Part shown: positions 1 through 48,040 of the stretch, in pieces
How positions within the stretch are numbered: position 1 is the stretch's first letter
How the letters are laid out: each line of letters begins with the position of its first letter
DNA from: an uncultured Selenomonas sp.
Lineage (GTDB): Bacteria; Bacillota; Negativicutes; Selenomonadales; Selenomonadaceae
DNA: 48,040 bases
Reading direction: 5' to 3'
Assembly (NCBI GenBank): GCA_902766095.1
Contig: CACXCN010000066.1
Location: 1 to 48,040, forward strand
Notes under the pieces: generated by a model
Seen by the model: the letters and a program-made list of their open reading frames with translations, nothing else
Database searches by the model: none
What the model was told of the DNA's origin: nothing
Position numbers and translations under genes: made by a program

Positions 1-63
1 AGTGGTTAACACACTGGATTGTGGCTCCAGCATGCGTGGGTTCGACCCCCACAAGTCGCCCCA
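1..63 (+). tRNA. tRNA-His (GTG), 5' truncated by window edge
   Basis: The anticodon loop reads ttGTGgc, giving a GUG anticodon. The T arm is intact (gtggg-ttcgacc-cccac). The 3' acceptor strand aagtcgc is followed by C73 and an encoded CCA at 61-63. A C at the discriminator position fits the extra G-1:C73 pair of histidine tRNAs. The first bases of the acceptor and D arm lie outside the window. Confidence 0.93.
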
Positions 64-72
64 TTTTTTTAT

Positions 73-148
<76 letters not shown>

Positions 149-151
149 TCC

Positions 152-242
152 GGAGTGGTACTCAAGAGGCTTAAGAGGACGGTTTGCTAAATCGTTAGGC
201 TGGGTAACTGGTGCGGAGGTTCGAATCCTCTCCACTCCGCCA
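152..242 (+). tRNA. tRNA-Ser (GCT)
   Basis: This is a class II tRNA of 91 bases with the long variable arm expected of serine tRNAs. The acceptor ggagtgg pairs with ccactcc, the anticodon loop is ttGCTaa, the T loop is ttcgaat, and the CCA is encoded. It reads AGC/AGU codons. Confidence 0.95.
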
Positions 243-255
243 TTTTGGGTAAATC

Positions 256-283
256 AATCCTGACTGATGTCAGGATTTTTTTA
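256..283 (+). terminator. Rho-independent terminator of the tRNA cluster
   Basis: A perfect 9-bp stem (aatcctgac / gtcaggatt) with a TGAT loop is followed directly by a T tract. It closes the His-Trp-Ser tRNA transcript. Confidence 0.9.
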
Positions 284-286
284 TTT

Positions 287-315
287 TTGTCATGCCCTGT
301 TTGTGGTATGATAAT
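287..315 (+). promoter_or_regulatory. Putative sigma-A promoter of the purine permease gene
   Basis: TTGTCA (287-292), a 17-bp spacer and GATAAT (310-315) sit just after the tRNA terminator and about 50 bases before the permease start. The motif match is good; transcription from it is inferred. Confidence 0.55.
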
Positions 316-363
316 GGTATTTCAGGTATATGGTATTTTAGGTTTTTGGGAGGAATGTATTTC

Positions 364-1692
364 ATGGCTTCACAAGCAGAGTCTTTTCTGACCCGCTTTT
401 TCAAGCTGGAAGAGAAGCACACGTCAGTAAGGACGGAGATCCTGGCCGGGCTGACAACGTTTATCGCTTTGGCGTATATCATGTTCGTCAATCCTAATAT
501 TCTGGCTGAGACGGGCATTCCGAAGGAAGCTGCGGTCGCGTCCACGATCTGGATTGCAGCTCTTTCGACAATGGTCATGGGTGTATTTGCCAATTATCCG
601 GTGGCACTGGCTCCGGGCATGGGCTTGAATGCTTTCTTTGCCTATTATGTATGCGGCGTGCTGCATCTGCATTGGACGGTTGCTCTCGGCGCAGTATTCT
701 TTTCCGGTATTCTGTTCTTGATTCTGACGATCAGCCATATCCGTCAGGCGATTATCAATGCAGTTCCGCAGAACCTGCGTGTCGCTATCGGCGTCGGCAT
801 CGGCCTCTTTATTGCCTTCGTTGGTCTGAAAGGATCCGGTCTCATCGTCAGCGATTCAGCCACCTTTATCACGCTGGGCTCGGTGACCAAGCCGACTACA
901 TTGCTGTCGCTGTTCGGGTTGCTGGTAACCGGCATCCTGATGGCGCGCGATATCCAGGGCTCTATCCTTATCGGTATCATTGCTACGACGCTGCTTTCGA
1001 TGTGCCTGGGCTATTCACCGATTCCGCACAGTTTTGCCGATGTCATCAGTACTTCGGTACCAAGCATGGGCGAGACGTTCGGAAAGCTTGATATAGCTGG
1101 GGCCTGGGATTATGGTATCGTCTCCATCATCTTCACATTCACGGTTGTCGAGTTGTTCGATAACATGGGTACATTGATCGGCCTGACTTCCAAGGCCAAG
1201 CTCGTGAAGCCGAATGGCGAGATAGAGAATCTCGACCGGGCACTCACGACCGATGCTGTCGGCACGATTTTTTCTTCCATTTTCGGTACGTCGACGGTCA
1301 CCAGCTATATCGAGAGTGCGACAGGTATAGCAGCTGGCGGCAAGACGGGTTTGACGGCTGTGACCGTAGCTGTCATGTTCCTGATATCGCTGTTGTTTGC
1401 TCCGCTCATCGGACTGGTTCCGGGCTTTGCGACGGCACCGGCACTCATCCTCGTCGGTGCGCTCATGATGGGCGATGTCGGCAAGATCAATTTCCAGGAC
1501 TTCACCGATGGCCTGCCAGCGTTCCTTACTATAATAATGATGCCGCTGACCAGCAGCATCGCGAACGGCTTTGCCTTCGGCTTCATTTCTTTTGCGTTCA
1601 TGAAAGCAGCTACTGGCAAGCATAAAGAAGTCAGCTGGATCATGTGGCTCGTCAGCATCGCTTTCATAATAAATCTTGTAATGCGCTCTTGA
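364..1692 (+). CDS. NCS2-family (AzgA/PbuG-type) purine permease
   Basis: This 442-residue polytopic inner-membrane protein probably imports adenine, hypoxanthine or guanine by proton symport. Family hallmarks are visible: the N-terminal AGLTTFIALAYIMFVNP, the glycine-rich APGMGLNAFFAY, the central VELFDNMGTLIG, and GTSTVTSYIESATGIAAGGK with the conserved acidic residue of the substrate site. The ATG at 364 is chosen because GGGAGG (348-353) lies 10 bases upstream; an in-frame ATG at 355 is too close to that site, and the open frame extends to 292. The gene is probably monocistronic behind its own promoter. The AzgA/PbuG branch is more likely than the xanthine/uracil branch from these motifs; the exact purine cannot be told. 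Confidence 0.93.
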   Translation: MASQAESFLTRFFKLEEKHTSVRTEILAGLTTFIALAYIMFVNPNILAETGIPKEAAVASTIWIAALSTMVMGVFANYPVALAPGMGLNAFFAYYVCGVLHLHWTVALGAVFFSGILFLILTISHIRQAIINAVPQNLRVAIGVGIGLFIAFVGLKGSGLIVSDSATFITLGSVTKPTTLLSLFGLLVTGILMARDIQGSILIGIIATTLLSMCLGYSPIPHSFADVISTSVPSMGETFGKLDIAGAWDYGIVSIIFTFTVVELFDNMGTLIGLTSKAKLVKPNGEIENLDRALTTDAVGTIFSSIFGTSTVTSYIESATGIAAGGKTGLTAVTVAVMFLISLLFAPLIGLVPGFATAPALILVGALMMGDVGKINFQDFTDGLPAFLTIIMMPLTSSIANGFAFGFISFAFMKAATGKHKEVSWIMWLVSIAFIINLVMRS

Positions 1693-1717
1693 CATGGAGA
1701 GAGCACTATGATAGACT
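1689..1717 (+). promoter_or_regulatory. Putative sigma-A promoter of rplU-prp-rpmA
   Basis: A consensus TTGACA (1689-1694) overlaps the permease stop codon. It is followed by a 17-bp spacer and TAGACT (1712-1717, 4 of 6 consensus). A start a few bases later would place the whole predicted L21 leader in the transcript. Confidence 0.55.
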
Positions 1718-1723
1718 TCTTAT

Positions 1724-1814
1724 CTGTAGGCGCATGTATTGTGCGCTCCTGCAACCGCACAGCGAGGCCTGGTAAATGCCGCGAGGCTGCCGTAGCTGGC
1801 GAGTAACATTCAGG
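1724..1814 (+). ncRNA. Probable ribosomal protein L21 leader
   Basis: The roughly 90-base untranslated stretch before rplU folds into a hairpin (ggcgca-tgtat-tgtgcgc) followed by the run ctgcaaccgcac and a second GC-rich paired region (gccgcgaggc...gctggc). Firmicutes carry a structured L21 leader (Rfam family L21_leader) at this position, thought to bind L21 and feed back on the operon. Position, length and the ctgcaaccgc segment fit from memory. A covariance-model scan was not possible. Confidence 0.6.
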
Positions 1815-1825
1815 GAGGTGTTTTC

Positions 1826-2137
1826 ATGTACGCAATTATCAAAACTGGTGGCAAGCAGTACAAAGTTGCTGAAGGCGATGTCATCACGGTTGAGAAGCTC
1901 GATGCCCAGGAGGGCGATGCTGTAACGTTCGACGAGGTCCTGACTGTCGTCAACGATGCTGATGTCAAAGTCGGCAAGCCGCTCGTCGAGGGTGCTAAGG
2001 TAACCGGCAAGGTTGCTGCTCAGGGCAAGGACAAGAAGATCCTGGTCTTCAAGTACAAGGCGAAGTCCAACTATCGTCGTCGTCAGGGTCATCGTCAGCC
2101 GTATACGAAAGTTACGATTGAGAAAATCGAGGCTTGA
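1826..2137 (+). CDS. rplU: 50S ribosomal protein L21
   Basis: The 103-residue protein matches L21 over its whole length. It starts [14 protein letters not shown], contains [10 protein letters not shown], and ends with the basic [19 protein letters not shown] segment that contacts 23S rRNA. A strong GGGAGGTG site lies just upstream of the ATG. It is the first gene of the conserved rplU-prp-rpmA operon. Confidence 0.98.
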
Positions 2138-2141
2138 TGAA

Positions 2142-2462
2142 TTGATTCGTATACAGGTTTATCGGACTCAGGACGATAAAATATCTGGTCTGGAGATGAC
2201 TGGCCATAGCGGCACAGCACCTCATGGCGAAGATATCGTCTGTGCCGGAGTTTCATCGCTGGCACAGACAGCATTATTGGGCATCGGTGAGTATCTGCAT
2301 CGCAAGGTCTCTTACAAGGTTGCGAGCGGAGAGCTCCGTATGATGCTCGAAGATGCACCGGATGACCTGACGGAGGCCATCCTCGAAACAGCGTTGCTGG
2401 GGATGCAAGAGATTGCAAAAAAAGCCCCGCAGGCAGTTCGCATCTCAGAAAGTCGGAGGTGA
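2142..2462 (+). CDS. prp: Ribosomal-processing cysteine protease Prp
   Basis: Prp removes the N-terminal extension of L27 before or during 50S assembly. The 106-residue product has the family signature with catalytic His and Cys: MTGHSG, then GEDIVCAGVSSL. The open frame extends upstream inside rplU, but family members start with M-I-R/K-x-x-V, which points to the TTG at 2142 (M-I-R-I-Q-V-Y). The GAGG at 2129-2132 serves as ribosome site. The start lies 4 bases after the rplU stop and the gene ends 6 bases before rpmA. Its presence matches the cleavable L27 encoded next. Confidence 0.93.
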   Translation: MIRIQVYRTQDDKISGLEMTGHSGTAPHGEDIVCAGVSSLAQTALLGIGEYLHRKVSYKVASGELRMMLEDAPDDLTEAILETALLGMQEIAKKAPQAVRISESRR

Positions 2463-2468
2463 AATTCG

Positions 2469-2759
2469 ATGTTTGATTTTGATCTTCAGCTCTTCGCTCA
2501 TAAAAAGGGCGTGAGCTCCACGCGTAACGGCCGCGACAGCGAGTCGAAGCGTCTGGGCGTCAAGGAGCATGCTGGCACGCAGGTGACGGCAGGCAGCATA
2601 CTGGTGCGCCAGCGCGGTACGCATTTCCATCCGGGTCACAACGTTGGTATCGGTAAGGACGACACTTTGTTTGCCAAAGTAGCCGGCAAGGTTGCTTTCG
2701 AGCGCAAAGGTCGTTATCTGCGCCAGGTCAGCGTTTATACGGCTGAGGAAGCTGTTTGA
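2469..2759 (+). CDS. rpmA: 50S ribosomal protein L27 (with cleavable N-terminal extension)
   Basis: This 96-residue protein is a typical L27 ([21 protein letters not shown], then [22 protein letters not shown]). In front of the mature alanine is the nine-residue extension MFDFDLQLF, the Firmicutes-type Prp recognition motif (consensus roughly MLxxxLQxFA). Cleavage is expected after Phe9, giving a mature N terminus of AHKKG that reaches the peptidyl transferase centre. GGAGG lies 8 bases upstream. Confidence 0.98.
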
Positions 2760-2771
2760 TCTGATACATGA

Positions 2772-2806
2772 TACCTGCGCCTCTACCTGGTGGCGCAGGT
2801 ATTTTG
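2772..2806 (+). terminator. Rho-independent terminator after rpmA
   Basis: A 10-bp stem (tacctgcgcc / ggcgcaggta) is followed by TTTTG, 13 bases after the rpmA stop. It ends the rplU-prp-rpmA transcript. Confidence 0.85.
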
Positions 2807-2855
2807 TATATTGAGCGAATTTAATACCGACGGCGTTAAGTTGCGTTGTGATGGG

Positions 2856-2893
2856 TGAAAAGCCGGTGTTGCCCCTGCAACGCCGGCTTTTCA
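2856..2893. promoter_or_regulatory. Long near-perfect hairpin upstream of obgE
   Basis: The arms at 2856-2871 and 2878-2893 pair over 16 positions with one G-U wobble and a 6-base loop (cccctg). The 3' arm ends in cttttca and the 5' arm begins tgaaaag, so the structure could terminate on either strand. It stands 40 bases before the obgE start. It may be a second terminator, a leader attenuator or a palindromic protein site; the sequence does not decide. Confidence 0.6.
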
Positions 2894-2933
2894 GGCATCA
2901 TGACGGATAACGCACGCCAGAATGGAGGTAACA

Positions 2934-4217
2934 ATGCAGTTTATCGATAGAACCAAGGTGATCGTCAAGGCTGGTGACGGTGGTCACGGCAAGTCGGCTT
3001 TCCGCCGCGAGAAATTTGTACCGAAGGGCGGTCCGGCAGGCGGTGACGGCGGCCGTGGTGGTGATATCATATTCGAGGTGGATTCGAATATGAATACGCT
3101 GCTCGATTTCCGCTATCATCGCAAGTTCACGGCCAAGAATGGTGAGAACGGCGATATCAAGAACCAGTATGGCAAGAACGCGCCGGCCTGCATCGTGAAA
3201 GTACCGCCCGGAACGGTGGTCAAAGATGAGCAGACCGGTGAGGTGCTGGCCGATCTGACCGAGGTCGGTCAGCAGGCTGTCATCTGCAAGGGCGGCCGTG
3301 GCGGCCGCGGCAATGCCAAGTTTGCGACGGCTGCTAATAGGGCCCCGACATTCGCAGAATTCGGCGAGCCGGGCGAGCAGCGCAACCTCATACTCGAGCT
3401 GAAGTTGCTGGCGGACGTAGGACTCGTCGGCTACCCGAGCGTAGGCAAATCCAGCCTGGTCGCCAGCTGCTCGGCTGCACGGCCCGAGATAGCGGAGTAT
3501 CATTTTACGACGATCACGCCGGTACTCGGCGTCGTCAAGACGGACTATGAAAAGAGTTTCGTCATGGCGGATATCCCGGGCCTCATCGATGGCGCGGCGG
3601 ATGGGGCCGGGCTCGGCCACGATTTCCTGCGCCATGTCGAGCGCACGAAGCTCATCGTGCATATCGTCGATGCGTCGGGCATCGAGGGGCGCGACCCGGT
3701 CGAGGATTTCTACAAGATCAACCGGGAGCTGGCCAAGTACAGCGATAAGCTGGCGCGGCGCACGCAGATACTCGTCGCCAACAAGATCGACCTGCCGGAG
3801 GCACAGGCTAATCTGCCCCGTTTGCAGAAGCTGGCAGAAAAGGAAGGGCTGAAGTTCTTCGCCATATCGGCGGCGACGCATGCCGGTGTCAAGGAGCTCA
3901 TAAGCTATATCGGCGAATGGCTCGACAACTACGTGCCGGAGGTCGAAGCTGAGGATGAGACCGAGAAGGTCTATGATGAGAATAAGGAAGACGCCGAGAA
4001 GATAACGATCACGCGCAATGATGCCGGTGACTTCATCGTGCATGGTGCAGCGCTCGAGAAGCTCGTCGCCATGACGAATTTCAACAACGATGAGGCCTTG
4101 CGGCGCTTCCAGTATATCTGGCGCATCAAGGGACTCGATGAGAAGCTGACCGAACGCGGCATAAAGGAAGGCCAGACCGTGCGCATCGGCGATATGGAAT
4201 TTGAATATCACGAATGA
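2934..4217 (+). CDS. obgE: Obg-family GTPase (ribosome assembly, stress)
   Basis: The 427-residue Obg/CgtA binds the 50S subunit and links ribosome maturation to nucleotide levels. Three domains are present in order: the glycine-rich Obg fold (residues 1-158, with KGGPAGGDGGRGGD and GGRGGRGNAKF), the GTPase domain with G1 GYPSVGKSS, G3 DIPGL, G4 NKID and a G5-like SAA, and a C-terminal OCT domain (about 345-427, ending GDMEFEYHE). The ATG at 2934 follows GGAGG at 2924-2928; an earlier in-frame GTG or ATG at 2922 would overlap that site. It begins a long run of closely spaced housekeeping genes. Confidence 0.97.
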   Translation: MQFIDRTKVIVKAGDGGHGKSAFRREKFVPKGGPAGGDGGRGGDIIFEVDSNMNTLLDFRYHRKFTAKNGENGDIKNQYGKNAPACIVKVPPGTVVKDEQTGEVLADLTEVGQQAVICKGGRGGRGNAKFATAANRAPTFAEFGEPGEQRNLILELKLLADVGLVGYPSVGKSSLVASCSAARPEIAEYHFTTITPVLGVVKTDYEKSFVMADIPGLIDGAADGAGLGHDFLRHVERTKLIVHIVDASGIEGRDPVEDFYKINRELAKYSDKLARRTQILVANKIDLPEAQANLPRLQKLAEKEGLKFFAISAATHAGVKELISYIGEWLDNYVPEVEAEDETEKVYDENKEDAEKITITRNDAGDFIVHGAALEKLVAMTNFNNDEALRRFQYIWRIKGLDEKLTERGIKEGQTVRIGDMEFEYHE

Positions 4218-4235
4218 TGTAGAACAGGAGACTAT

Positions 4236-4541
4236 ATGCTGAAAAACAATCTGACCGGCAAGCAGAAAGCATTTCTGCGCTCGCTGGGCATGAACGAGGA
4301 GCCAATCGTATTCATCGGCAAAGAGGGCGTGACGCCGACCGTCGTGAAGGCAGCGCGTGAAGCGATACAGAAGCGCGAGCTCATAAAGGTGCGCGTGCTG
4401 CCGAGCGTGCTCGATGCACCGAAGGACGTCATAACCGTGCTGGCGGAGCGCTCGAGTGCCAATCTGGTGCAGGTCATCGGACGCAATGGCTTGCTTTTCC
4501 GGCGCAATAATGAGAAGCCGAGAATCGACCTGCCGAAATGA
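4236..4541 (+). CDS. yhbY: CRM-domain RNA-binding protein YhbY
   Basis: This 101-residue protein consists of a single CRM (CRS1/YhbY) domain: LTGKQKAFLRSLG, then VFIGKEGVTP, and the GxxG-type loop near VIGRNGLLFRR. Bacterial YhbY associates with pre-50S particles. It lies 18 bases after obgE, another 50S assembly factor, with AGGAG upstream. The pairing with Obg is common in Firmicutes. Confidence 0.93.
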   Translation: MLKNNLTGKQKAFLRSLGMNEEPIVFIGKEGVTPTVVKAAREAIQKRELIKVRVLPSVLDAPKDVITVLAERSSANLVQVIGRNGLLFRRNNEKPRIDLPK

Positions 4542-4581
4542 GTTCGATGTGACATTCTGATACGATAAAGGGGACATAGGC

Positions 4582-5712
4582 GTGAAGGCCAGAGAAAGGT
4601 TGCGCGAGGCGCGCCGCATTGTAGTAAAGGTCGGTACGAGTACGCTGACCCATCCGGAGGGAGGGCTCGATCTCTATCGCATCGACCATCTCATACGCGA
4701 GCTGGCCGATCAGGCGAATTCCGGACACGAGATGCTGCTGGTATCCTCAGGAGCTATCGCTGCGGGGATGAGCCGCCTCGGGCTGAAGCAGAAGCCGCAA
4801 TCCATACCGGAGAAGCAGGCGGTAGCTGCTATCGGGCAGGGTGTACTCATGCATATATACGAAAAGATATTTGCGGAGTATGGCCGGGTCATGGGGCAGG
4901 TCCTGCTGACGCGGGAGAATGCAGTACGCCATAACCAATACCTGCACTCGCGCGACTCCCTGCTGGCGCAGCTCGATATGGGCGCCATACCGGTCATCAA
5001 CGAGAATGATGCCGTGGCGGTCGATGAGATAAAGATCGGCGATAACGACAATCTGTCGGCTACAGTGGCCACGCTGGTCGATGCGGATGCGCTGATCATA
5101 CTCTCGGATATCGAGGGGCTGTACACGGCCAATCCGGCCACGCACCCCGAGGCGGAGCTGATCCATGAGGTCCCGGAGCTGACGCCGGAGATCGAGAGCC
5201 TGGCCGGTGGTGCCGGTACGGCACTGGGGACGGGCGGCATGCTGACGAAGCTGCAGGCAGCCAAGGTCGCCGTGAATGCCGGGGTAAACATGGTCATAGC
5301 CAATGGCAGCCGTGAGAATGTCATCCGCGAGGTGCTGTCCGGCGAGCAGGTCGGAACCGTATTCCCCGCGAAAGAATCGCATCTGCGTGTGCGGCAGAGC
5401 TGGCTGGCTTTCGGCAAGCGCATCGTCGGTGATCTCGTCGTTGACGATGGCTGTGCGGAGGCCATGCGCGAGCGCGGCTCGAGCCTGCTGGCTGCTGGTA
5501 TCACGGCCGTAGAGGGAGAGTTCGCTCCCGGCAGTACGGTGCGCGTGCTCATGCAGGATGGTTGCGAGATCGCGCGTGGCATCGTCAACTACGGTTCGGC
5601 CGATATCGATAAGATGCGAGGCCGGCAGAGCGATGATTTCGCCCGGCTGGATCTCGCTGACAGCGGTCATGACGAGGTCATACATCGCGATAATATGGTG
5701 CTGATGGTCTGA
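4582..5712 (+). CDS. proB: Glutamate 5-kinase (proline biosynthesis)
   Basis: ProB phosphorylates glutamate to gamma-glutamyl phosphate, the first and feedback-inhibited step of proline synthesis. The 376-residue protein has an amino-acid kinase domain (VVKVGTSTLT, SSGAIAAG, PVINENDAVAVDE, GDNDNLSA, GTGGMLTKLQAA) and a C-terminal PUA domain (about 280-376), as in the long form. The start is GTG at 4582 behind AAAGGGGA. proA follows after 13 bases, so the two are co-transcribed. Confidence 0.97.
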   Translation: MKARERLREARRIVVKVGTSTLTHPEGGLDLYRIDHLIRELADQANSGHEMLLVSSGAIAAGMSRLGLKQKPQSIPEKQAVAAIGQGVLMHIYEKIFAEYGRVMGQVLLTRENAVRHNQYLHSRDSLLAQLDMGAIPVINENDAVAVDEIKIGDNDNLSATVATLVDADALIILSDIEGLYTANPATHPEAELIHEVPELTPEIESLAGGAGTALGTGGMLTKLQAAKVAVNAGVNMVIANGSRENVIREVLSGEQVGTVFPAKESHLRVRQSWLAFGKRIVGDLVVDDGCAEAMRERGSSLLAAGITAVEGEFAPGSTVRVLMQDGCEIARGIVNYGSADIDKMRGRQSDDFARLDLADSGHDEVIHRDNMVLMV

Positions 5713-5725
5713 GGAGGAACAGTTG

Positions 5726-6982
5726 ATGGATATAGAGGCAGATATAAGAGCAAGAGCAGAGAAGGCACGTCAGGCATCGCAGAGCCTGGCCGTGATAGGC
5801 ACCAGTGTCAAGAACCGTGCCCTGCGGGCGATGGCAGATGCGTTGGAACACCGGACATCGCTCATACTGAAAGCGAATGAAGAAGATCTCGAGGCGGCAC
5901 GCCAGAAGGGCCTGCGCCGCTCCTACCTCGACCGCCTCATGCTCAATGAGACCCGCGTGGCGAAAATGGCTGAGGGACTGCGTCAGACAGCAGCTCTGCC
6001 TGATCCGGTATCACAAGGAGACTATTCGACAATCCGTCCGAATGGGCTCGAAATCCGCCGCGTGCATGTGCCGATCGGCGTCATCGGCATCATCTATGAG
6101 GCCCGTCCCAATGTCACTGCTGACGCGGCGGGGCTCTGCCTGAAATCCGGCAATGCCGTGCTGCTGCGCGGCGGCTCGGAGGCGATACTCTCGAACAAGG
6201 CAATCAGCTCGCTGCTGGCCAAAGCGGCCTATGAAGCCGGCATACCGGAGGGCGCGCTGCAGTTCATCGATACGACTGACCGGGAGGCCGTCGATATCAT
6301 GGCTCATATGAATGGGCTCATCGATGTCATCATACCGCGCGGCGGCGCTGGTCTGATCAAGCATATCATCGAGAACAGCTCCGTACCGGTCATACAGACG
6401 GGTACCGGCGTCTGCCATACGTTCGTGGATGCATCGGCTGACCAGGACATGGCCCTGAGCATCGCTGTCAATGCGAAGACATCGCATCCCTCGGTGTGCA
6501 ATGCCATGGAGACGCTGCTCATCCATGCCGATATCGCTGATGAGTTCCTGCCCCGTCTCGTGCAGGTCATGCGCGAGCACAAGGTCGAGCTGCGCGGCTG
6601 CGAGAAGTGTCTGGCGATCTGCCCGGATATGAAGCCAGCTACGGAGGAAGACTGGTCGACGGAGTATGGCGACCTGATACTGTCGGTGAAGATTGTGGGC
6701 AGCCTCGATGAGGCCATCGCGCATATCAACAAGTACAACACGGGCCATTCCGAGACGATCGTGACGAAGAACCTCGACAGCGCGCATCGGTTCCAGCGCG
6801 AGGTCGATGCCGCTGCTGTCTATGTCAATGCTTCGACGCGGTTCACGGACGGCTTCGAATTCGGCTTTGGGGCCGAGATCGGCATCAGCACGCAGAAACT
6901 GCATGCCCGCGGACCGATGGGCCTGGCTGAGCTGACGAGCACGAAATACCTCATCTATGGTGAGGGCCAGATTCGTGAGTGA
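5726..6982 (+). CDS. proA: Glutamate-5-semialdehyde dehydrogenase (gamma-glutamyl phosphate reductase)
   Basis: ProA reduces gamma-glutamyl phosphate with NADPH to glutamate semialdehyde, the second proline step. The 418 residues show the aldehyde-dehydrogenase-like fold: IGVIGIIYEARPNVT, LKSGNAVLLRGGSEA, and the active-site region TSHPSVCNAMETLL with the catalytic Cys. The ATG at 5726 lies 7 bases after GGAGGA; the TTG directly before it is a less likely start. The C-terminal RGPMGLAELTSTKYLIYG is typical. Confidence 0.97.
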   Translation: MDIEADIRARAEKARQASQSLAVIGTSVKNRALRAMADALEHRTSLILKANEEDLEAARQKGLRRSYLDRLMLNETRVAKMAEGLRQTAALPDPVSQGDYSTIRPNGLEIRRVHVPIGVIGIIYEARPNVTADAAGLCLKSGNAVLLRGGSEAILSNKAISSLLAKAAYEAGIPEGALQFIDTTDREAVDIMAHMNGLIDVIIPRGGAGLIKHIIENSSVPVIQTGTGVCHTFVDASADQDMALSIAVNAKTSHPSVCNAMETLLIHADIADEFLPRLVQVMREHKVELRGCEKCLAICPDMKPATEEDWSTEYGDLILSVKIVGSLDEAIAHINKYNTGHSETIVTKNLDSAHRFQREVDAAAVYVNASTRFTDGFEFGFGAEIGISTQKLHARGPMGLAELTSTKYLIYGEGQIRE

Positions 6983-7151
6983 CCGAGCGTCCGGCTGGGG
7001 GCATGTACTGCGTGGCTACAGGCGTAGCTGGCAGCAGTATATGGCCACTGCTCATGGACATCATGATGTCCATGACTATGTCCGGGCGGCCGGTATCATA
7101 GCTGCCACCGCACTGGCGCTGGCTGTGCTGCTGGTGCTCAGCGGCCTTTGA
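6975..7151 (+). CDS. Small membrane protein of unknown function
   Basis: A 58-residue ORF overlaps the last 8 bases of proA (GTG at 6975, with GAGGG 8 bases before it) and ends 14 bases before nadD. Its N-terminal two thirds are polar and carry an aromatic/basic stretch (RGYRRSWQQYMA) and a His cluster (HGHHDVHDY). The last 20 or so residues form one hydrophobic helix (AAGIIAATALALAVLLVLSG), so it would be a tail-anchored membrane protein with its N terminus inside. The tight coupling on both sides supports translation. I recognise no family. ATG at 6957 or GTG at 6960 are alternative starts. Confidence 0.6.
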   Translation: MSDRASGWGHVLRGYRRSWQQYMATAHGHHDVHDYVRAAGIIAATALALAVLLVLSGL

Positions 7152-7165
7152 AAGGGTATGAGAGG

Positions 7166-7780
7166 ATGAGAAAGAAGCGTGTCGGTATCATGGGGGGCAC
7201 GTTCGACCCCATACATATCGGGCACCTGGCTATGGCGGAAAATGTACGTGAGCAGATCGGCCTGGATGAGGTCCTGTTCATACCTGCCGCTCAGCCACCA
7301 CATAAGCGAGACCGCCGATTAGCACCGGCTCAGGACCGCATGCGCATGACGGAGCTGGCGGTGGCCGACAATCCGTATTTTCAGGCGTCGGCCATCGAGC
7401 TGGAGCGCGAGGGCCCCTCGTATTCACTGCTTACGATACGGCAGCTTCAGCTTGTCTATGGCAACCGGGCTGAGTTTTATTTCCTGATCGGCTCGGATGC
7501 GATCAACGAGCTGCCCAGCTGGTATCATGCCCGCGAGGTCGTGACGAGCTGCTGCTTCATAACGATGGTGCGCGAGGGCACGGCGCTCGACTTGTCATCG
7601 CTGCGGGATGCCTTTGGCGATGATGTGTCGCTCGATGAGCATATCAGGGTCATCCATACCCCGTTGCTGGAGATTTCCTCGACGGATATCCGCCGGCGGG
7701 TTCATGAGGGGCGTTCGCTGCGCTATCTCGTGCCCCGGGTGGTAGCTGATTACATATATGAGAAAGGGCTGTACAAATGA
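7166..7780 (+). CDS. nadD: Nicotinate-nucleotide adenylyltransferase
   Basis: NadD makes deamido-NAD from nicotinate mononucleotide and ATP, a required step in NAD synthesis. The 204-residue protein has the nucleotidyltransferase signatures GGTFDPIHIGHL near the N terminus and SSTDIRRRV near the C terminus, plus the middle FLIGSDAINELPSWY. The ATG at 7166 is preferred with AAAGGG 9 bases upstream; a TTG at 7148 would add six residues. Its stop overlaps the yqeK start. Confidence 0.95.
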   Translation: MRKKRVGIMGGTFDPIHIGHLAMAENVREQIGLDEVLFIPAAQPPHKRDRRLAPAQDRMRMTELAVADNPYFQASAIELEREGPSYSLLTIRQLQLVYGNRAEFYFLIGSDAINELPSWYHAREVVTSCCFITMVREGTALDLSSLRDAFGDDVSLDEHIRVIHTPLLEISSTDIRRRVHEGRSLRYLVPRVVADYIYEKGLYK

Positions 7781-8370
7781 GTATCGGCATGAGTTTGGAA
7801 GAAATGCAGGAACTGCTGCGGAGCCGCCTGAAGCCCAGCCGCTATGAGCATTCGGTGGGCGTCTCGGAGACGGCAGCGGCTCTTGCGGAGCGCTTCGGCG
7901 TAGACGAGGGCAGGGCCCGTATTGCGGGACTGCTGCACGACTGCGCGCGCGAGTATCCGAACAGCGAGATGATCAGCGAAGCGGAGAAACGCGGCATAGC
8001 CATAGGCCCGATCGAGCGGGCCATGCCGCTGCTGCTGCACGCCTATATCGGAGCCCAGCGCGTCAAAGAGATCTATGGTGTCGACGATGAAGCGATATCG
8101 CGGGCCATATACTGCCATACGGTCGGTGGTGCCGGTATGACCGATCTCGATAAGATCATATGGTTTGCCGATATGATTGAGCCGGGGCGCGACTATCCCG
8201 GTGTCAAGCGGCTGCGCCGTCTCGCGCATGAAGCCAGCCTCAACGAGATGGTGCTGGCCGGCCTGAGCGATTCCATCGTATTCGTCGTCGAGAAGGGACG
8301 TCTCGTGCATCCCGACACGGTCATCGCCCGCAACGAGATATTGCTGCAGCAGGCCGAGCAGACGCACTGA
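7777..8370 (+). CDS. yqeK: YqeK-type HD-domain hydrolase (symmetrical Ap4A hydrolase)
   Basis: YqeK proteins split diadenosine tetraphosphate into two ADP in Firmicutes. The 197-residue product carries the HD metal-binding pattern: HSVGVSETAAAL, then LLHDCAREY, a later His in HAYIGAQ, and IWFADMIEPGRDYPGV. The ATG at 7777 overlaps the nadD stop (ATGA), which indicates translational coupling. nadD-yqeK-rsfS is a conserved Firmicutes cluster; here an LCP gene sits inside it. Confidence 0.92.
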   Translation: MSIGMSLEEMQELLRSRLKPSRYEHSVGVSETAAALAERFGVDEGRARIAGLLHDCAREYPNSEMISEAEKRGIAIGPIERAMPLLLHAYIGAQRVKEIYGVDDEAISRAIYCHTVGGAGMTDLDKIIWFADMIEPGRDYPGVKRLRRLAHEASLNEMVLAGLSDSIVFVVEKGRLVHPDTVIARNEILLQQAEQTH

Positions 8371-8404
8371 GAAACCCAGTGAAAGGCAGGAAGGAGGGAC
8401 CGCC

Positions 8405-9652
8405 ATGGCCGACAGACGCGGACCACGCCAGCCGCGTGACCGTGATGAAGACAAGCGGCCGCAAACGGGCGGACGGCGACGCCGGCGACATCCGGCAACG
8501 AAGAAGCCGCAGCCGGACAGGCAGAAGGATGCGGCAATGCGGCAACGCCGGCGACGAGCGATGTCTTCGTCACCAGCGGCCACGGATCGCGGTCCGGCAG
8601 CTGCGCAGGAACAGGCAGCTGGTGACGCTGAGAAAAGGCGGTTCGAGCTGCCGACCGAGACGATCGCCCAACGCCGGCGGCGGGTCGCAGCCCAGCGACG
8701 CAAGATCATGCTGCGACGACTGTTCGGCATGTTCGTGATGGCCATCATCGTACTGCTCATCATGTTCCTGGGGTATAACCTCATCACTTGGGGCGTTCAT
8801 AAATACAATGAGTATCAGGCAATGTATGCCGGCTACGAGCAGCGTCAGATCGAGCGGCGCGGCCAGGTGGACCCCCGTTTCGATGGCTATACGAATGTAC
8901 TCATCCTGGGCCTCGATGATGGCGCCGATGTGAGCGCTACGGAAGGTAAGAAAGCCGATACGATCATGGTCGCCAGTCTCGATAATGCCACGGGCCGCCT
9001 GCGTGTCATCAGCATCCCCTCGGGGACGCTCGTCAACTATGCCGGACAGGGAGCGACGAAGCTCAACCAGCTCTATGCTGCCGGAGGAGCGCCGCTCATG
9101 GTGCGGCAGATCGACAGCTTGCTGGGAATCTCGATCCATCAGTATATCGTTATCGATATGCAGACATTCTCCGAGCTCATTGATACGCTTGGCGGTATCG
9201 ATATCTATGTCGAGACGAATATGGACTACGATGACCCGGACGCAGGACTGTCCCTGCATCTGAAGCAGGGCTATCAGACGCTGTCGGGAGATCAGGCCCA
9301 GCAATACTTGCGCTACCGGGGCTCCGAGCTCGGGGAATTCGGCCGCATCGAGCGCCAGCAGAAATTCGTCAAAGCCCTGTACCAGCGGGTGCTGCAGCTC
9401 GATACGCTGACGAAACTGCCGCAGATCGCCCGCATATTCCAGAACCGGGTGGAGACGAGCACCGAGATATTTGACTCCGCTCATCTGGCCAACGTATTGC
9501 GCAGCATCAGCAGCGATACACCGCAGATGATACGTCTGCCGGGACAGCCAGCCGATGAGGATGATACCATATGGCTGCCGGACACAGACGGCATACAGGA
9601 GACCATGCAGGAGCTTTTCCCGCCGGAGACGCTGGAGCATGGTGAGCAATAA
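8405..9652 (+). CDS. LytR-CpsA-Psr (LCP) family cell-wall glycopolymer ligase
   Basis: LCP enzymes move lipid-linked glycopolymers onto peptidoglycan or proteins outside the membrane. The 415-residue protein has an unusually long, Arg/Lys/Gln-rich cytoplasmic tail (about 1-100), one membrane helix (about 110-130, FGMFVMAIIVLLIMFLGYNL), then an extracytoplasmic LCP domain. Family motifs seen are NVLILGLDDG, KADTIMVASLD, VISIPSGTLV (the usual PRDT-type motif is altered), LGGIDIYVETNMDYDD, and YLRYRGSELGEFGRIERQQ with the catalytic Arg and Asp-rich surroundings. The acceptor polymer in this diderm is unknown. Confidence 0.88.
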   Translation: MADRRGPRQPRDRDEDKRPQTGGRRRRRHPATKKPQPDRQKDAAMRQRRRRAMSSSPAATDRGPAAAQEQAAGDAEKRRFELPTETIAQRRRRVAAQRRKIMLRRLFGMFVMAIIVLLIMFLGYNLITWGVHKYNEYQAMYAGYEQRQIERRGQVDPRFDGYTNVLILGLDDGADVSATEGKKADTIMVASLDNATGRLRVISIPSGTLVNYAGQGATKLNQLYAAGGAPLMVRQIDSLLGISIHQYIVIDMQTFSELIDTLGGIDIYVETNMDYDDPDAGLSLHLKQGYQTLSGDQAQQYLRYRGSELGEFGRIERQQKFVKALYQRVLQLDTLTKLPQIARIFQNRVETSTEIFDSAHLANVLRSISSDTPQMIRLPGQPADEDDTIWLPDTDGIQETMQELFPPETLEHGEQ

Positions 9653-9719
9653 CTGGAGTATAGGGAACAATGATTTGATGATAGGCACTTGATGACGTGA
9701 TTTTTCAGGAGGTAATATT

Positions 9720-10064
9720 TTGGATCCAAAGGAAATAAGCCTGGCTATATGCAAAGCAGCCAGCGATAAGAAAGCCCATGATATCGTGACGATGGATATG
9801 GCCGGTGTGATGCCGTCCGCCGATTATTTCGTCATCTGCTCGGCTCCGACCGCTACCCAGGTCCGGGCAATCGCAGACAATATCGAGGAGCAGCTGGCCC
9901 TGCAGGGCGTGGCCTACTCGCATCGCGAGGGCTATCGCGAGGGCGAGTGGATACTCATGGACTACGGTGATGTTGTTGCGCATATATTCCGCCAGGAGAT
10001 GCGGGAGTATTATGCTCTGGAGCAGCTCTGGGGCGATGCCAAGCTGACGACGTACGAGGACTGA
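9720..10064 (+). CDS. rsfS: Ribosome silencing factor RsfS
   Basis: RsfS binds L14 and prevents subunit joining when nutrients are scarce. The 114 residues fit the family length. Motifs are DIVTMDMAGVMPSADYFVIC, then ATQVRAIADNIEEQL, and GEWILMDYGDVVAHIF. The start is TTG at 9720 with AGGAGG 7 bases before it. It is six bases from cvfB. Confidence 0.95.
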   Translation: MDPKEISLAICKAASDKKAHDIVTMDMAGVMPSADYFVICSAPTATQVRAIADNIEEQLALQGVAYSHREGYREGEWILMDYGDVVAHIFRQEMREYYALEQLWGDAKLTTYED

Positions 10065-10070
10065 TCAAGC

Positions 10071-11012
10071 ATGCGTTATGCTAACGATAGCCGCCATCCG
10101 GACAAAAGATGGCAGATACATAGGGATGAGCATGGCAGCGCTGAGCTGCGCGAGCAGCCGCAGCGCCGCTATGGCCCGGCTTCGGTCGCGACCCTGCGCG
10201 TGGCGCGCGTCAATGAGATGGGCGCATTCCTCGATGCCGGCACGGGCAATACGAGCGATGATATCCTGCTGCATCATACGCAGCAGACAGCGCCCGTGGC
10301 TGTGGGGGACGAGGTAGAGGTATTCCTGTATCTCGACCCGAAGCACCGCCTGACCGCCAGTATGCGCGTGCCGCGCATGAAGGAAGGGCAGATCGCCCGC
10401 CTGCGCGTCATCAATGTCAGCCGCGATGGAGCTTTTGTCGATGTGGGAGCTGAGCGCGGCATATTCATGCCCTATGCGGGCATGCGCGGGCGGCCTCAGG
10501 TCGGCGAGGTCGTATGGGCGAAGCTCTATACGGATAAATCGGGCCGGCTGGCCGTGACGATGGATGTGGATGATGAGATACGACGGGCGTCCCGTCCGGC
10601 CAAAGGCGTTCACAAAGGCCAGATCGTCCACGGCGCCATATATAATATCACGGAGGCAGGCGCGTTCCTGTTCTCGGATGAGCGCTATATCGTATTCATC
10701 ACGAACAAGGAAATGCCGCAGCATCCGCGAGTGGGGCAGGAGGTCACGGCCCGCGTGACGTATGTGCGCGATGACGGGCGCCTCAATGCCTCGCTGCGGG
10801 AGATCAAAGAGCAGGCGCTGAACACGGATGCCGAGCGAATCCTGAACCTCATGAAGGGACGTGACGGACGGATGCCGTACAGCGACGCTACTTCGCCTGA
10901 AGTCATACGCGACGTGTTCCACATCAGCAAGGCTGCGTTCAAACGGGCAATCGGTCATCTGCTGCGCGATAACCTCATCGAGCAGCGTGACGGCTGGACA
11001 TATCTGAAATGA
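10071..11012 (+). CDS. cvfB: CvfB/YitL-family S1-like RNA-binding protein
   Basis: The 313-residue protein contains three S1-like OB folds followed by a C-terminal winged helix (about 250-313, DVFHISKAAFKRAIGHLL...GWTYLK), the layout of CvfB (YitL) of Gram-positive bacteria. S1 repeats are visible as VARVNEMGAFLDAG, VINVSRDGAFVDVG and YNITEAGAFLFSD. CvfB binds RNA and affects virulence gene expression in Staphylococcus; its role here is unknown. A 37-residue basic N-terminal extension precedes the first S1 fold. GAGGA lies 10 bases before the ATG. Confidence 0.87.
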   Translation: MRYANDSRHPDKRWQIHRDEHGSAELREQPQRRYGPASVATLRVARVNEMGAFLDAGTGNTSDDILLHHTQQTAPVAVGDEVEVFLYLDPKHRLTASMRVPRMKEGQIARLRVINVSRDGAFVDVGAERGIFMPYAGMRGRPQVGEVVWAKLYTDKSGRLAVTMDVDDEIRRASRPAKGVHKGQIVHGAIYNITEAGAFLFSDERYIVFITNKEMPQHPRVGQEVTARVTYVRDDGRLNASLREIKEQALNTDAERILNLMKGRDGRMPYSDATSPEVIRDVFHISKAAFKRAIGHLLRDNLIEQRDGWTYLK

Positions 11013-11127
11013 TATTTTTCTGGCAAAATTAGAACGGAATAGAAGGATTTAGCCGGCGCAGGGCGAATACCATAAAATAGACAAGTGACTGTACATCCAA
11101 TGGGATATTGATATGGGGGCGAATTTA

Positions 11128-12078
11128 ATGGCAGCAGAAACAAGTGGAGATAAGAAAGGCATACTGCTGGAGACGGGCACCAACGAATTCGAGATCGTGG
11201 AATTCAGCATCGGCAATGTGAACTACGGCATCAATGTCGCCAAGGTTCGCGAGGTCATACCGCAGGCTCCGGTCACGGCTATGCCGCAGGCACATCCTTA
11301 TGTCGACGGCCTGTTCACGCTGCGTGGCAAAGCCATTCCTTTGGTCAATCTGCCGCGCTGCCTGAACGTGCAGCCGAATGAGGAGCCGAAGAATATCATC
11401 GTTACTGAGATCAATAATTACAACATCGGTTTCCTCGTAGAGAATGTATCGCGTATCCATCGCATTTCCTGGAAAGACATGGAGCCGGCACCGGAGGTCG
11501 GTGACCAGTCCCGCGTGGTCGGCATCATAAAGATGGAAGACCGCATCGTGCTGCTGCTCGACTTCGAGACGATCATCGCTGAGATCAATCCGGAGATCAA
11601 TGCCAAGCTCACGACGGTGTCGGAGGCCAGCGAGGATATCAAGGATAAGCGTCAGGATGTCCATGTCGTCGTGGCTGAGGATTCGCCGATGCTGCGCGAC
11701 CTGCTGGTGACGACGCTGCATGAGTCCGGCTATCGTTTCGTACGTGATTTCGGCAATGGCCAGGATGCCTGGGAGTACCTGCAGAGCCTCGCACAGAAGG
11801 AAGGCCCCATTGAAAATCATGTCGGCATCGTCGTCACCGATGTCGAGATGCCGAAGATGGATGGCCACCGTCTGCTGAAGCTCATTCGCAGCGATGAACG
11901 TCTGGGCAATGTACCCGTTGTTCTGTTCTCGTCGCTCATCAGCGAGGAGATGCGTCTCAAGGGCGAGGCACTGGGGGCGTCGGGGCAGATCTCGAAGCCG
12001 GAGATCGATCAGCTCATCGATTTGCTCGATAAGCTCATATTCGGCAAGTCGGCGAAGAAAGACGCTGACGAGGAATGA
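11128..12078 (+). CDS. cheV: Chemotaxis coupling protein CheV (CheW + receiver)
   Basis: CheV couples chemoreceptors to CheA and is tuned by phosphorylation. The 316-residue product has an N-terminal CheW domain (about 15-165: ILLETGTNEFEIVEFSIG, VREVIP, GLFTLRGKAIPLVNL) and a C-terminal receiver domain (about 180-305: VVAEDSPMLRDLL, the phosphorylatable Asp in IVVTDVEMPKMDGHRLL, and a KP pair near SKPEIDQL). ATG 11128 has GGGGGCG 8 bases upstream; ATG 11113 is an in-frame alternative. It implies a motile relative or ancestor and fits with the YjfB-like gene farther on. No other che gene lies in the window. Confidence 0.93.
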   Translation: MAAETSGDKKGILLETGTNEFEIVEFSIGNVNYGINVAKVREVIPQAPVTAMPQAHPYVDGLFTLRGKAIPLVNLPRCLNVQPNEEPKNIIVTEINNYNIGFLVENVSRIHRISWKDMEPAPEVGDQSRVVGIIKMEDRIVLLLDFETIIAEINPEINAKLTTVSEASEDIKDKRQDVHVVVAEDSPMLRDLLVTTLHESGYRFVRDFGNGQDAWEYLQSLAQKEGPIENHVGIVVTDVEMPKMDGHRLLKLIRSDERLGNVPVVLFSSLISEEMRLKGEALGASGQISKPEIDQLIDLLDKLIFGKSAKKDADEE

Positions 12079-12091
12079 TTCAGTGAATTTG

Positions 12092-12175
12092 GCCACCGTG
12101 GGGCAGAATAGGATTGCCTGCTGACAATATGGACTGGCAGGCAGTTCATTCTGAACCAGCGGTGGCTTTTGCTTT
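12092..12175 (+). terminator. Elaborate terminator-like RNA structure after cheV
   Basis: Three nested helices are colinear: GCCACCG (12092-12098) with CGGTGGC (12160-12166), CAGAAT (12104-12109) with ATTCTG (12148-12153), and GCCTGC (12116-12121) with GCAGGC (12137-12142). The outer helix is followed by TTTTGCTTT. It ends cheV transcription, but its 75 bases are far more than a simple terminator needs. Confidence 0.7.
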
Positions 12176-12211
12176 ATCTGGTGTACTGATTGGCAGGATG
12201 AGGCCGCAGGG

Positions 12212-12253
12212 TTGCCGCCACTGGCTATTTTGACTATAATAGTACTATGTCAA
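12212..12253 (+). promoter_or_regulatory. Promoter with overlapping palindromic operator
   Basis: TTGCCG (12212-12217), a 17-bp spacer and a perfect TATAAT (12235-12240) lie about 60 bases before the solute-binding protein gene. Across the -10 is a dyad: TTGAC (12229-12233) and GTCAA (12249-12253) flank the palindrome ATAGTACTAT (12239-12248). A repressor bound there would block the promoter. The regulator is not identified. Confidence 0.6.
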
Positions 12254-12298
12254 GCTATGGAAAGAACAGACTAGGAGACTAGGAGAGTATATCGTACG

Positions 12299-13357
12299 AT
12301 GAGACGCTACACTTCATTGCTGTTGACGGCTTTCATCCTGCTGATCGTAGTACTGGCCGGATCGGCATATCTGGCGGGGGCAGGTCAGGAGAATGTGGAG
12401 CAGCCGCAGCATACTATAAGGGTGTACACTACGCTGCCAGCGGAGACAGCCTCTATTCTGGCTGATGGCTATGCGAGCAACCATGACACCCATATTGATT
12501 TCGTATCGCTGTCCTCCGATGAGATCATCAGGCACCTGCAGGAGCAGGTCAAGAGTGGCAAAGATGATGGCGACGCTGCCATGATACTGGCGGACAGCCG
12601 TACGCTGGAGCGGGCGGCTGCCCTAGGATACCTCGTGCCCTATATATCAGAGGCCGGTGACCAGGTGGCACCGAATTTCCGTCAGGAAAGTGGCTACTGG
12701 GTCGGCGTGTTCTATGATCCGATCGTATTCTGCGTGAACAGTGATTATCTGCGCCTGCAGAGTGATATGCCGGATACGTGGACGGCGCTGGCCAAGCGTT
12801 CGGACGCTCGCATCGGCATCACGGATTTCCTGGCGGCGGATGCGTCAGCGAATTTGTTCTGCAGCATGGTCGCGCAGTTCGGCGATGCCGCTACCTATGA
12901 TATATGGCGGGATCTGCATCCGCGCGTCGTGCAGTATGCGAGATACCTCTCCAATCCGGTGCGTCAGGCCGGCATGGGCGAGGTCGATATCGCCATAGCG
13001 GTAGAGAGCGAGGCACTGCGCTATATCCATGACGGCTATCCGCTGCGCATCGTCTATCCGGCCGATGGGACTGCGGCAATCATTACCGGTACCGGGATAG
13101 CCTATCGGGCGAAACCGTCAGACAGGGAGCAGGCGCAGCAGTTCGCTGACTGGCTGCTGACGGATGAGGCGCAGCTCGTGCTCCAGGTGAAGGACCAGTT
13201 CCTGGTGCCGACGAATCCAGCGACTATGGCCTACATGTCATTCGCCGGCAAGAATATCGTGCTGTTCGATCAGCCCGAGGCGGTCAATTTCAGTCAGCAG
13301 CAGCGTCATGACCTGCTCGACCGCTGGGTGAAAGAAATCAGATTTCAATCCACATGA
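12299..13357 (+). CDS. Extracellular solute-binding protein (iron(III)/AfuA-FbpA-like)
   Basis: This 352-residue exported protein has the fold pattern of family 1 periplasmic binding proteins for ferric iron or related ligands: RVYTTLPAETASILADGY at the start of the mature domain, GYWVGVFYDPIVFCVN, PDTWTALAK, GTGIAYRAKPSDREQAQQF and DWLLTDEAQ. The N terminus has one hydrophobic segment (about 7-27) with no lipobox, so it is either cleaved or a membrane anchor. There is no permease or ATPase gene beside it. It has its own promoter and an operator-like dyad. The ligand cannot be read from sequence. Confidence 0.75.
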   Translation: MRRYTSLLLTAFILLIVVLAGSAYLAGAGQENVEQPQHTIRVYTTLPAETASILADGYASNHDTHIDFVSLSSDEIIRHLQEQVKSGKDDGDAAMILADSRTLERAAALGYLVPYISEAGDQVAPNFRQESGYWVGVFYDPIVFCVNSDYLRLQSDMPDTWTALAKRSDARIGITDFLAADASANLFCSMVAQFGDAATYDIWRDLHPRVVQYARYLSNPVRQAGMGEVDIAIAVESEALRYIHDGYPLRIVYPADGTAAIITGTGIAYRAKPSDREQAQQFADWLLTDEAQLVLQVKDQFLVPTNPATMAYMSFAGKNIVLFDQPEAVNFSQQQRHDLLDRWVKEIRFQST

Positions 13358-13437
13358 TCGAGCTCGTCGTGTTCCGGAAGATGCCGACATAGAAAAACAA
13401 ACAGTAATGTGTATATATTTACGGGGGTAAGTGAAAA

Positions 13438-14787
13438 TTGAAAGCAGGGTTTATCAGTCTGGGATGCTCCAAGAATCTGGTTGATACGGAGGTCATGCTG
13501 GGCATATTGCAGGAACATGGCATAGAGCTGACGAATCAGCCGTCAGAGGCTGATATATTGATCGTCAATACCTGCGCCTTCATCCAGTCGGCCAAGGAAG
13601 AATCGATAACGACGGTCCTCAATATGGCTGATTACAAGGAATCCGGACGCTGCCGCAGCCTCATCATAGCCGGCTGCCTCGGACAGCGCTACGGTCAGGA
13701 GCTGCTCGATGATATGCCGGAGGTCAACGCGGTGCTGGGCACCGATGCCTACCGCCGCATCATGGAGGCTGTGCGCGAGACGTTGAAGGGGCGCCGCGTC
13801 GTGCTGACGGGCGAGGATAATACGATGTACGATGCGCATACGCCGCGCATCCGCACGACGCCGGGCTATACAGCCTATGTCAAGATTGCCGAGGGCTGTG
13901 ATAACCGTTGTGCGTTCTGTGCCATTCCGGATATCCGCGGTCATTTCCGCAGCCGCTCCATAGAGGATATCAAGGCAGAAGTCGTGGAGCTCGCCGAACA
14001 GGGCGTCAAAGAGATCGTGCTGATCGCTGAGGACAGCACGTATTATGGCCTTGACCTTTATGGCAAGCCCCGTCTGGCCCAGCTGCTGCGCGAGCTCGCG
14101 CAGGTAGAGAAGATACGCTGGATACGCACGCTCTACATGTACCCGAAGTTCTTCACGGATGAGCTCATCGATGTCTATGCCACGGAGCCCAAAGTGCTCA
14201 AATACGTCGATATGCCGCTGCAGCATGCGCATGATTCCGTACTGAAGGCCATGCGTCGGCCCGATCGTCGCGCTGATATCGTTACCCTCATAAAGAAGCT
14301 GCGTGAGCGCGTACCCGGCATCGTCATCCGGTCGACGTTCATCGTCGGCTTCCCCGGCGAGACCGATGCCCAGTATCAGTCCCTGCGCGACTTTGTCGAG
14401 GAGATGCGCTTTGAGAAGATGGGCGTGTTCACCTTCTCGCGCGAGGAGGGGACCCCGGCCTATGATATGCCTGGTCAGATATCGGAGGACGTGATGCAGG
14501 AACGCTATCATGACCTCATGAGCCTCCAGAGCCGCATATCCGAGGAGGTAAACCGCAAGCTCGAGGGGCAGACGATCGAGGTCCTCGTCGAGGGACGCGA
14601 CCAGGAGCAGAACAATATAGCGGTAGGCCGCTCGTACCGCGAGGCACCGGAGGTCGATGGCCAGGTCTACATCGAGGGTGATGCGACCAGCCAGCCCGGC
14701 GATATCGTGCGCGTGCGCGTGCTGCAGGGCTTCACCTACGATGTGGTCGGGGAGCTCGTCGAGGACGAGACGGAGGCAGAGTCATGA
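13438..14787 (+). CDS. rimO: Ribosomal protein S12 methylthiotransferase RimO
   Basis: RimO is a radical SAM enzyme that adds a methylthio group to an Asp of ribosomal protein S12. The 449 residues include the N-terminal MTTase domain with its three cluster cysteines (SLGCSKN, NTCAF, AGCLGQRY), the radical SAM motif CDNRCAFC, and a C-terminal TRAM domain (about 378-442). The start is TTG at 13438 behind GGGGG, giving M-K-A-G-F-I-S-L-G-C. The stop overlaps the pncC start. Confidence 0.95.
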   Translation: MKAGFISLGCSKNLVDTEVMLGILQEHGIELTNQPSEADILIVNTCAFIQSAKEESITTVLNMADYKESGRCRSLIIAGCLGQRYGQELLDDMPEVNAVLGTDAYRRIMEAVRETLKGRRVVLTGEDNTMYDAHTPRIRTTPGYTAYVKIAEGCDNRCAFCAIPDIRGHFRSRSIEDIKAEVVELAEQGVKEIVLIAEDSTYYGLDLYGKPRLAQLLRELAQVEKIRWIRTLYMYPKFFTDELIDVYATEPKVLKYVDMPLQHAHDSVLKAMRRPDRRADIVTLIKKLRERVPGIVIRSTFIVGFPGETDAQYQSLRDFVEEMRFEKMGVFTFSREEGTPAYDMPGQISEDVMQERYHDLMSLQSRISEEVNRKLEGQTIEVLVEGRDQEQNNIAVGRSYREAPEVDGQVYIEGDATSQPGDIVRVRVLQGFTYDVVGELVEDETEAES

Positions 14788-15293
14788 GTGATGCTGAGGG
14801 ACTGGGAAGCCTGCTGCGTGAGCGTCATCTGACCATCGCCTGTGCCGAATCGTGTACGGGCGGCTTGCTTACGAGCCTGCTGACCGACGTGCCGGGGAGC
14901 TCGGCCTATGTAAAGGGCTCGATCGTCTGCTATACGAATGAGATCAAGGAACGGCTGGTCGGAGTGCCAGCCGGGATCATCGAAAAATATACAGAGGTAT
15001 CGTACGATTGTGCCTGCGAGATGGCTGCCGGCGTGCGCAAGGCCATCGGTGCCGATATCGGCGTCGGCATCACTGGCAACGCCGGTCCGGATGCCTCCGC
15101 TGGCCAGCCTGTGGGATGTGTCTTTATCGCAGCTGCCGTGGGCGGGGCGGTAAGGGGCATAAAGTGCCAGTTTGATGGCGACCGGTGCCAGGTCAAACAG
15201 CTCGCGGCGCTGAAGGCTATGGAGCTGGTGTCGGCTATGTTGAAAGCTGATGACTCTGGCGATGTCGGACCTGACGACGTAACGAATTGCTGA
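14784..15293 (+). CDS. pncC: CinA-family nicotinamide-nucleotide amidase (PncC)
   Basis: The 169-residue protein is the stand-alone C-terminal CinA domain, which deamidates nicotinamide mononucleotide in NAD salvage. Signatures are CAESCTGGLLTSLLTDVPGS, then SFxxG-like YVKGSIVCYTNEIK and VGITGNAGPDASAGQPVG. ATGA overlap with rimO suggests coupled translation. The N-terminal molybdopterin-like CinA domain is absent. Confidence 0.9.
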   Translation: MSDAEGLGSLLRERHLTIACAESCTGGLLTSLLTDVPGSSAYVKGSIVCYTNEIKERLVGVPAGIIEKYTEVSYDCACEMAAGVRKAIGADIGVGITGNAGPDASAGQPVGCVFIAAAVGGAVRGIKCQFDGDRCQVKQLAALKAMELVSAMLKADDSGDVGPDDVTNC

Positions 15294-15342
15294 TCATGGG
15301 GAATATAAAGAAAAATTCGTGAGGCTTTTAGGGGGATATGAT

Positions 15343-16545
15343 ATGGATAGAGAAGCGAAAACAGCGCTTTTGACATCACTTATCTGCGTGGCCCTGTCAT
15401 CGGGCACAGCCTGTGCGGCAAATAATGTTGCGACAACTGCCAATACAGCAGTTCCGCAAGGCATGGTATATGATCTGACTGGGCATAAGCAAACCCAGAC
15501 CAAAGCGAAGCAGATGCCTGATGATCAGCAGCTGCAGGGCGAGGATCCGAGCCCAGACCTCCGTGCCAGGATGCACTGGGAGGCTGTAGCGAAACAGGAG
15601 CCGGCTGCGGCAACCAAAGACACTGTGGCGAAGCCGCAGCCGATCATCATAACAGCCCAGGACATACGCCGTCAGCAAAAGGAAGCCCGCAAAGCCCTGC
15701 GCAACAACAAGAAGGCGCAGCAGGCCGGGCAGCAGTGGCAGCCGCAGCTGCCTCCTACGCCCGGCTCGCTGCCGGCTGCGGGGACTACTGGTGCAGCTGC
15801 AGACTGGACTCCTCTGGAAAAGGAGCATACCGGCAGTACCGTGCCGTCTATAGGCAGAGAGCCGGGGCAGTCTCAGCCAGCACCGGCTCCCGGCCCGGCT
15901 CTGCCGCCACAGCCAGCTGCACTGCCGAGGCAGCCGGAGCCAGCCAGGGTGCCGGAGCAGTCAGGAACCATGCCGGCAGATCGCCTGCCCCAGGAACAGC
16001 TGCCGCCGGTTGCCCGGGCTGCAGCACCGCAGCCGCCTGAAGGAAAGTCCGGGAACCGGCCGCCGCAGCCGCTACAGGGACAGCCCGGAGCCCAGCCGCC
16101 CATGCCGCCACAAGCAGGCTCTCTGCAGCCGCCTGTGGCCGGGGACGGCGTCCAGCCGCCAGCCGATAAGCAGGACGGCAGACATCATCATCATCGCCGC
16201 CACGTCCGGCCTTATCAGCCGGGACCGCAGCAGCCGCCCCGGCTGCGCCGCGACACGCCGCGCACCGTGGACTACGGCGCGCGTGAGCCGGAGTTCGCGG
16301 GCATATCGAACGAGGTATACCGTCATATAAAGGCCGGTATATTCGCCATGACGATGCAGCTGAGCCAGGAGCCTACGGAGCATGGTGTTTATGAGCTGGC
16401 GCGCATACTCTGCGCCAACGATAAGCTGACACGTCTGCAGAAGATCGACTACCTCATCGGTTTCGGCTGGGCCATCAACCACAGCCGTCTGTCCGACTGG
16501 CAGAAAGGCGCCCTCATCGACGCTGTACTGCAGGCGTTCGATTGA
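15343..16545 (+). CDS. Exported proline-rich protein of unknown function
   Basis: This 400-residue protein has a signal peptide (about 1-26, ending TACAA), then some 280 residues of low complexity rich in Pro, Gln, Ala and Gly with a His/Arg patch (GRHHHHRRHVRPY). A compact, charged, probably helical C-terminal domain follows (about 310-400, including GIFAMTMQLSQEP, ARILCANDKLTRLQKIDYLI and LSDWQKGALIDAVLQAF). The ATG at 15343 has GGGGG 7 bases upstream. The layout suggests a linker that spans the cell wall with a folded head. No family recognised. Confidence 0.75.
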   Translation: MDREAKTALLTSLICVALSSGTACAANNVATTANTAVPQGMVYDLTGHKQTQTKAKQMPDDQQLQGEDPSPDLRARMHWEAVAKQEPAAATKDTVAKPQPIIITAQDIRRQQKEARKALRNNKKAQQAGQQWQPQLPPTPGSLPAAGTTGAAADWTPLEKEHTGSTVPSIGREPGQSQPAPAPGPALPPQPAALPRQPEPARVPEQSGTMPADRLPQEQLPPVARAAAPQPPEGKSGNRPPQPLQGQPGAQPPMPPQAGSLQPPVAGDGVQPPADKQDGRHHHHRRHVRPYQPGPQQPPRLRRDTPRTVDYGAREPEFAGISNEVYRHIKAGIFAMTMQLSQEPTEHGVYELARILCANDKLTRLQKIDYLIGFGWAINHSRLSDWQKGALIDAVLQAFD

Positions 16546-16553
16546 ACAAAAGG

Positions 16554-16582
16554 AGTCTTCCCCGAGAGGGAAGGCTTTTTTT
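16554..16582 (+). terminator. Rho-independent terminator before secA
   Basis: A 9-bp stem (agtcttccc / gggaaggct, one G-U pair) with a 5-base loop is followed by seven Ts. It starts 8 bases after the stop of the proline-rich protein gene. Confidence 0.88.
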
Positions 16583-16591
16583 GTCGTAAAA

Positions 16592-16620
16592 TTGACTTAT
16601 GAAAAGCAGTCTGTTAATAT
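16592..16620 (+). promoter_or_regulatory. Putative sigma-A promoter of secA
   Basis: TTGACT (16592-16597), a 17-bp spacer and TAATAT (16615-16620) lie between the preceding terminator and the secA ribosome site. Confidence 0.65.
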
Positions 16621-16655
16621 TGTAGGGTAGGACTACTATAGAAGGAGTGATCTGC

Positions 16656-19247
<2,592 letters not shown>

Positions 19248-19287
19248 AACTTTACATACTTTACTTTACAAAAAGGTGATAAGATAA

Positions 19288-20394
19288 ATGCTGGAAGACC
19301 TGAAACCACAGCTGGGCGATCTCAAGGAAAAGCTGGACCAGATGGAGCAGTCGCTCGAGGTGCCGGCTAAGGAAGAGAAGATCGCTGAGCTCGAATACAA
19401 GATGGGCGAGCCGACATTCTGGGATGATGCGGAGCAGGCTCAGAAGATAAACCAGGAGCTGAATGATGTCAAGATCAGCGTCGATAAGTACAAGGCACTC
19501 GTAAGCAAGTACGAGGATGCGGAGACGCTCTATGAGATGGCTGTCGAGGAAAGCGATGAGTCGATCGAGGAGGACATCCAGTCTGCTATCAATGAGACGA
19601 AGGATGGTCTGGAATCCCTGCAGCTCGAGGTGCTGCTCTCCGGCCCTTACGATGGCAATGATGCCATACTGACGTTGCACGCCGGTGCGGGCGGAACCGA
19701 GGCTCAGGACTGGACCCAGATGCTGCTGCGCATGTACGGCCGCTGGGCAGAGCGCCATGGCTTCAAGGTCGAGACGGCAGATCTGCTGCCCGGCGATGAG
19801 GCCGGTGTGAAATCGGTGACACTGATGATCCGCGGCCATAATGCCTATGGCTTCCTGAAATCAGAGAAGGGCGTCCATCGCCTCGTGCGCATATCGCCGT
19901 TCGATGCGAATGCACGTCGCCATACGTCGTTCGCAGCCTGCGATATCATGCCGGAGATCGATGATACAGTCGAGGTCGACCTGAATATGGCCGATGTGCG
20001 CGTTGACTACTTCCGTGCCAGCGGCGCCGGCGGACAGCATATCAACAAGACGTCGTCGGCCGTGCGCATGACGCATAATCCGACGGGCATCGTCGTGACG
20101 TGCCAGAATGAGCGCTCCCAGCTCCAGAACAAGGAGCAGTGCCTCAAGATGCTGCGTGCCAAGCTGTTCGAGGTCGAGCTCGAGAAGCGCGAGGCTGAGC
20201 TCGCGAAGCTCGAGGGCGTCCAGCAGAATATCGAGTGGGGCAGCCAGATACGCTCGTATGTGTTCCAGCCCTATACCATGGTCAAGGATCACCGCACGAA
20301 TGCCGAAACCGGTAATGTGCAGGCCGTGATGGACGGCGATATCGATATGTTCATCCGCGCCTATCTTGCGGCGAAGGCCAACCACGAAATCTGA
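19288..20394 (+). CDS. prfB: Peptide chain release factor 2 (RF2), no programmed frameshift
   Basis: RF2 reads UGA and UAA stop codons. The 368 residues include the SPF codon-recognition tripeptide (RISPFDANARR) and the catalytic GGQ loop (ASGAGGQHINKTSSAVR). In most bacteria prfB holds an in-frame UGA near codon 25 that needs a +1 shift. Here the corresponding stretch (around MEQSLEVPAKEEK) reads straight through with CTC GAG and no stop, so the full protein is encoded in one frame. It lies 40 bases after secA, the usual partner in Firmicutes. Confidence 0.97.
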   Translation: MLEDLKPQLGDLKEKLDQMEQSLEVPAKEEKIAELEYKMGEPTFWDDAEQAQKINQELNDVKISVDKYKALVSKYEDAETLYEMAVEESDESIEEDIQSAINETKDGLESLQLEVLLSGPYDGNDAILTLHAGAGGTEAQDWTQMLLRMYGRWAERHGFKVETADLLPGDEAGVKSVTLMIRGHNAYGFLKSEKGVHRLVRISPFDANARRHTSFAACDIMPEIDDTVEVDLNMADVRVDYFRASGAGGQHINKTSSAVRMTHNPTGIVVTCQNERSQLQNKEQCLKMLRAKLFEVELEKREAELAKLEGVQQNIEWGSQIRSYVFQPYTMVKDHRTNAETGNVQAVMDGDIDMFIRAYLAAKANHEI

Positions 20395-20404
20395 ATCAAT
20401 GAGT

Positions 20405-20436
20405 GAGCCAGTCGGCGGCGCCTGCTGGCTCTTTTT
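20405..20436 (+). terminator. Rho-independent terminator after prfB
   Basis: GAGCCAG (20405-20411) pairs with CTGGCTC (20425-20431), with extra GC pairing inside, followed by five Ts. Confidence 0.88.
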
Positions 20437-20481
20437 AACGGAGACGGCCGTGGCGGTATAGCGGCGTATGAGGTGAGCTTT

Positions 20482-21174
20482 TTGCGAAAAGGCTTGACTA
20501 TTCGAGTCGTCTTATTCATAATATTAAGCGTGTTCATAGCGGGGCTTATGAATCTGCCCTCGGTGGCGGACTGGCTGCTGACGGCACAGCTGTCGTCGCG
20601 GTTCGCGACGAATGATGTCGTCGTGCACTCATCAATCGCGGTCCCGCAGTTCCTGTTGAATGGTCGTGTCGACCAGCTGGATGCCGTGTTGCATCAGGCC
20701 AAAGTCGGACAACTGTACTGCCGGGAACTGACCGTGAAGGGGCGCGGACTAACGATAGACCGCCAGGCGCTGCTGCGCGATCAGAAGCTCCGGGCGTCTC
20801 AGGCGGATGAACTGTCGGTAAAGGGAATCATAGATGGCGATGCGCTGGCGCGGCTGCTGCGTGAGCAGATCGACCGGCTGGATGATGTGCAGGTCGCCAT
20901 CTCGCCGCAGGAAATATACATAACCGGTACGGCCAAGATCATGGGGCGCCGGGCGGATATGGAGATGTCAGGTGTCATCGTGGAGGACGGCGGCACGCTT
21001 TATTTCCGCATGACGCGGCTTCGCGTGCGCAATGCCCGCATCGGTACCGCCAATCTCAGTGAGATGTTTTCTACCATACCGCTGGCCTCCTCCGAGCAGA
21101 TGCCGCTCGGACTGCGCGTGCGCGATGTGCGCCAGATGGATGGCAGCATCATGATCCTGGCCGATAAAAGATAA
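20482..21174 (+). CDS. LmeA/DUF2993-like phospholipid-binding protein
   Basis: This 230-residue protein has an N-terminal hydrophobic segment (RKGLTIRVVLFIILSVFIAG) and an extracytoplasmic domain. It carries the DUF2993 pattern of beta strands with repeated 'L-x-V-K-G-R-G-L' and 'A-D-x-L-S-V-K-G' phrases, and LREQIDRLDDVQVAISPQE. LmeA of mycobacteria binds phospholipid in the cell envelope; the role here is unknown. The open frame starts at GTG 20473; TTG 20482 is preferred because GAGGTG (20470-20475) is then correctly spaced. It forms a probable unit with the DUF5693 and csaB genes. Confidence 0.7.
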   Translation: MRKGLTIRVVLFIILSVFIAGLMNLPSVADWLLTAQLSSRFATNDVVVHSSIAVPQFLLNGRVDQLDAVLHQAKVGQLYCRELTVKGRGLTIDRQALLRDQKLRASQADELSVKGIIDGDALARLLREQIDRLDDVQVAISPQEIYITGTAKIMGRRADMEMSGVIVEDGGTLYFRMTRLRVRNARIGTANLSEMFSTIPLASSEQMPLGLRVRDVRQMDGSIMILADKR

Positions 21175-21206
21175 AATAGCTTGTATTTTGCAGGGTGATA
21201 GCTAAA

Positions 21207-23285
21207 ATGAAGAAGTTCAGCTATAACAGAGTGCTGATAATCGCTATAATCGTGGGGCTCGTCGCAGCGCTGCTCGTCAGCGTCGGACGCCATGAGGTAG
21301 AGCAGGCGAATCGCCAGGTCGATCTGGCGATTGATTATGAGGGCCTCATAGAGCTGGCCGAGCGTGAGGGCCAGCCGCTCGACAGCGTGCTGGAGCAGGC
21401 GAAGGAGGCCGGCATCAGCTCGCTGGCTGTCTATGAGACGACATTCAAGAAACTAAATGCCAACGGCAAAGCGACAGCCGTAGCCGGCAGCGACATCATC
21501 CGCGACTACCATACGGGCGCACTGGCTGACCCGGCTTGGCGGGCGCTCGTAGCCGCTGGCCGCATCAAGGGCGATGAGGTCTATGTGACCGGGCATGATG
21601 CCGGGACGTATGCCGAGGTGAAGGAGGACCTGTTCCGCCGCCTCGGTGCTGACCGCGTGACGGTGCTGCCGCTCGATAGCGCGGATGGTCCGTCAGAGGT
21701 GCTGGCGGTAAAAGCGCACTATGAGTCGTTCCTCAAGATGAATATCGGCATGCCCACGGACGAGATGAAGGCCGTGAATGCCGCGGGATTCCATGTCATC
21801 GCCCGTCCCAGCAACTACGAGAACTGCACGCCGGACGATGTGGCAGCCGTGTTCCAGCGTCTCGATGGTATCGATGTATCGGAAATCGTATACTCCGGGC
21901 CGGAGTGCCTCGGCGCCCCCAAAGCGTTGCAGGCCACGATCGACCACATGAAGGATCGCGGTATCAACCTTGGTCTCATAGAGGCGACGACCCAGCTGCA
22001 GTTCTACAAGCAGACGGGCATGGAGGAGATTGCCAAAGGTCTGGGCTACGATCATGTGGCCCGTCTCTATGCCATCCCGAAGAACGAGCAGCCGAAGCTC
22101 AAGATCGATGCGGCGGTCGAGCGCTGGTCGAATACCGATGAGGAGCGCAACATACGCATCGACCTGCTGCGCATATACGACAAGCCCTCGCCGGGCATGA
22201 GCCTGCTCGAGACGAATATGAAATATTTCCGTGATACGCACGACAAGCTCGTGGCGCATGGCTATACGATAGGACCGGCAGGTACGTTCGCGGCCTACTA
22301 CCCGGCCAAAGGTCTGCGCGCCCTCATCGTGTTCGGCGTAGCGGCTGCCGGCGTCCTTTACCTGTCGCTCGTCATACCGCGTCTCAATGCGAATCGCAAA
22401 TATCAGTTGCTGCTGCTCGTCCTGTTCGGTGCGCTGGCGGCAGTGCCGGTGCTGATGGGCAATGGCACGAAGATACGCGTCGCGGCGGCACTTGCGAGTG
22501 CGAACGTGTTCCCAGCGCTGGCGATGATATGGCAGCTGGACCGCATCCGGGCATTGCGCGATAAGGATTTCCGTCATATCGCTCTGCCGCGCGTCATTGT
22601 CACGGCAGCGCTGGCCCTGTTCGTAACAGGAGCACTCTCTTACGTGGGCGCTGCCTATCTGTCCGGCTCGCTGGCCGACACTGAGTACCTGCTTGAGTTC
22701 CGCATATTCCGTGGCATAAAACTGACATTCGTGCTGCCGCTGGTGCTGGTCGGCATCGCTTTCCTGCAGCGCTTTGATGTATTCGACGGCCGCTTCGATG
22801 AGGGGCAGGGCGTCATGGCTCAGCTGCGCGAGATACTGAATACCAAAGTCACGGTCAAGGCCCTGCTCGGCTTCTTTGTCGTACTGGCGGCCGGTGTCGT
22901 GTTCGTAGCGCGCAGCGGTCATACCTCCGGTATGCCGGTATCGCAGACCGAGCTCAATTTCCGCGCGTTCCTCGAGCAGGTGTTCTATGCGCGCCCGCGG
23001 ACGAAGGAACTGCTGATCGGCCATCCGGCTTTCATGCTGGCTGCCCTGGCCTTTGTCCGTAAATGGCCGACGATGGTGCTGTTCGCCCTCGTGCTCGTGG
23101 CTACCATAGGCCAGGGATCCATGGTCGAGACGTTTGCCCACATGCGCACGCCGGTATTCATGTCGTTCGCGCGCGGCATCGGCGGAATCATCCTCGGTGC
23201 TGGCATAGGTGCGGTGGCTATGGTGCTGGTAGAGTGCTGGCAGGCACTGCTGGCCCGGGCCAAAGCAAAGTTCGCGGATAAGTAA
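21207..23285 (+). CDS. DUF5693-family multi-pass membrane protein
   Basis: The 692-residue protein has an N-terminal membrane helix (NRVLIIAIIVGLVAALLVSV), a large extracytoplasmic domain (about 30-370, with AIDYEGLIELAE, KEAGISSLAVYETT and RPSNYENCTP), and then about eight membrane segments in the C-terminal half. The ATG at 21207 follows AGGGTGA by 8 bases; a GTG at 21195 is the open-frame start. DUF5693 genes commonly sit next to csaB in Firmicutes, which suggests a part in secondary cell-wall polymer export or modification. That role is inference from context. Confidence 0.85.
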   Translation: MKKFSYNRVLIIAIIVGLVAALLVSVGRHEVEQANRQVDLAIDYEGLIELAEREGQPLDSVLEQAKEAGISSLAVYETTFKKLNANGKATAVAGSDIIRDYHTGALADPAWRALVAAGRIKGDEVYVTGHDAGTYAEVKEDLFRRLGADRVTVLPLDSADGPSEVLAVKAHYESFLKMNIGMPTDEMKAVNAAGFHVIARPSNYENCTPDDVAAVFQRLDGIDVSEIVYSGPECLGAPKALQATIDHMKDRGINLGLIEATTQLQFYKQTGMEEIAKGLGYDHVARLYAIPKNEQPKLKIDAAVERWSNTDEERNIRIDLLRIYDKPSPGMSLLETNMKYFRDTHDKLVAHGYTIGPAGTFAAYYPAKGLRALIVFGVAAAGVLYLSLVIPRLNANRKYQLLLLVLFGALAAVPVLMGNGTKIRVAAALASANVFPALAMIWQLDRIRALRDKDFRHIALPRVIVTAALALFVTGALSYVGAAYLSGSLADTEYLLEFRIFRGIKLTFVLPLVLVGIAFLQRFDVFDGRFDEGQGVMAQLREILNTKVTVKALLGFFVVLAAGVVFVARSGHTSGMPVSQTELNFRAFLEQVFYARPRTKELLIGHPAFMLAALAFVRKWPTMVLFALVLVATIGQGSMVETFAHMRTPVFMSFARGIGGIILGAGIGAVAMVLVECWQALLARAKAKFADK

Positions 23286-23301
23286 AAGGTCTTGACAGCC
23301 A

Positions 23302-23320
23302 CCTTCCCCATAGGGGAAGG
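23302..23320. repeat. Perfect short palindrome between DUF5693 gene and csaB
   Basis: CCTTCCCC and GGGGAAGG form a perfect 8-bp stem with a 3-base ATA loop and no T tract. It stands 16 bases after the DUF5693 gene and 41 before csaB. It may stabilise mRNA or be a REP-like intergenic element; the terminator stem at 16554 has a similar cttcccc/gggaagg core. Confidence 0.6.
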
Positions 23321-23361
23321 CAAAGTGGAAGATTGTATAGTAAGGAGAGTAGAGCGGACTG

Positions 23362-24465
23362 ATGAGTAGAATCGTCATATCGGGATACTACGGCTCGTCC
23401 AATGCTGGCGATGAGGCTATGCTGGCGGCGATGCTGCAGGTACTCGGTGACCTCGACGCAAAACTACAGGTTACAGTCATATCCAGCAGTCCGCAGCAGA
23501 CAGCGGAATGTCATGGAGTGAGGGCAGTAGGCTGGCTGGATATGCCGGCTATATGGAGCGCCCTGCGCCAGGCCGATCTCCTGATTTCGGGGGGCGGCAG
23601 CCTGCTGCAGAATGTCACGAGCCGGCGCTCGCTGTACTATTATCTGTTTATAATAGCCATGGCGCATCTGGCGGGGACAAAAGTGATGCTCTACGCTCAA
23701 GGCATAGGCCCCATCATCGGCAGCCTGGCTGAGCATGTCATGCGGTTCGTTGTCAATCGCGTCAATCTCATAACGGTGCGTGACAAGGGCTCGCTCGATG
23801 AGCTGGCCCGCCTCGGCATCACGCGTCCGCATATCGAATGTACTGCCGATCCGGTGCTGGGCATTCATCCGACTGGCCGGGAGGCAGGCCGGGCGATACT
23901 GGCCCATTACCACGCCGATGGTGCCCGGCCGGTACTCGGCATATCGGTGCGCGACTGGTGTGGCTGGACGCATTACAAGCAGGTGCTGGCCGAGGTGGCC
24001 GATACTGTGATCAGGGAGCAGGGCGCACGGGTGGTTTTCCTGCCGATGCAGTACCCTGAGGATGTCCATGCTGCCGAATCAGTCGCGGCGCTCATGCAGG
24101 AGCGTGACAGCGGCCTTTGCACCGTACTGCGCGATGAGTACAACACGAGCGAGTTCCTTTCGCTTGTCGGCAATATGGATCTCATGCTCGGTGTCCGGCT
24201 CCATGCCCTCATATTCGCCGGTGTCATGGGGGTGCCGATGATCGGCATATCGTATGATCCGAAGATCGACCGTTTCCTCGATTCCATCGGCGAGCAGCCC
24301 ATAGGCAATCTGAAGGATGTCGAGGCGCACGAGCTGATGGTGGAGCTGCGGCGCAAATGGGATGACCGCAAAGGCTTCCGCGAGCGCAACGCCTCGCTGC
24401 TGGCCGACCTGCGCACCCGCGCCAGCCGCAACGCCGAGCTGGCATTCGGGCTCATAGAGGGCTGA
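23362..24465 (+). CDS. csaB: Polysaccharide pyruvyl transferase CsaB
   Basis: CsaB adds ketal-linked pyruvate to secondary cell-wall polymers, making the anchor for SLH-domain proteins. The 367 residues show the pyruvyltransferase start ISGYYGSSNAGDEAMLAAM, LLISGGGSLLQ, MLYAQGIGPI, and the C-terminal DLMLGVRLHALIFAGVMGVP, with the conserved His in the family motif. In Negativicutes SLH proteins tie the outer membrane to the wall, so this enzyme may prepare that attachment; this is inference. GGAGA lies upstream of the ATG. Confidence 0.92.
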   Translation: MSRIVISGYYGSSNAGDEAMLAAMLQVLGDLDAKLQVTVISSSPQQTAECHGVRAVGWLDMPAIWSALRQADLLISGGGSLLQNVTSRRSLYYYLFIIAMAHLAGTKVMLYAQGIGPIIGSLAEHVMRFVVNRVNLITVRDKGSLDELARLGITRPHIECTADPVLGIHPTGREAGRAILAHYHADGARPVLGISVRDWCGWTHYKQVLAEVADTVIREQGARVVFLPMQYPEDVHAAESVAALMQERDSGLCTVLRDEYNTSEFLSLVGNMDLMLGVRLHALIFAGVMGVPMIGISYDPKIDRFLDSIGEQPIGNLKDVEAHELMVELRRKWDDRKGFRERNASLLADLRTRASRNAELAFGLIEG

Positions 24466-24508
24466 GAGACATGGTCGCAGGTATAATTGCACATTGATGA
24501 CATGACAG

Positions 24509-24539
24509 AGGCAGCTGGCCGCGAGGGCTGGCTGCCTTT
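24509..24539 (+). terminator. Rho-independent terminator after csaB
   Basis: Arms aggcagctggcc and ggctggctgcct pair over 12 positions with two G-U wobbles, followed by a short T run. It separates csaB from the ftsE promoter. Confidence 0.75.
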
Positions 24540-24547
24540 GCTGGTAT

Positions 24548-24577
24548 TTGCGGTAGAGCCTGCTTTCGTGGTACAAT
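24548..24577 (+). promoter_or_regulatory. Putative sigma-A promoter of ftsE
   Basis: TTGCGG (24548-24553), an 18-bp spacer and TACAAT (24572-24577) lie about 40 bases before ftsE. Confidence 0.6.
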
Positions 24578-24617
24578 GAAGAGGTATGTTTCAGGCGTAA
24601 AAAGGAACTGGTAGTAT

Positions 24618-25307
24618 ATGATACATATGCGGAATATCTCGAAAATCTATGATGACAATGGCACCATAGCGCTCGATCATGTCAATATCGATATTGAAAA
24701 GGGAGAGTTCGTCTTCCTCGTCGGGCCGAGCGGGGCTGGCAAATCGACATTCATAAAGATGTTGCTGCGCGAGGAACTGCCTTCATCGGGGGAGCTCATC
24801 GTCAACGGTCATGATGTCGTGCACATGGTACGGCATGATGTACCATACCTGCGTCGCGGTCTCGGCGTCGTGTTCCAGGACTACCGGCTGCTGCCGGATA
24901 AGACTGTCTATGAGAATGTGGCTTTCGCGATGCAGGTCATAGAGGCTCCGCGTCGCCTGATCCAGCGCAGTGTGAACAGCGTGCTCGATGTCGTCGGGTT
25001 GCGTGAAAAGTATCGGTGTTTCCCCTCGCAGCTCTCAGGCGGCGAGCAGCAGCGTGTCGCCATAGCGCGGGCCATCGTGAACAGTCCGGCGCTCGTCATC
25101 GCTGATGAGCCGACGGGCAATCTCGACCCGGACACGAGCTGGGATATCATGGATATTTTCCAGCGGATTAACAAATCGGGGACCACGATCATCATGGCCA
25201 CGCACGACAAGACAATCGTCGACCGCATGAAAAAACGCGTCATAGCCATCGAGGATGGCCACGTCGTGCGCGACGAGGCCAAGGGGGTATACGGCTATGC
25301 GGTTTGA
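24618..25307 (+). CDS. ftsE: Cell-division ATP-binding protein FtsE
   Basis: FtsE is the ATPase of FtsEX, which drives peptidoglycan hydrolase activation during division. The 229 residues contain Walker [10 protein letters not shown], the Q loop ([20 protein letters not shown]), signature [13 protein letters not shown], Walker [14 protein letters not shown] and the H-loop His in MATHDKTIV. The family's typical start [14 protein letters not shown] is present. Its last 11 bases overlap ftsX. Confidence 0.97.
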
Positions 25308-26184
25308 TACGATAGAGTATTTCGTGCAGGAGGTATTCCGGTCGCTGAAACGCAACAACTGGATGACATTCGCCTCCATCGGCACTGTAGCCGTATCGCT
25401 TTTCGTGCTCGGCGTGTTCCTGATACTCGTGCTCAATGTGAACCGCATGGCCTCCATGCTGGAGTCTCAGGTGCAGATCAGTGTCTACCTGCAGGAAGAC
25501 ATCAAGCAGGTAGACCGCGTGGGCATCGGGCAGGACATAGAGAAGATGCAGGGCATCGAGAGCGTGAAGTACGTGAGCCGCGACGAGGCGAAGAAACGTC
25601 TGGCCGAGCGCCTGGGCGACCAGAAATATCTGCTCGATGCGCTCGGTGACAAGAATCCGCTGCCGGAGTCCTATGAGGTGACGGTGAAGTCGCCGGACAT
25701 GGTCGAGACAGCGGCCGCAGCCATCAGCAAGATGGATGGCGTCGAAGAGGCCAAATACGGCCAGGACGTCGTGCAGCATCTGTTCGACATCACGCGGCTC
25801 ATGCGCATATTCGGCCTCGCGCTCATGGTGCTGCTCGCCGGCGCGACACTGTTCATCATATCGAATACCATACGCCTGACCGTGTTCGCGCGGCGGCGTG
25901 AGATCGCCATCATGAAATACGTCGGTGCTACGGACTGGTTCATACGCTGGCCGTTCATGCTCGAGGGCATCGTCATGGGCTTCATCGGCGGGATCATCGC
26001 AGCCGTGGCGCTGCGCAGTTTCTATGCGGCTATGGCTGCGAAGATCTATGATACGCTGGCGTTTTTCCCACTCATGCCGCAGTATCCGTTCATGAACTAT
26101 ATAACGGTGGCCCTGCTGCTGGCAGGCATGGTGATCGGCGCGATCGGTTCGACCATCTCGCTGAAGCGGTTCCTGGAGGTCTGA
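25297..26184 (+). CDS. ftsX: Cell-division membrane protein FtsX
   Basis: FtsX is the permease-like partner of FtsE; its extracellular loop activates wall hydrolases. The 295-residue protein has the conserved N-terminal [20 protein letters not shown], four membrane helices (about 22-48, 168-190, 213-238, 262-285) and a large first extracellular loop. The C-terminal cytoplasmic motif RREIAIMKYVGATDWFIRWPF is typical. The ATG at 25297 has AAGGGGG 9 bases before it inside ftsE. Six bases downstream begins an EnvC-like gene, the probable output partner. Confidence 0.95.
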   Translation: MRFDTIEYFVQEVFRSLKRNNWMTFASIGTVAVSLFVLGVFLILVLNVNRMASMLESQVQISVYLQEDIKQVDRVGIGQDIEKMQGIESVKYVSRDEAKKRLAERLGDQKYLLDALGDKNPLPESYEVTVKSPDMVETAAAAISKMDGVEEAKYGQDVVQHLFDITRLMRIFGLALMVLLAGATLFIISNTIRLTVFARRREIAIMKYVGATDWFIRWPFMLEGIVMGFIGGIIAAVALRSFYAAMAAKIYDTLAFFPLMPQYPFMNYITVALLLAGMVIGAIGSTISLKRFLEV

Positions 26185-26189
26185 GGGCG

Positions 26190-27320
26190 ATGCGCAGTAT
26201 ATATAAAGGTTCCGCGCTGGTGCTGGCTGGCTGGCTCGCGGGCAGCTCGCTGCTGCCGGCCACTTGGCTGCCATCTGTACAGGCGGATGAGCGCTCCGAT
26301 TACGAGAATCGGGCGGCGGAGTATCGGCAGAAAGGTGCTGACACGCAGGAGCGCATCGCTACGATATCCGAGGAGAAACGCGTGCTCGACGAGGAAGCCG
26401 AGGCCGCGATCGCGGAGCATGAGGCCAGCAAGGCTGAGCTCGCTGAGACCGAGAGCCGCATGGCGGAGAATCAGCGCCAGCTGGACGAGCTCGATAAAGA
26501 CTACGACAAGCAGAGCGACCGGCTCGGGAAGCGCGTGCGCGATATCTATATCAATGGGCAGATATCGTACCTCGATGTGCTGTTCGGGGCGAAGGATTTC
26601 AGCGATTTCATGACGCGCATGGACCTCTTGAAGCGCGTCATCAAGCAGGACTACGACCTCGTACAGACCGTGCTCAGCGAGAAGAGCGAGATCGAGTCGA
26701 AGCAGGCGGACCTCGAAAAGGACCGCGTCCAGAAGGCCGAGCAGGAGAAGAAGACGCGGGCGGCCCGCGAGCAGCGTGAGGAAAAGGTCAAGAAGCGTCA
26801 GGCCCTGCTTGACAAGCTCAAGACCGACAAGGCCTATTATGACCGCATGTACGATGAGATGATGGCGGCATCGCGTCAGGTGACGCGCATGATCCAGGGC
26901 AGCGCGCAGTATTCGGGAACGGTATCCGGCGGTGGCACTGGCGGCATGATCTGGCCGATATCGGGGCCGGTTACCTCGGAATTCGGCTGGCGTGTCCACC
27001 CGATCACGGGCACGCAGAAATTCCACAGCGGCATCGATATCGGCGGCGACTACGGTCAGCCGATCCGGGCCGCTCAGGGCGGCACTGTGACCTATGCTGG
27101 CTGGATATCCGGCTATGGCAATGCGGTCATCATCAATCATGGCAGCGGTATAACGACGCTCTATGGCCATAACCAGTCGCTGGCAGTCAGCGTCGGCCAG
27201 AGCGTCAGCCAGGGGCAGGTCATCGCCTACTGCGGTTCGACCGGTAACTCGACGGGTCCGCATTGCCATTTCGAGGTGCGCCAGAATGGCGAGCCGGTCA
27301 GCCCGTATGGTTACATGTAA
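26190..27320 (+). CDS. EnvC-like coiled-coil M23 peptidase
   Basis: This 376-residue exported protein has a signal peptide (about 1-32, ending VQA), a long charged coiled coil (about 35-235) and a C-terminal LytM/M23 domain. The metal and catalytic residues are intact: HSGIDIGGDYGQPI (first His and Asp) and the HxH in GPHCHFEVRQ. It may therefore cut peptidoglycan itself, unlike E. coli EnvC, which is degenerate. Position 5 bases after ftsX suggests FtsEX controls it, as with CwlO or PcsB in Gram-positives. A downstream protease gene may be in the same operon. Confidence 0.93.
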   Translation: MRSIYKGSALVLAGWLAGSSLLPATWLPSVQADERSDYENRAAEYRQKGADTQERIATISEEKRVLDEEAEAAIAEHEASKAELAETESRMAENQRQLDELDKDYDKQSDRLGKRVRDIYINGQISYLDVLFGAKDFSDFMTRMDLLKRVIKQDYDLVQTVLSEKSEIESKQADLEKDRVQKAEQEKKTRAAREQREEKVKKRQALLDKLKTDKAYYDRMYDEMMAASRQVTRMIQGSAQYSGTVSGGGTGGMIWPISGPVTSEFGWRVHPITGTQKFHSGIDIGGDYGQPIRAAQGGTVTYAGWISGYGNAVIINHGSGITTLYGHNQSLAVSVGQSVSQGQVIAYCGSTGNSTGPHCHFEVRQNGEPVSPYGYM

Positions 27321-27346
27321 GTAGATATTGATATGAAGGCATAAAG

Positions 27347-28498
27347 ATGATACTAAAGAAAAAATCCCTCGCCGGAATCATAATAGCTACCGTCATCGTC
27401 AGCGTCATACTGACAGTCGTCGCTATATGCATGCTTCTGGGCGTGCGGCGCGATACCGGCTACGCTCTGGGGCGGTTCTTCCTCGTGCAGCGCTATATCG
27501 AGCGCTCCTATGTCGACGAAGTCGATGTGAACAAGCTCATGGATGGCGCCATCGACGGCATGGTGAAGTCGTTGGGCGACCCGCACTCCAATTTCCTCGA
27601 TGCTGAGGATTTCGAGCGGCTGAAAGAGTACAATGATGCAGCATTCGGCGGCATCGGCGTGACCATGGGATTCAAGGACGACAAGGTGACCGTCATATCG
27701 GTGCTCGACGATACGCCGGGCCAGAAGGCCGGTCTGCAGGTAGGCGATGAGATCGTGGCCGTCGATGGCAACGAGGTCGCTGGCCAGTCAGCATCTGACG
27801 TAGTCATGCAGATACGCGGCGAGGTCGGTACCGAGGTGCAGCTGACGATACTGCGGGCAGGCGAGCAGATGGATGTGACGCTGCAGCGCGATGTCATCCA
27901 TGTGCCTACCGTAAAGGGGAGCATGCTCGATAACGGCGTCGGCTATATGCGCATCTCGATGTTCGCTGAGAATACGGACGAACTCTTTACCGAGGAACTG
28001 CAGAAACTCGAGGATCAGGACATGCGCGGCCTCATCATCGACCTGCGCGGCAATCCGGGCGGCCTGCTGAAGAGCGTCGTCAAGATTGGAAAGCTCATCG
28101 TGCCTCAGGGACCGATCGTGTCGGTCAAGGAGCGCGATGGCAGCCAGCGGGAGTATGGTTCGGAGCTCGCTGAGACGAAATATCCGATCGTCGTGCTGAT
28201 CGACGGCAATAGTGCCAGTGCCGCGGAGATATTGGCCGGCGCCTTGCAGGATACCGGTGCGGCTACCCTCGTTGGAACGAAGTCGTATGGCAAGGGCTCG
28301 GTGCAGTCCGTCATCCCGCTGACTCAGGGCGAGGGTCTGAAGCTGACGATAGCGAAATACTACACGCCGAGCGGCCGCTGCATCGATGGCATCGGCATCG
28401 AGCCGGACGTGGAGGTAGATCTGCCTCAGGATGGCACCGTCGAGGACACGCAGCTCGCGAAGGCCCGCGAAATCATGCAGCAGAAGCTGGCCGAGTAA
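27347..28498 (+). CDS. C-terminal processing peptidase (S41, PDZ domain)
   Basis: The 383-residue CtpA/CtpB-type serine protease has an N-terminal membrane anchor (IIIATVIVSVILTVVAICML), a PDZ domain (about 95-175, FGGIGVTMGFKDDKV...GLQVGDEIVAVDG), and an S41 domain. The catalytic serine is in GNSASAAEILAGALQ and the lysine in KSYGKGSVQS. Such proteases trim exported proteins, often near division or wall-hydrolase genes. It starts 26 bases after the M23 gene. Substrate unknown. Confidence 0.95.
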   Translation: MILKKKSLAGIIIATVIVSVILTVVAICMLLGVRRDTGYALGRFFLVQRYIERSYVDEVDVNKLMDGAIDGMVKSLGDPHSNFLDAEDFERLKEYNDAAFGGIGVTMGFKDDKVTVISVLDDTPGQKAGLQVGDEIVAVDGNEVAGQSASDVVMQIRGEVGTEVQLTILRAGEQMDVTLQRDVIHVPTVKGSMLDNGVGYMRISMFAENTDELFTEELQKLEDQDMRGLIIDLRGNPGGLLKSVVKIGKLIVPQGPIVSVKERDGSQREYGSELAETKYPIVVLIDGNSASAAEILAGALQDTGAATLVGTKSYGKGSVQSVIPLTQGEGLKLTIAKYYTPSGRCIDGIGIEPDVEVDLPQDGTVEDTQLAKAREIMQQKLAE

Positions 28499-28623
28499 GC
28501 ACCGAGGTCAGGAAAGGGCTTAACAAAACAGCTGGAACATACGATGATGTAAGTGTAAGGATAGATGGATATAACAAACAGGGAGCTCTAAGCGTACCCG
28601 ATGATGATCAGGGAGGGATAAAC

Positions 28624-28806
28624 ATGGATATGGATATGAGTATCGCCGCGATGTCGGTCGGCATGCATCAGAACCAGACAGCTCAGGACATGGGCGTCGC
28701 CGTCCTGAAGATGGCGATGGACGACACGACCGAGGTGACTGCTGATTTGCTGGACAATATAGCAGTCGACCCGAATCTTGGTAATAATGTCGATATACAG
28801 GCGTGA
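28624..28806 (+). CDS. YjfB-like putative motility protein
   Basis: The 60-residue protein matches the small YjfB family linked to motility in Firmicutes: DMSIAAMSVGMHQNQTAQDM, then VAVLKMAMDD and the ending NPNLGNNVDIQA. The gene has a strong GGGAGGG site 8 bases upstream. Its function has not been established; the link with flagella comes from family co-regulation. In the same frame after its stop, 28807-28866 encodes a plausible protein tail (see findings). Confidence 0.8.
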   Translation: MDMDMSIAAMSVGMHQNQTAQDMGVAVLKMAMDDTTEVTADLLDNIAVDPNLGNNVDIQA

Positions 28807-28894
28807 GATAAAGACCTGGCCGCCTGTGAGGAAATAGGCAAGAAGCTCGTCGATGCTCTCGGCTGAACCAGAGCCCCTGTATTTGTTTGTCATA

Positions 28895-28927
28895 ACCGCA
28901 GTCAGAATCTGGCTGCGGTATTTTTTT
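28895..28927 (+). terminator. Rho-independent terminator after yjfB
   Basis: ACCGCAGTCAG pairs with CTGGCTGCGGT (11 bp, one G-U), loop AAT, followed by ATTTTTTT. Confidence 0.92.
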
Positions 28928-28978
28928 GTCTGGCTGAATCCTGATGGCTTATTTTCCCTGCGAGAGTTGGTTGGTTTG

Positions 28979-28987
28979 TGCTAGAAT
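28979..28987 (+). promoter_or_regulatory. Extended -10 promoter of recQ
   Basis: TGC followed by TAGAAT (28982-28987) gives an extended -10 element 22 bases before the recQ start. No good -35 is seen, as is common for extended -10 promoters. Confidence 0.45.
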
Positions 28988-29009
28988 AGTATCATCAGGA
29001 GGATTACGC

Positions 29010-30812
29010 ATGTCAATTGATTCGTACTATGGTGAGGCGCTGAGCCTGCTGCGCAAATATTATGGATACAAGGAATTCCGTCCGGCACAGGCACCGGTCA
29101 TAAAGAGCCTGCTCGCGGGGCATGATACCTTGGCGGTCATGCCTACGGGAGCAGGGAAATCCATCTGTTTCCAGATACCGGCCCTCATATTCCCGGGGCT
29201 GACGATCGTCATCTCGCCACTCATCTCGCTCATGAAGGATCAGGTCGATCAGCTCGCTGATGCGGGGATTGCGGCGACATTCATCAACAGCACGCTGACG
29301 CTCGATGAGAGCCGCGCGCGTATGGAGGCGATCCGGTCGGGGCGCTGCCGTATCGTCTACATAGCACCGGAGCGCCTGTCGGCAGGCTATTTTCAGTCGG
29401 TCATCGGGCAGGTGCCGGTGTCTATGGTCGCCGTCGATGAGGCGCACTGCATATCGCAATGGGGCCATGATTTCCGGCCGAGCTATCGCGAGATCGCGCC
29501 CTTTATCGCGAGCCTGCCACAGCGGCCGCTCGTCGGTGCCTTTACGGCGACGGCTACGCCTGCCGTCCAGCGGGATATCATCAGCCTGCTGGCGCTTGCG
29601 CGGCCGGACATCCATGTCTCGGGATTCGACCGGCCGAACCTGTACTACGAGGTGCGCCGGGGCGAGAACAAGAAGCGCTTCGTCGAGCGCTATCTGAAGC
29701 AGCATACCGATGAATCGGGCATCATCTATGTCGCGACGCGCAAGGAGGCGGATTCCCTGTACAGCCAGTTCAAGCGCAAGAAATTGTCGGTAGCCCGCTA
29801 CCATGCCGGCCTTTCCGATAAGGAGCGGGCCAAGGCTCAGGATGATTTCGTCAACGATAATGTGGCGGCGATCATAGCCACGAACGCCTTCGGCATGGGT
29901 ATCGATAAATCGAATGTGCGCTATGTCATACACTACAATATGCCGAAGAATATCGAGTCGTACTATCAGGAGGCCGGCAGGGCCGGGCGCGACGGCGAGC
30001 CGAGCTCGTGCATATTGCTGTATTCGCCGCAGGACGACATCACGCAGAAATACCTCATCGATGTCTCGACGGAGGATCCGGAGCGCAAGGCGCATCAGCT
30101 CGCCTGCCTGCAGAAGATGGTCGATTACTGCCACACGCCAGGCTGCCTGCGCGAGTACCTCGTCGGCTATTTCGGCGGCGGGCTCGACGGCTATGCGGAT
30201 TCCCATCACTGCGATAACTGCGGCAACTGCAATTCGGGGTTTGATAATATCGATGTCACCATCGATGCGCAGAAGGTATTCTCGTGCGTCTATCGCATGC
30301 ATGAGCGCTTCGGCGTGTCGCTCATCGCGCAGGTGCTCTGCGGTGCGAATACTCAGCGCGTCCGCGAGCTGCACTTTGATGAGCTGTCGACGTATGGACT
30401 TTATCGCGGCCAGTCTCAGGAGCAGATCAAGGATATGATTCGTCGCTTCATCGCGACGGACTATCTGACATTGACTGCGGATAAATATCCGGTCGTCCAT
30501 CTGGCCCCTCTCGCGATACCTGTATTGCGTGGCGAGGCCAAGGTGTTCCAGGCCGTGCCGCCGACGGTGAAGAAGGTAGAGGACGAGACGACGAGCTCGA
30601 CGTTGTTCGAGGCCCTGCGCAGTCTGCGCAAGCAGCTTGCTGATGAGGCTGGCGTACCGCCTTATGTTGTATTCTCGAACGCGACGCTGCGCAGCATGTG
30701 CGAGGTCAGGCCGACGAACGAGGACGAATTCCTCGAGGTCAGCGGCGTGGGCGAGACAAAGCTGGTGCGCTACGGGCAGGCGTTCCTCGAATGCATCAAG
30801 GAGAATGCCTGA
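29010..30812 (+). CDS. recQ: ATP-dependent DNA helicase RecQ
   Basis: RecQ unwinds DNA 3' to 5' in recombination repair. The 600-residue protein has motif I MPTGAGKS, motif II DEAHCISQWGHDFRPSY, motif III FTATATP, motif VI QEAGRAGRDG, the zinc-binding cysteines (CLREYL...CDNCGNC), a winged helix (RQC) and a C-terminal HRDC domain (about 520-600, ending VSGVGETKLVRYGQAFL). The ATG at 29010 follows CAGGAGG; the open frame extends 22 codons upstream over the promoter. It is the last intact core gene before a decayed zone. Confidence 0.96.
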   Translation: MSIDSYYGEALSLLRKYYGYKEFRPAQAPVIKSLLAGHDTLAVMPTGAGKSICFQIPALIFPGLTIVISPLISLMKDQVDQLADAGIAATFINSTLTLDESRARMEAIRSGRCRIVYIAPERLSAGYFQSVIGQVPVSMVAVDEAHCISQWGHDFRPSYREIAPFIASLPQRPLVGAFTATATPAVQRDIISLLALARPDIHVSGFDRPNLYYEVRRGENKKRFVERYLKQHTDESGIIYVATRKEADSLYSQFKRKKLSVARYHAGLSDKERAKAQDDFVNDNVAAIIATNAFGMGIDKSNVRYVIHYNMPKNIESYYQEAGRAGRDGEPSSCILLYSPQDDITQKYLIDVSTEDPERKAHQLACLQKMVDYCHTPGCLREYLVGYFGGGLDGYADSHHCDNCGNCNSGFDNIDVTIDAQKVFSCVYRMHERFGVSLIAQVLCGANTQRVRELHFDELSTYGLYRGQSQEQIKDMIRRFIATDYLTLTADKYPVVHLAPLAIPVLRGEAKVFQAVPPTVKKVEDETTSSTLFEALRSLRKQLADEAGVPPYVVFSNATLRSMCEVRPTNEDEFLEVSGVGETKLVRYGQAFLECIKENA

Positions 30813-30847
30813 GGGAAAGATTGACAGTATTTGCCAATCTGAACTAG

Positions 30848-31216
30848 GCAACAATCAAATATCTGCACCGGAATCAGGGGGATAGGGAGTCCCATACTGA
30901 CACAGAAAGGCAAAGCACTAGCACAGAAAAGATAAATACTGACATAGAAACTGGCACAGAAACGATAGGGACTGACACAAAAAACAGAGGCACCAGCACA
31001 GAAACTGACACAGAAATTAATTTGAGTGATACGGAAAAGAGACTGCTGGTTCTTATCCAGAAAAATAATAGCATTACCTTGAACGAAATGGCATTTTTGA
31101 GCGGCTTGTCTAAGAGTGGCGTTCGCTATGCACTGAATGCGCTTCGTAACAAAGGCGTGGTTACACGGGAAGGTTCGCAGAAAAAGGGAATGTGGATTGT
31201 TCATGAAAGAACATAA
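30848..31216 (+). pseudogene. C-terminal remnant of an AlbA_2/Schlafen-type regulator
   Basis: An open stretch begins right after a stop at 30845 and encodes a Thr-Asp/Glu-rich repeat (about residues 16-58) followed by a winged helix: SDTEKRLLVLIQKNNSITL, LSGLSKSGVRYALNALRNKG and a C-terminal REGSQKKGMWIVHE. This is the tail of large AlbA_2-domain ATP-binding regulators, which often carry such T-E-I-G-T-D-like linkers before the wHTH. The AlbA_2 domain is absent and no strong start is present (TTG 31022 would give a 64-residue wHTH alone). The stretch is AT-richer than its neighbours. Confidence 0.65.
30896..31018. repeat. Degenerate short tandem repeat (actgacacagaaa-like)
   Basis: About eight copies of an imperfect unit built on (act)g/a-acacagaaa occur here with irregular 9-21 base spacing, for example at 30896, 30917, 30938, 30971 and 31004. 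Translated forward they give T-D-T-E and T-S-T-E phrases. This is a coding repeat of the regulator remnant, not a CRISPR. Confidence 0.7.
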
Positions 31217-31255
31217 ATTATATGAATTTTGAAAAACGGATACGGGGGTGTAAGC

Positions 31256-31465
31256 ATGGAGCTTCGTGTGCTGAAATATTTTCTGGCCGTGGCGCGGCAT
31301 CAGAACATCACGCGGGCAGCCGAGGAGCTGCATCTGACGCAGGCCGGCCTGTTTCTCAAGGCGCGTGCGGAAGAGATGACGACACTGGAGGCCAAGACGC
31401 TCGACCAGTTCGCGCATATGGAGGACTTCGTTGCTGGTGATGTCTACTTGGGCTGTGGTGATGTT
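31256..31465 (+). pseudogene. LysR-family regulator remnant with internal deletion
   Basis: The first 29 codons match a LysR N terminus (MELRVLKYFLAVARHQNITR, AAEELHLTQ). The next residues expected (P-T-L-S-R-Q and the recognition helix, then about 20 more) are missing; the frame resumes with GLFLKARAEEM and EDFVAGDVYLGCG, which belong after the HTH. Everything past the start of the effector domain is lost. The open frame runs on to 31573 but reads into the next remnant out of its frame. A ribosome site (GGGGGTG) and start are intact, so a short peptide could still be made. Confidence 0.75.
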
Positions 31466-31484
31466 CAGCGAGGAGTATATCACT

Positions 31485-31809
31485 ATGAAGACAAAGAAAT
31501 TCTGGCGTCATTTGCTTTTGATGTCCGCTCTGGGAACGGTGCTGGCTGTCGGCGGTCAGGGAATGGCTGCTGAAGCTCATGAACATGCCGCTGCTCACCT
31601 ACGCCAGCGAGATCGAGAGTTCGGTGCTTGTCATTCACGGTGAGAAAGCCCATTCGCGCTATTTCAGCGAGACAGCGTTCAAGAAGCTCAAGGGCGATAA
31701 CAAGGAACTGCTGATTGTCCCAGGAGCCGTCCATACCGACCTTTACGACAACATGGAGAAAATCCCGTTCGACGAGATAACGGCGTTCTTCCAGAAGTAC
31801 CTGCAGTAA
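31485..31809 (+). pseudogene. Exported alpha/beta hydrolase remnant (internal deletion and frameshift)
   Basis: ATG 31485 with a GAGGAG site begins a signal peptide (MKTKKFWRHLLLMSALGTVL, ending MAAEA). Within about 15 codons the homology jumps to another frame, where residues such as VLVIHGEKAHSRYFSETAF and LLIVPGAVHTDLYDNMEKIP form the C-terminal end of an alpha/beta hydrolase, including the region with the catalytic His. The nucleophile elbow and the core of the enzyme are missing. Only the two ends survive. Confidence 0.75.
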
Positions 31810-31835
31810 ATCATTTCGTTATACACTGACGCATT

Positions 31836-31878
31836 CCCCGGACGGGGCAGTAATAAGCTGCTCCGTCCGGGGATTTTT
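31836..31878 (+). terminator. Rho-independent terminator after hydrolase remnant
   Basis: CCCCGGACGGGGCAG (31836-31850) pairs with CTGCTCCGTCCGGGG (31858-31872) over 15 positions with one G-U, followed by ATTTTTG. It is well preserved although the gene before it has decayed. Confidence 0.93.
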
Positions 31879-31918
31879 GCATAACCTGATAAAACAAGCA
31901 GTAATCCTGCAACAATCA

Positions 31919-31947
31919 TTCACAAAACAGACGATTTAGAGTATAAT
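31919..31947 (+). promoter_or_regulatory. Sigma-A promoter of the CsgG/FlgT-like operon
   Basis: TTCACA (31919-31924), a 17-bp spacer and a perfect TATAAT (31942-31947) lie 44 bases before the first gene of the four-gene operon. Confidence 0.7.
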
Positions 31948-31990
31948 GCATAGTTGAATTTAATCGTGCAGGAGTGGAGTTGGGAAAGAA

Positions 31991-32905
31991 ATGTTGAAAA
32001 GAATTTGTCTGATGGGATGTGTGCTGGGAGCGATGCTCACCGGCATGGCGGGAATGGCGGCCGCGCAGGTGGTCACGGCAGACGGCGTAGGAGCCTCGGA
32101 AATCCTGGCTCTGCGCGACGCGAAGCGGGCGGCTATCGAGGAGGTCATGGGCAGTGCGATCAAATCGGAGACGGTCGTGCAGAATGGTGCCGTGACCAGC
32201 GACAACATATGGGCACGGACGCAGGGATTTGCAAAGAATGTGAAGATACTGCAGCGCTCTCAGGCCGGTGGGCTCTGGCGGGTTCGCGCCAGCATCGATG
32301 TCGGCGAGCGCCCGGGACTGGCCTCTGGTCATGCGACGCTCGGGGTTCCGGCTTTCAATCTCAATGGCCTGCTCTCACCCGAACAGGGGTGGAGTCGTGA
32401 CGAACTGCAGGTGGTCGATGATTTCGCGGTACAGCATCTGCAGGATACGGGCCGGTTCGTGCTGTTGGACCGCACACGTTTGCAGGAGATAGAGGCTGAG
32501 CGCAACCGGGCCCTGGCCAGCGGCGGCAATCTGGCTCTGCAGGTAGGCTCGGGCAGCATACAGGGCGCGCAGTACCTGGTATTCGGCACTGTGCTGGGGG
32601 TGACTACCAGACGCAGCGAGACGACGGTCGTGGGAGCAGGTACGAAGCGGGCCGGCGTGCATGCCAGTGTCAGCCTGCGCATCGTGGACGTAGAGACGGG
32701 AGCTATTGTCACGTCGGCCATAGGCCGCAACCGGCAGGTCAATCATCTGGTAAAGGCACCACTGGGCCTGGTACGTATCGGTACGGATGAGGTTGACAAG
32801 GAGCAGGTGCTCTGCGCCATAGAGGGAGCCGTAGACGATGCAGTGAACGGGCCGCGCGGTCTGATGGCGCGTATCGATGGTCGGACAGCCACCACGAAGA
32901 AATGA
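31991..32905 (+). CDS. Exported FlgT-N/CsgG-like protein (operon gene 1)
   Basis: The 304-residue protein has a signal peptide (about 1-25, ending MAAAQ). Residues about 27-105 follow the FlgT N-terminal/LPP20 pattern: an Ala-rich first helix (LALRDAKRAAIEEVMGSAI), then TVVQNGAVTSDNIWARTQGF and a final strand WRVRASIDVG. Residues about 112-290 resemble CsgG/LpoB/TolB-N folds: ELQVVDDFAVQHLQDTGRF, VLLDRTRLQEIEAERNRAL, GAQYLVFGTVLGV and SLRIVDVETGAIVTSAIGR. An early C10 (LMGC) is too near the N terminus for a lipobox. It is probably periplasmic or outer-membrane associated. It heads a four-gene operon. Confidence 0.7.
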   Translation: MLKRICLMGCVLGAMLTGMAGMAAAQVVTADGVGASEILALRDAKRAAIEEVMGSAIKSETVVQNGAVTSDNIWARTQGFAKNVKILQRSQAGGLWRVRASIDVGERPGLASGHATLGVPAFNLNGLLSPEQGWSRDELQVVDDFAVQHLQDTGRFVLLDRTRLQEIEAERNRALASGGNLALQVGSGSIQGAQYLVFGTVLGVTTRRSETTVVGAGTKRAGVHASVSLRIVDVETGAIVTSAIGRNRQVNHLVKAPLGLVRIGTDEVDKEQVLCAIEGAVDDAVNGPRGLMARIDGRTATTKK

Positions 32906-32915
32906 GGTGATTGGC

Positions 32916-33761
32916 ATGCACGGTGTAATCAGATGGAGATGGCTATGGAGCGTATTCGGCATCAGCCTGCTGCTGGTGTCGGGATGCGTGAGCGGCGAGG
33001 CTGCCGGGCTGTTCGCGAACCACAGTGGCTCCCAGATATATCTGGCCGAGGTGCAGAGCTATGGTGAGAGTGAGCTGAAGCCCGATTATCAGGCGACGCT
33101 GGCGGATAAGATAGCCGATCAGCTGCGTCAGAAGGGCCTGAGCGTCAGCGCCGCTCTCGATGTGACGAACGAATCCGGCCGCCATGATGCCATCGGTACA
33201 GCGGGCGACCAGGCCGCGTTATCCGAGATACACATGGATGCGATCATTCACGGTCATACCTTTGATCGCGGTTATGCTGCTCCGAAGCTGGCCCATTATG
33301 CCGATCAGACACTCGGGCGGGCGTATTTCCATGATGAGGCCCGGATAGAGAACTGGCAGAAATCCAATGTTCCCTACAGGCTGGGGAGCAAATGCCAGGC
33401 GGAAGCAGAGCGCATAGCGGCAGCGCGAGGGGCGCAAATGCTGTTGTTCGTCAACATACGGGATGTCGATGTCCGCCTGAAGCACAGCATATTCGCCTCG
33501 CATACGGACAAGGATACGCGCGGCAAGAAGCTGATGACCCAGCTTGACTACTATATCTGGGATGCCCGGTCCGGACGCGTATATGAGGGTACCAGTGAGA
33601 TAAAGAAGACCGCCCAGCTGGTGAATTTCGGCCTGGGCCAGGGCGGCAAGGGTATGGATATCGATGTGCTTGTGAATGTGGTGATGGATGCGCAGGCCAA
33701 GAAGCTGGCTGATGACCTGATGAAGCAGGGATTGCCAGCGCTGCGGGGCGGTGCGTCATGA
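32916..33761 (+). CDS. Lipoprotein, CsgG/TolB-N-like (operon gene 2)
   Basis: The 281-residue product carries a clear lipobox (LLLVSGC, Cys24), so it should be lipid-anchored, and in a diderm probably sorted to the outer membrane. The mature part resembles the TolB-N/CsgG style: IYLAEVQSYGESELKPDYQ, TLADKIADQLRQKGLSVSAA, ALSEIHMDAIIHGHTFDRGY, LLFVNIRDVDVRLK, and YYIWDARSGRVYEGTSEIKK near the end. The ATG at 32916 has GAGGTGA 5 bases upstream. Its stop overlaps gene 3 (ATGA). No named family recognised. Confidence 0.72.
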   Translation: MHGVIRWRWLWSVFGISLLLVSGCVSGEAAGLFANHSGSQIYLAEVQSYGESELKPDYQATLADKIADQLRQKGLSVSAALDVTNESGRHDAIGTAGDQAALSEIHMDAIIHGHTFDRGYAAPKLAHYADQTLGRAYFHDEARIENWQKSNVPYRLGSKCQAEAERIAAARGAQMLLFVNIRDVDVRLKHSIFASHTDKDTRGKKLMTQLDYYIWDARSGRVYEGTSEIKKTAQLVNFGLGQGGKGMDIDVLVNVVMDAQAKKLADDLMKQGLPALRGGAS

Positions 33762-34405
33762 GCGCCAGGAACATCGGCGGGGTCCTGTTGCTGGCAGGGT
33801 TCCTCCTGCTAGGCGGAGTATTGTTGAGCGGAGGGGCGCCCTTTGGCCCGTCATACGGTGAGGCGGCGGACCGGGCGACAGCTGTGGTGAGCTTCTCGAG
33901 CCGCCTGGCCAAGAGCAGTATCACTTCCACCGATATCAGCGAGGATATGATACGCGGTGTCCAGGACGTGGCGCGGGAGGAATTCTATGCTGACATCGTT
34001 GACTGTCCGAAGCTGGTATTGATTGATCAGGCGACGCAGGCACAACAGATAGCGGAACAGCATCGCGCGGAACTGGACACCGGCAGTGCCAGCCCCGGGG
34101 AGCGCCTCCAGGCTGACTATGAGCTGCAGGGCTTCGTGACCATGCTCAGCAATGTCAAGGCACAGAGCGGAGTACTTATGCTCTCCGGCAAGGACAAGAC
34201 GGTCTATGTCGAGCTCAGCCTGCGGGTCATCGACAGGAAAACCGGGATGGTGGTATTCACGGCTACGGCGGACTCGCGTCGCAAGAGCGAGTTATCGTAT
34301 CATGCGGTCGTGCATCGGGCCGACAGCGGTCTCGATGACGCGGTGGAGCAGGCTGTCAGCGACGCGGTGAGAAATCTGGCGGCTGATCTGCTGCAGGCAA
34401 TGTAG
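33758..34405 (+). CDS. Exported CsgG/LpoB-like protein (operon gene 3)
   Basis: The 215-residue protein begins with a hydrophobic signal or anchor (GGVLLLAGFLLLGGVLLSGG). The rest carries the same trace as genes 1 and 2: ATAVVSFSSRLAKSSITSTD, DMIRGVQDVAREEFY, KLVLIDQATQAQQIAEQHRA, ELSLRVIDRKTGMVVFTATA and a C-terminal helix (VEQAVSDAVRNLAADLLQAM). It overlaps gene 2 by four bases, which suggests coupled translation and fixed stoichiometry. No named family recognised. Confidence 0.7.
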   Translation: MSARNIGGVLLLAGFLLLGGVLLSGGAPFGPSYGEAADRATAVVSFSSRLAKSSITSTDISEDMIRGVQDVAREEFYADIVDCPKLVLIDQATQAQQIAEQHRAELDTGSASPGERLQADYELQGFVTMLSNVKAQSGVLMLSGKDKTVYVELSLRVIDRKTGMVVFTATADSRRKSELSYHAVVHRADSGLDDAVEQAVSDAVRNLAADLLQAM

Positions 34406-34441
34406 ACAGGTGGAAATATAACGAGTAAAGGATGAGGGATT

Positions 34442-35749
34442 TTGCGCAAGCTGACGATGAGCCTGATGACCGGGGCGCTGCTGGCGGGGATGCTTTACCA
34501 TGCAGCGCCAGTGGCGGCACATGGCAATATCTGGATGGACGAGGGGAAGAATATCACGGCGGCAGAGAGCAAGGATTTCGTGCCCGTTACGAAATTCAGG
34601 AAGATACTGGTCTTCCCGATCAGCCGGCCAGGAAGCCATGATGGCGACCCCGATGATCTGACCGACCTGAACGATATGTTCAACAAACGCGTGAATAAAC
34701 GCATACACAAGACGAATTTTCTGCGTTTCCGCTCCCGGAGTGATGCGCAGATGGCGGACAAAGAGCTGGAGAAGAATCACATCTTGCGCCCGAAAGAGGG
34801 ACTGAACCGGCTATTGCAGCACTATCCCAGCGAGCAGGAACGGGCCAGGGATGTCTACGATCTGACAGGGGCCGAAGGATTCCTGCTGCCTCATATCCGC
34901 TTTGTCAAGATGAGGGAAGATGTGTCTCCGGCTACATGGACCCGTGTCACCATGACCTCGTACTATGATGAAGAGGACGGACCTAAGGGCGACCGCAGTG
35001 GATTAGGGAAGCATGTATGGACAGCAGATCACCTCATCCCCAGGATGACGAATACCCTATGCATGGTGGATATGGATTTCACGCTCTATGATACGGCAAG
35101 CCAGAGGAAGACGATGACTCTGATTGATTATTATCGCTGCTATAACGTCGACTATGACCACGCATTCAATCAGATATTCAAGAATTTTACGGGCGACTGG
35201 AAACGCCTGAAGGATGATGCGTCAAGCCAGGCTCCGGCTGGAGCTCCGACAATCGGTTTCACCAATCTGCGTCTGCCGGCCTCAGCCTCGAACAATGAAT
35301 TCTCCATCAAGACCATATACTATGCATACAAGGATGAGGCCGAAGACACATTGAAGAACCTGCGCCCCGATTTTGCGCCCGGTGGGGGCAGATACTACGT
35401 GCGCGGCACACTGACGAACTATGACCGAGGTCAGACATGGAATCCTCCGACGGCTTCGACGAGTATCTACCTGGATCACACGGAGACCTTCAAATGGAGG
35501 GATTCCAAGGGGGACGAGCATACGGGGAAGCGGAAGTATTATAAGACGGAGATCACAGACTATGCGGGCTGCTACACTTTCTGGTACAGTGCTGCGGCTG
35601 ATTTGCAGGTCGTCGATCGCCGGACGGGGACGGTGGTCTTTTCCCACAGCTACGAGGCCTATGATCCGGAGCGCTATGCCAATGCGCTGCGGCGGATATT
35701 TGGCGATTTCTACCGCGATGTCGACAAAAGATTGGGCAGCCAGATCTGA
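34442..35749 (+). CDS. Exported protein with two similar halves (operon gene 4)
   Basis: The 435-residue protein starts at TTG 34442 (GGATGAGGGA upstream) and has a signal peptide (about 1-26, ending PVAA). Two halves seem related to each other and to genes 1-3. Half one (about 50-265) has KILVFPISRP, GAEGFLLPHIRFVKM, MDFTLYDTASQRKTMTLIDY and AFNQIFKNFTGDWKRLKDD. Half two (about 270-435) has TIGFTNLRLP, RYYVRGTLTNY, ADLQVVDRRTGTVVFSHSYE and ALRRIFGDFYRDVDKRLGS. In both, a strand with a D-x-x-T turn is followed by a closing helix. No named family recognised. Confidence 0.7.
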   Translation: MRKLTMSLMTGALLAGMLYHAAPVAAHGNIWMDEGKNITAAESKDFVPVTKFRKILVFPISRPGSHDGDPDDLTDLNDMFNKRVNKRIHKTNFLRFRSRSDAQMADKELEKNHILRPKEGLNRLLQHYPSEQERARDVYDLTGAEGFLLPHIRFVKMREDVSPATWTRVTMTSYYDEEDGPKGDRSGLGKHVWTADHLIPRMTNTLCMVDMDFTLYDTASQRKTMTLIDYYRCYNVDYDHAFNQIFKNFTGDWKRLKDDASSQAPAGAPTIGFTNLRLPASASNNEFSIKTIYYAYKDEAEDTLKNLRPDFAPGGGRYYVRGTLTNYDRGQTWNPPTASTSIYLDHTETFKWRDSKGDEHTGKRKYYKTEITDYAGCYTFWYSAAADLQVVDRRTGTVVFSHSYEAYDPERYANALRRIFGDFYRDVDKRLGSQI

Positions 35750-35784
35750 AAAAAGGTGATTTAATACATCTATTTCCCATAACA

Positions 35785-35793
35785 TGATATAAT
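35785..35793 (+). promoter_or_regulatory. Extended -10 promoter of hsdRMS
   Basis: TGA followed by TATAAT (35788-35793) lies about 40 bases before hsdR in an AT-rich stretch. No clear -35 is present. Confidence 0.5.
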
Positions 35794-35834
35794 AATACAA
35801 TAAGAAAACGACGGCAGGACCGAGAGGTGATCCT

Positions 35835-38153
35835 ATGGGAACCGATAAAGCATCATTATCCGAAGAGGATATCAAGCATCGCTACATCACACCGGCACTG
35901 GAGCGCGTCTGGCGGCCGACAGACATCCGCATGGAGTTGCCCATCACGGCGGGGCGTGTCAATATCAAGGGAAACATGGAGTCGCGGGAGCGGCCGAAGT
36001 TTGCCGACTACGTTCTGTATACGCCCTCGGGCTATCCACTGGCCATCGTCGAGGCGAAGGATAATACGCATACCGTTTCGTTCGGTTTGCAGCAGGCGAA
36101 GACGTATGCGGAGATGATGGATATCCAGTTTGCCTACAGCTCGAACGGCGATGCCTTTGTCGAATATGATTTTCTGACCGGCATCGAGCGCGAGCTGCCG
36201 CTCGATGCATTCCCGACACCAGAGGAGCTCATGGCCAGGCTCCGGCAGGAAGGCCATCTGACGGAGAAGCAGATCAAGGTCATCGAGCAGCCATTCTATC
36301 TGTCAGAAAGCACATATGCGCCGCGCTACTATCAGCGTGTCGCTGTCGACCGCACGCTCGACGCGATCGCTCGCGGCCAGCAGCGTCTGCTGCTCGTCAT
36401 GGCAACCGGCACCGGCAAGACATACACGGCGTTCCAGATCATCTACCGCCTGCGTCAGGCGGGACTGAAGCGCAAGATCCTCTACCTCGCCGACCGCAAT
36501 ATCCTGCTCGACCAGTCCATCCAGCAGGATTTCCGTCCGCTGACAAATGTCATCCACAAGATCAGCTATGCCGCCGACGAACGCACGACCATCACTGCTT
36601 ACGAGGTCTATTTCTCCCTCTACCAGCAGCTTTTCGGCGAGGATGACGAGGAGCGCTTCCGTGAGCTCTTTGATCCCGATTTCTTCGACCTCGTCGTCGT
36701 CGACGAGTGCCATCGCGGCTCCGCAAAGGCTGACAGCCGCTGGCGCAAGATTCTCGACTACTTCCGCTCGGCCACTCAGATCGGCATGACCGCCACGCCG
36801 AAGGAGACGGCGTACGTCTCCAACATCGACTATTTCGGCGAGCCGGTCTACACATACAGCCTGCGGCAGGGCATCGACGATGGCTTCCTCGCGCCGTTCC
36901 GCGTCATCAATGTACAGACGAATATCGGCGACGGCTGGCGGCCGCGCAAGGGACAGCGTGATTTCTTCGGTCAGGAGATCGAGGATCGCATCTATAACAA
37001 TACAGATTACGACTATCATATCGTCCTCGAGGACCGCATCCGCGAAGTCGCCGCGCGCGTCACGACCTACCTGCGGCATACCGACCGCATGGCCAAGACC
37101 ATCGTCTTCTGCGCCGACGAGCCTGCGGCGGAGCGCATGCGCCATGCTCTCGCGCAGCAGAACGCCGACATGATGAAGAAATACCCGAACTACGTCGTGC
37201 GCATCACGGGCAGCGATCCCTATGGCAAAAGCCAGCTCGGCTATTTCATCTCCGTCTCCTCGCCGACGCCGGTCATCGCTACGACCTCGCAGCTCCTGTC
37301 GACCGGCGTCGATTGCAAGATGGTCAAGCTCATCGTCCTCGACGAGAACATCGCCTCGATGACCATGTTCAAGCAGATCATCGGTCGCGGGACGCGTCTG
37401 CGCTATGAAGACGGCAAGCGCAGCTTCGTCATTATGGACTTCCGCGGCGTCACGCGCCTCTTCGCCGATCCGGACTGGGACGGCCCCCTCATCGAGGACC
37501 CCGGCTACAGCACCGGGGAGGGAGGCGGCGAGCCGCGAGGTGGCAGGAAGGGCGGCGGCAAGGGCGGTGGCAAGCCGGCCAGCAAGCCCTATGTGCGCGC
37601 CGACGGCTGCCAGGTCTATACCGTGCAGGAGACCGTCTCCGTCTACGACACCGGCGGCAAGCTCCTGCAGCAGGAGAACATCATCGACTATACGAAGGAG
37701 AATATCCTCGGCCAGTTCGGGGACCTTCACGCCTTCATCCACGAGTGGAACGCTGCGGCGAAGAAGCAGGCCATCGCCGATGCTCTCGCGGAGCGCGGCA
37801 TCGATCTCGACAAGCTCAAGCAGACGATGAATATGGCCGATGTCGACGACTTCGATTTCATCTGTCATGTCGCCTACGACCAGAAACCTCTGACGCGCCG
37901 CGAGCGCGCCGAGGGTGTGCGGAAACGCGACTTCCTGAGCCGGTACAGCGGCGACGCCCGCGCCGTCCTCGAGACACTGCTCGACAGCTACAAGGATCTT
38001 GGCATCAAGGACATCGAAAAGACCGACGTGCTCCGCATGAAGGACTTCCAGAAATTCGGCAAACCGGGGCGCATCGCCAAGCTTTTCAACGGCAAGAAAG
38101 GCTACGAGGAAGCGGTGCGTGCCCTCGAACAAGAACTCTACAAGGCAGGTTAA
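35835..38153 (+). CDS. hsdR: Type I restriction endonuclease subunit R
   Basis: HsdR translocates DNA and cuts unmodified molecules far from the recognition site. The 772-residue protein has an N-terminal nuclease fold (FADYVLYTPSG, then IVEAKDN with the E-x-K active site), SF2 helicase motifs (Walker A MATGTGKTYTAF, DECHRGS, TATP, QIIGRGTRLRYEDG) and a C-terminal helical region for binding M. A Gly/Arg-rich stretch (about 556-580) links the helicase and C-terminal parts. GAGAGGTGAT lies before the ATG. hsdM starts 6 bases after its stop. Confidence 0.95.
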   Translation: MGTDKASLSEEDIKHRYITPALERVWRPTDIRMELPITAGRVNIKGNMESRERPKFADYVLYTPSGYPLAIVEAKDNTHTVSFGLQQAKTYAEMMDIQFAYSSNGDAFVEYDFLTGIERELPLDAFPTPEELMARLRQEGHLTEKQIKVIEQPFYLSESTYAPRYYQRVAVDRTLDAIARGQQRLLLVMATGTGKTYTAFQIIYRLRQAGLKRKILYLADRNILLDQSIQQDFRPLTNVIHKISYAADERTTITAYEVYFSLYQQLFGEDDEERFRELFDPDFFDLVVVDECHRGSAKADSRWRKILDYFRSATQIGMTATPKETAYVSNIDYFGEPVYTYSLRQGIDDGFLAPFRVINVQTNIGDGWRPRKGQRDFFGQEIEDRIYNNTDYDYHIVLEDRIREVAARVTTYLRHTDRMAKTIVFCADEPAAERMRHALAQQNADMMKKYPNYVVRITGSDPYGKSQLGYFISVSSPTPVIATTSQLLSTGVDCKMVKLIVLDENIASMTMFKQIIGRGTRLRYEDGKRSFVIMDFRGVTRLFADPDWDGPLIEDPGYSTGEGGGEPRGGRKGGGKGGGKPASKPYVRADGCQVYTVQETVSVYDTGGKLLQQENIIDYTKENILGQFGDLHAFIHEWNAAAKKQAIADALAERGIDLDKLKQTMNMADVDDFDFICHVAYDQKPLTRRERAEGVRKRDFLSRYSGDARAVLETLLDSYKDLGIKDIEKTDVLRMKDFQKFGKPGRIAKLFNGKKGYEEAVRALEQELYKAG

Positions 38154-38159
38154 TACGAT

Positions 38160-39632
38160 ATGGCAACAAATCTAGGCGGACTCGTCAAAAGACTCCAGGA
38201 CATCATGAGGAGCGACCCCGGTATCAATGGCGATGCCCAGCGCATCGAGCAGATCATCTGGGCGCTTTTCCTCAAGGTCTACGATGCCAAGGAAGAAGAC
38301 TGGGAGATGGACGAGGACGACTACCAGTCCGTCATCCCTGAGCAATACCGCTGGCAGAACTGGGCGCACGATGACGGCAAGGGCACGGTGCTGACGGGCA
38401 AGGAGCTGTTAGATTTCGTCAACGACCTCTTCGACACGCTCAAAGATCTCCCCATCACGCCCGGCATGCCGAGGAAGAAGCGCATCGTCCGGACGATGTT
38501 CGAGGAGACGAACCAGTACATGAAAGACGGCGTGCTGCTGCGCCAGGTCATCAACGTCATCGACGATATCGACCTCGAGAGCTACGAGAACCTGCACGCC
38601 CTCGGCGACATCTACGAGACAATCCTGAAGGAACTCCAGTCGGCCGGCCGGGCCGGCGAATTCTACACGCCGCGTGCCGTCACGGACTTCATGGCTGACC
38701 GCATCGAGCCGCGCCTCGGCGAGAAAATGGCGGACTTCGCCTGCGGCACGGGCGGCTTCCTCGTCAGCTGGCTGCGCGAGCTCGAGAAGCAGGTCCGGAC
38801 GCCTGACGACCGCGCCCTCTGGAACAACTCCGTCTACGGCATCGAGAAAAAGCAGTTCCCCTATATGCTCGCTATCACGAACCTCCTGCTCCACGACATC
38901 GACAACCCGAACATCGACCATGGCAACAGCCTGCTCCACGACGTCCTCGACTACACCGAAAAGGACAAGTTCGACAAGGTCCTAATGAATCCTCCATACG
39001 GCGGCAGCGAGAAGAAAGACGTCATGAGCCATTTCCCTGACGACCTCGCCGACAGCGAGACCGCCGATCTGTTCATGAGCGTCATCCTCTACCGGCTCAA
39101 AGAGGGCGGCCGTGCGGCTGTCGTCCTGCCGGACGGATTCCTCTTCGGTACGGACAATACGAAAGTCAATATCAAGAAGAAGCTCATGGCGGAGTGCGAC
39201 CTGCACACGATCATCCGCCTGCCCGGCAGCGTATTCGCACCGTACACGAGCATCACGACGAATATCCTCTTCTTCGACCGCACGCATCCGACGGAGCAGA
39301 CCTGGTTCTACCGCCTCGACATGCCAGAGGGTTACAAGCACTTCAGCAAGACGAAGCCCATGCGCCTCGAGCATTTCGCGCCCGTCAAGGAATGGTGGGA
39401 TGACCGTCAGGAAATCATCGAAGACGGATTCCCGAAGGCGAAATGCTACACGGCTGAGGAAATCGCCGCCGGCGGCTACAACCTCGACCTCTGCGGCTTC
39501 CCGCATGAGGAGGAGGAAATCCTCGAGCCCCTCGACCTCATCCAGAAATACCAAGAGCAGCGCCAGTCCCTGAACGAGAAGATCGACACCATCCTCGCCC
39601 GCATCACGGCCAAGCTGGAGGAAAACGCATGA
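38160..39632 (+). CDS. hsdM: Type I DNA methyltransferase subunit M
   Basis: HsdM adds a methyl group to N6 of adenine at the site chosen by HsdS. The 490-residue protein has an N-terminal helical domain (about 1-150), SAM-binding motif I DFACGTGGF, the catalytic motif IV NPPY (KVLMNPPYGG), and GRAAVVLPDGFLFG. The C-terminal tail is helical and contacts S. Its last four bases overlap hsdS (ATGA). Confidence 0.97.
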   Translation: MATNLGGLVKRLQDIMRSDPGINGDAQRIEQIIWALFLKVYDAKEEDWEMDEDDYQSVIPEQYRWQNWAHDDGKGTVLTGKELLDFVNDLFDTLKDLPITPGMPRKKRIVRTMFEETNQYMKDGVLLRQVINVIDDIDLESYENLHALGDIYETILKELQSAGRAGEFYTPRAVTDFMADRIEPRLGEKMADFACGTGGFLVSWLRELEKQVRTPDDRALWNNSVYGIEKKQFPYMLAITNLLLHDIDNPNIDHGNSLLHDVLDYTEKDKFDKVLMNPPYGGSEKKDVMSHFPDDLADSETADLFMSVILYRLKEGGRAAVVLPDGFLFGTDNTKVNIKKKLMAECDLHTIIRLPGSVFAPYTSITTNILFFDRTHPTEQTWFYRLDMPEGYKHFSKTKPMRLEHFAPVKEWWDDRQEIIEDGFPKAKCYTAEEIAAGGYNLDLCGFPHEEEEILEPLDLIQKYQEQRQSLNEKIDTILARITAKLEENA

Positions 39633-41053
39633 ACGCACAAGACCTCAGAAACAGCATCCTCCAGCGCGCCATCGAGGGAAAGCTCGTGCCGCAAAGAGAC
39701 GAAGAGGGCACATCGAAAGAACTCCTGCAAGAAATCCGCGCCGAGAAAGCAAGGCTCATCAAGGAAAAGAAAATCAAGAAGACCAAGCCCCTGCCCGCCA
39801 TCACCGAGGATGAAAAGCCGTTTGAACTTCCCGAAAGCTGGGAGTGGGTACGGCTAGGGGAAATCTTCTTCCTACAAGCAGGCAGGAATATAAAAGCGGC
39901 AGAAATAAATGTTGAATCAACAGAATCATATCAATATCCTTGTTATGGAGGAAATGGCATTAGAGGCTTTGTCAAATTCTTCAATGCAGAAGGTGATTTT
40001 CCGATAATTGGTAGACAAGGTGCACTTTGTGGAAATATAAATCGTGCCACAGGAAAATTCTATGCAACGGAACATGCGGTACTTACTCACACATTCGCTA
40101 GCACAGATGTTTCTTGGGCATGTTATTTTTTAACGGCATTGAATTTGAATCAATATGCGACAGCTACGGCTCAGCCCGGGTTAGCTGTTAGCAAAATCAA
40201 CCATGTCCTGATTCCCCTTCCCCCGCTTGCCGAGCAGAAGCGCATTGTCGCCAAGATTGAAACGTTCCTGCCCGACCTTGCGGCCTACGACGACGCACAG
40301 ACCGAGCTCCACACGCTCACACAGCGCTTCCCCGACGACATGAAAAAGAGCCTGCTCCAATACGCGATCGAGGGAAAGCTCGTGCCACAGCGAGCCGAGG
40401 AGGGCACGGCGAAGGACCTGCTCCGCGAAATCCAGACCGAAAAGGCACGGCTCATCAAGGAAAAGAAAATCAAGAAAACCAAGCCCCTGCCCGCCATCAC
40501 CGACGACGAAAAGCCGTTTGACCTTCCCGAAAGCTGGGAGTGGGTGCGGTTGCAATCTATTTGCACAAAAATTATAGATGGTGACCATAATCCACCTGTG
40601 GGGATAGGTTGTGAAAGCAAATATTTGATGCTATCAGCACAAAATATTAATAATGATACTATCAATTTTGAACGTGTCCGGTATTTGGATGAAGAAACTT
40701 TCAAAAAAGAAGACTTGAGAACTAAAGCAACAAAAGGAGATATATTTTTTACGATTGTTGGAACTTTAGGTCGTAGTTGTGTATATGAAGGTGGCTCAAA
40801 TATTTGTTTTCAACGTAGTGTATCAGTAATAACTACACTGATATATAATTATTACTTAAAATATGTACTTGATTCATACTTTATCAGAAACTACATGGAA
40901 CTAAATGCGAAAGGGACAGCACAAAAGGGATTTTATCTAAAACAAGTAAATAACTTGTGTATTCCCCTTCCTCCTCTTGCCGAGCAGCACCGCATTGTCG
41001 CCCGTCTGGAGGAGTTGCTGCCTCTTTGCCAGCAACTTGATGCCCAGCCCTGA
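39629..41053 (+). CDS. hsdS: Type I specificity subunit S
   Basis: HsdS sets the bipartite DNA target. The 474-residue protein has two target-recognition domains (encoded by about 39856-40210 and 40552-40960), each followed by a conserved helical spacer with LPPLAEQKRIVAKIE or LPPLAEQHRIVARLE. Before each TRD stands a near-identical conserved block (AIEGKLVPQR..., KARLIKEKKIKKTKPLPAIT, LPESWEWVRL). The TRD DNA is strikingly AT-rich against GC-rich conserved parts, which points to exchange of TRDs by recombination. The target sequence cannot be predicted from this. Confidence 0.96.
   Translation: MNAQDLRNSILQRAIEGKLVPQRDEEGTSKELLQEIRAEKARLIKEKKIKKTKPLPAITEDEKPFELPESWEWVRLGEIFFLQAGRNIKAAEINVESTESYQYPCYGGNGIRGFVKFFNAEGDFPIIGRQGALCGNINRATGKFYATEHAVLTHTFASTDVSWACYFLTALNLNQYATATAQPGLAVSKINHVLIPLPPLAEQKRIVAKIETFLPDLAAYDDAQTELHTLTQRFPDDMKKSLLQYAIEGKLVPQRAEEGTAKDLLREIQTEKARLIKEKKIKKTKPLPAITDDEKPFDLPESWEWVRLQSICTKIIDGDHNPPVGIGCESKYLMLSAQNINNDTINFERVRYLDEETFKKEDLRTKATKGDIFFTIVGTLGRSCVYEGGSNICFQRSVSVITTLIYNYYLKYVLDSYFIRNYMELNAKGTAQKGFYLKQVNNLCIPLPPLAEQHRIVARLEELLPLCQQLDAQP
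39671..39855 (+). repeat. hsdS internal direct repeat, copy 1
   Basis: This 185-bp stretch matches 40367-40551 closely along its whole length with no gap. Long identical runs occur around the segment encoding KEKKIKKTKPLPAIT. Each copy ends exactly where a target-recognition domain begins. Confidence 0.9.
40367..40551 (+). repeat. hsdS internal direct repeat, copy 2
   Basis: Second copy of the 185-bp repeat at 39671-39855, 696 bp downstream. Recombination between the copies would delete or duplicate one target-recognition domain in frame, since 696 is a multiple of three. Confidence 0.9.
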
Positions 41054-41064
41054 TGACAGGGCGG

Positions 41065-41111
41065 TGGCCATTCCCATGTGTGCAGTGTGTGCACAGGGAA
41101 TGGCCATTTTT
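41065..41111 (+). terminator. Rho-independent terminator after hsdS
   Basis: TGGCCATTCCC (41065-41075) pairs perfectly with GGGAATGGCCA (41096-41106), with an inner TGTGCA/TGCACA helix possible, followed by TTTTTG. Confidence 0.93.
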
Positions 41112-41339
41112 GTTTGGAGCGGTGGCTGGGAAGACTCTCGGCTATGGCCGCTCGGGATAGCAGGGGCAGGCCGAATCTAATGAGGACTCCTGCAATTTAA
41201 TAAAAGCCTAATAGGCAGGACTGCCTACTCAAAAGATAGTGTTATAAGATATTCGCATCATATATTTTCATAGCGTTCAAATTAGTGTTAGTATATAGAT
41301 ATATTGATACATTGACGATACGGAGTGGGAGGATTGACC

Positions 41340-42917
41340 ATGAAAAGCAAGGGATATAGCTGGCGGCTGGCAACGCTTGTGGCGGGAGCGCTGCTGGCGT
41401 CGGGGCTATGGACAGCCTCTGCCGAGGCGGCAGACCTCTCGCTGGCCCAGGCCATAGAGATGGCACTGAGCCAGAATACGAGCCTGAAGGTAACGCAGAA
41501 GGCGGAGGACACGGCGGCAGCAGCACTGAAGGAGGCCAAGGGGAATAATGGGGCCTCCGTGGAAATTTCGGATGGCTTGTCGACTAGCAAGAAAAGTGGC
41601 AATCCTCATAAGGCTGGAAATTCGTTGAGCATCAGTGGTTCTTTACCGCTTTATACTGGCGGCAAGAATCAGGCCAATATCAAGCGGGCCGAGCTCGGCG
41701 TCGAGACGGCAGCGCTGACGACGGACCGCGAGCGTGAGAATGTGAAGCTCGATGTCGTACAGGCCTACTACAATGCACTCGAGGCGAAGAAAACCATCGA
41801 CGTCGATCAGGAGTCCGTCGACAACTACGAGGCCCACTATACGAATGTCAGCCAGCTGTACTCGGCCGGATCGAAAGCGCGCATCGATGTGCTGCGTTCG
41901 AGCGTCGAGCTCTCGAATGCCCGCCAGACGCTTATCAAGGCTCAGAATGCCTACGAGGTCGACATCGCGAAGCTTCGCAATCTGCTGAACATCGATCGCT
42001 CGGAGCCGCTGAACCTCACGACGGATTTCAGCTATGACAAGTTCGATATCGATATGGACTCATGCATCGCCTATGCCTATCGCAATCGCAAGGATTTGCT
42101 CGTCGACCAGTACAACCTTGATCGGGCCGAGCTGGCCGTCACTGCGGCCAAGGCCGGGTTCAAGCCGACGCTGAGTCTGTCCCTAGGCGCGGGACAGAAC
42201 AATAATTTCAATCCGAACAGCACGTCCTCACAGGATGTGTCGGCCGGCATCACCGCCAGCTGGAACGTATTCGACAGCGGTGTGACCAAAGCAGAGGTGC
42301 AGGCAGCGGAGGCAAGCCGCGACACGGCGAAGTTGAACCTGGTCAAGGATCAGGAGAATATCGACTATGCGCTGCGGCAGGCATACTATAATATGCGTGA
42401 AGCCGAGAAAAGGTTCAACTCGACCGGGGATGCTGTGAATCAGGCTGAGGAGGACTACTATATAGCGCGAGAGAAGTACCGCGCGGGCGAAGGGCTGATG
42501 CTCGACATCATCGATGCCCAGCTGGCGCTCTCGCAGGCTAAGCTGAACTACATCAGCGCGCAATATGACTACGCCCGGTATAAAGCGGAAGTCGAAAATG
42601 TCATGGGCATGGGCCTGAATGACAGCGAGAACCAGGCCGCCCGTCTGCTGTCCGCTGATGCCGAGGCGGCACTGCAGTCTTCGCCAGCGGCCAAAGTGAC
42701 GGGCCAGCCGCAGTCGGTACCCGAGGCGAAACCGACAGCTGCTAAAACGTCAGCAAAGGCGAAAAAGGCCAAGAAGGCCAAGCGTACAGCCAAAGAGCAG
42801 ACAGCTGCGGCAGCGACAACGCCTACAACGACTACAGCAGCTGCAGCAGCCAGAACGACGAACGCGACTGGCAGCGAAAGCGCGCAGGACGTAGCGCGAG
42901 ATGCAGCGCGGAGCTGA
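41340..42917 (+). CDS. TolC-family outer-membrane efflux protein
   Basis: The 525-residue protein forms the outer-membrane duct of a tripartite efflux pump. It has a signal peptide (about 1-28, ending AEAA), then two TolC repeats (LSLAQAIEMALSQNTSLKV, LDVVQAYYNALEAKK, VSQLYSAGSKARIDVLRSSV; second: DSCIAYAYRNRKDLLVDQYN, ALRQAYYNMREAEK, YIAREKYRAGEGLMLDIIDA). After the family core (about residue 430) there is a long low-complexity tail rich in Lys, Thr and Ala. The ATG at 41340 follows GGGAGG by 7 bases. The first of four genes in a MacAB-type operon. Confidence 0.93.
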   Translation: MKSKGYSWRLATLVAGALLASGLWTASAEAADLSLAQAIEMALSQNTSLKVTQKAEDTAAAALKEAKGNNGASVEISDGLSTSKKSGNPHKAGNSLSISGSLPLYTGGKNQANIKRAELGVETAALTTDRERENVKLDVVQAYYNALEAKKTIDVDQESVDNYEAHYTNVSQLYSAGSKARIDVLRSSVELSNARQTLIKAQNAYEVDIAKLRNLLNIDRSEPLNLTTDFSYDKFDIDMDSCIAYAYRNRKDLLVDQYNLDRAELAVTAAKAGFKPTLSLSLGAGQNNNFNPNSTSSQDVSAGITASWNVFDSGVTKAEVQAAEASRDTAKLNLVKDQENIDYALRQAYYNMREAEKRFNSTGDAVNQAEEDYYIAREKYRAGEGLMLDIIDAQLALSQAKLNYISAQYDYARYKAEVENVMGMGLNDSENQAARLLSADAEAALQSSPAAKVTGQPQSVPEAKPTAAKTSAKAKKAKKAKRTAKEQTAAAATTPTTTTAAAAARTTNATGSESAQDVARDAARS

Positions 42918-42930
42918 TGGAGGCAAGTAA

Positions 42931-44067
42931 ATGATAAAGCTTAATTTCAAGGCAAAGATCGCCATAGCGCTCATAGCCATAGCCGGCTGCGCTTTCGGCG
43001 GCTACAAGTACTACGAAAGCCAGCAGTCGGCGAAACAGGCAGCCGCGGTGCAGACCGTAGCGGTCACGCGCATGAACATGAAGTCTACGGTATCGGCGAC
43101 CGGTACGATCAAACCGGTCGACTCCGTCGAGATCAGCTCGAAGGTGACGGCCCGTATCAAGGAAATACCGGTTCATGAAAATGATGAAGTCAAAGCGGGA
43201 CAGACGGTCTGCCTGCTCGATGGCTCCGACCTCGAGGCTCAGCGCGACCAGGCCTCCTATCAGGTCACGCATACGCGCGCTGCTTATAATCGCGTCAGCT
43301 ACCTTTACAGCATAGGCGCGGATACCCAGCAGCAGCTCGAGGACGCCCAGTATGAGTACGATACCGCGGTATCGAAGCTCTCCGAAGCGCAGACCGATAT
43401 GAACGAGACGGTCATCACCTCGCCGATGGACGGTATCGTCGTCGGTGAGCCGAAGACGGTAGGTACGATGGCGCGCACCGGCGATAATCCTACGGTCATC
43501 ATGCGTATCGCGGATCTCTCCGCGAAGCAGATCCAGGCCAAGATCGATGAAACGGATATCGGCAACGTCAAAGTCGGTCAGGAAGCGACGTTCACAGTCG
43601 ATGCCTATACGGACAAGAAATTTACAGCTCGTGTCACGAAAATATCCAAGACCGATACCGGCAATACCTGGGATACGACGGACTCCAGCTCCAGCTCATC
43701 ATCGTCCTCCTCGGCCAGTGTCATCTACTACTACGTGACGCTCGATGTCGACGATCCGGACAATGTACTGCTGCCAGCCATGACCGCGCGCGTAGAGATC
43801 AATACGGCGGACAAGTCGGATGTACTGGCCCTGCCGATATCGACGCTCAAGACGGATGCGAATGGCTCCTATGTCATGGTAAAGAATGCAGATGGCAGTC
43901 AGGAGCGCCGGGCGGTAGAGACTGGCATATACAGTGATGAATATGTAGAGATCGTATCGGGACTCGACGAAGGCGAGGAAGTTGTCTCCAGCTATACGGC
44001 TACCAAGAAAACAAGCAGCAAAAATAGCAACAGGAATGGCGGTGGCCCTGGCGGACCTCCGATGTAA
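42931..44067 (+). CDS. macA: MacA-like periplasmic adaptor protein
   Basis: The 378-residue membrane-fusion protein links the inner-membrane MacB to TolC. It has an N-terminal membrane anchor (AKIAIALIAIAGCAFGGYKY), the biotinyl-lipoyl halves (VSATGTIKPVDSVEISSKV and ITSPMDGIVVGEPKTVGTMA), a short coiled hairpin, the beta-barrel domain, and a C-terminal Gly/Pro tail (NGGGPGGPPM). An unusual run of ten serines (about 251-260) interrupts the beta-barrel domain. GGAGG lies upstream of the ATG, 13 bases after tolC. Confidence 0.92.
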   Translation: MIKLNFKAKIAIALIAIAGCAFGGYKYYESQQSAKQAAAVQTVAVTRMNMKSTVSATGTIKPVDSVEISSKVTARIKEIPVHENDEVKAGQTVCLLDGSDLEAQRDQASYQVTHTRAAYNRVSYLYSIGADTQQQLEDAQYEYDTAVSKLSEAQTDMNETVITSPMDGIVVGEPKTVGTMARTGDNPTVIMRIADLSAKQIQAKIDETDIGNVKVGQEATFTVDAYTDKKFTARVTKISKTDTGNTWDTTDSSSSSSSSSSASVIYYYVTLDVDDPDNVLLPAMTARVEINTADKSDVLALPISTLKTDANGSYVMVKNADGSQERRAVETGIYSDEYVEIVSGLDEGEEVVSSYTATKKTSSKNSNRNGGGPGGPPM

Positions 44068-44080
44068 GGAGGGGACCGAG

Positions 44081-44833
44081 ATGGCAGAAAATGACAGCAG
44101 CCTCGAAAACAGGCTGAAAACAGATACACGCCATGTCACGATAGCTCTGCGCGGTATAAAGAAGATCTATCATATTGGCGGCGAGGATCTCGCGGCGCTG
44201 GCCGGCATCAACCTTGATATCCATCAGGGCGAGTTCGCAGCGCTCATGGGGCCGTCAGGCTCCGGAAAATCGACGCTCATGAACATACTCGGCTGTTTGG
44301 ACAGGCCGACGGAGGGCTCGTATAAGCTGGATGGGTTCGAAGTATCCGGACTATCCGACGACGAGCTCGCCGCCACGCGCAACAAGCGCATCGGCTTCGT
44401 ATTCCAGAACTTCAATCTGCTGGCCCGTCTGACTGCTCGCGAGAATGTGGCGCTGCCGCTCGTTTATGCCGGCGTGAAAAAGAGCGAGCGACTCGAGCGG
44501 GCCCAGTACTATCTAGAGAGCGTCGGGCTCGGGGACCGGGCAGACCATCTGTCGAACGAGCTTTCCGGCGGCCAGCGGCAGCGCGTCGCCATCGCCCGGG
44601 CCCTTGTGAATGACCCGCATATCATCATGGCCGATGAGCCGACCGGCAACCTCGATACGAAGTCGACGAAAGAGATCATGGAGATATTCGAGGCGATGCA
44701 CGAGAAAGGCCGCACGATCATCCTCGTCACGCACGAACCCGAGATCGCGGCCTGTGCGAGCCGTCAGCTGCTCGTGCGCGACGGGCGCATCACGCGTGAC
44801 GAAGGGAAGGGAGTAGTGATGGACGTTGTTTAG
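44081..44833 (+). CDS. MacB-type ABC transporter ATP-binding protein
   Basis: The 250-residue ATPase of a MacB-like exporter has Walker [11 protein letters not shown] loop [17 protein letters not shown], signature [15 protein letters not shown], Walker [16 protein letters not shown] and H-loop His (LVTHEPEIA). It starts at ATG 44081 behind AAGGAGGGG. About 25 residues precede the usual start of the domain. In E. coli MacB the ATPase and permease are one protein; here they are separate genes that overlap by 8 bases. Confidence 0.95.
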
Positions 44834-46040
44834 AGAATGTTTCATCATGGCTCTGCAGGCCCTGGTGGCGAACAAGCTGCGGTCGCTGCTGACGATGCTC
44901 GGCATCATCATCGGTGTCGGGGCCGTCATCGCCATGGTCTCCGTCGGTATGGGCGTGCGCAGCAACGTCACGAGCAGCATATCGCGCCTCGGCTCGAACA
45001 TGCTCATCGTGCAGCCGGGCTCCTCGAACCGCGGCGGCGTGCGCAAGGCCATGGGCTCCATGCAGACGCTCAAATACGACGATGCGAAAGCCATAAAGAA
45101 CAAGATAAAGGATATCGACTATGTATCGCCGACGGTCAGCTCCTCCTACCAGATCGTCAATGGCAACCAGAACTGGAACACGAGCGTCCAGGGCGTGACG
45201 CCGGAATTCATGTCGATCCGCTCACTCGAGGTGTCGAACGGCTCCTTCATATCCGAGAATGATCTGAACAAGCGCAACCGCGTCTGCGTCATCGGTACGA
45301 CGGTTGCCTCGAATCTTTTCAACGATGAGGACCCGGTAGGCAAGACGATCCGCGTCAACAACCAGCCCTTCCGCATCGTCGGACTGCTCACCAGCAAAGG
45401 GCAGTCGAGCGTGGGCCAGGATCAGGATGATGTCGTCTATGTACCATTGACCACAGCGCAGGAGCGCATGCTGGGCATCACGTATATCCAGTCAATCAAT
45501 ATCCAGGTATCGAGCCAGGACAAGATGGATCAGGTACAGGAGCAGGTAGAGACGCTGTTGCGCCAGCGTCATCATATCATCGGTGACAAAGAGGATGACT
45601 TCCATGTGCGCAACCTCACGAGCCTCATGCAGACGATGAGTGAGACGACATCGATGATCACACTGCTGCTCGGATCCATCGCCGGCATCAGCCTCATCGT
45701 GGGCGGCATCGGCATCATGAATATCATGATGGTATCTGTCACCGAGCGCACGCGCGAGATCGGCATCCGCAAGGCCCTCGGCGCGACGTTCAACAATATC
45801 ATGATGCAGTTCATGATAGAGTCGATGGTCATCGGCATCGTCGGCGGCCTCATAGGTATCGCCGTAGGCTGCACGGCCAGCACCCTGATTGCGAAATTCG
45901 GCAATTTCACCACGGTCATCACGGCCGCTCCTATCATCATATCGTTCCTGTTCTCCGTAGGCATCGGCCTGTTCTTCGGTATATACCCTGCCCGCAAGGC
46001 TGCGAAACTCGATCCGATCGAAGCCTTGAGATACGAGTGA
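44826..46040 (+). CDS. MacB-type ABC transporter permease
   Basis: The 404-residue permease has the MacB topology: one N-terminal membrane helix (RSLLTMLGIIIGVGAVIAMVSVG), a large periplasmic domain (about 45-280) and three C-terminal helices, with the conserved TERTREIGIRKALGAT before helix three and the terminal ARKAAKLDPIEALRYE. The start is TTG 44826, with GGGAG upstream, giving the family-like [23 protein letters not shown] 44847 is possible. The pump exports unknown substrates such as macrolides, peptides or siderophores in relatives. Confidence 0.94.
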   Translation: MFRECFIMALQALVANKLRSLLTMLGIIIGVGAVIAMVSVGMGVRSNVTSSISRLGSNMLIVQPGSSNRGGVRKAMGSMQTLKYDDAKAIKNKIKDIDYVSPTVSSSYQIVNGNQNWNTSVQGVTPEFMSIRSLEVSNGSFISENDLNKRNRVCVIGTTVASNLFNDEDPVGKTIRVNNQPFRIVGLLTSKGQSSVGQDQDDVVYVPLTTAQERMLGITYIQSINIQVSSQDKMDQVQEQVETLLRQRHHIIGDKEDDFHVRNLTSLMQTMSETTSMITLLLGSIAGISLIVGGIGIMNIMMVSVTERTREIGIRKALGATFNNIMMQFMIESMVIGIVGGLIGIAVGCTASTLIAKFGNFTTVITAAPIIISFLFSVGIGLFFGIYPARKAAKLDPIEALRYE

Positions 46041-46092
46041 TATTTTGGTATAGTAGAAACAGGTATATGATTATTTTCAGGAGGGAAATCCA

Positions 46093-47670
46093 TTGGCAAA
46101 TAATACAGGATCAGCTGCTGACAGCCACGAGATCATACTGGTACTCGACTTCGGAGGACAGTACAATCAGCTCATTGCTCGCCGCGTGCGTGAGAATCAT
46201 GTGTACTGCGAGGTTCATCCGCATACGATGCCGCTCGACAAGATACGCGCGATGGCACCGAAGGGCATCATACTGACTGGCGGCCCGAACAGCGTCTACG
46301 CTCCGGATGCGGCAACGGCTCCGGCAGAGCTCTTCGAGCTCGGCATACCGGTCCTCGGCATCTGCTATGGCTCGCAGCTCATGGCCCATGTGCTCGGCGG
46401 CAAAGTCGAGACGGCGCCGACGAGCGAGTACGGCCGCACCGAGGTCACGATTAATGACGCTGGACAAAGATCGAAACTGTTCGAGGGCGTCAGCGCGAAG
46501 ACCATTTGCTGGATGAGCCATACGGACTACATATCAGCAGTACCAGACGGCTTCACCATCACGGCTGAGACGCCGGTCTGCCCGGTAGCGGCGATGGAGG
46601 ATGCCAGCCGTCAGCTTTATGCCACGCAGTTCCATCCTGAGGTCATGCATACCGTCGAGGGCAAGACGATGCTCAAGAACTTCGTCTTCGCTGTCTGCGG
46701 TTGTGCGGGCGACTGGCACATGGGCTCATTCGTCGAGCGCACGATACGCGAGTTGCGCGCGAAAATCGGCACGGGCAAGGCACTCTGTGCGCTGTCAGGC
46801 GGTGTCGATTCCTCGGTCGCTGCCGTCATACTCTCGAAAGCAATCGGCAAGCAGCTGACCTGCGTATTCGTTGACCACGGCCTGCTGCGCAAGGACGAAG
46901 GGGATCAGGTCGAGGCGGTATTCGGACCGGACGGCCCCTATGATGTGAACTTCATCCGCATCAATGCGAAAGACCGCTTCTATGCGAAACTCAAGGGCGT
47001 GACCGAGCCGGAGCAGAAGCGCAAGATTATCGGCGAGGAATTCATCCGCGTGTTCGAGGATGTCGCAAAGAAAATCGGCAAAGTCGATTATCTCGTGCAG
47101 GGCACCATCTACCCCGATGTCATCGAGAGCGGCCTCGGCAAATCCGCCGTCATAAAGTCGCATCACAATGTCGGCGGCCTGCCGGATTTCGTCGATTTCA
47201 AGGAAATCGTCGAGCCGTTGCGGCTGCTGTTCAAGGATGAAGTCCGTGCCTGCGGCCGTGAACTCGGCATACCGGAGTACCTCGTGAGCCGTCAGCCGTT
47301 CCCGGGACCGGGACTCGGCATCCGCATCATCGGTGAGATTACCGAGGAAAAAGTGAAAATCGTGCAGGAGGCGGACGCCATCTACCGCGAGGAAGTCGAA
47401 AAGGCCGGTGCCCAGAAGAACCTCGGCCAGTATTTCGCCGCCCTCACGAATATGCGCTCTGTCGGCGTCATGGGCGACGGCCGCACCTACGATTATGCCA
47501 TTGCTCTGCGGGCGGTCATGACGAGCGACTTCATGACAGCTGAGAGCGCCCAGCTGCCCTGGGACGTCCTGCAGCGCGTCACGACCCGCATTGTCAACGA
47601 AGTCAAAGGAGTCAACCGCGTTCTCTATGACTGCACCGGCAAGCCGCCGGCGACGATAGAGTTCGAATAA
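46093..47670 (+). CDS. guaA: GMP synthase (glutamine-hydrolysing)
   Basis: GuaA converts XMP to GMP with glutamine and ATP. The 525 residues comprise a class I glutamine amidotransferase ([29 protein letters not shown], nucleophile in [11 protein letters not shown], His-x-Glu in QFHPEVMHT), the ATP-pyrophosphatase domain ([14 protein letters not shown]) and the dimerisation domain ending [10 protein letters not shown]. The start is TTG 46093 with AGGAGGG 7 bases upstream. It lies 52 bases after the permease gene; no guanine riboswitch is visible in that gap. Confidence 0.98.
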
Positions 47671-47692
47671 CAACGGATATAACTATAAGAAT

Positions 47693-47724
47693 GGCTGCTG
47701 CATCAGAAGTGCGGCAGCTATTTT
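47693..47724 (+). terminator. Rho-independent terminator after guaA
   Basis: GGCTGCTGCA (47693-47702) pairs with TGCGGCAGCT (47710-47719) with two G-U wobbles, followed by ATTTTG. From here to the window end (316 bases) there is no intact gene; it holds the box array and gene remnant listed next. Confidence 0.75.
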
Positions 47725-47803
47725 GCTATGTAAAGCCTCTTCTGCTATAAGTGATGATATGGTTACGACTTCGCAGGATTTGGCATAGTGGCGATTAAAG
47801 TAC

Positions 47804-47877
47804 AAATCAACGATAAAATTAACAGTATAGTTAATTTGCACAAAATACAGTTGATTTTAGGAAAATATAGTTGATTT
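47804..47877. promoter_or_regulatory. Array of five GTTRATTT boxes (operator-like)
   Basis: Two boxes are in reverse orientation (AAATCAAC 47804-47811, AAATTAAC 47816-47823) and three forward (GTTAATTT 47830-47837, GTTGATTT 47850-47857, GTTGATTT 47870-47877). The three forward ones share TA(T/C)A before the box and start exactly 20 bp apart. The central pair forms a perfect 8-bp dyad with a 6-bp centre. The layout suggests cooperative binding of a regulator on one face of the helix. Confidence 0.6.
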
Positions 47878-48031
47878 GATGGATTTAATGGGGATCATAA
47901 AGGATGGTCTGCCAACACTAGCTGGCCTAATGGTTTTTTCAAAATACCCGCAGTATAGTGGCACGTTTGTCAAGACCAAAATCGATAAATTTCTAAATGT
48001 ATCAGGCAACAGCCCTTGCGGCATTGAGTAG
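47861..48031 (+). pseudogene. Short AlbA_2/Schlafen-type regulator remnant
   Basis: A 56-codon open stretch encodes LMGIIKDGLPTLAGLMVFSK followed by YPQ, the phrase typical of the middle of AlbA_2-domain ATP-binding regulators (x-DG-x-PT-x-AG-x-x-x-F-GK-x-PQ). After it the sequence no longer matches (SGTFVKTKIDKFLNVSG) and a TAG follows at 48029. No N-terminal AlbA_2 domain precedes it. ATG 47879 or 47888 could start a short peptide. It is the second remnant of this family in the window. Confidence 0.55.
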
Positions 48032-48039
48032 CAGGGCTG
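48010..48039 (+). other. Hairpin at the window edge, possible terminator
   Basis: CAGCCCT (48010-48016) pairs with AGGGCTG (48033-48039); TGC/GCA can extend the stem with a bulge. Whether a T tract follows is outside the window. Confidence 0.35.
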
Positions 48040-48040
48040 G

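Follow-up and report, generated by a model that had tools for sequence, protein, structure and literature searches.

Here, we report that four adjacent forward-strand genes at positions 31991 to 35749 of the window (the whole 48,040-nucleotide stretch of uncultured Selenomonas sp. DNA that we analyzed) constitute an operon that, by sequence comparison, is conserved in part of the family Selenomonadaceae and is confined to it as far as we searched. By fold, its proteins add new members to a superfamily already known, in which CsgG/FlgT-fold proteins form the rings used in amyloid secretion and in flagella. Our preferred reading, to which we assign a probability of roughly 0.4, is that the products form a hetero-oligomeric periplasmic ring, disk, or collar at the outer membrane, comparable to the H ring or basal disk of flagella but independent of the flagellum. 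If true, this four- to nine-gene exported set without curli or flagella would hint at an undescribed envelope structure in gut and rumen diderm Firmicutes.

Four closely packed genes encode predicted exported proteins

The protein families are named A, A2, B, C, and D, in the commonest gene order, and the features of the locus are as follows.

31835-31873, + strand: terminator-like hairpin (17-pair stem, T run) that closes the upstream unit
31919-31947, + strand: promoter-like site TTCACA-17-TATAAT, 11/12 consensus positions, a consensus match only
31991-32905, + strand: gene 1, A/A2 chimera, 304 aa, predicted to be exported
32066-32308, + strand: FlgT_N-like domain of gene 1, residues 26-106 (model and profile)
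32327-32860, + strand: CsgG-fold domain of gene 1, residues 113-290, closest to Mitsuokella A2
32916-33761, + strand: gene 2 (family B), 281 aa, ATG start at 32916, predicted to be exported, C-terminal half CsgG/FlgT_M-like
33758-34405, + strand: gene 3 (family C), 215 aa, predicted to be exported, CsgG/LpoB-like
34442-35749, + strand: gene 4 (family D), 435 aa, TTG start, predicted to be exported, two tandem CsgG/TolB-N-like domains
34589-35221, + strand: first domain of gene 4, residues 50-260, CsgG/PelC-like (model)
35234-35746, + strand: second domain of gene 4, residues 265-435, CsgG/FlgT_M-like (model)

An earlier note on this DNA, made from the sequence alone, had described four packed genes that share a promoter and encode exported proteins, and our analysis agrees on each count. 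The ORF coordinates give the same spacing (10 bases, a 4-base overlap, and 36 bases, from gene 1 to gene 4), one good sigma-70-like match lies ahead of gene 1, and the terminator-like hairpin parts the upstream gene from gene 1. Promoter-like sites in the region were no more numerous than expected by chance, so only the single site at 31919-31947 was counted. All four products have an N-terminal signal sequence, as judged by eye, and are predicted to be exported on that basis. Since relatives of these products at 40-58% identity keep the same gene order in other genomes, the four ORFs are not chance occurrences. Downstream, a gene resembling a type I restriction subunit begins at 35835.

The operon is found in part of the Selenomonadaceae and varies in gene content

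Among the 189 genomes of the order, 53 had relatives of gene 2, and all 53 were Selenomonadaceae; one further genome of the class gave a marginal match (E 1.9e-4). Gene 4 relatives were present in only 5/398 genomes sampled across the phylum, again all Selenomonadaceae, and two of these were weak half-length matches. No solid match to the operon lay outside this family among the 189 genomes of the order, the class, or the 398-genome phylum sample, and a first contig scan with gene 1 alone as the query returned no match. The lineage restriction that had been suggested for Negativicutes at large thus stands as a restriction, but to part of a single family. Carriers include Mitsuokella multacida, Mitsuokella jalaludinii, Selenomonas ruminantium, Selenomonas ruminis, a Schwartzia, and numerous genomes from ruminant metagenomes; some of their record titles use older family names, such as Veillonellaceae.

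The commonest arrangement comprises five genes in the order A-A2-B-C-D, which is exact in 19/44 loci and has many near variants, including loci with additions or at contig ends. Gene order is therefore conserved, as the earlier note had proposed to check, and the window holds a reduced four-gene form of the five-gene operon. Among the variants, C and D are swapped in L072, D is duplicated in L079, and B and C form a single gene in L081 and are apparently fused in L094, L098, L101, and L106-L108 (a group that includes the Schwartzia), with A2 preceding the fusion where the locus extends that far. These fusions suggest that B and C act together. The largest clusters, L087 and L111, reach up to nine genes and contain LPP20, FlgT_N, and extra CsgG-fold genes; LPP20 genes, of the FlgP family, are joined to the cluster in 11/44 loci, and several loci have a further FlgT_N gene. 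Since the flanking genes vary between genome groups, it is the module that is conserved and not its neighborhood.

Gene 1 joins a FlgT_N-like domain to a CsgG-fold domain

The pattern first recognized in gene 1, a FlgT N-terminal part followed by a CsgG-like one, was confirmed by structure prediction for both parts and by Pfam for the CsgG part. Gene 1 scores 54.6 bits (E 1.2e-14) with Pfam CsgG, whose cut-off is 20.8 bits, while FlgT_N is below its cut-off in the window protein (E 0.079) and reaches 1.8e-7 in the best relative. The AlphaFold model (pLDDT 84) has the two domains listed above, and its best solved matches are FlgT and CsgG. Foldseek matched the model to flagellar Vibrio FlgT (3w1e; E 2e-9) across both FlgT_N and FlgT_M, residues 26-297 aligning with FlgT residues 1-264, and to CsgG at E 3.5e-9 with 21% identity (Z 11.5-13 in VIA-align), with a weaker structural match to a Campylobacter periplasmic scaffold (9hmf).

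Alignment and trees show that gene 1 combines the FlgT_N domain of A with A2's CsgG domain and lacks the CsgG domain of A. In the CsgG-domain tree, the window protein groups with Mitsuokella A2 (support 98/91), while similar chimeras from L081 and L083 group with another A2 (support 99/94). Since these chimeras fall with different A2 proteins, the A/A2 fusion likely, although not certainly, arose at least twice, the window protein being on a long branch. The operon also illustrates how paralogues of one ring-forming fold multiply and exchange domains, FlgT_N having been transferred to a CsgG domain other than its own, apparently on more than one occasion. The window's genome also encodes a full-length A-like protein at a separate site (G000:C94, locus L063), which is 36% identical to Selenomonas A over almost its full length, and one LPP20 protein (G000:C65, locus L114); no recognizable flagellar genes were seen beside either of them.

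Genes 3 and 4, and probably gene 2, carry diverged copies of the same fold

The CsgG/LpoB-like trace noted in gene 3 was borne out by profile comparison, where family C matched A/A2 at 99.1%, and the Pfam matches to LpoB (E 4.5e-4) and CsgG (E 1e-3) were both below cut-off, the latter just below. WD-repeat proteins also appeared as possible relatives of family C in the PDB profile search, with matches over about 40 residues that we judged to be chance.

For gene 2, the corresponding comparison gave 80.7% against A/A2, only over the CsgG core in the C-terminal half and with a family B profile built without the B-C fusion protein. Pfam FlgT_M is below cut-off in gene 2 itself (E 0.0045) and is matched in 10/34 of its relatives. 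The weaker trace claimed for gene 2 thus has a counterpart in profile comparison and a Pfam match that falls short, and gene 2 probably carries a CsgG/FlgT_M-like fold, as the least certain among the four. An IHMDAI motif is strongly conserved in gene 2. On the other hand, the reading of gene 2 as a lipoprotein holds for the window sequence, which has a VSGC lipobox, but not for the family: lipoboxes occur in 2/34 B proteins (the window's included) and in none of the 44 A/A2, 25 C, or 34 D proteins. The lipobox cysteine in gene 2 is, on these sequences, a local feature and no family trait, and we rejected the idea of a lipoprotein system.

Gene 4 had no match in Pfam, and its family profile showed no convincing link to the other operon families (18.5% at most, others below 5%). 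Its AlphaFold model (pLDDT 84.6, pTM 0.76) has two domains of the CsgG/TolB-N fold. The first is best matched by PelC (5t0z; Z 13.1 over 148 residues, rmsd 4.1, about 5% identity), and the second matches CsgG (6lqh; Z 11.8, rmsd 3.0) and FlgT (3w1e; Z 11.6, rmsd 2.5), each over 122-124 residues. The CsgG/LpoB-like traces seen in both halves of gene 4 are therefore upheld by predicted structure and not by sequence, and the same is true of its predicted kinship to the other products. In gene 4, the long hairpins are 25% charged with a mean hydropathy of -0.5 to -0.9, which disfavors insertion of its product into a membrane.

Altogether, the earlier view of several diverged copies of one fold is supported by Pfam and the model for gene 1, by profiles for gene 3 and more weakly for gene 2, and by the model for gene 4. 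Counting gene 2, the window encodes five CsgG/TolB-N/FlgT_M-fold domains and the common five-gene form six, alongside one FlgT_N-like domain.

Secretion, wall synthesis, and flagella as alternatives

The alternative that survives best, although we consider it unlikely, is a CsgG-like outer-membrane secretion channel whose substrate is not curli; gene 1 (A/A2) would then be the pore, and genes 2-4 a gate, chaperone, or adaptor. CsgG is the nearest solved pore to gene 1 by sequence and is among the best matches by structure, and where the first CsgG transmembrane hairpin sits, the gene 1 model shows a single long hairpin (strands 195-213 and 216-233). However, gene 1 is 10 residues shorter than CsgG across the aligned stretch with this hairpin, and the monomer model has no second long hairpin, only a 14-residue link between the strand at 239-255 and the helix at 270-286. 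The lack of a lipobox in all 44 A/A2 and gene 1 proteins also argues against a CsgG-like pore, as does our finding of no constant substrate-like neighbor. Homologs of CsgA (PF07012) and CsgF (PF10614) were found in none of nine genomes, while the E. coli control was detected; this agrees with the earlier note, which had seen no curli partner and no match to a csg system, and led us to reject a curli system.

A second alternative, less probable still, is that the products act as LpoB does, regulating peptidoglycan synthases or other enzymes of the wall, with one adaptor per partner. Gene 1 does exceed the Pfam LpoB cut-off (23.6 against 22.3 bits), 23/44 of its relatives match LpoB at E 0.01 or better, and gene 3 has the weak match described above. 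But the CsgG score of gene 1 is far higher, LpoB is a lipoprotein that has to span the periplasm whereas the operon families conserve neither a lipobox nor a long linker, and neither the tandem domains of gene 4 nor the FlgT_N domain has a counterpart in LpoB. No penicillin-binding protein was seen beside the operon, as had been noted previously.

Least likely is an H-ring-like motor part of Selenomonas-type flagella, a reading suggested by FlgT_N, FlgT_M, and LPP20 being domains of Vibrio FlgT and FlgP (PMC6504787) and by the presence of FliF in the window's own genome, but largely refuted by co-occurrence. Each of the three genomes of genus g8 (99-100% complete, two from Mitsuokella) has the operon but lacks FliF, as does G162 (99% complete), and the operon is no commoner with FliF (47/173 FliF-positive genomes) than without it (6/16 FliF-negative genomes). 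None of the flanking clusters examined was flagellar. Since the operon persists in genomes that lack FliF, it is not a flagellar part, contrary to the flagellar structure and the co-occurrence with flagellar genes that the earlier note had entertained.

A ring, disk, or collar as the preferred reading

In our preferred reading, the exported products would come together at the outer membrane, on its periplasmic side, as a hetero-oligomeric ring, disk, or collar. They share their domain types with the Vibrio H ring (FlgT_N, FlgT_M/CsgG, and often LPP20), but occur independently of the flagellum. This assembly would work like a flagellar H ring or basal disk, with parts of the FlgT/FlgP type, but may serve the envelope or another outer-membrane machine in place of the flagellum, together with any cargo or client it might have. 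By their entry titles, many solved relatives of the fold form rings, among them CsgG, the PelC dodecamer, the TraT decamer, and the flagellar LPHT ring. On the other hand, TolB, LptE, and LpoB share the fold and act singly or in one-to-one complexes, and the gene 2 profile match spans only the C-terminal half of the protein; both points argue against this reading. With no conserved lipid anchor and with charge-rich hairpins in gene 4, attachment to the outer membrane is putative. We regard as rather doubtful the broader claim that this is a flagellum-independent ring or disk machine at the outer membrane of diderm Firmicutes, a hetero-oligomer whose building blocks would be five or six diverged domains of the CsgG/FlgT fold, optionally joined by LPP20 (FlgP-like) rings, and which would have no characterized counterpart.

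Comparison with known systems

In the open-licence literature, we found no described counterpart of a co-conserved operon that consists mostly of CsgG/FlgT-fold paralogues without a curli or flagellar link, and no papers that deal with CsgG from Selenomonas or from diderm Firmicutes. CsgG and Negativicutes appear together in a single paper there, a marker study of the gut microbiome, and an outer-membrane proteome of Veillonella parvula makes no mention of CsgG, curli, FlgT, or LPP20.

Among known proteins, LpoB, GNA1162, the TolB N-domain, PqiC, LptE, and TraT share the general fold with the operon products but differ in partners and architecture, and the sole family-level match among them is that of gene 1 to LpoB. 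LpoB is an outer-membrane lipoprotein, whereas A/A2 and C have no lipobox; the resemblance to TolB is limited to its N-domain, and neither the gene 1 nor the gene 4 model has its beta-propeller; and we rejected Neisseria GNA1162 as a counterpart since the likeness is in fold only. PelC, a dodecameric outer-membrane lipoprotein of Pel export, is the best match to the first half of gene 4, which differs in having no lipid anchor, two tandem domains, and low sequence identity. CsgG is matched by gene 1 above the Pfam cut-off and in fold by gene 3 (profile) and both halves of gene 4 (model), but the gene 1 family has no lipobox, the gene 1 model shows no second transmembrane hairpin, and neither CsgA nor CsgF was found in nine genomes. 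In Vibrio, FlgT and FlgO together with FlgP form the H ring, which encircles the flagellum at the outer membrane (PMC6504787). Compared with these proteins, gene 1 ends after its CsgG/FlgT_M domain, without the C-terminal domain of FlgT, and the operon has 4-9 genes and is not tied to flagella, but gene 1 shares the FlgT_N plus FlgT_M-like architecture and FlgP-family LPP20 genes often join the operon.

In family B, whose member in the window is the operon's second gene (32916-33761), an IHMDAI motif is almost invariant, and further invariant residues are E45, Y49, G50, H106, D108, Y128 and K204. The conservation of family B, in motif and invariant residues together, exceeds the needs of a plain scaffold.

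Features in the window and in related loci (L)
31229-31809: broken genes, one resembling a LysR-type regulator gene, the other that of an alpha/beta hydrolase
L063:9783-10874 (-): stand-alone A-type FlgT_N-CsgG protein, contig C94 of the window's own genome
L034:1740-2612 (+): secreted protein of 290 aa, no Pfam family

Upstream of the operon, reading the translations by eye revealed gene remnants in several frames, which look like the two types listed. The A-type protein on C94 is full-length and adjoins a 351-aa protein, with iron-uptake-like rather than flagellar genes in its vicinity.

The 290-aa secreted protein is a possible client, and its cluster occurs in L034, L037 and L040, the three loci with extra FlgT_N and LPP20 genes. 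Adjoining FlgT_N and LPP20 proteins recur across Selenomonadaceae (contigs G140:C15, G132:C14, G136:C20 and others), including genomes that are free of the operon, and possibly represent the ancestral pair.

Follow-up and report, generated by a model that had tools for sequence, protein, structure and literature searches.

Gene 4, the fourth gene of an operon in a gut or rumen bacterium (an uncultured Selenomonas sp.), encodes a secreted protein in which one domain occurs twice, a repeat of which we are practically certain. In the predicted structure both halves display the PelC/CsgG/FlgT-middle/TolB-N fold, and the operon as a whole very probably contains five copies of it. The window, i.e. 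the whole stretch of 48,040 nucleotides that was analysed, carries the four genes on the + strand, with gene 4 listed last at 34442-35749. Signal peptides were called by eye wherever a hydrophobic N terminus and an A-x-A site were seen. Promoter-like sites of the quality seen upstream of gene 1 number 3, against 2.7 expected. The features are as follows.

31835..31873, + strand: terminator-like hairpin (17-pair stem and T run) upstream of the operon; consensus match only
31919..31947, + strand: promoter-like TTCACA-17-TATAAT (11/12) upstream of gene 1; consensus match only
31991..32905, + strand: gene 1, 304 aa; signal peptide, FlgT_N-like part (residues 36-104), CsgG domain (residues 113-285); fold copy 1
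32877..33761, + strand: gene 2, 294 aa; fold copy 2, predicted from an AlphaFold model and profile matches
33758..34405, + strand: gene 3, 215 aa; fold copy 3, predicted from hhalign to gene 1
34442..35749, + strand: gene 4, 435 aa, TTG start; secreted tandem double-domain protein
34523..35236, + strand: gene 4 N half, residues 28-265; predicted fold copy 4
35084..35116, + strand: LYDTASQRKTM, strand-turn-strand of the N half, residues 215-225
35153..35215, + strand: closing helix of the N half, residues 238-258 (AlphaFold model)
35237..35746, + strand: gene 4 C half, residues 266-435; predicted fold copy 5
35609..35641, + strand: VVDRRTGTVVF, strand-turn-strand of the C half, residues 390-400
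35675..35737, + strand: closing helix of the C half, residues 412-432 (AlphaFold model)

Starting 85 bases past gene 4, a type I restriction-modification set occupies positions 35835-41053 (+) of the window and comprises HsdR (772 aa), HsdM (490 aa) and HsdS (474 aa, with two specificity stretches). The operon and this set are flanked by a recQ side and an efflux pair (OEP, HlyD), at 28944-30812 and 41325-44067 of the window, and in loci L036 and L044 the operon likewise lies near recQ/OEP/HlyD genes. A 114-aa ORF at 31229-31573 (+) with a partial LysR-type HTH (HTH_1 positions 1-29 of 60) is probably a gene remnant.

The repeat within gene 4 was examined by comparison of profiles of its halves. 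The first comparison, made on an earlier alignment, gave a probability of 6% and an E-value of 0.006; with the half profiles A7 and A8, each holding 32 of 39 aligned rows, hhalign gave 35%, E 4e-4 and 126 columns, and direct comparisons in all later runs remained at 35-39%. When the profiles were trimmed of gaps, the halves aligned colinearly over 127 columns with a score of 31.7, as compared to 25.5 for the best column shuffle (n=300), 27.2 for the best block shuffle (n=300) and 12.8 for the reversed profile, so that none of the 600 shuffles reached the score of the true alignment. Moreover, when 380 genomes of the class were searched with the C half, double proteins turned up together with many single-domain proteins. 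A profile of 10 of the latter, drawn from 12 loci with L088 (a split pair) and L089 (a double) set apart, matched the N half at 97.0%, with E 8e-11 and a score of 73.9, the best of 300 block shuffles scoring 32.5; these proteins had been recruited by the C half only, and their match to the C half (99.5%) therefore holds by construction. The search with the N half returned further single-domain proteins, most of which were matched by the C half too. The internal alignment of the halves is thus significant, both above the shuffles and through the single-domain relatives.

The structure of gene 4 was predicted by AlphaFold from an alignment (A3) of 19 rows, namely the window and 18 copies from 17 of the 20 named loci; L050, L052 and L054 were left out and L038 contributed two copies. 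The model has a mean pLDDT of 84 and a pTM of 0.78, and contains predicted strands of up to 17 residues. Its N half consists of a strand (54-57), a helix (74-87), a strand (92-96), a helix (131-142), five strands within 146-234 and a helix (238-258); the C half consists of a strand (270-273), a helix (286-303), five strands within 318-408 and a helix (412-432). The same elements are paired by the profile alignment of the two halves. The predicted domain plan is a strand-helix-strand-helix start followed by five long antiparallel strands and one closing helix. A Foldseek search with the model returned CsgG, HpaA-type and FlgT chains as top PDB matches, with PelC lower, and VIA-align 2 was run on 997 of the Foldseek chains. 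In this comparison the N half aligns with PelC (5t0z_A, residues 28..258, Z 11.9, 3.1 A, 144 residues) and with FlgT of the LPHT ring (residues 51..260, Z 10.7). The C half aligns with CsgG (6lqh_A, residues 267..435, Z 11.6), PelC (5t11_D, residues 263..433, Z 11.6, 2.6 A, 116 residues), CT253 (Z 11.4), FlgT (3w1e, residues 265..435, Z 11.3, 16% identity over 132 residues) and the N-terminal domain of TolB (3iax, 2w8b and 1c5k, Z 9.8-9.1, 19% identity; Z 9.8 for 3iax). TolB carries a beta-propeller, which is without counterpart in the two alpha/beta domains of the gene 4 model. Entries of LptE, PqiC and LpoB are likewise found among the fold matches of genes 4 and 2. Both halves of the model are thus assigned to the same fold, and by the order of elements and the shared PDB matches the predicted halves have one topology.

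At the sequence level, gene 4 matches 0 Pfam families, and CsgG (PF03783) is found in 0 of the 27 members of its alignment A1 at E<=0.01. DUF3313 is found in 2 of these 27 at the same threshold, below its own cut-off in the one inspected. No FlgT_N match is present in gene 4 by Pfam, which therefore shows no FlgT_N-FlgT_M-FlgT_C order. The search of solved structures by sequence gave no match for gene 4 or its profile and, for one relative of gene 4, a sole weak match to flightin; a search of NCBIfam gave nothing useful. The model thereby assigns a predicted fold to families that had none, gene 4, which has no Pfam match, and its single-domain relatives, of which those scanned have none above cut-off.

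The initial annotation had put forward an internal duplication on the basis of a turn motif recurring in genes 1-4. All the strings quoted in it are found in place: besides the two strings of gene 4 given above, IVDVETGAIV lies at residue 231 of gene 1, VIDRKTGMVV at residue 157 of gene 3, and IWDARSGRVY in gene 2, with DARSG at residue 229. The two helices cited with them correspond to gene 4 residues ~239-256 and ~411-431. Outside the operon's quoted strings, the bare D-x-x-[TS]-[GSQ] pattern is found in 12 of 31 further likely genes in the window (15 occurrences in 12862 aa), and so common a motif could not by itself carry the repeat claim; what raises it above chance is its position in the structure and in the alignment. 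In the model the D-x-x-T-G turn forms, in both halves, the last beta-hairpin ahead of the closing helix: the turns connect strands 202-217 and 222-234 in the N half and strands 377-392 and 398-408 in the C half, and one long helix follows each of them. The half-versus-half profile alignment places turns and closing helices exactly opposite each other. As a sign of a shared domain, the motif thus holds through its place in the hairpin and fails when taken on its own.

The other genes of the operon carry the fold as well. By sequence, genes 1 and 3 are clear CsgG-type homologues: gene 1 matches Pfam CsgG at 1.2e-14 (54.6 bits versus a cut-off of 20.8) and FlgT_N at 0.079, under the cut-off, with both families above cut-off in its relative L042:237-1139. 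The profiles of genes 1 and 3 align at 98.4% (hhalign, E 7e-15, 160 columns), and CsgG is found in 10 of the 14 gene 3 rows (A5) at E<=0.01. For gene 2, an AlphaFold model built from 15 rows has a pLDDT of 74 and aligns by VIA-align with CT253 (Z 11.7), FlgT (Z 11.7), PelC (Z 10.5) and CsgG (Z 9.2). FlgT_M is present in 9 of the 15 gene 2 rows (A4) at E<=0.01, and hhalign relates gene 2 to gene 1 at 82% over 80 columns (65% on trimmed columns) and to gene 3 at 11-36%. Compared directly by hhalign, gene 4 aligned with genes 1-3 over short stretches only. With a pooled core of 45 rows, made of the gene 4 halves and the single-domain proteins, the match to gene 3 (74%, 48 columns) and that to gene 1 (31%, 33 columns) each exceed all 100 shuffles, and the match to gene 2 falls within them (6 of 100 as high). 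The link of gene 4 to genes 1-3 is therefore mainly one of fold. Common ancestry of all five copies is likely, with partial support from sequence; CsgG, TolB-N and DUF330 are placed in one Pfam clan in the source cited (PMC3173608). The proposed count of at least five domains is borne out by genes 1, 2 and 3 and the two halves of gene 4, and many relatives have a sixth in an upstream gene. The single ancestral domain suggested along with this count is supported mainly by the predicted fold, and by sequence, over short stretches, for genes 1 and 3 but not for gene 2.

Relatives of gene 4 were found in 54 of the 189 genomes of the window's family and relatives of gene 2 in 53. Both occur in 46 genomes, within 6 kb of each other in 39, and on different contigs in the other 7, five of which belong to one genus. 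Among named records, 20 gene 4 loci were collected, including those of Mitsuokella jalaludinii, M. multacida, Selenomonas ruminantium and S. ruminis; 15 of them have nearby relatives of genes 1, 2 and 3, and L045, L046, L051, L053 and L054 have none. L036, where the gene order is 2-4-3, and L038 each have a gene 1 relative of the type with FlgT_N. By co-occurrence and proximity, genes 1-4 look like one system; the 7 genomes with genes 4 and 2 on different contigs speak against this, and the Fisher test of the co-occurrence carries no correction for relatedness. Clustering of ORFs from 19 loci (the window and 18 others) revealed no conserved partner outside the operon, except among a few loci, so nothing in the neighbourhood indicates a substrate. 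A second cluster of secreted proteins adjoins the operon in L036:639-5826 and L042:4812-10057; its members include proteins with FlgT_N and with LPP20, along with others having no Pfam match. A search of the literature on CsgG in Selenomonas or Negativicutes, judged by title, returned nothing pertinent.

The single-domain secreted proteins, of ~190-280 aa, are spread across Negativicutes (L085, L086, L087, L090-L097 and L099-L104). Those of L085, L087, L097 and L102 are examples of sequence relatives of both gene 4 halves that carry one domain where gene 4 carries two. Most have a W-x-D motif right past the signal peptide, none of those scanned has a Pfam family above cut-off, and relatives of genes 1-3 were not found in the examined stretches of 12 of their loci.

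Operon neighbours are repeatedly fused, the N and C halves joined in gene 4 being one case. Genes 2 and 3 form a single 472-aa gene in L044, in which FlgT_M scores above cut-off, and in G005, G034, G165 and G173 the gene 2 and gene 3 matches fall in one open frame of 450-455 aa. The window, L042 and L044 have the FlgT_N part joined to CsgG within gene 1; in 12 other loci this part resides in a separate upstream gene of 288-402 aa (often ~370 aa), whose CsgG-like middle matches gene 3 at 76% and gene 1 at 51% by profile and which has a third part in 9 of the 12. Examples of this separate FlgT-like gene are L050:4650-5765 and L049:4651-5766, and it also stands beside Mitsuokella operons. These repeated fusions suggest contact between the products. 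In L038:7818-10528, two whole gene 4 copies stand in tandem, i.e. four domains in a row.

The doubled domain of gene 4 is firmly established, and the strict self-duplication first proposed shares the field with another origin, fusion of two adjacent and already diverged paralogous genes, to which we give an even chance. In L088:10364-11598 (-), from genome G042, an N-type gene (204 aa) is directly followed by a C-type gene (208 aa) with an overlap of ~1 base, and each is nearer to its own gene 4 half in the tree, which speaks for fusion, although this pair may also be a later split. In the tree built from 45 domain rows over 118 columns, the N halves form one group (100/98), which includes the N domains of L088 and L089, the C halves form another (91/50), and the single-domain proteins are placed between the two. 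For this second tree, 7 proteins were added from 10 loci, with L098 (a near copy), L105 (a double) and L106 (a fragment) omitted. Holding all N and C rows in one group costs 2.8 log units, and the AU test does not reject such a tree (p-AU 0.395, and 0.483 for the earlier tree); furthermore, the analysis is limited by its 118 columns and long branches, and recruitment of the single-domain rows by one half or the other biases their placement. With each half in its own group and the single-domain proteins possibly between them, fusion of paralogues and duplication within the gene are equally allowed. From the sequences, the doubling looks old and looks like a single event, the C group not being firmly supported. 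If gene 4 did arise by fusion, its present form and working would be unchanged.

What the operon does is approached here by analogy. PelC (5t0z, 5t10, 5t11, 9h80), a protein of Pel exopolysaccharide export with a fold like each gene 4 half, has one domain per chain and is described as a lipoprotein that forms on PelB a periplasmic ring of 12 subunits at the outer membrane (PMC12141448); gene 4 differs from it in having two domains and no lipobox, and would share the ring by analogy only. The Vibrio H ring is described as composed of FlgT, FlgO and FlgP (PMC7693769). From the analogy with PelC and the H ring, we infer, as the most likely reading, that the products of genes 1-4 reach the periplasm with no lipid anchor and may form, side by side, a hetero-oligomeric ring or collar on the periplasmic face of the outer membrane, serving in transport or as a scaffold. 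Gene 4 is a doubled (duplicated or fused) form of the single-domain secreted Negativicutes family, and linking adjacent subunits in a single chain would fix order and stoichiometry. This whole explanation, with the doubled PelC/CsgG/TolB-N protein and genes 1-3 as parts of a non-lipidated envelope ring, seems to us as probable as its negation, and the ring or collar at the outer membrane falls slightly short of that. Indeed, the fold alone does not imply a ring, since TolB, LptE, PqiC and LpoB also possess it; TolB is, in the source cited, not known to oligomerise (PMC3173608).

No conserved lipobox is present in the four proteins. With a simple pattern applied to the first 70 aa, a lipobox-like site occurs in 0 of 19 gene 4 rows, 1 of 12 gene 1 rows, 2 of 15 gene 2 rows (the window's own included) and 2 of 14 gene 3 rows. 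Lol genes are reported as absent in Negativicutes (PMC5491611), which fits proteins without lipid anchors. A more specific proposal is that Negativicutes build a lipid-free hetero-oligomeric ring in which five paralogous domains (six in many relatives) replace the one repeated lipoprotein of Proteobacteria, neighbours having been repeatedly fused and the lack of anchors being an adaptation to Lol-less envelopes; this we regard as speculative and would sooner bet against.

Other functions were weighed against the envelope ring. The products could, like the peptidoglycan synthase activator LpoB, regulate envelope enzymes from the periplasm and form no ring. Pfam LpoB weakly matches gene 1 (5.3e-5, above cut-off) and gene 3 (4.5e-4, below it), and LpoB 4q6z is among the gene 4 fold matches (Z 7.1); as the fold is that of CsgG and PelC, these matches do not discriminate, and five copies per operon with repeated fusions would better suit a multi-subunit assembly, which makes this role rather improbable.

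A flagellar accessory ring like the H ring is very unlikely. Genes 2 and 4 have FlgT among their best fold matches, both gene 4 halves and gene 2 having the fold of the FlgT middle domain (PF16539; 3w1e, 8z5n), and the upstream gene of relatives, with its FlgT_N part, CsgG-like middle and third part, would suit this role; FlgT_N moreover passes the cut-off in L036, and an LPP20 protein lies nearby in L042, FlgP being of LPP20 type. However, gene 4 differs from FlgT in having no FlgT_N part, and no FlhA match was found in 7 of the 54 genomes with gene 4, FlhA being found in 126 of the 135 without it. The operon is also carried by records of Mitsuokella, a genus not known to be motile, and the neighbours scanned with Pfam hold no flagellar structural gene beyond FlgT-type domains. 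The H ring was dropped as the main reading after this FlhA census.

A role for gene 1 as the CsgG pore of a curli-type amyloid exporter is disfavoured, as is the flagellar role, and is highly improbable: the strong CsgG match of gene 1 speaks for it, but CsgF, the partner searched, has 0 matches in the genome where the E. coli control was positive, and a lipobox-like site is seen in only 1 of 12 gene 1 rows. As for CsgG itself (PF03783; 6lqh, 4q79, 4uv2), genes 1 and 3 are its relatives in sequence and the C half of gene 4 matches its fold; gene 4 has neither a CsgG family match nor a lipobox. Finally, there is next to no chance that gene 4 holds no true repeat and that a common turn motif had been matched by eye, since the frequency of the bare motif and the low direct hhalign probability, which favour this, are outweighed by the shuffle controls, the single-domain relatives and the matching topology of the model.

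In known rings of this fold, mostly a single lipoprotein is present in some 9 to 12 copies, with ~9 subunits in the CsgG ring. If the envelope ring proposed here exists, an operon with five diverged copies, some fused in pairs, would offer a naturally occurring example of a symmetric ring that has become asymmetric. It would also inform the question of how diderm Firmicutes, which reportedly have no Lol sorting, place such parts.
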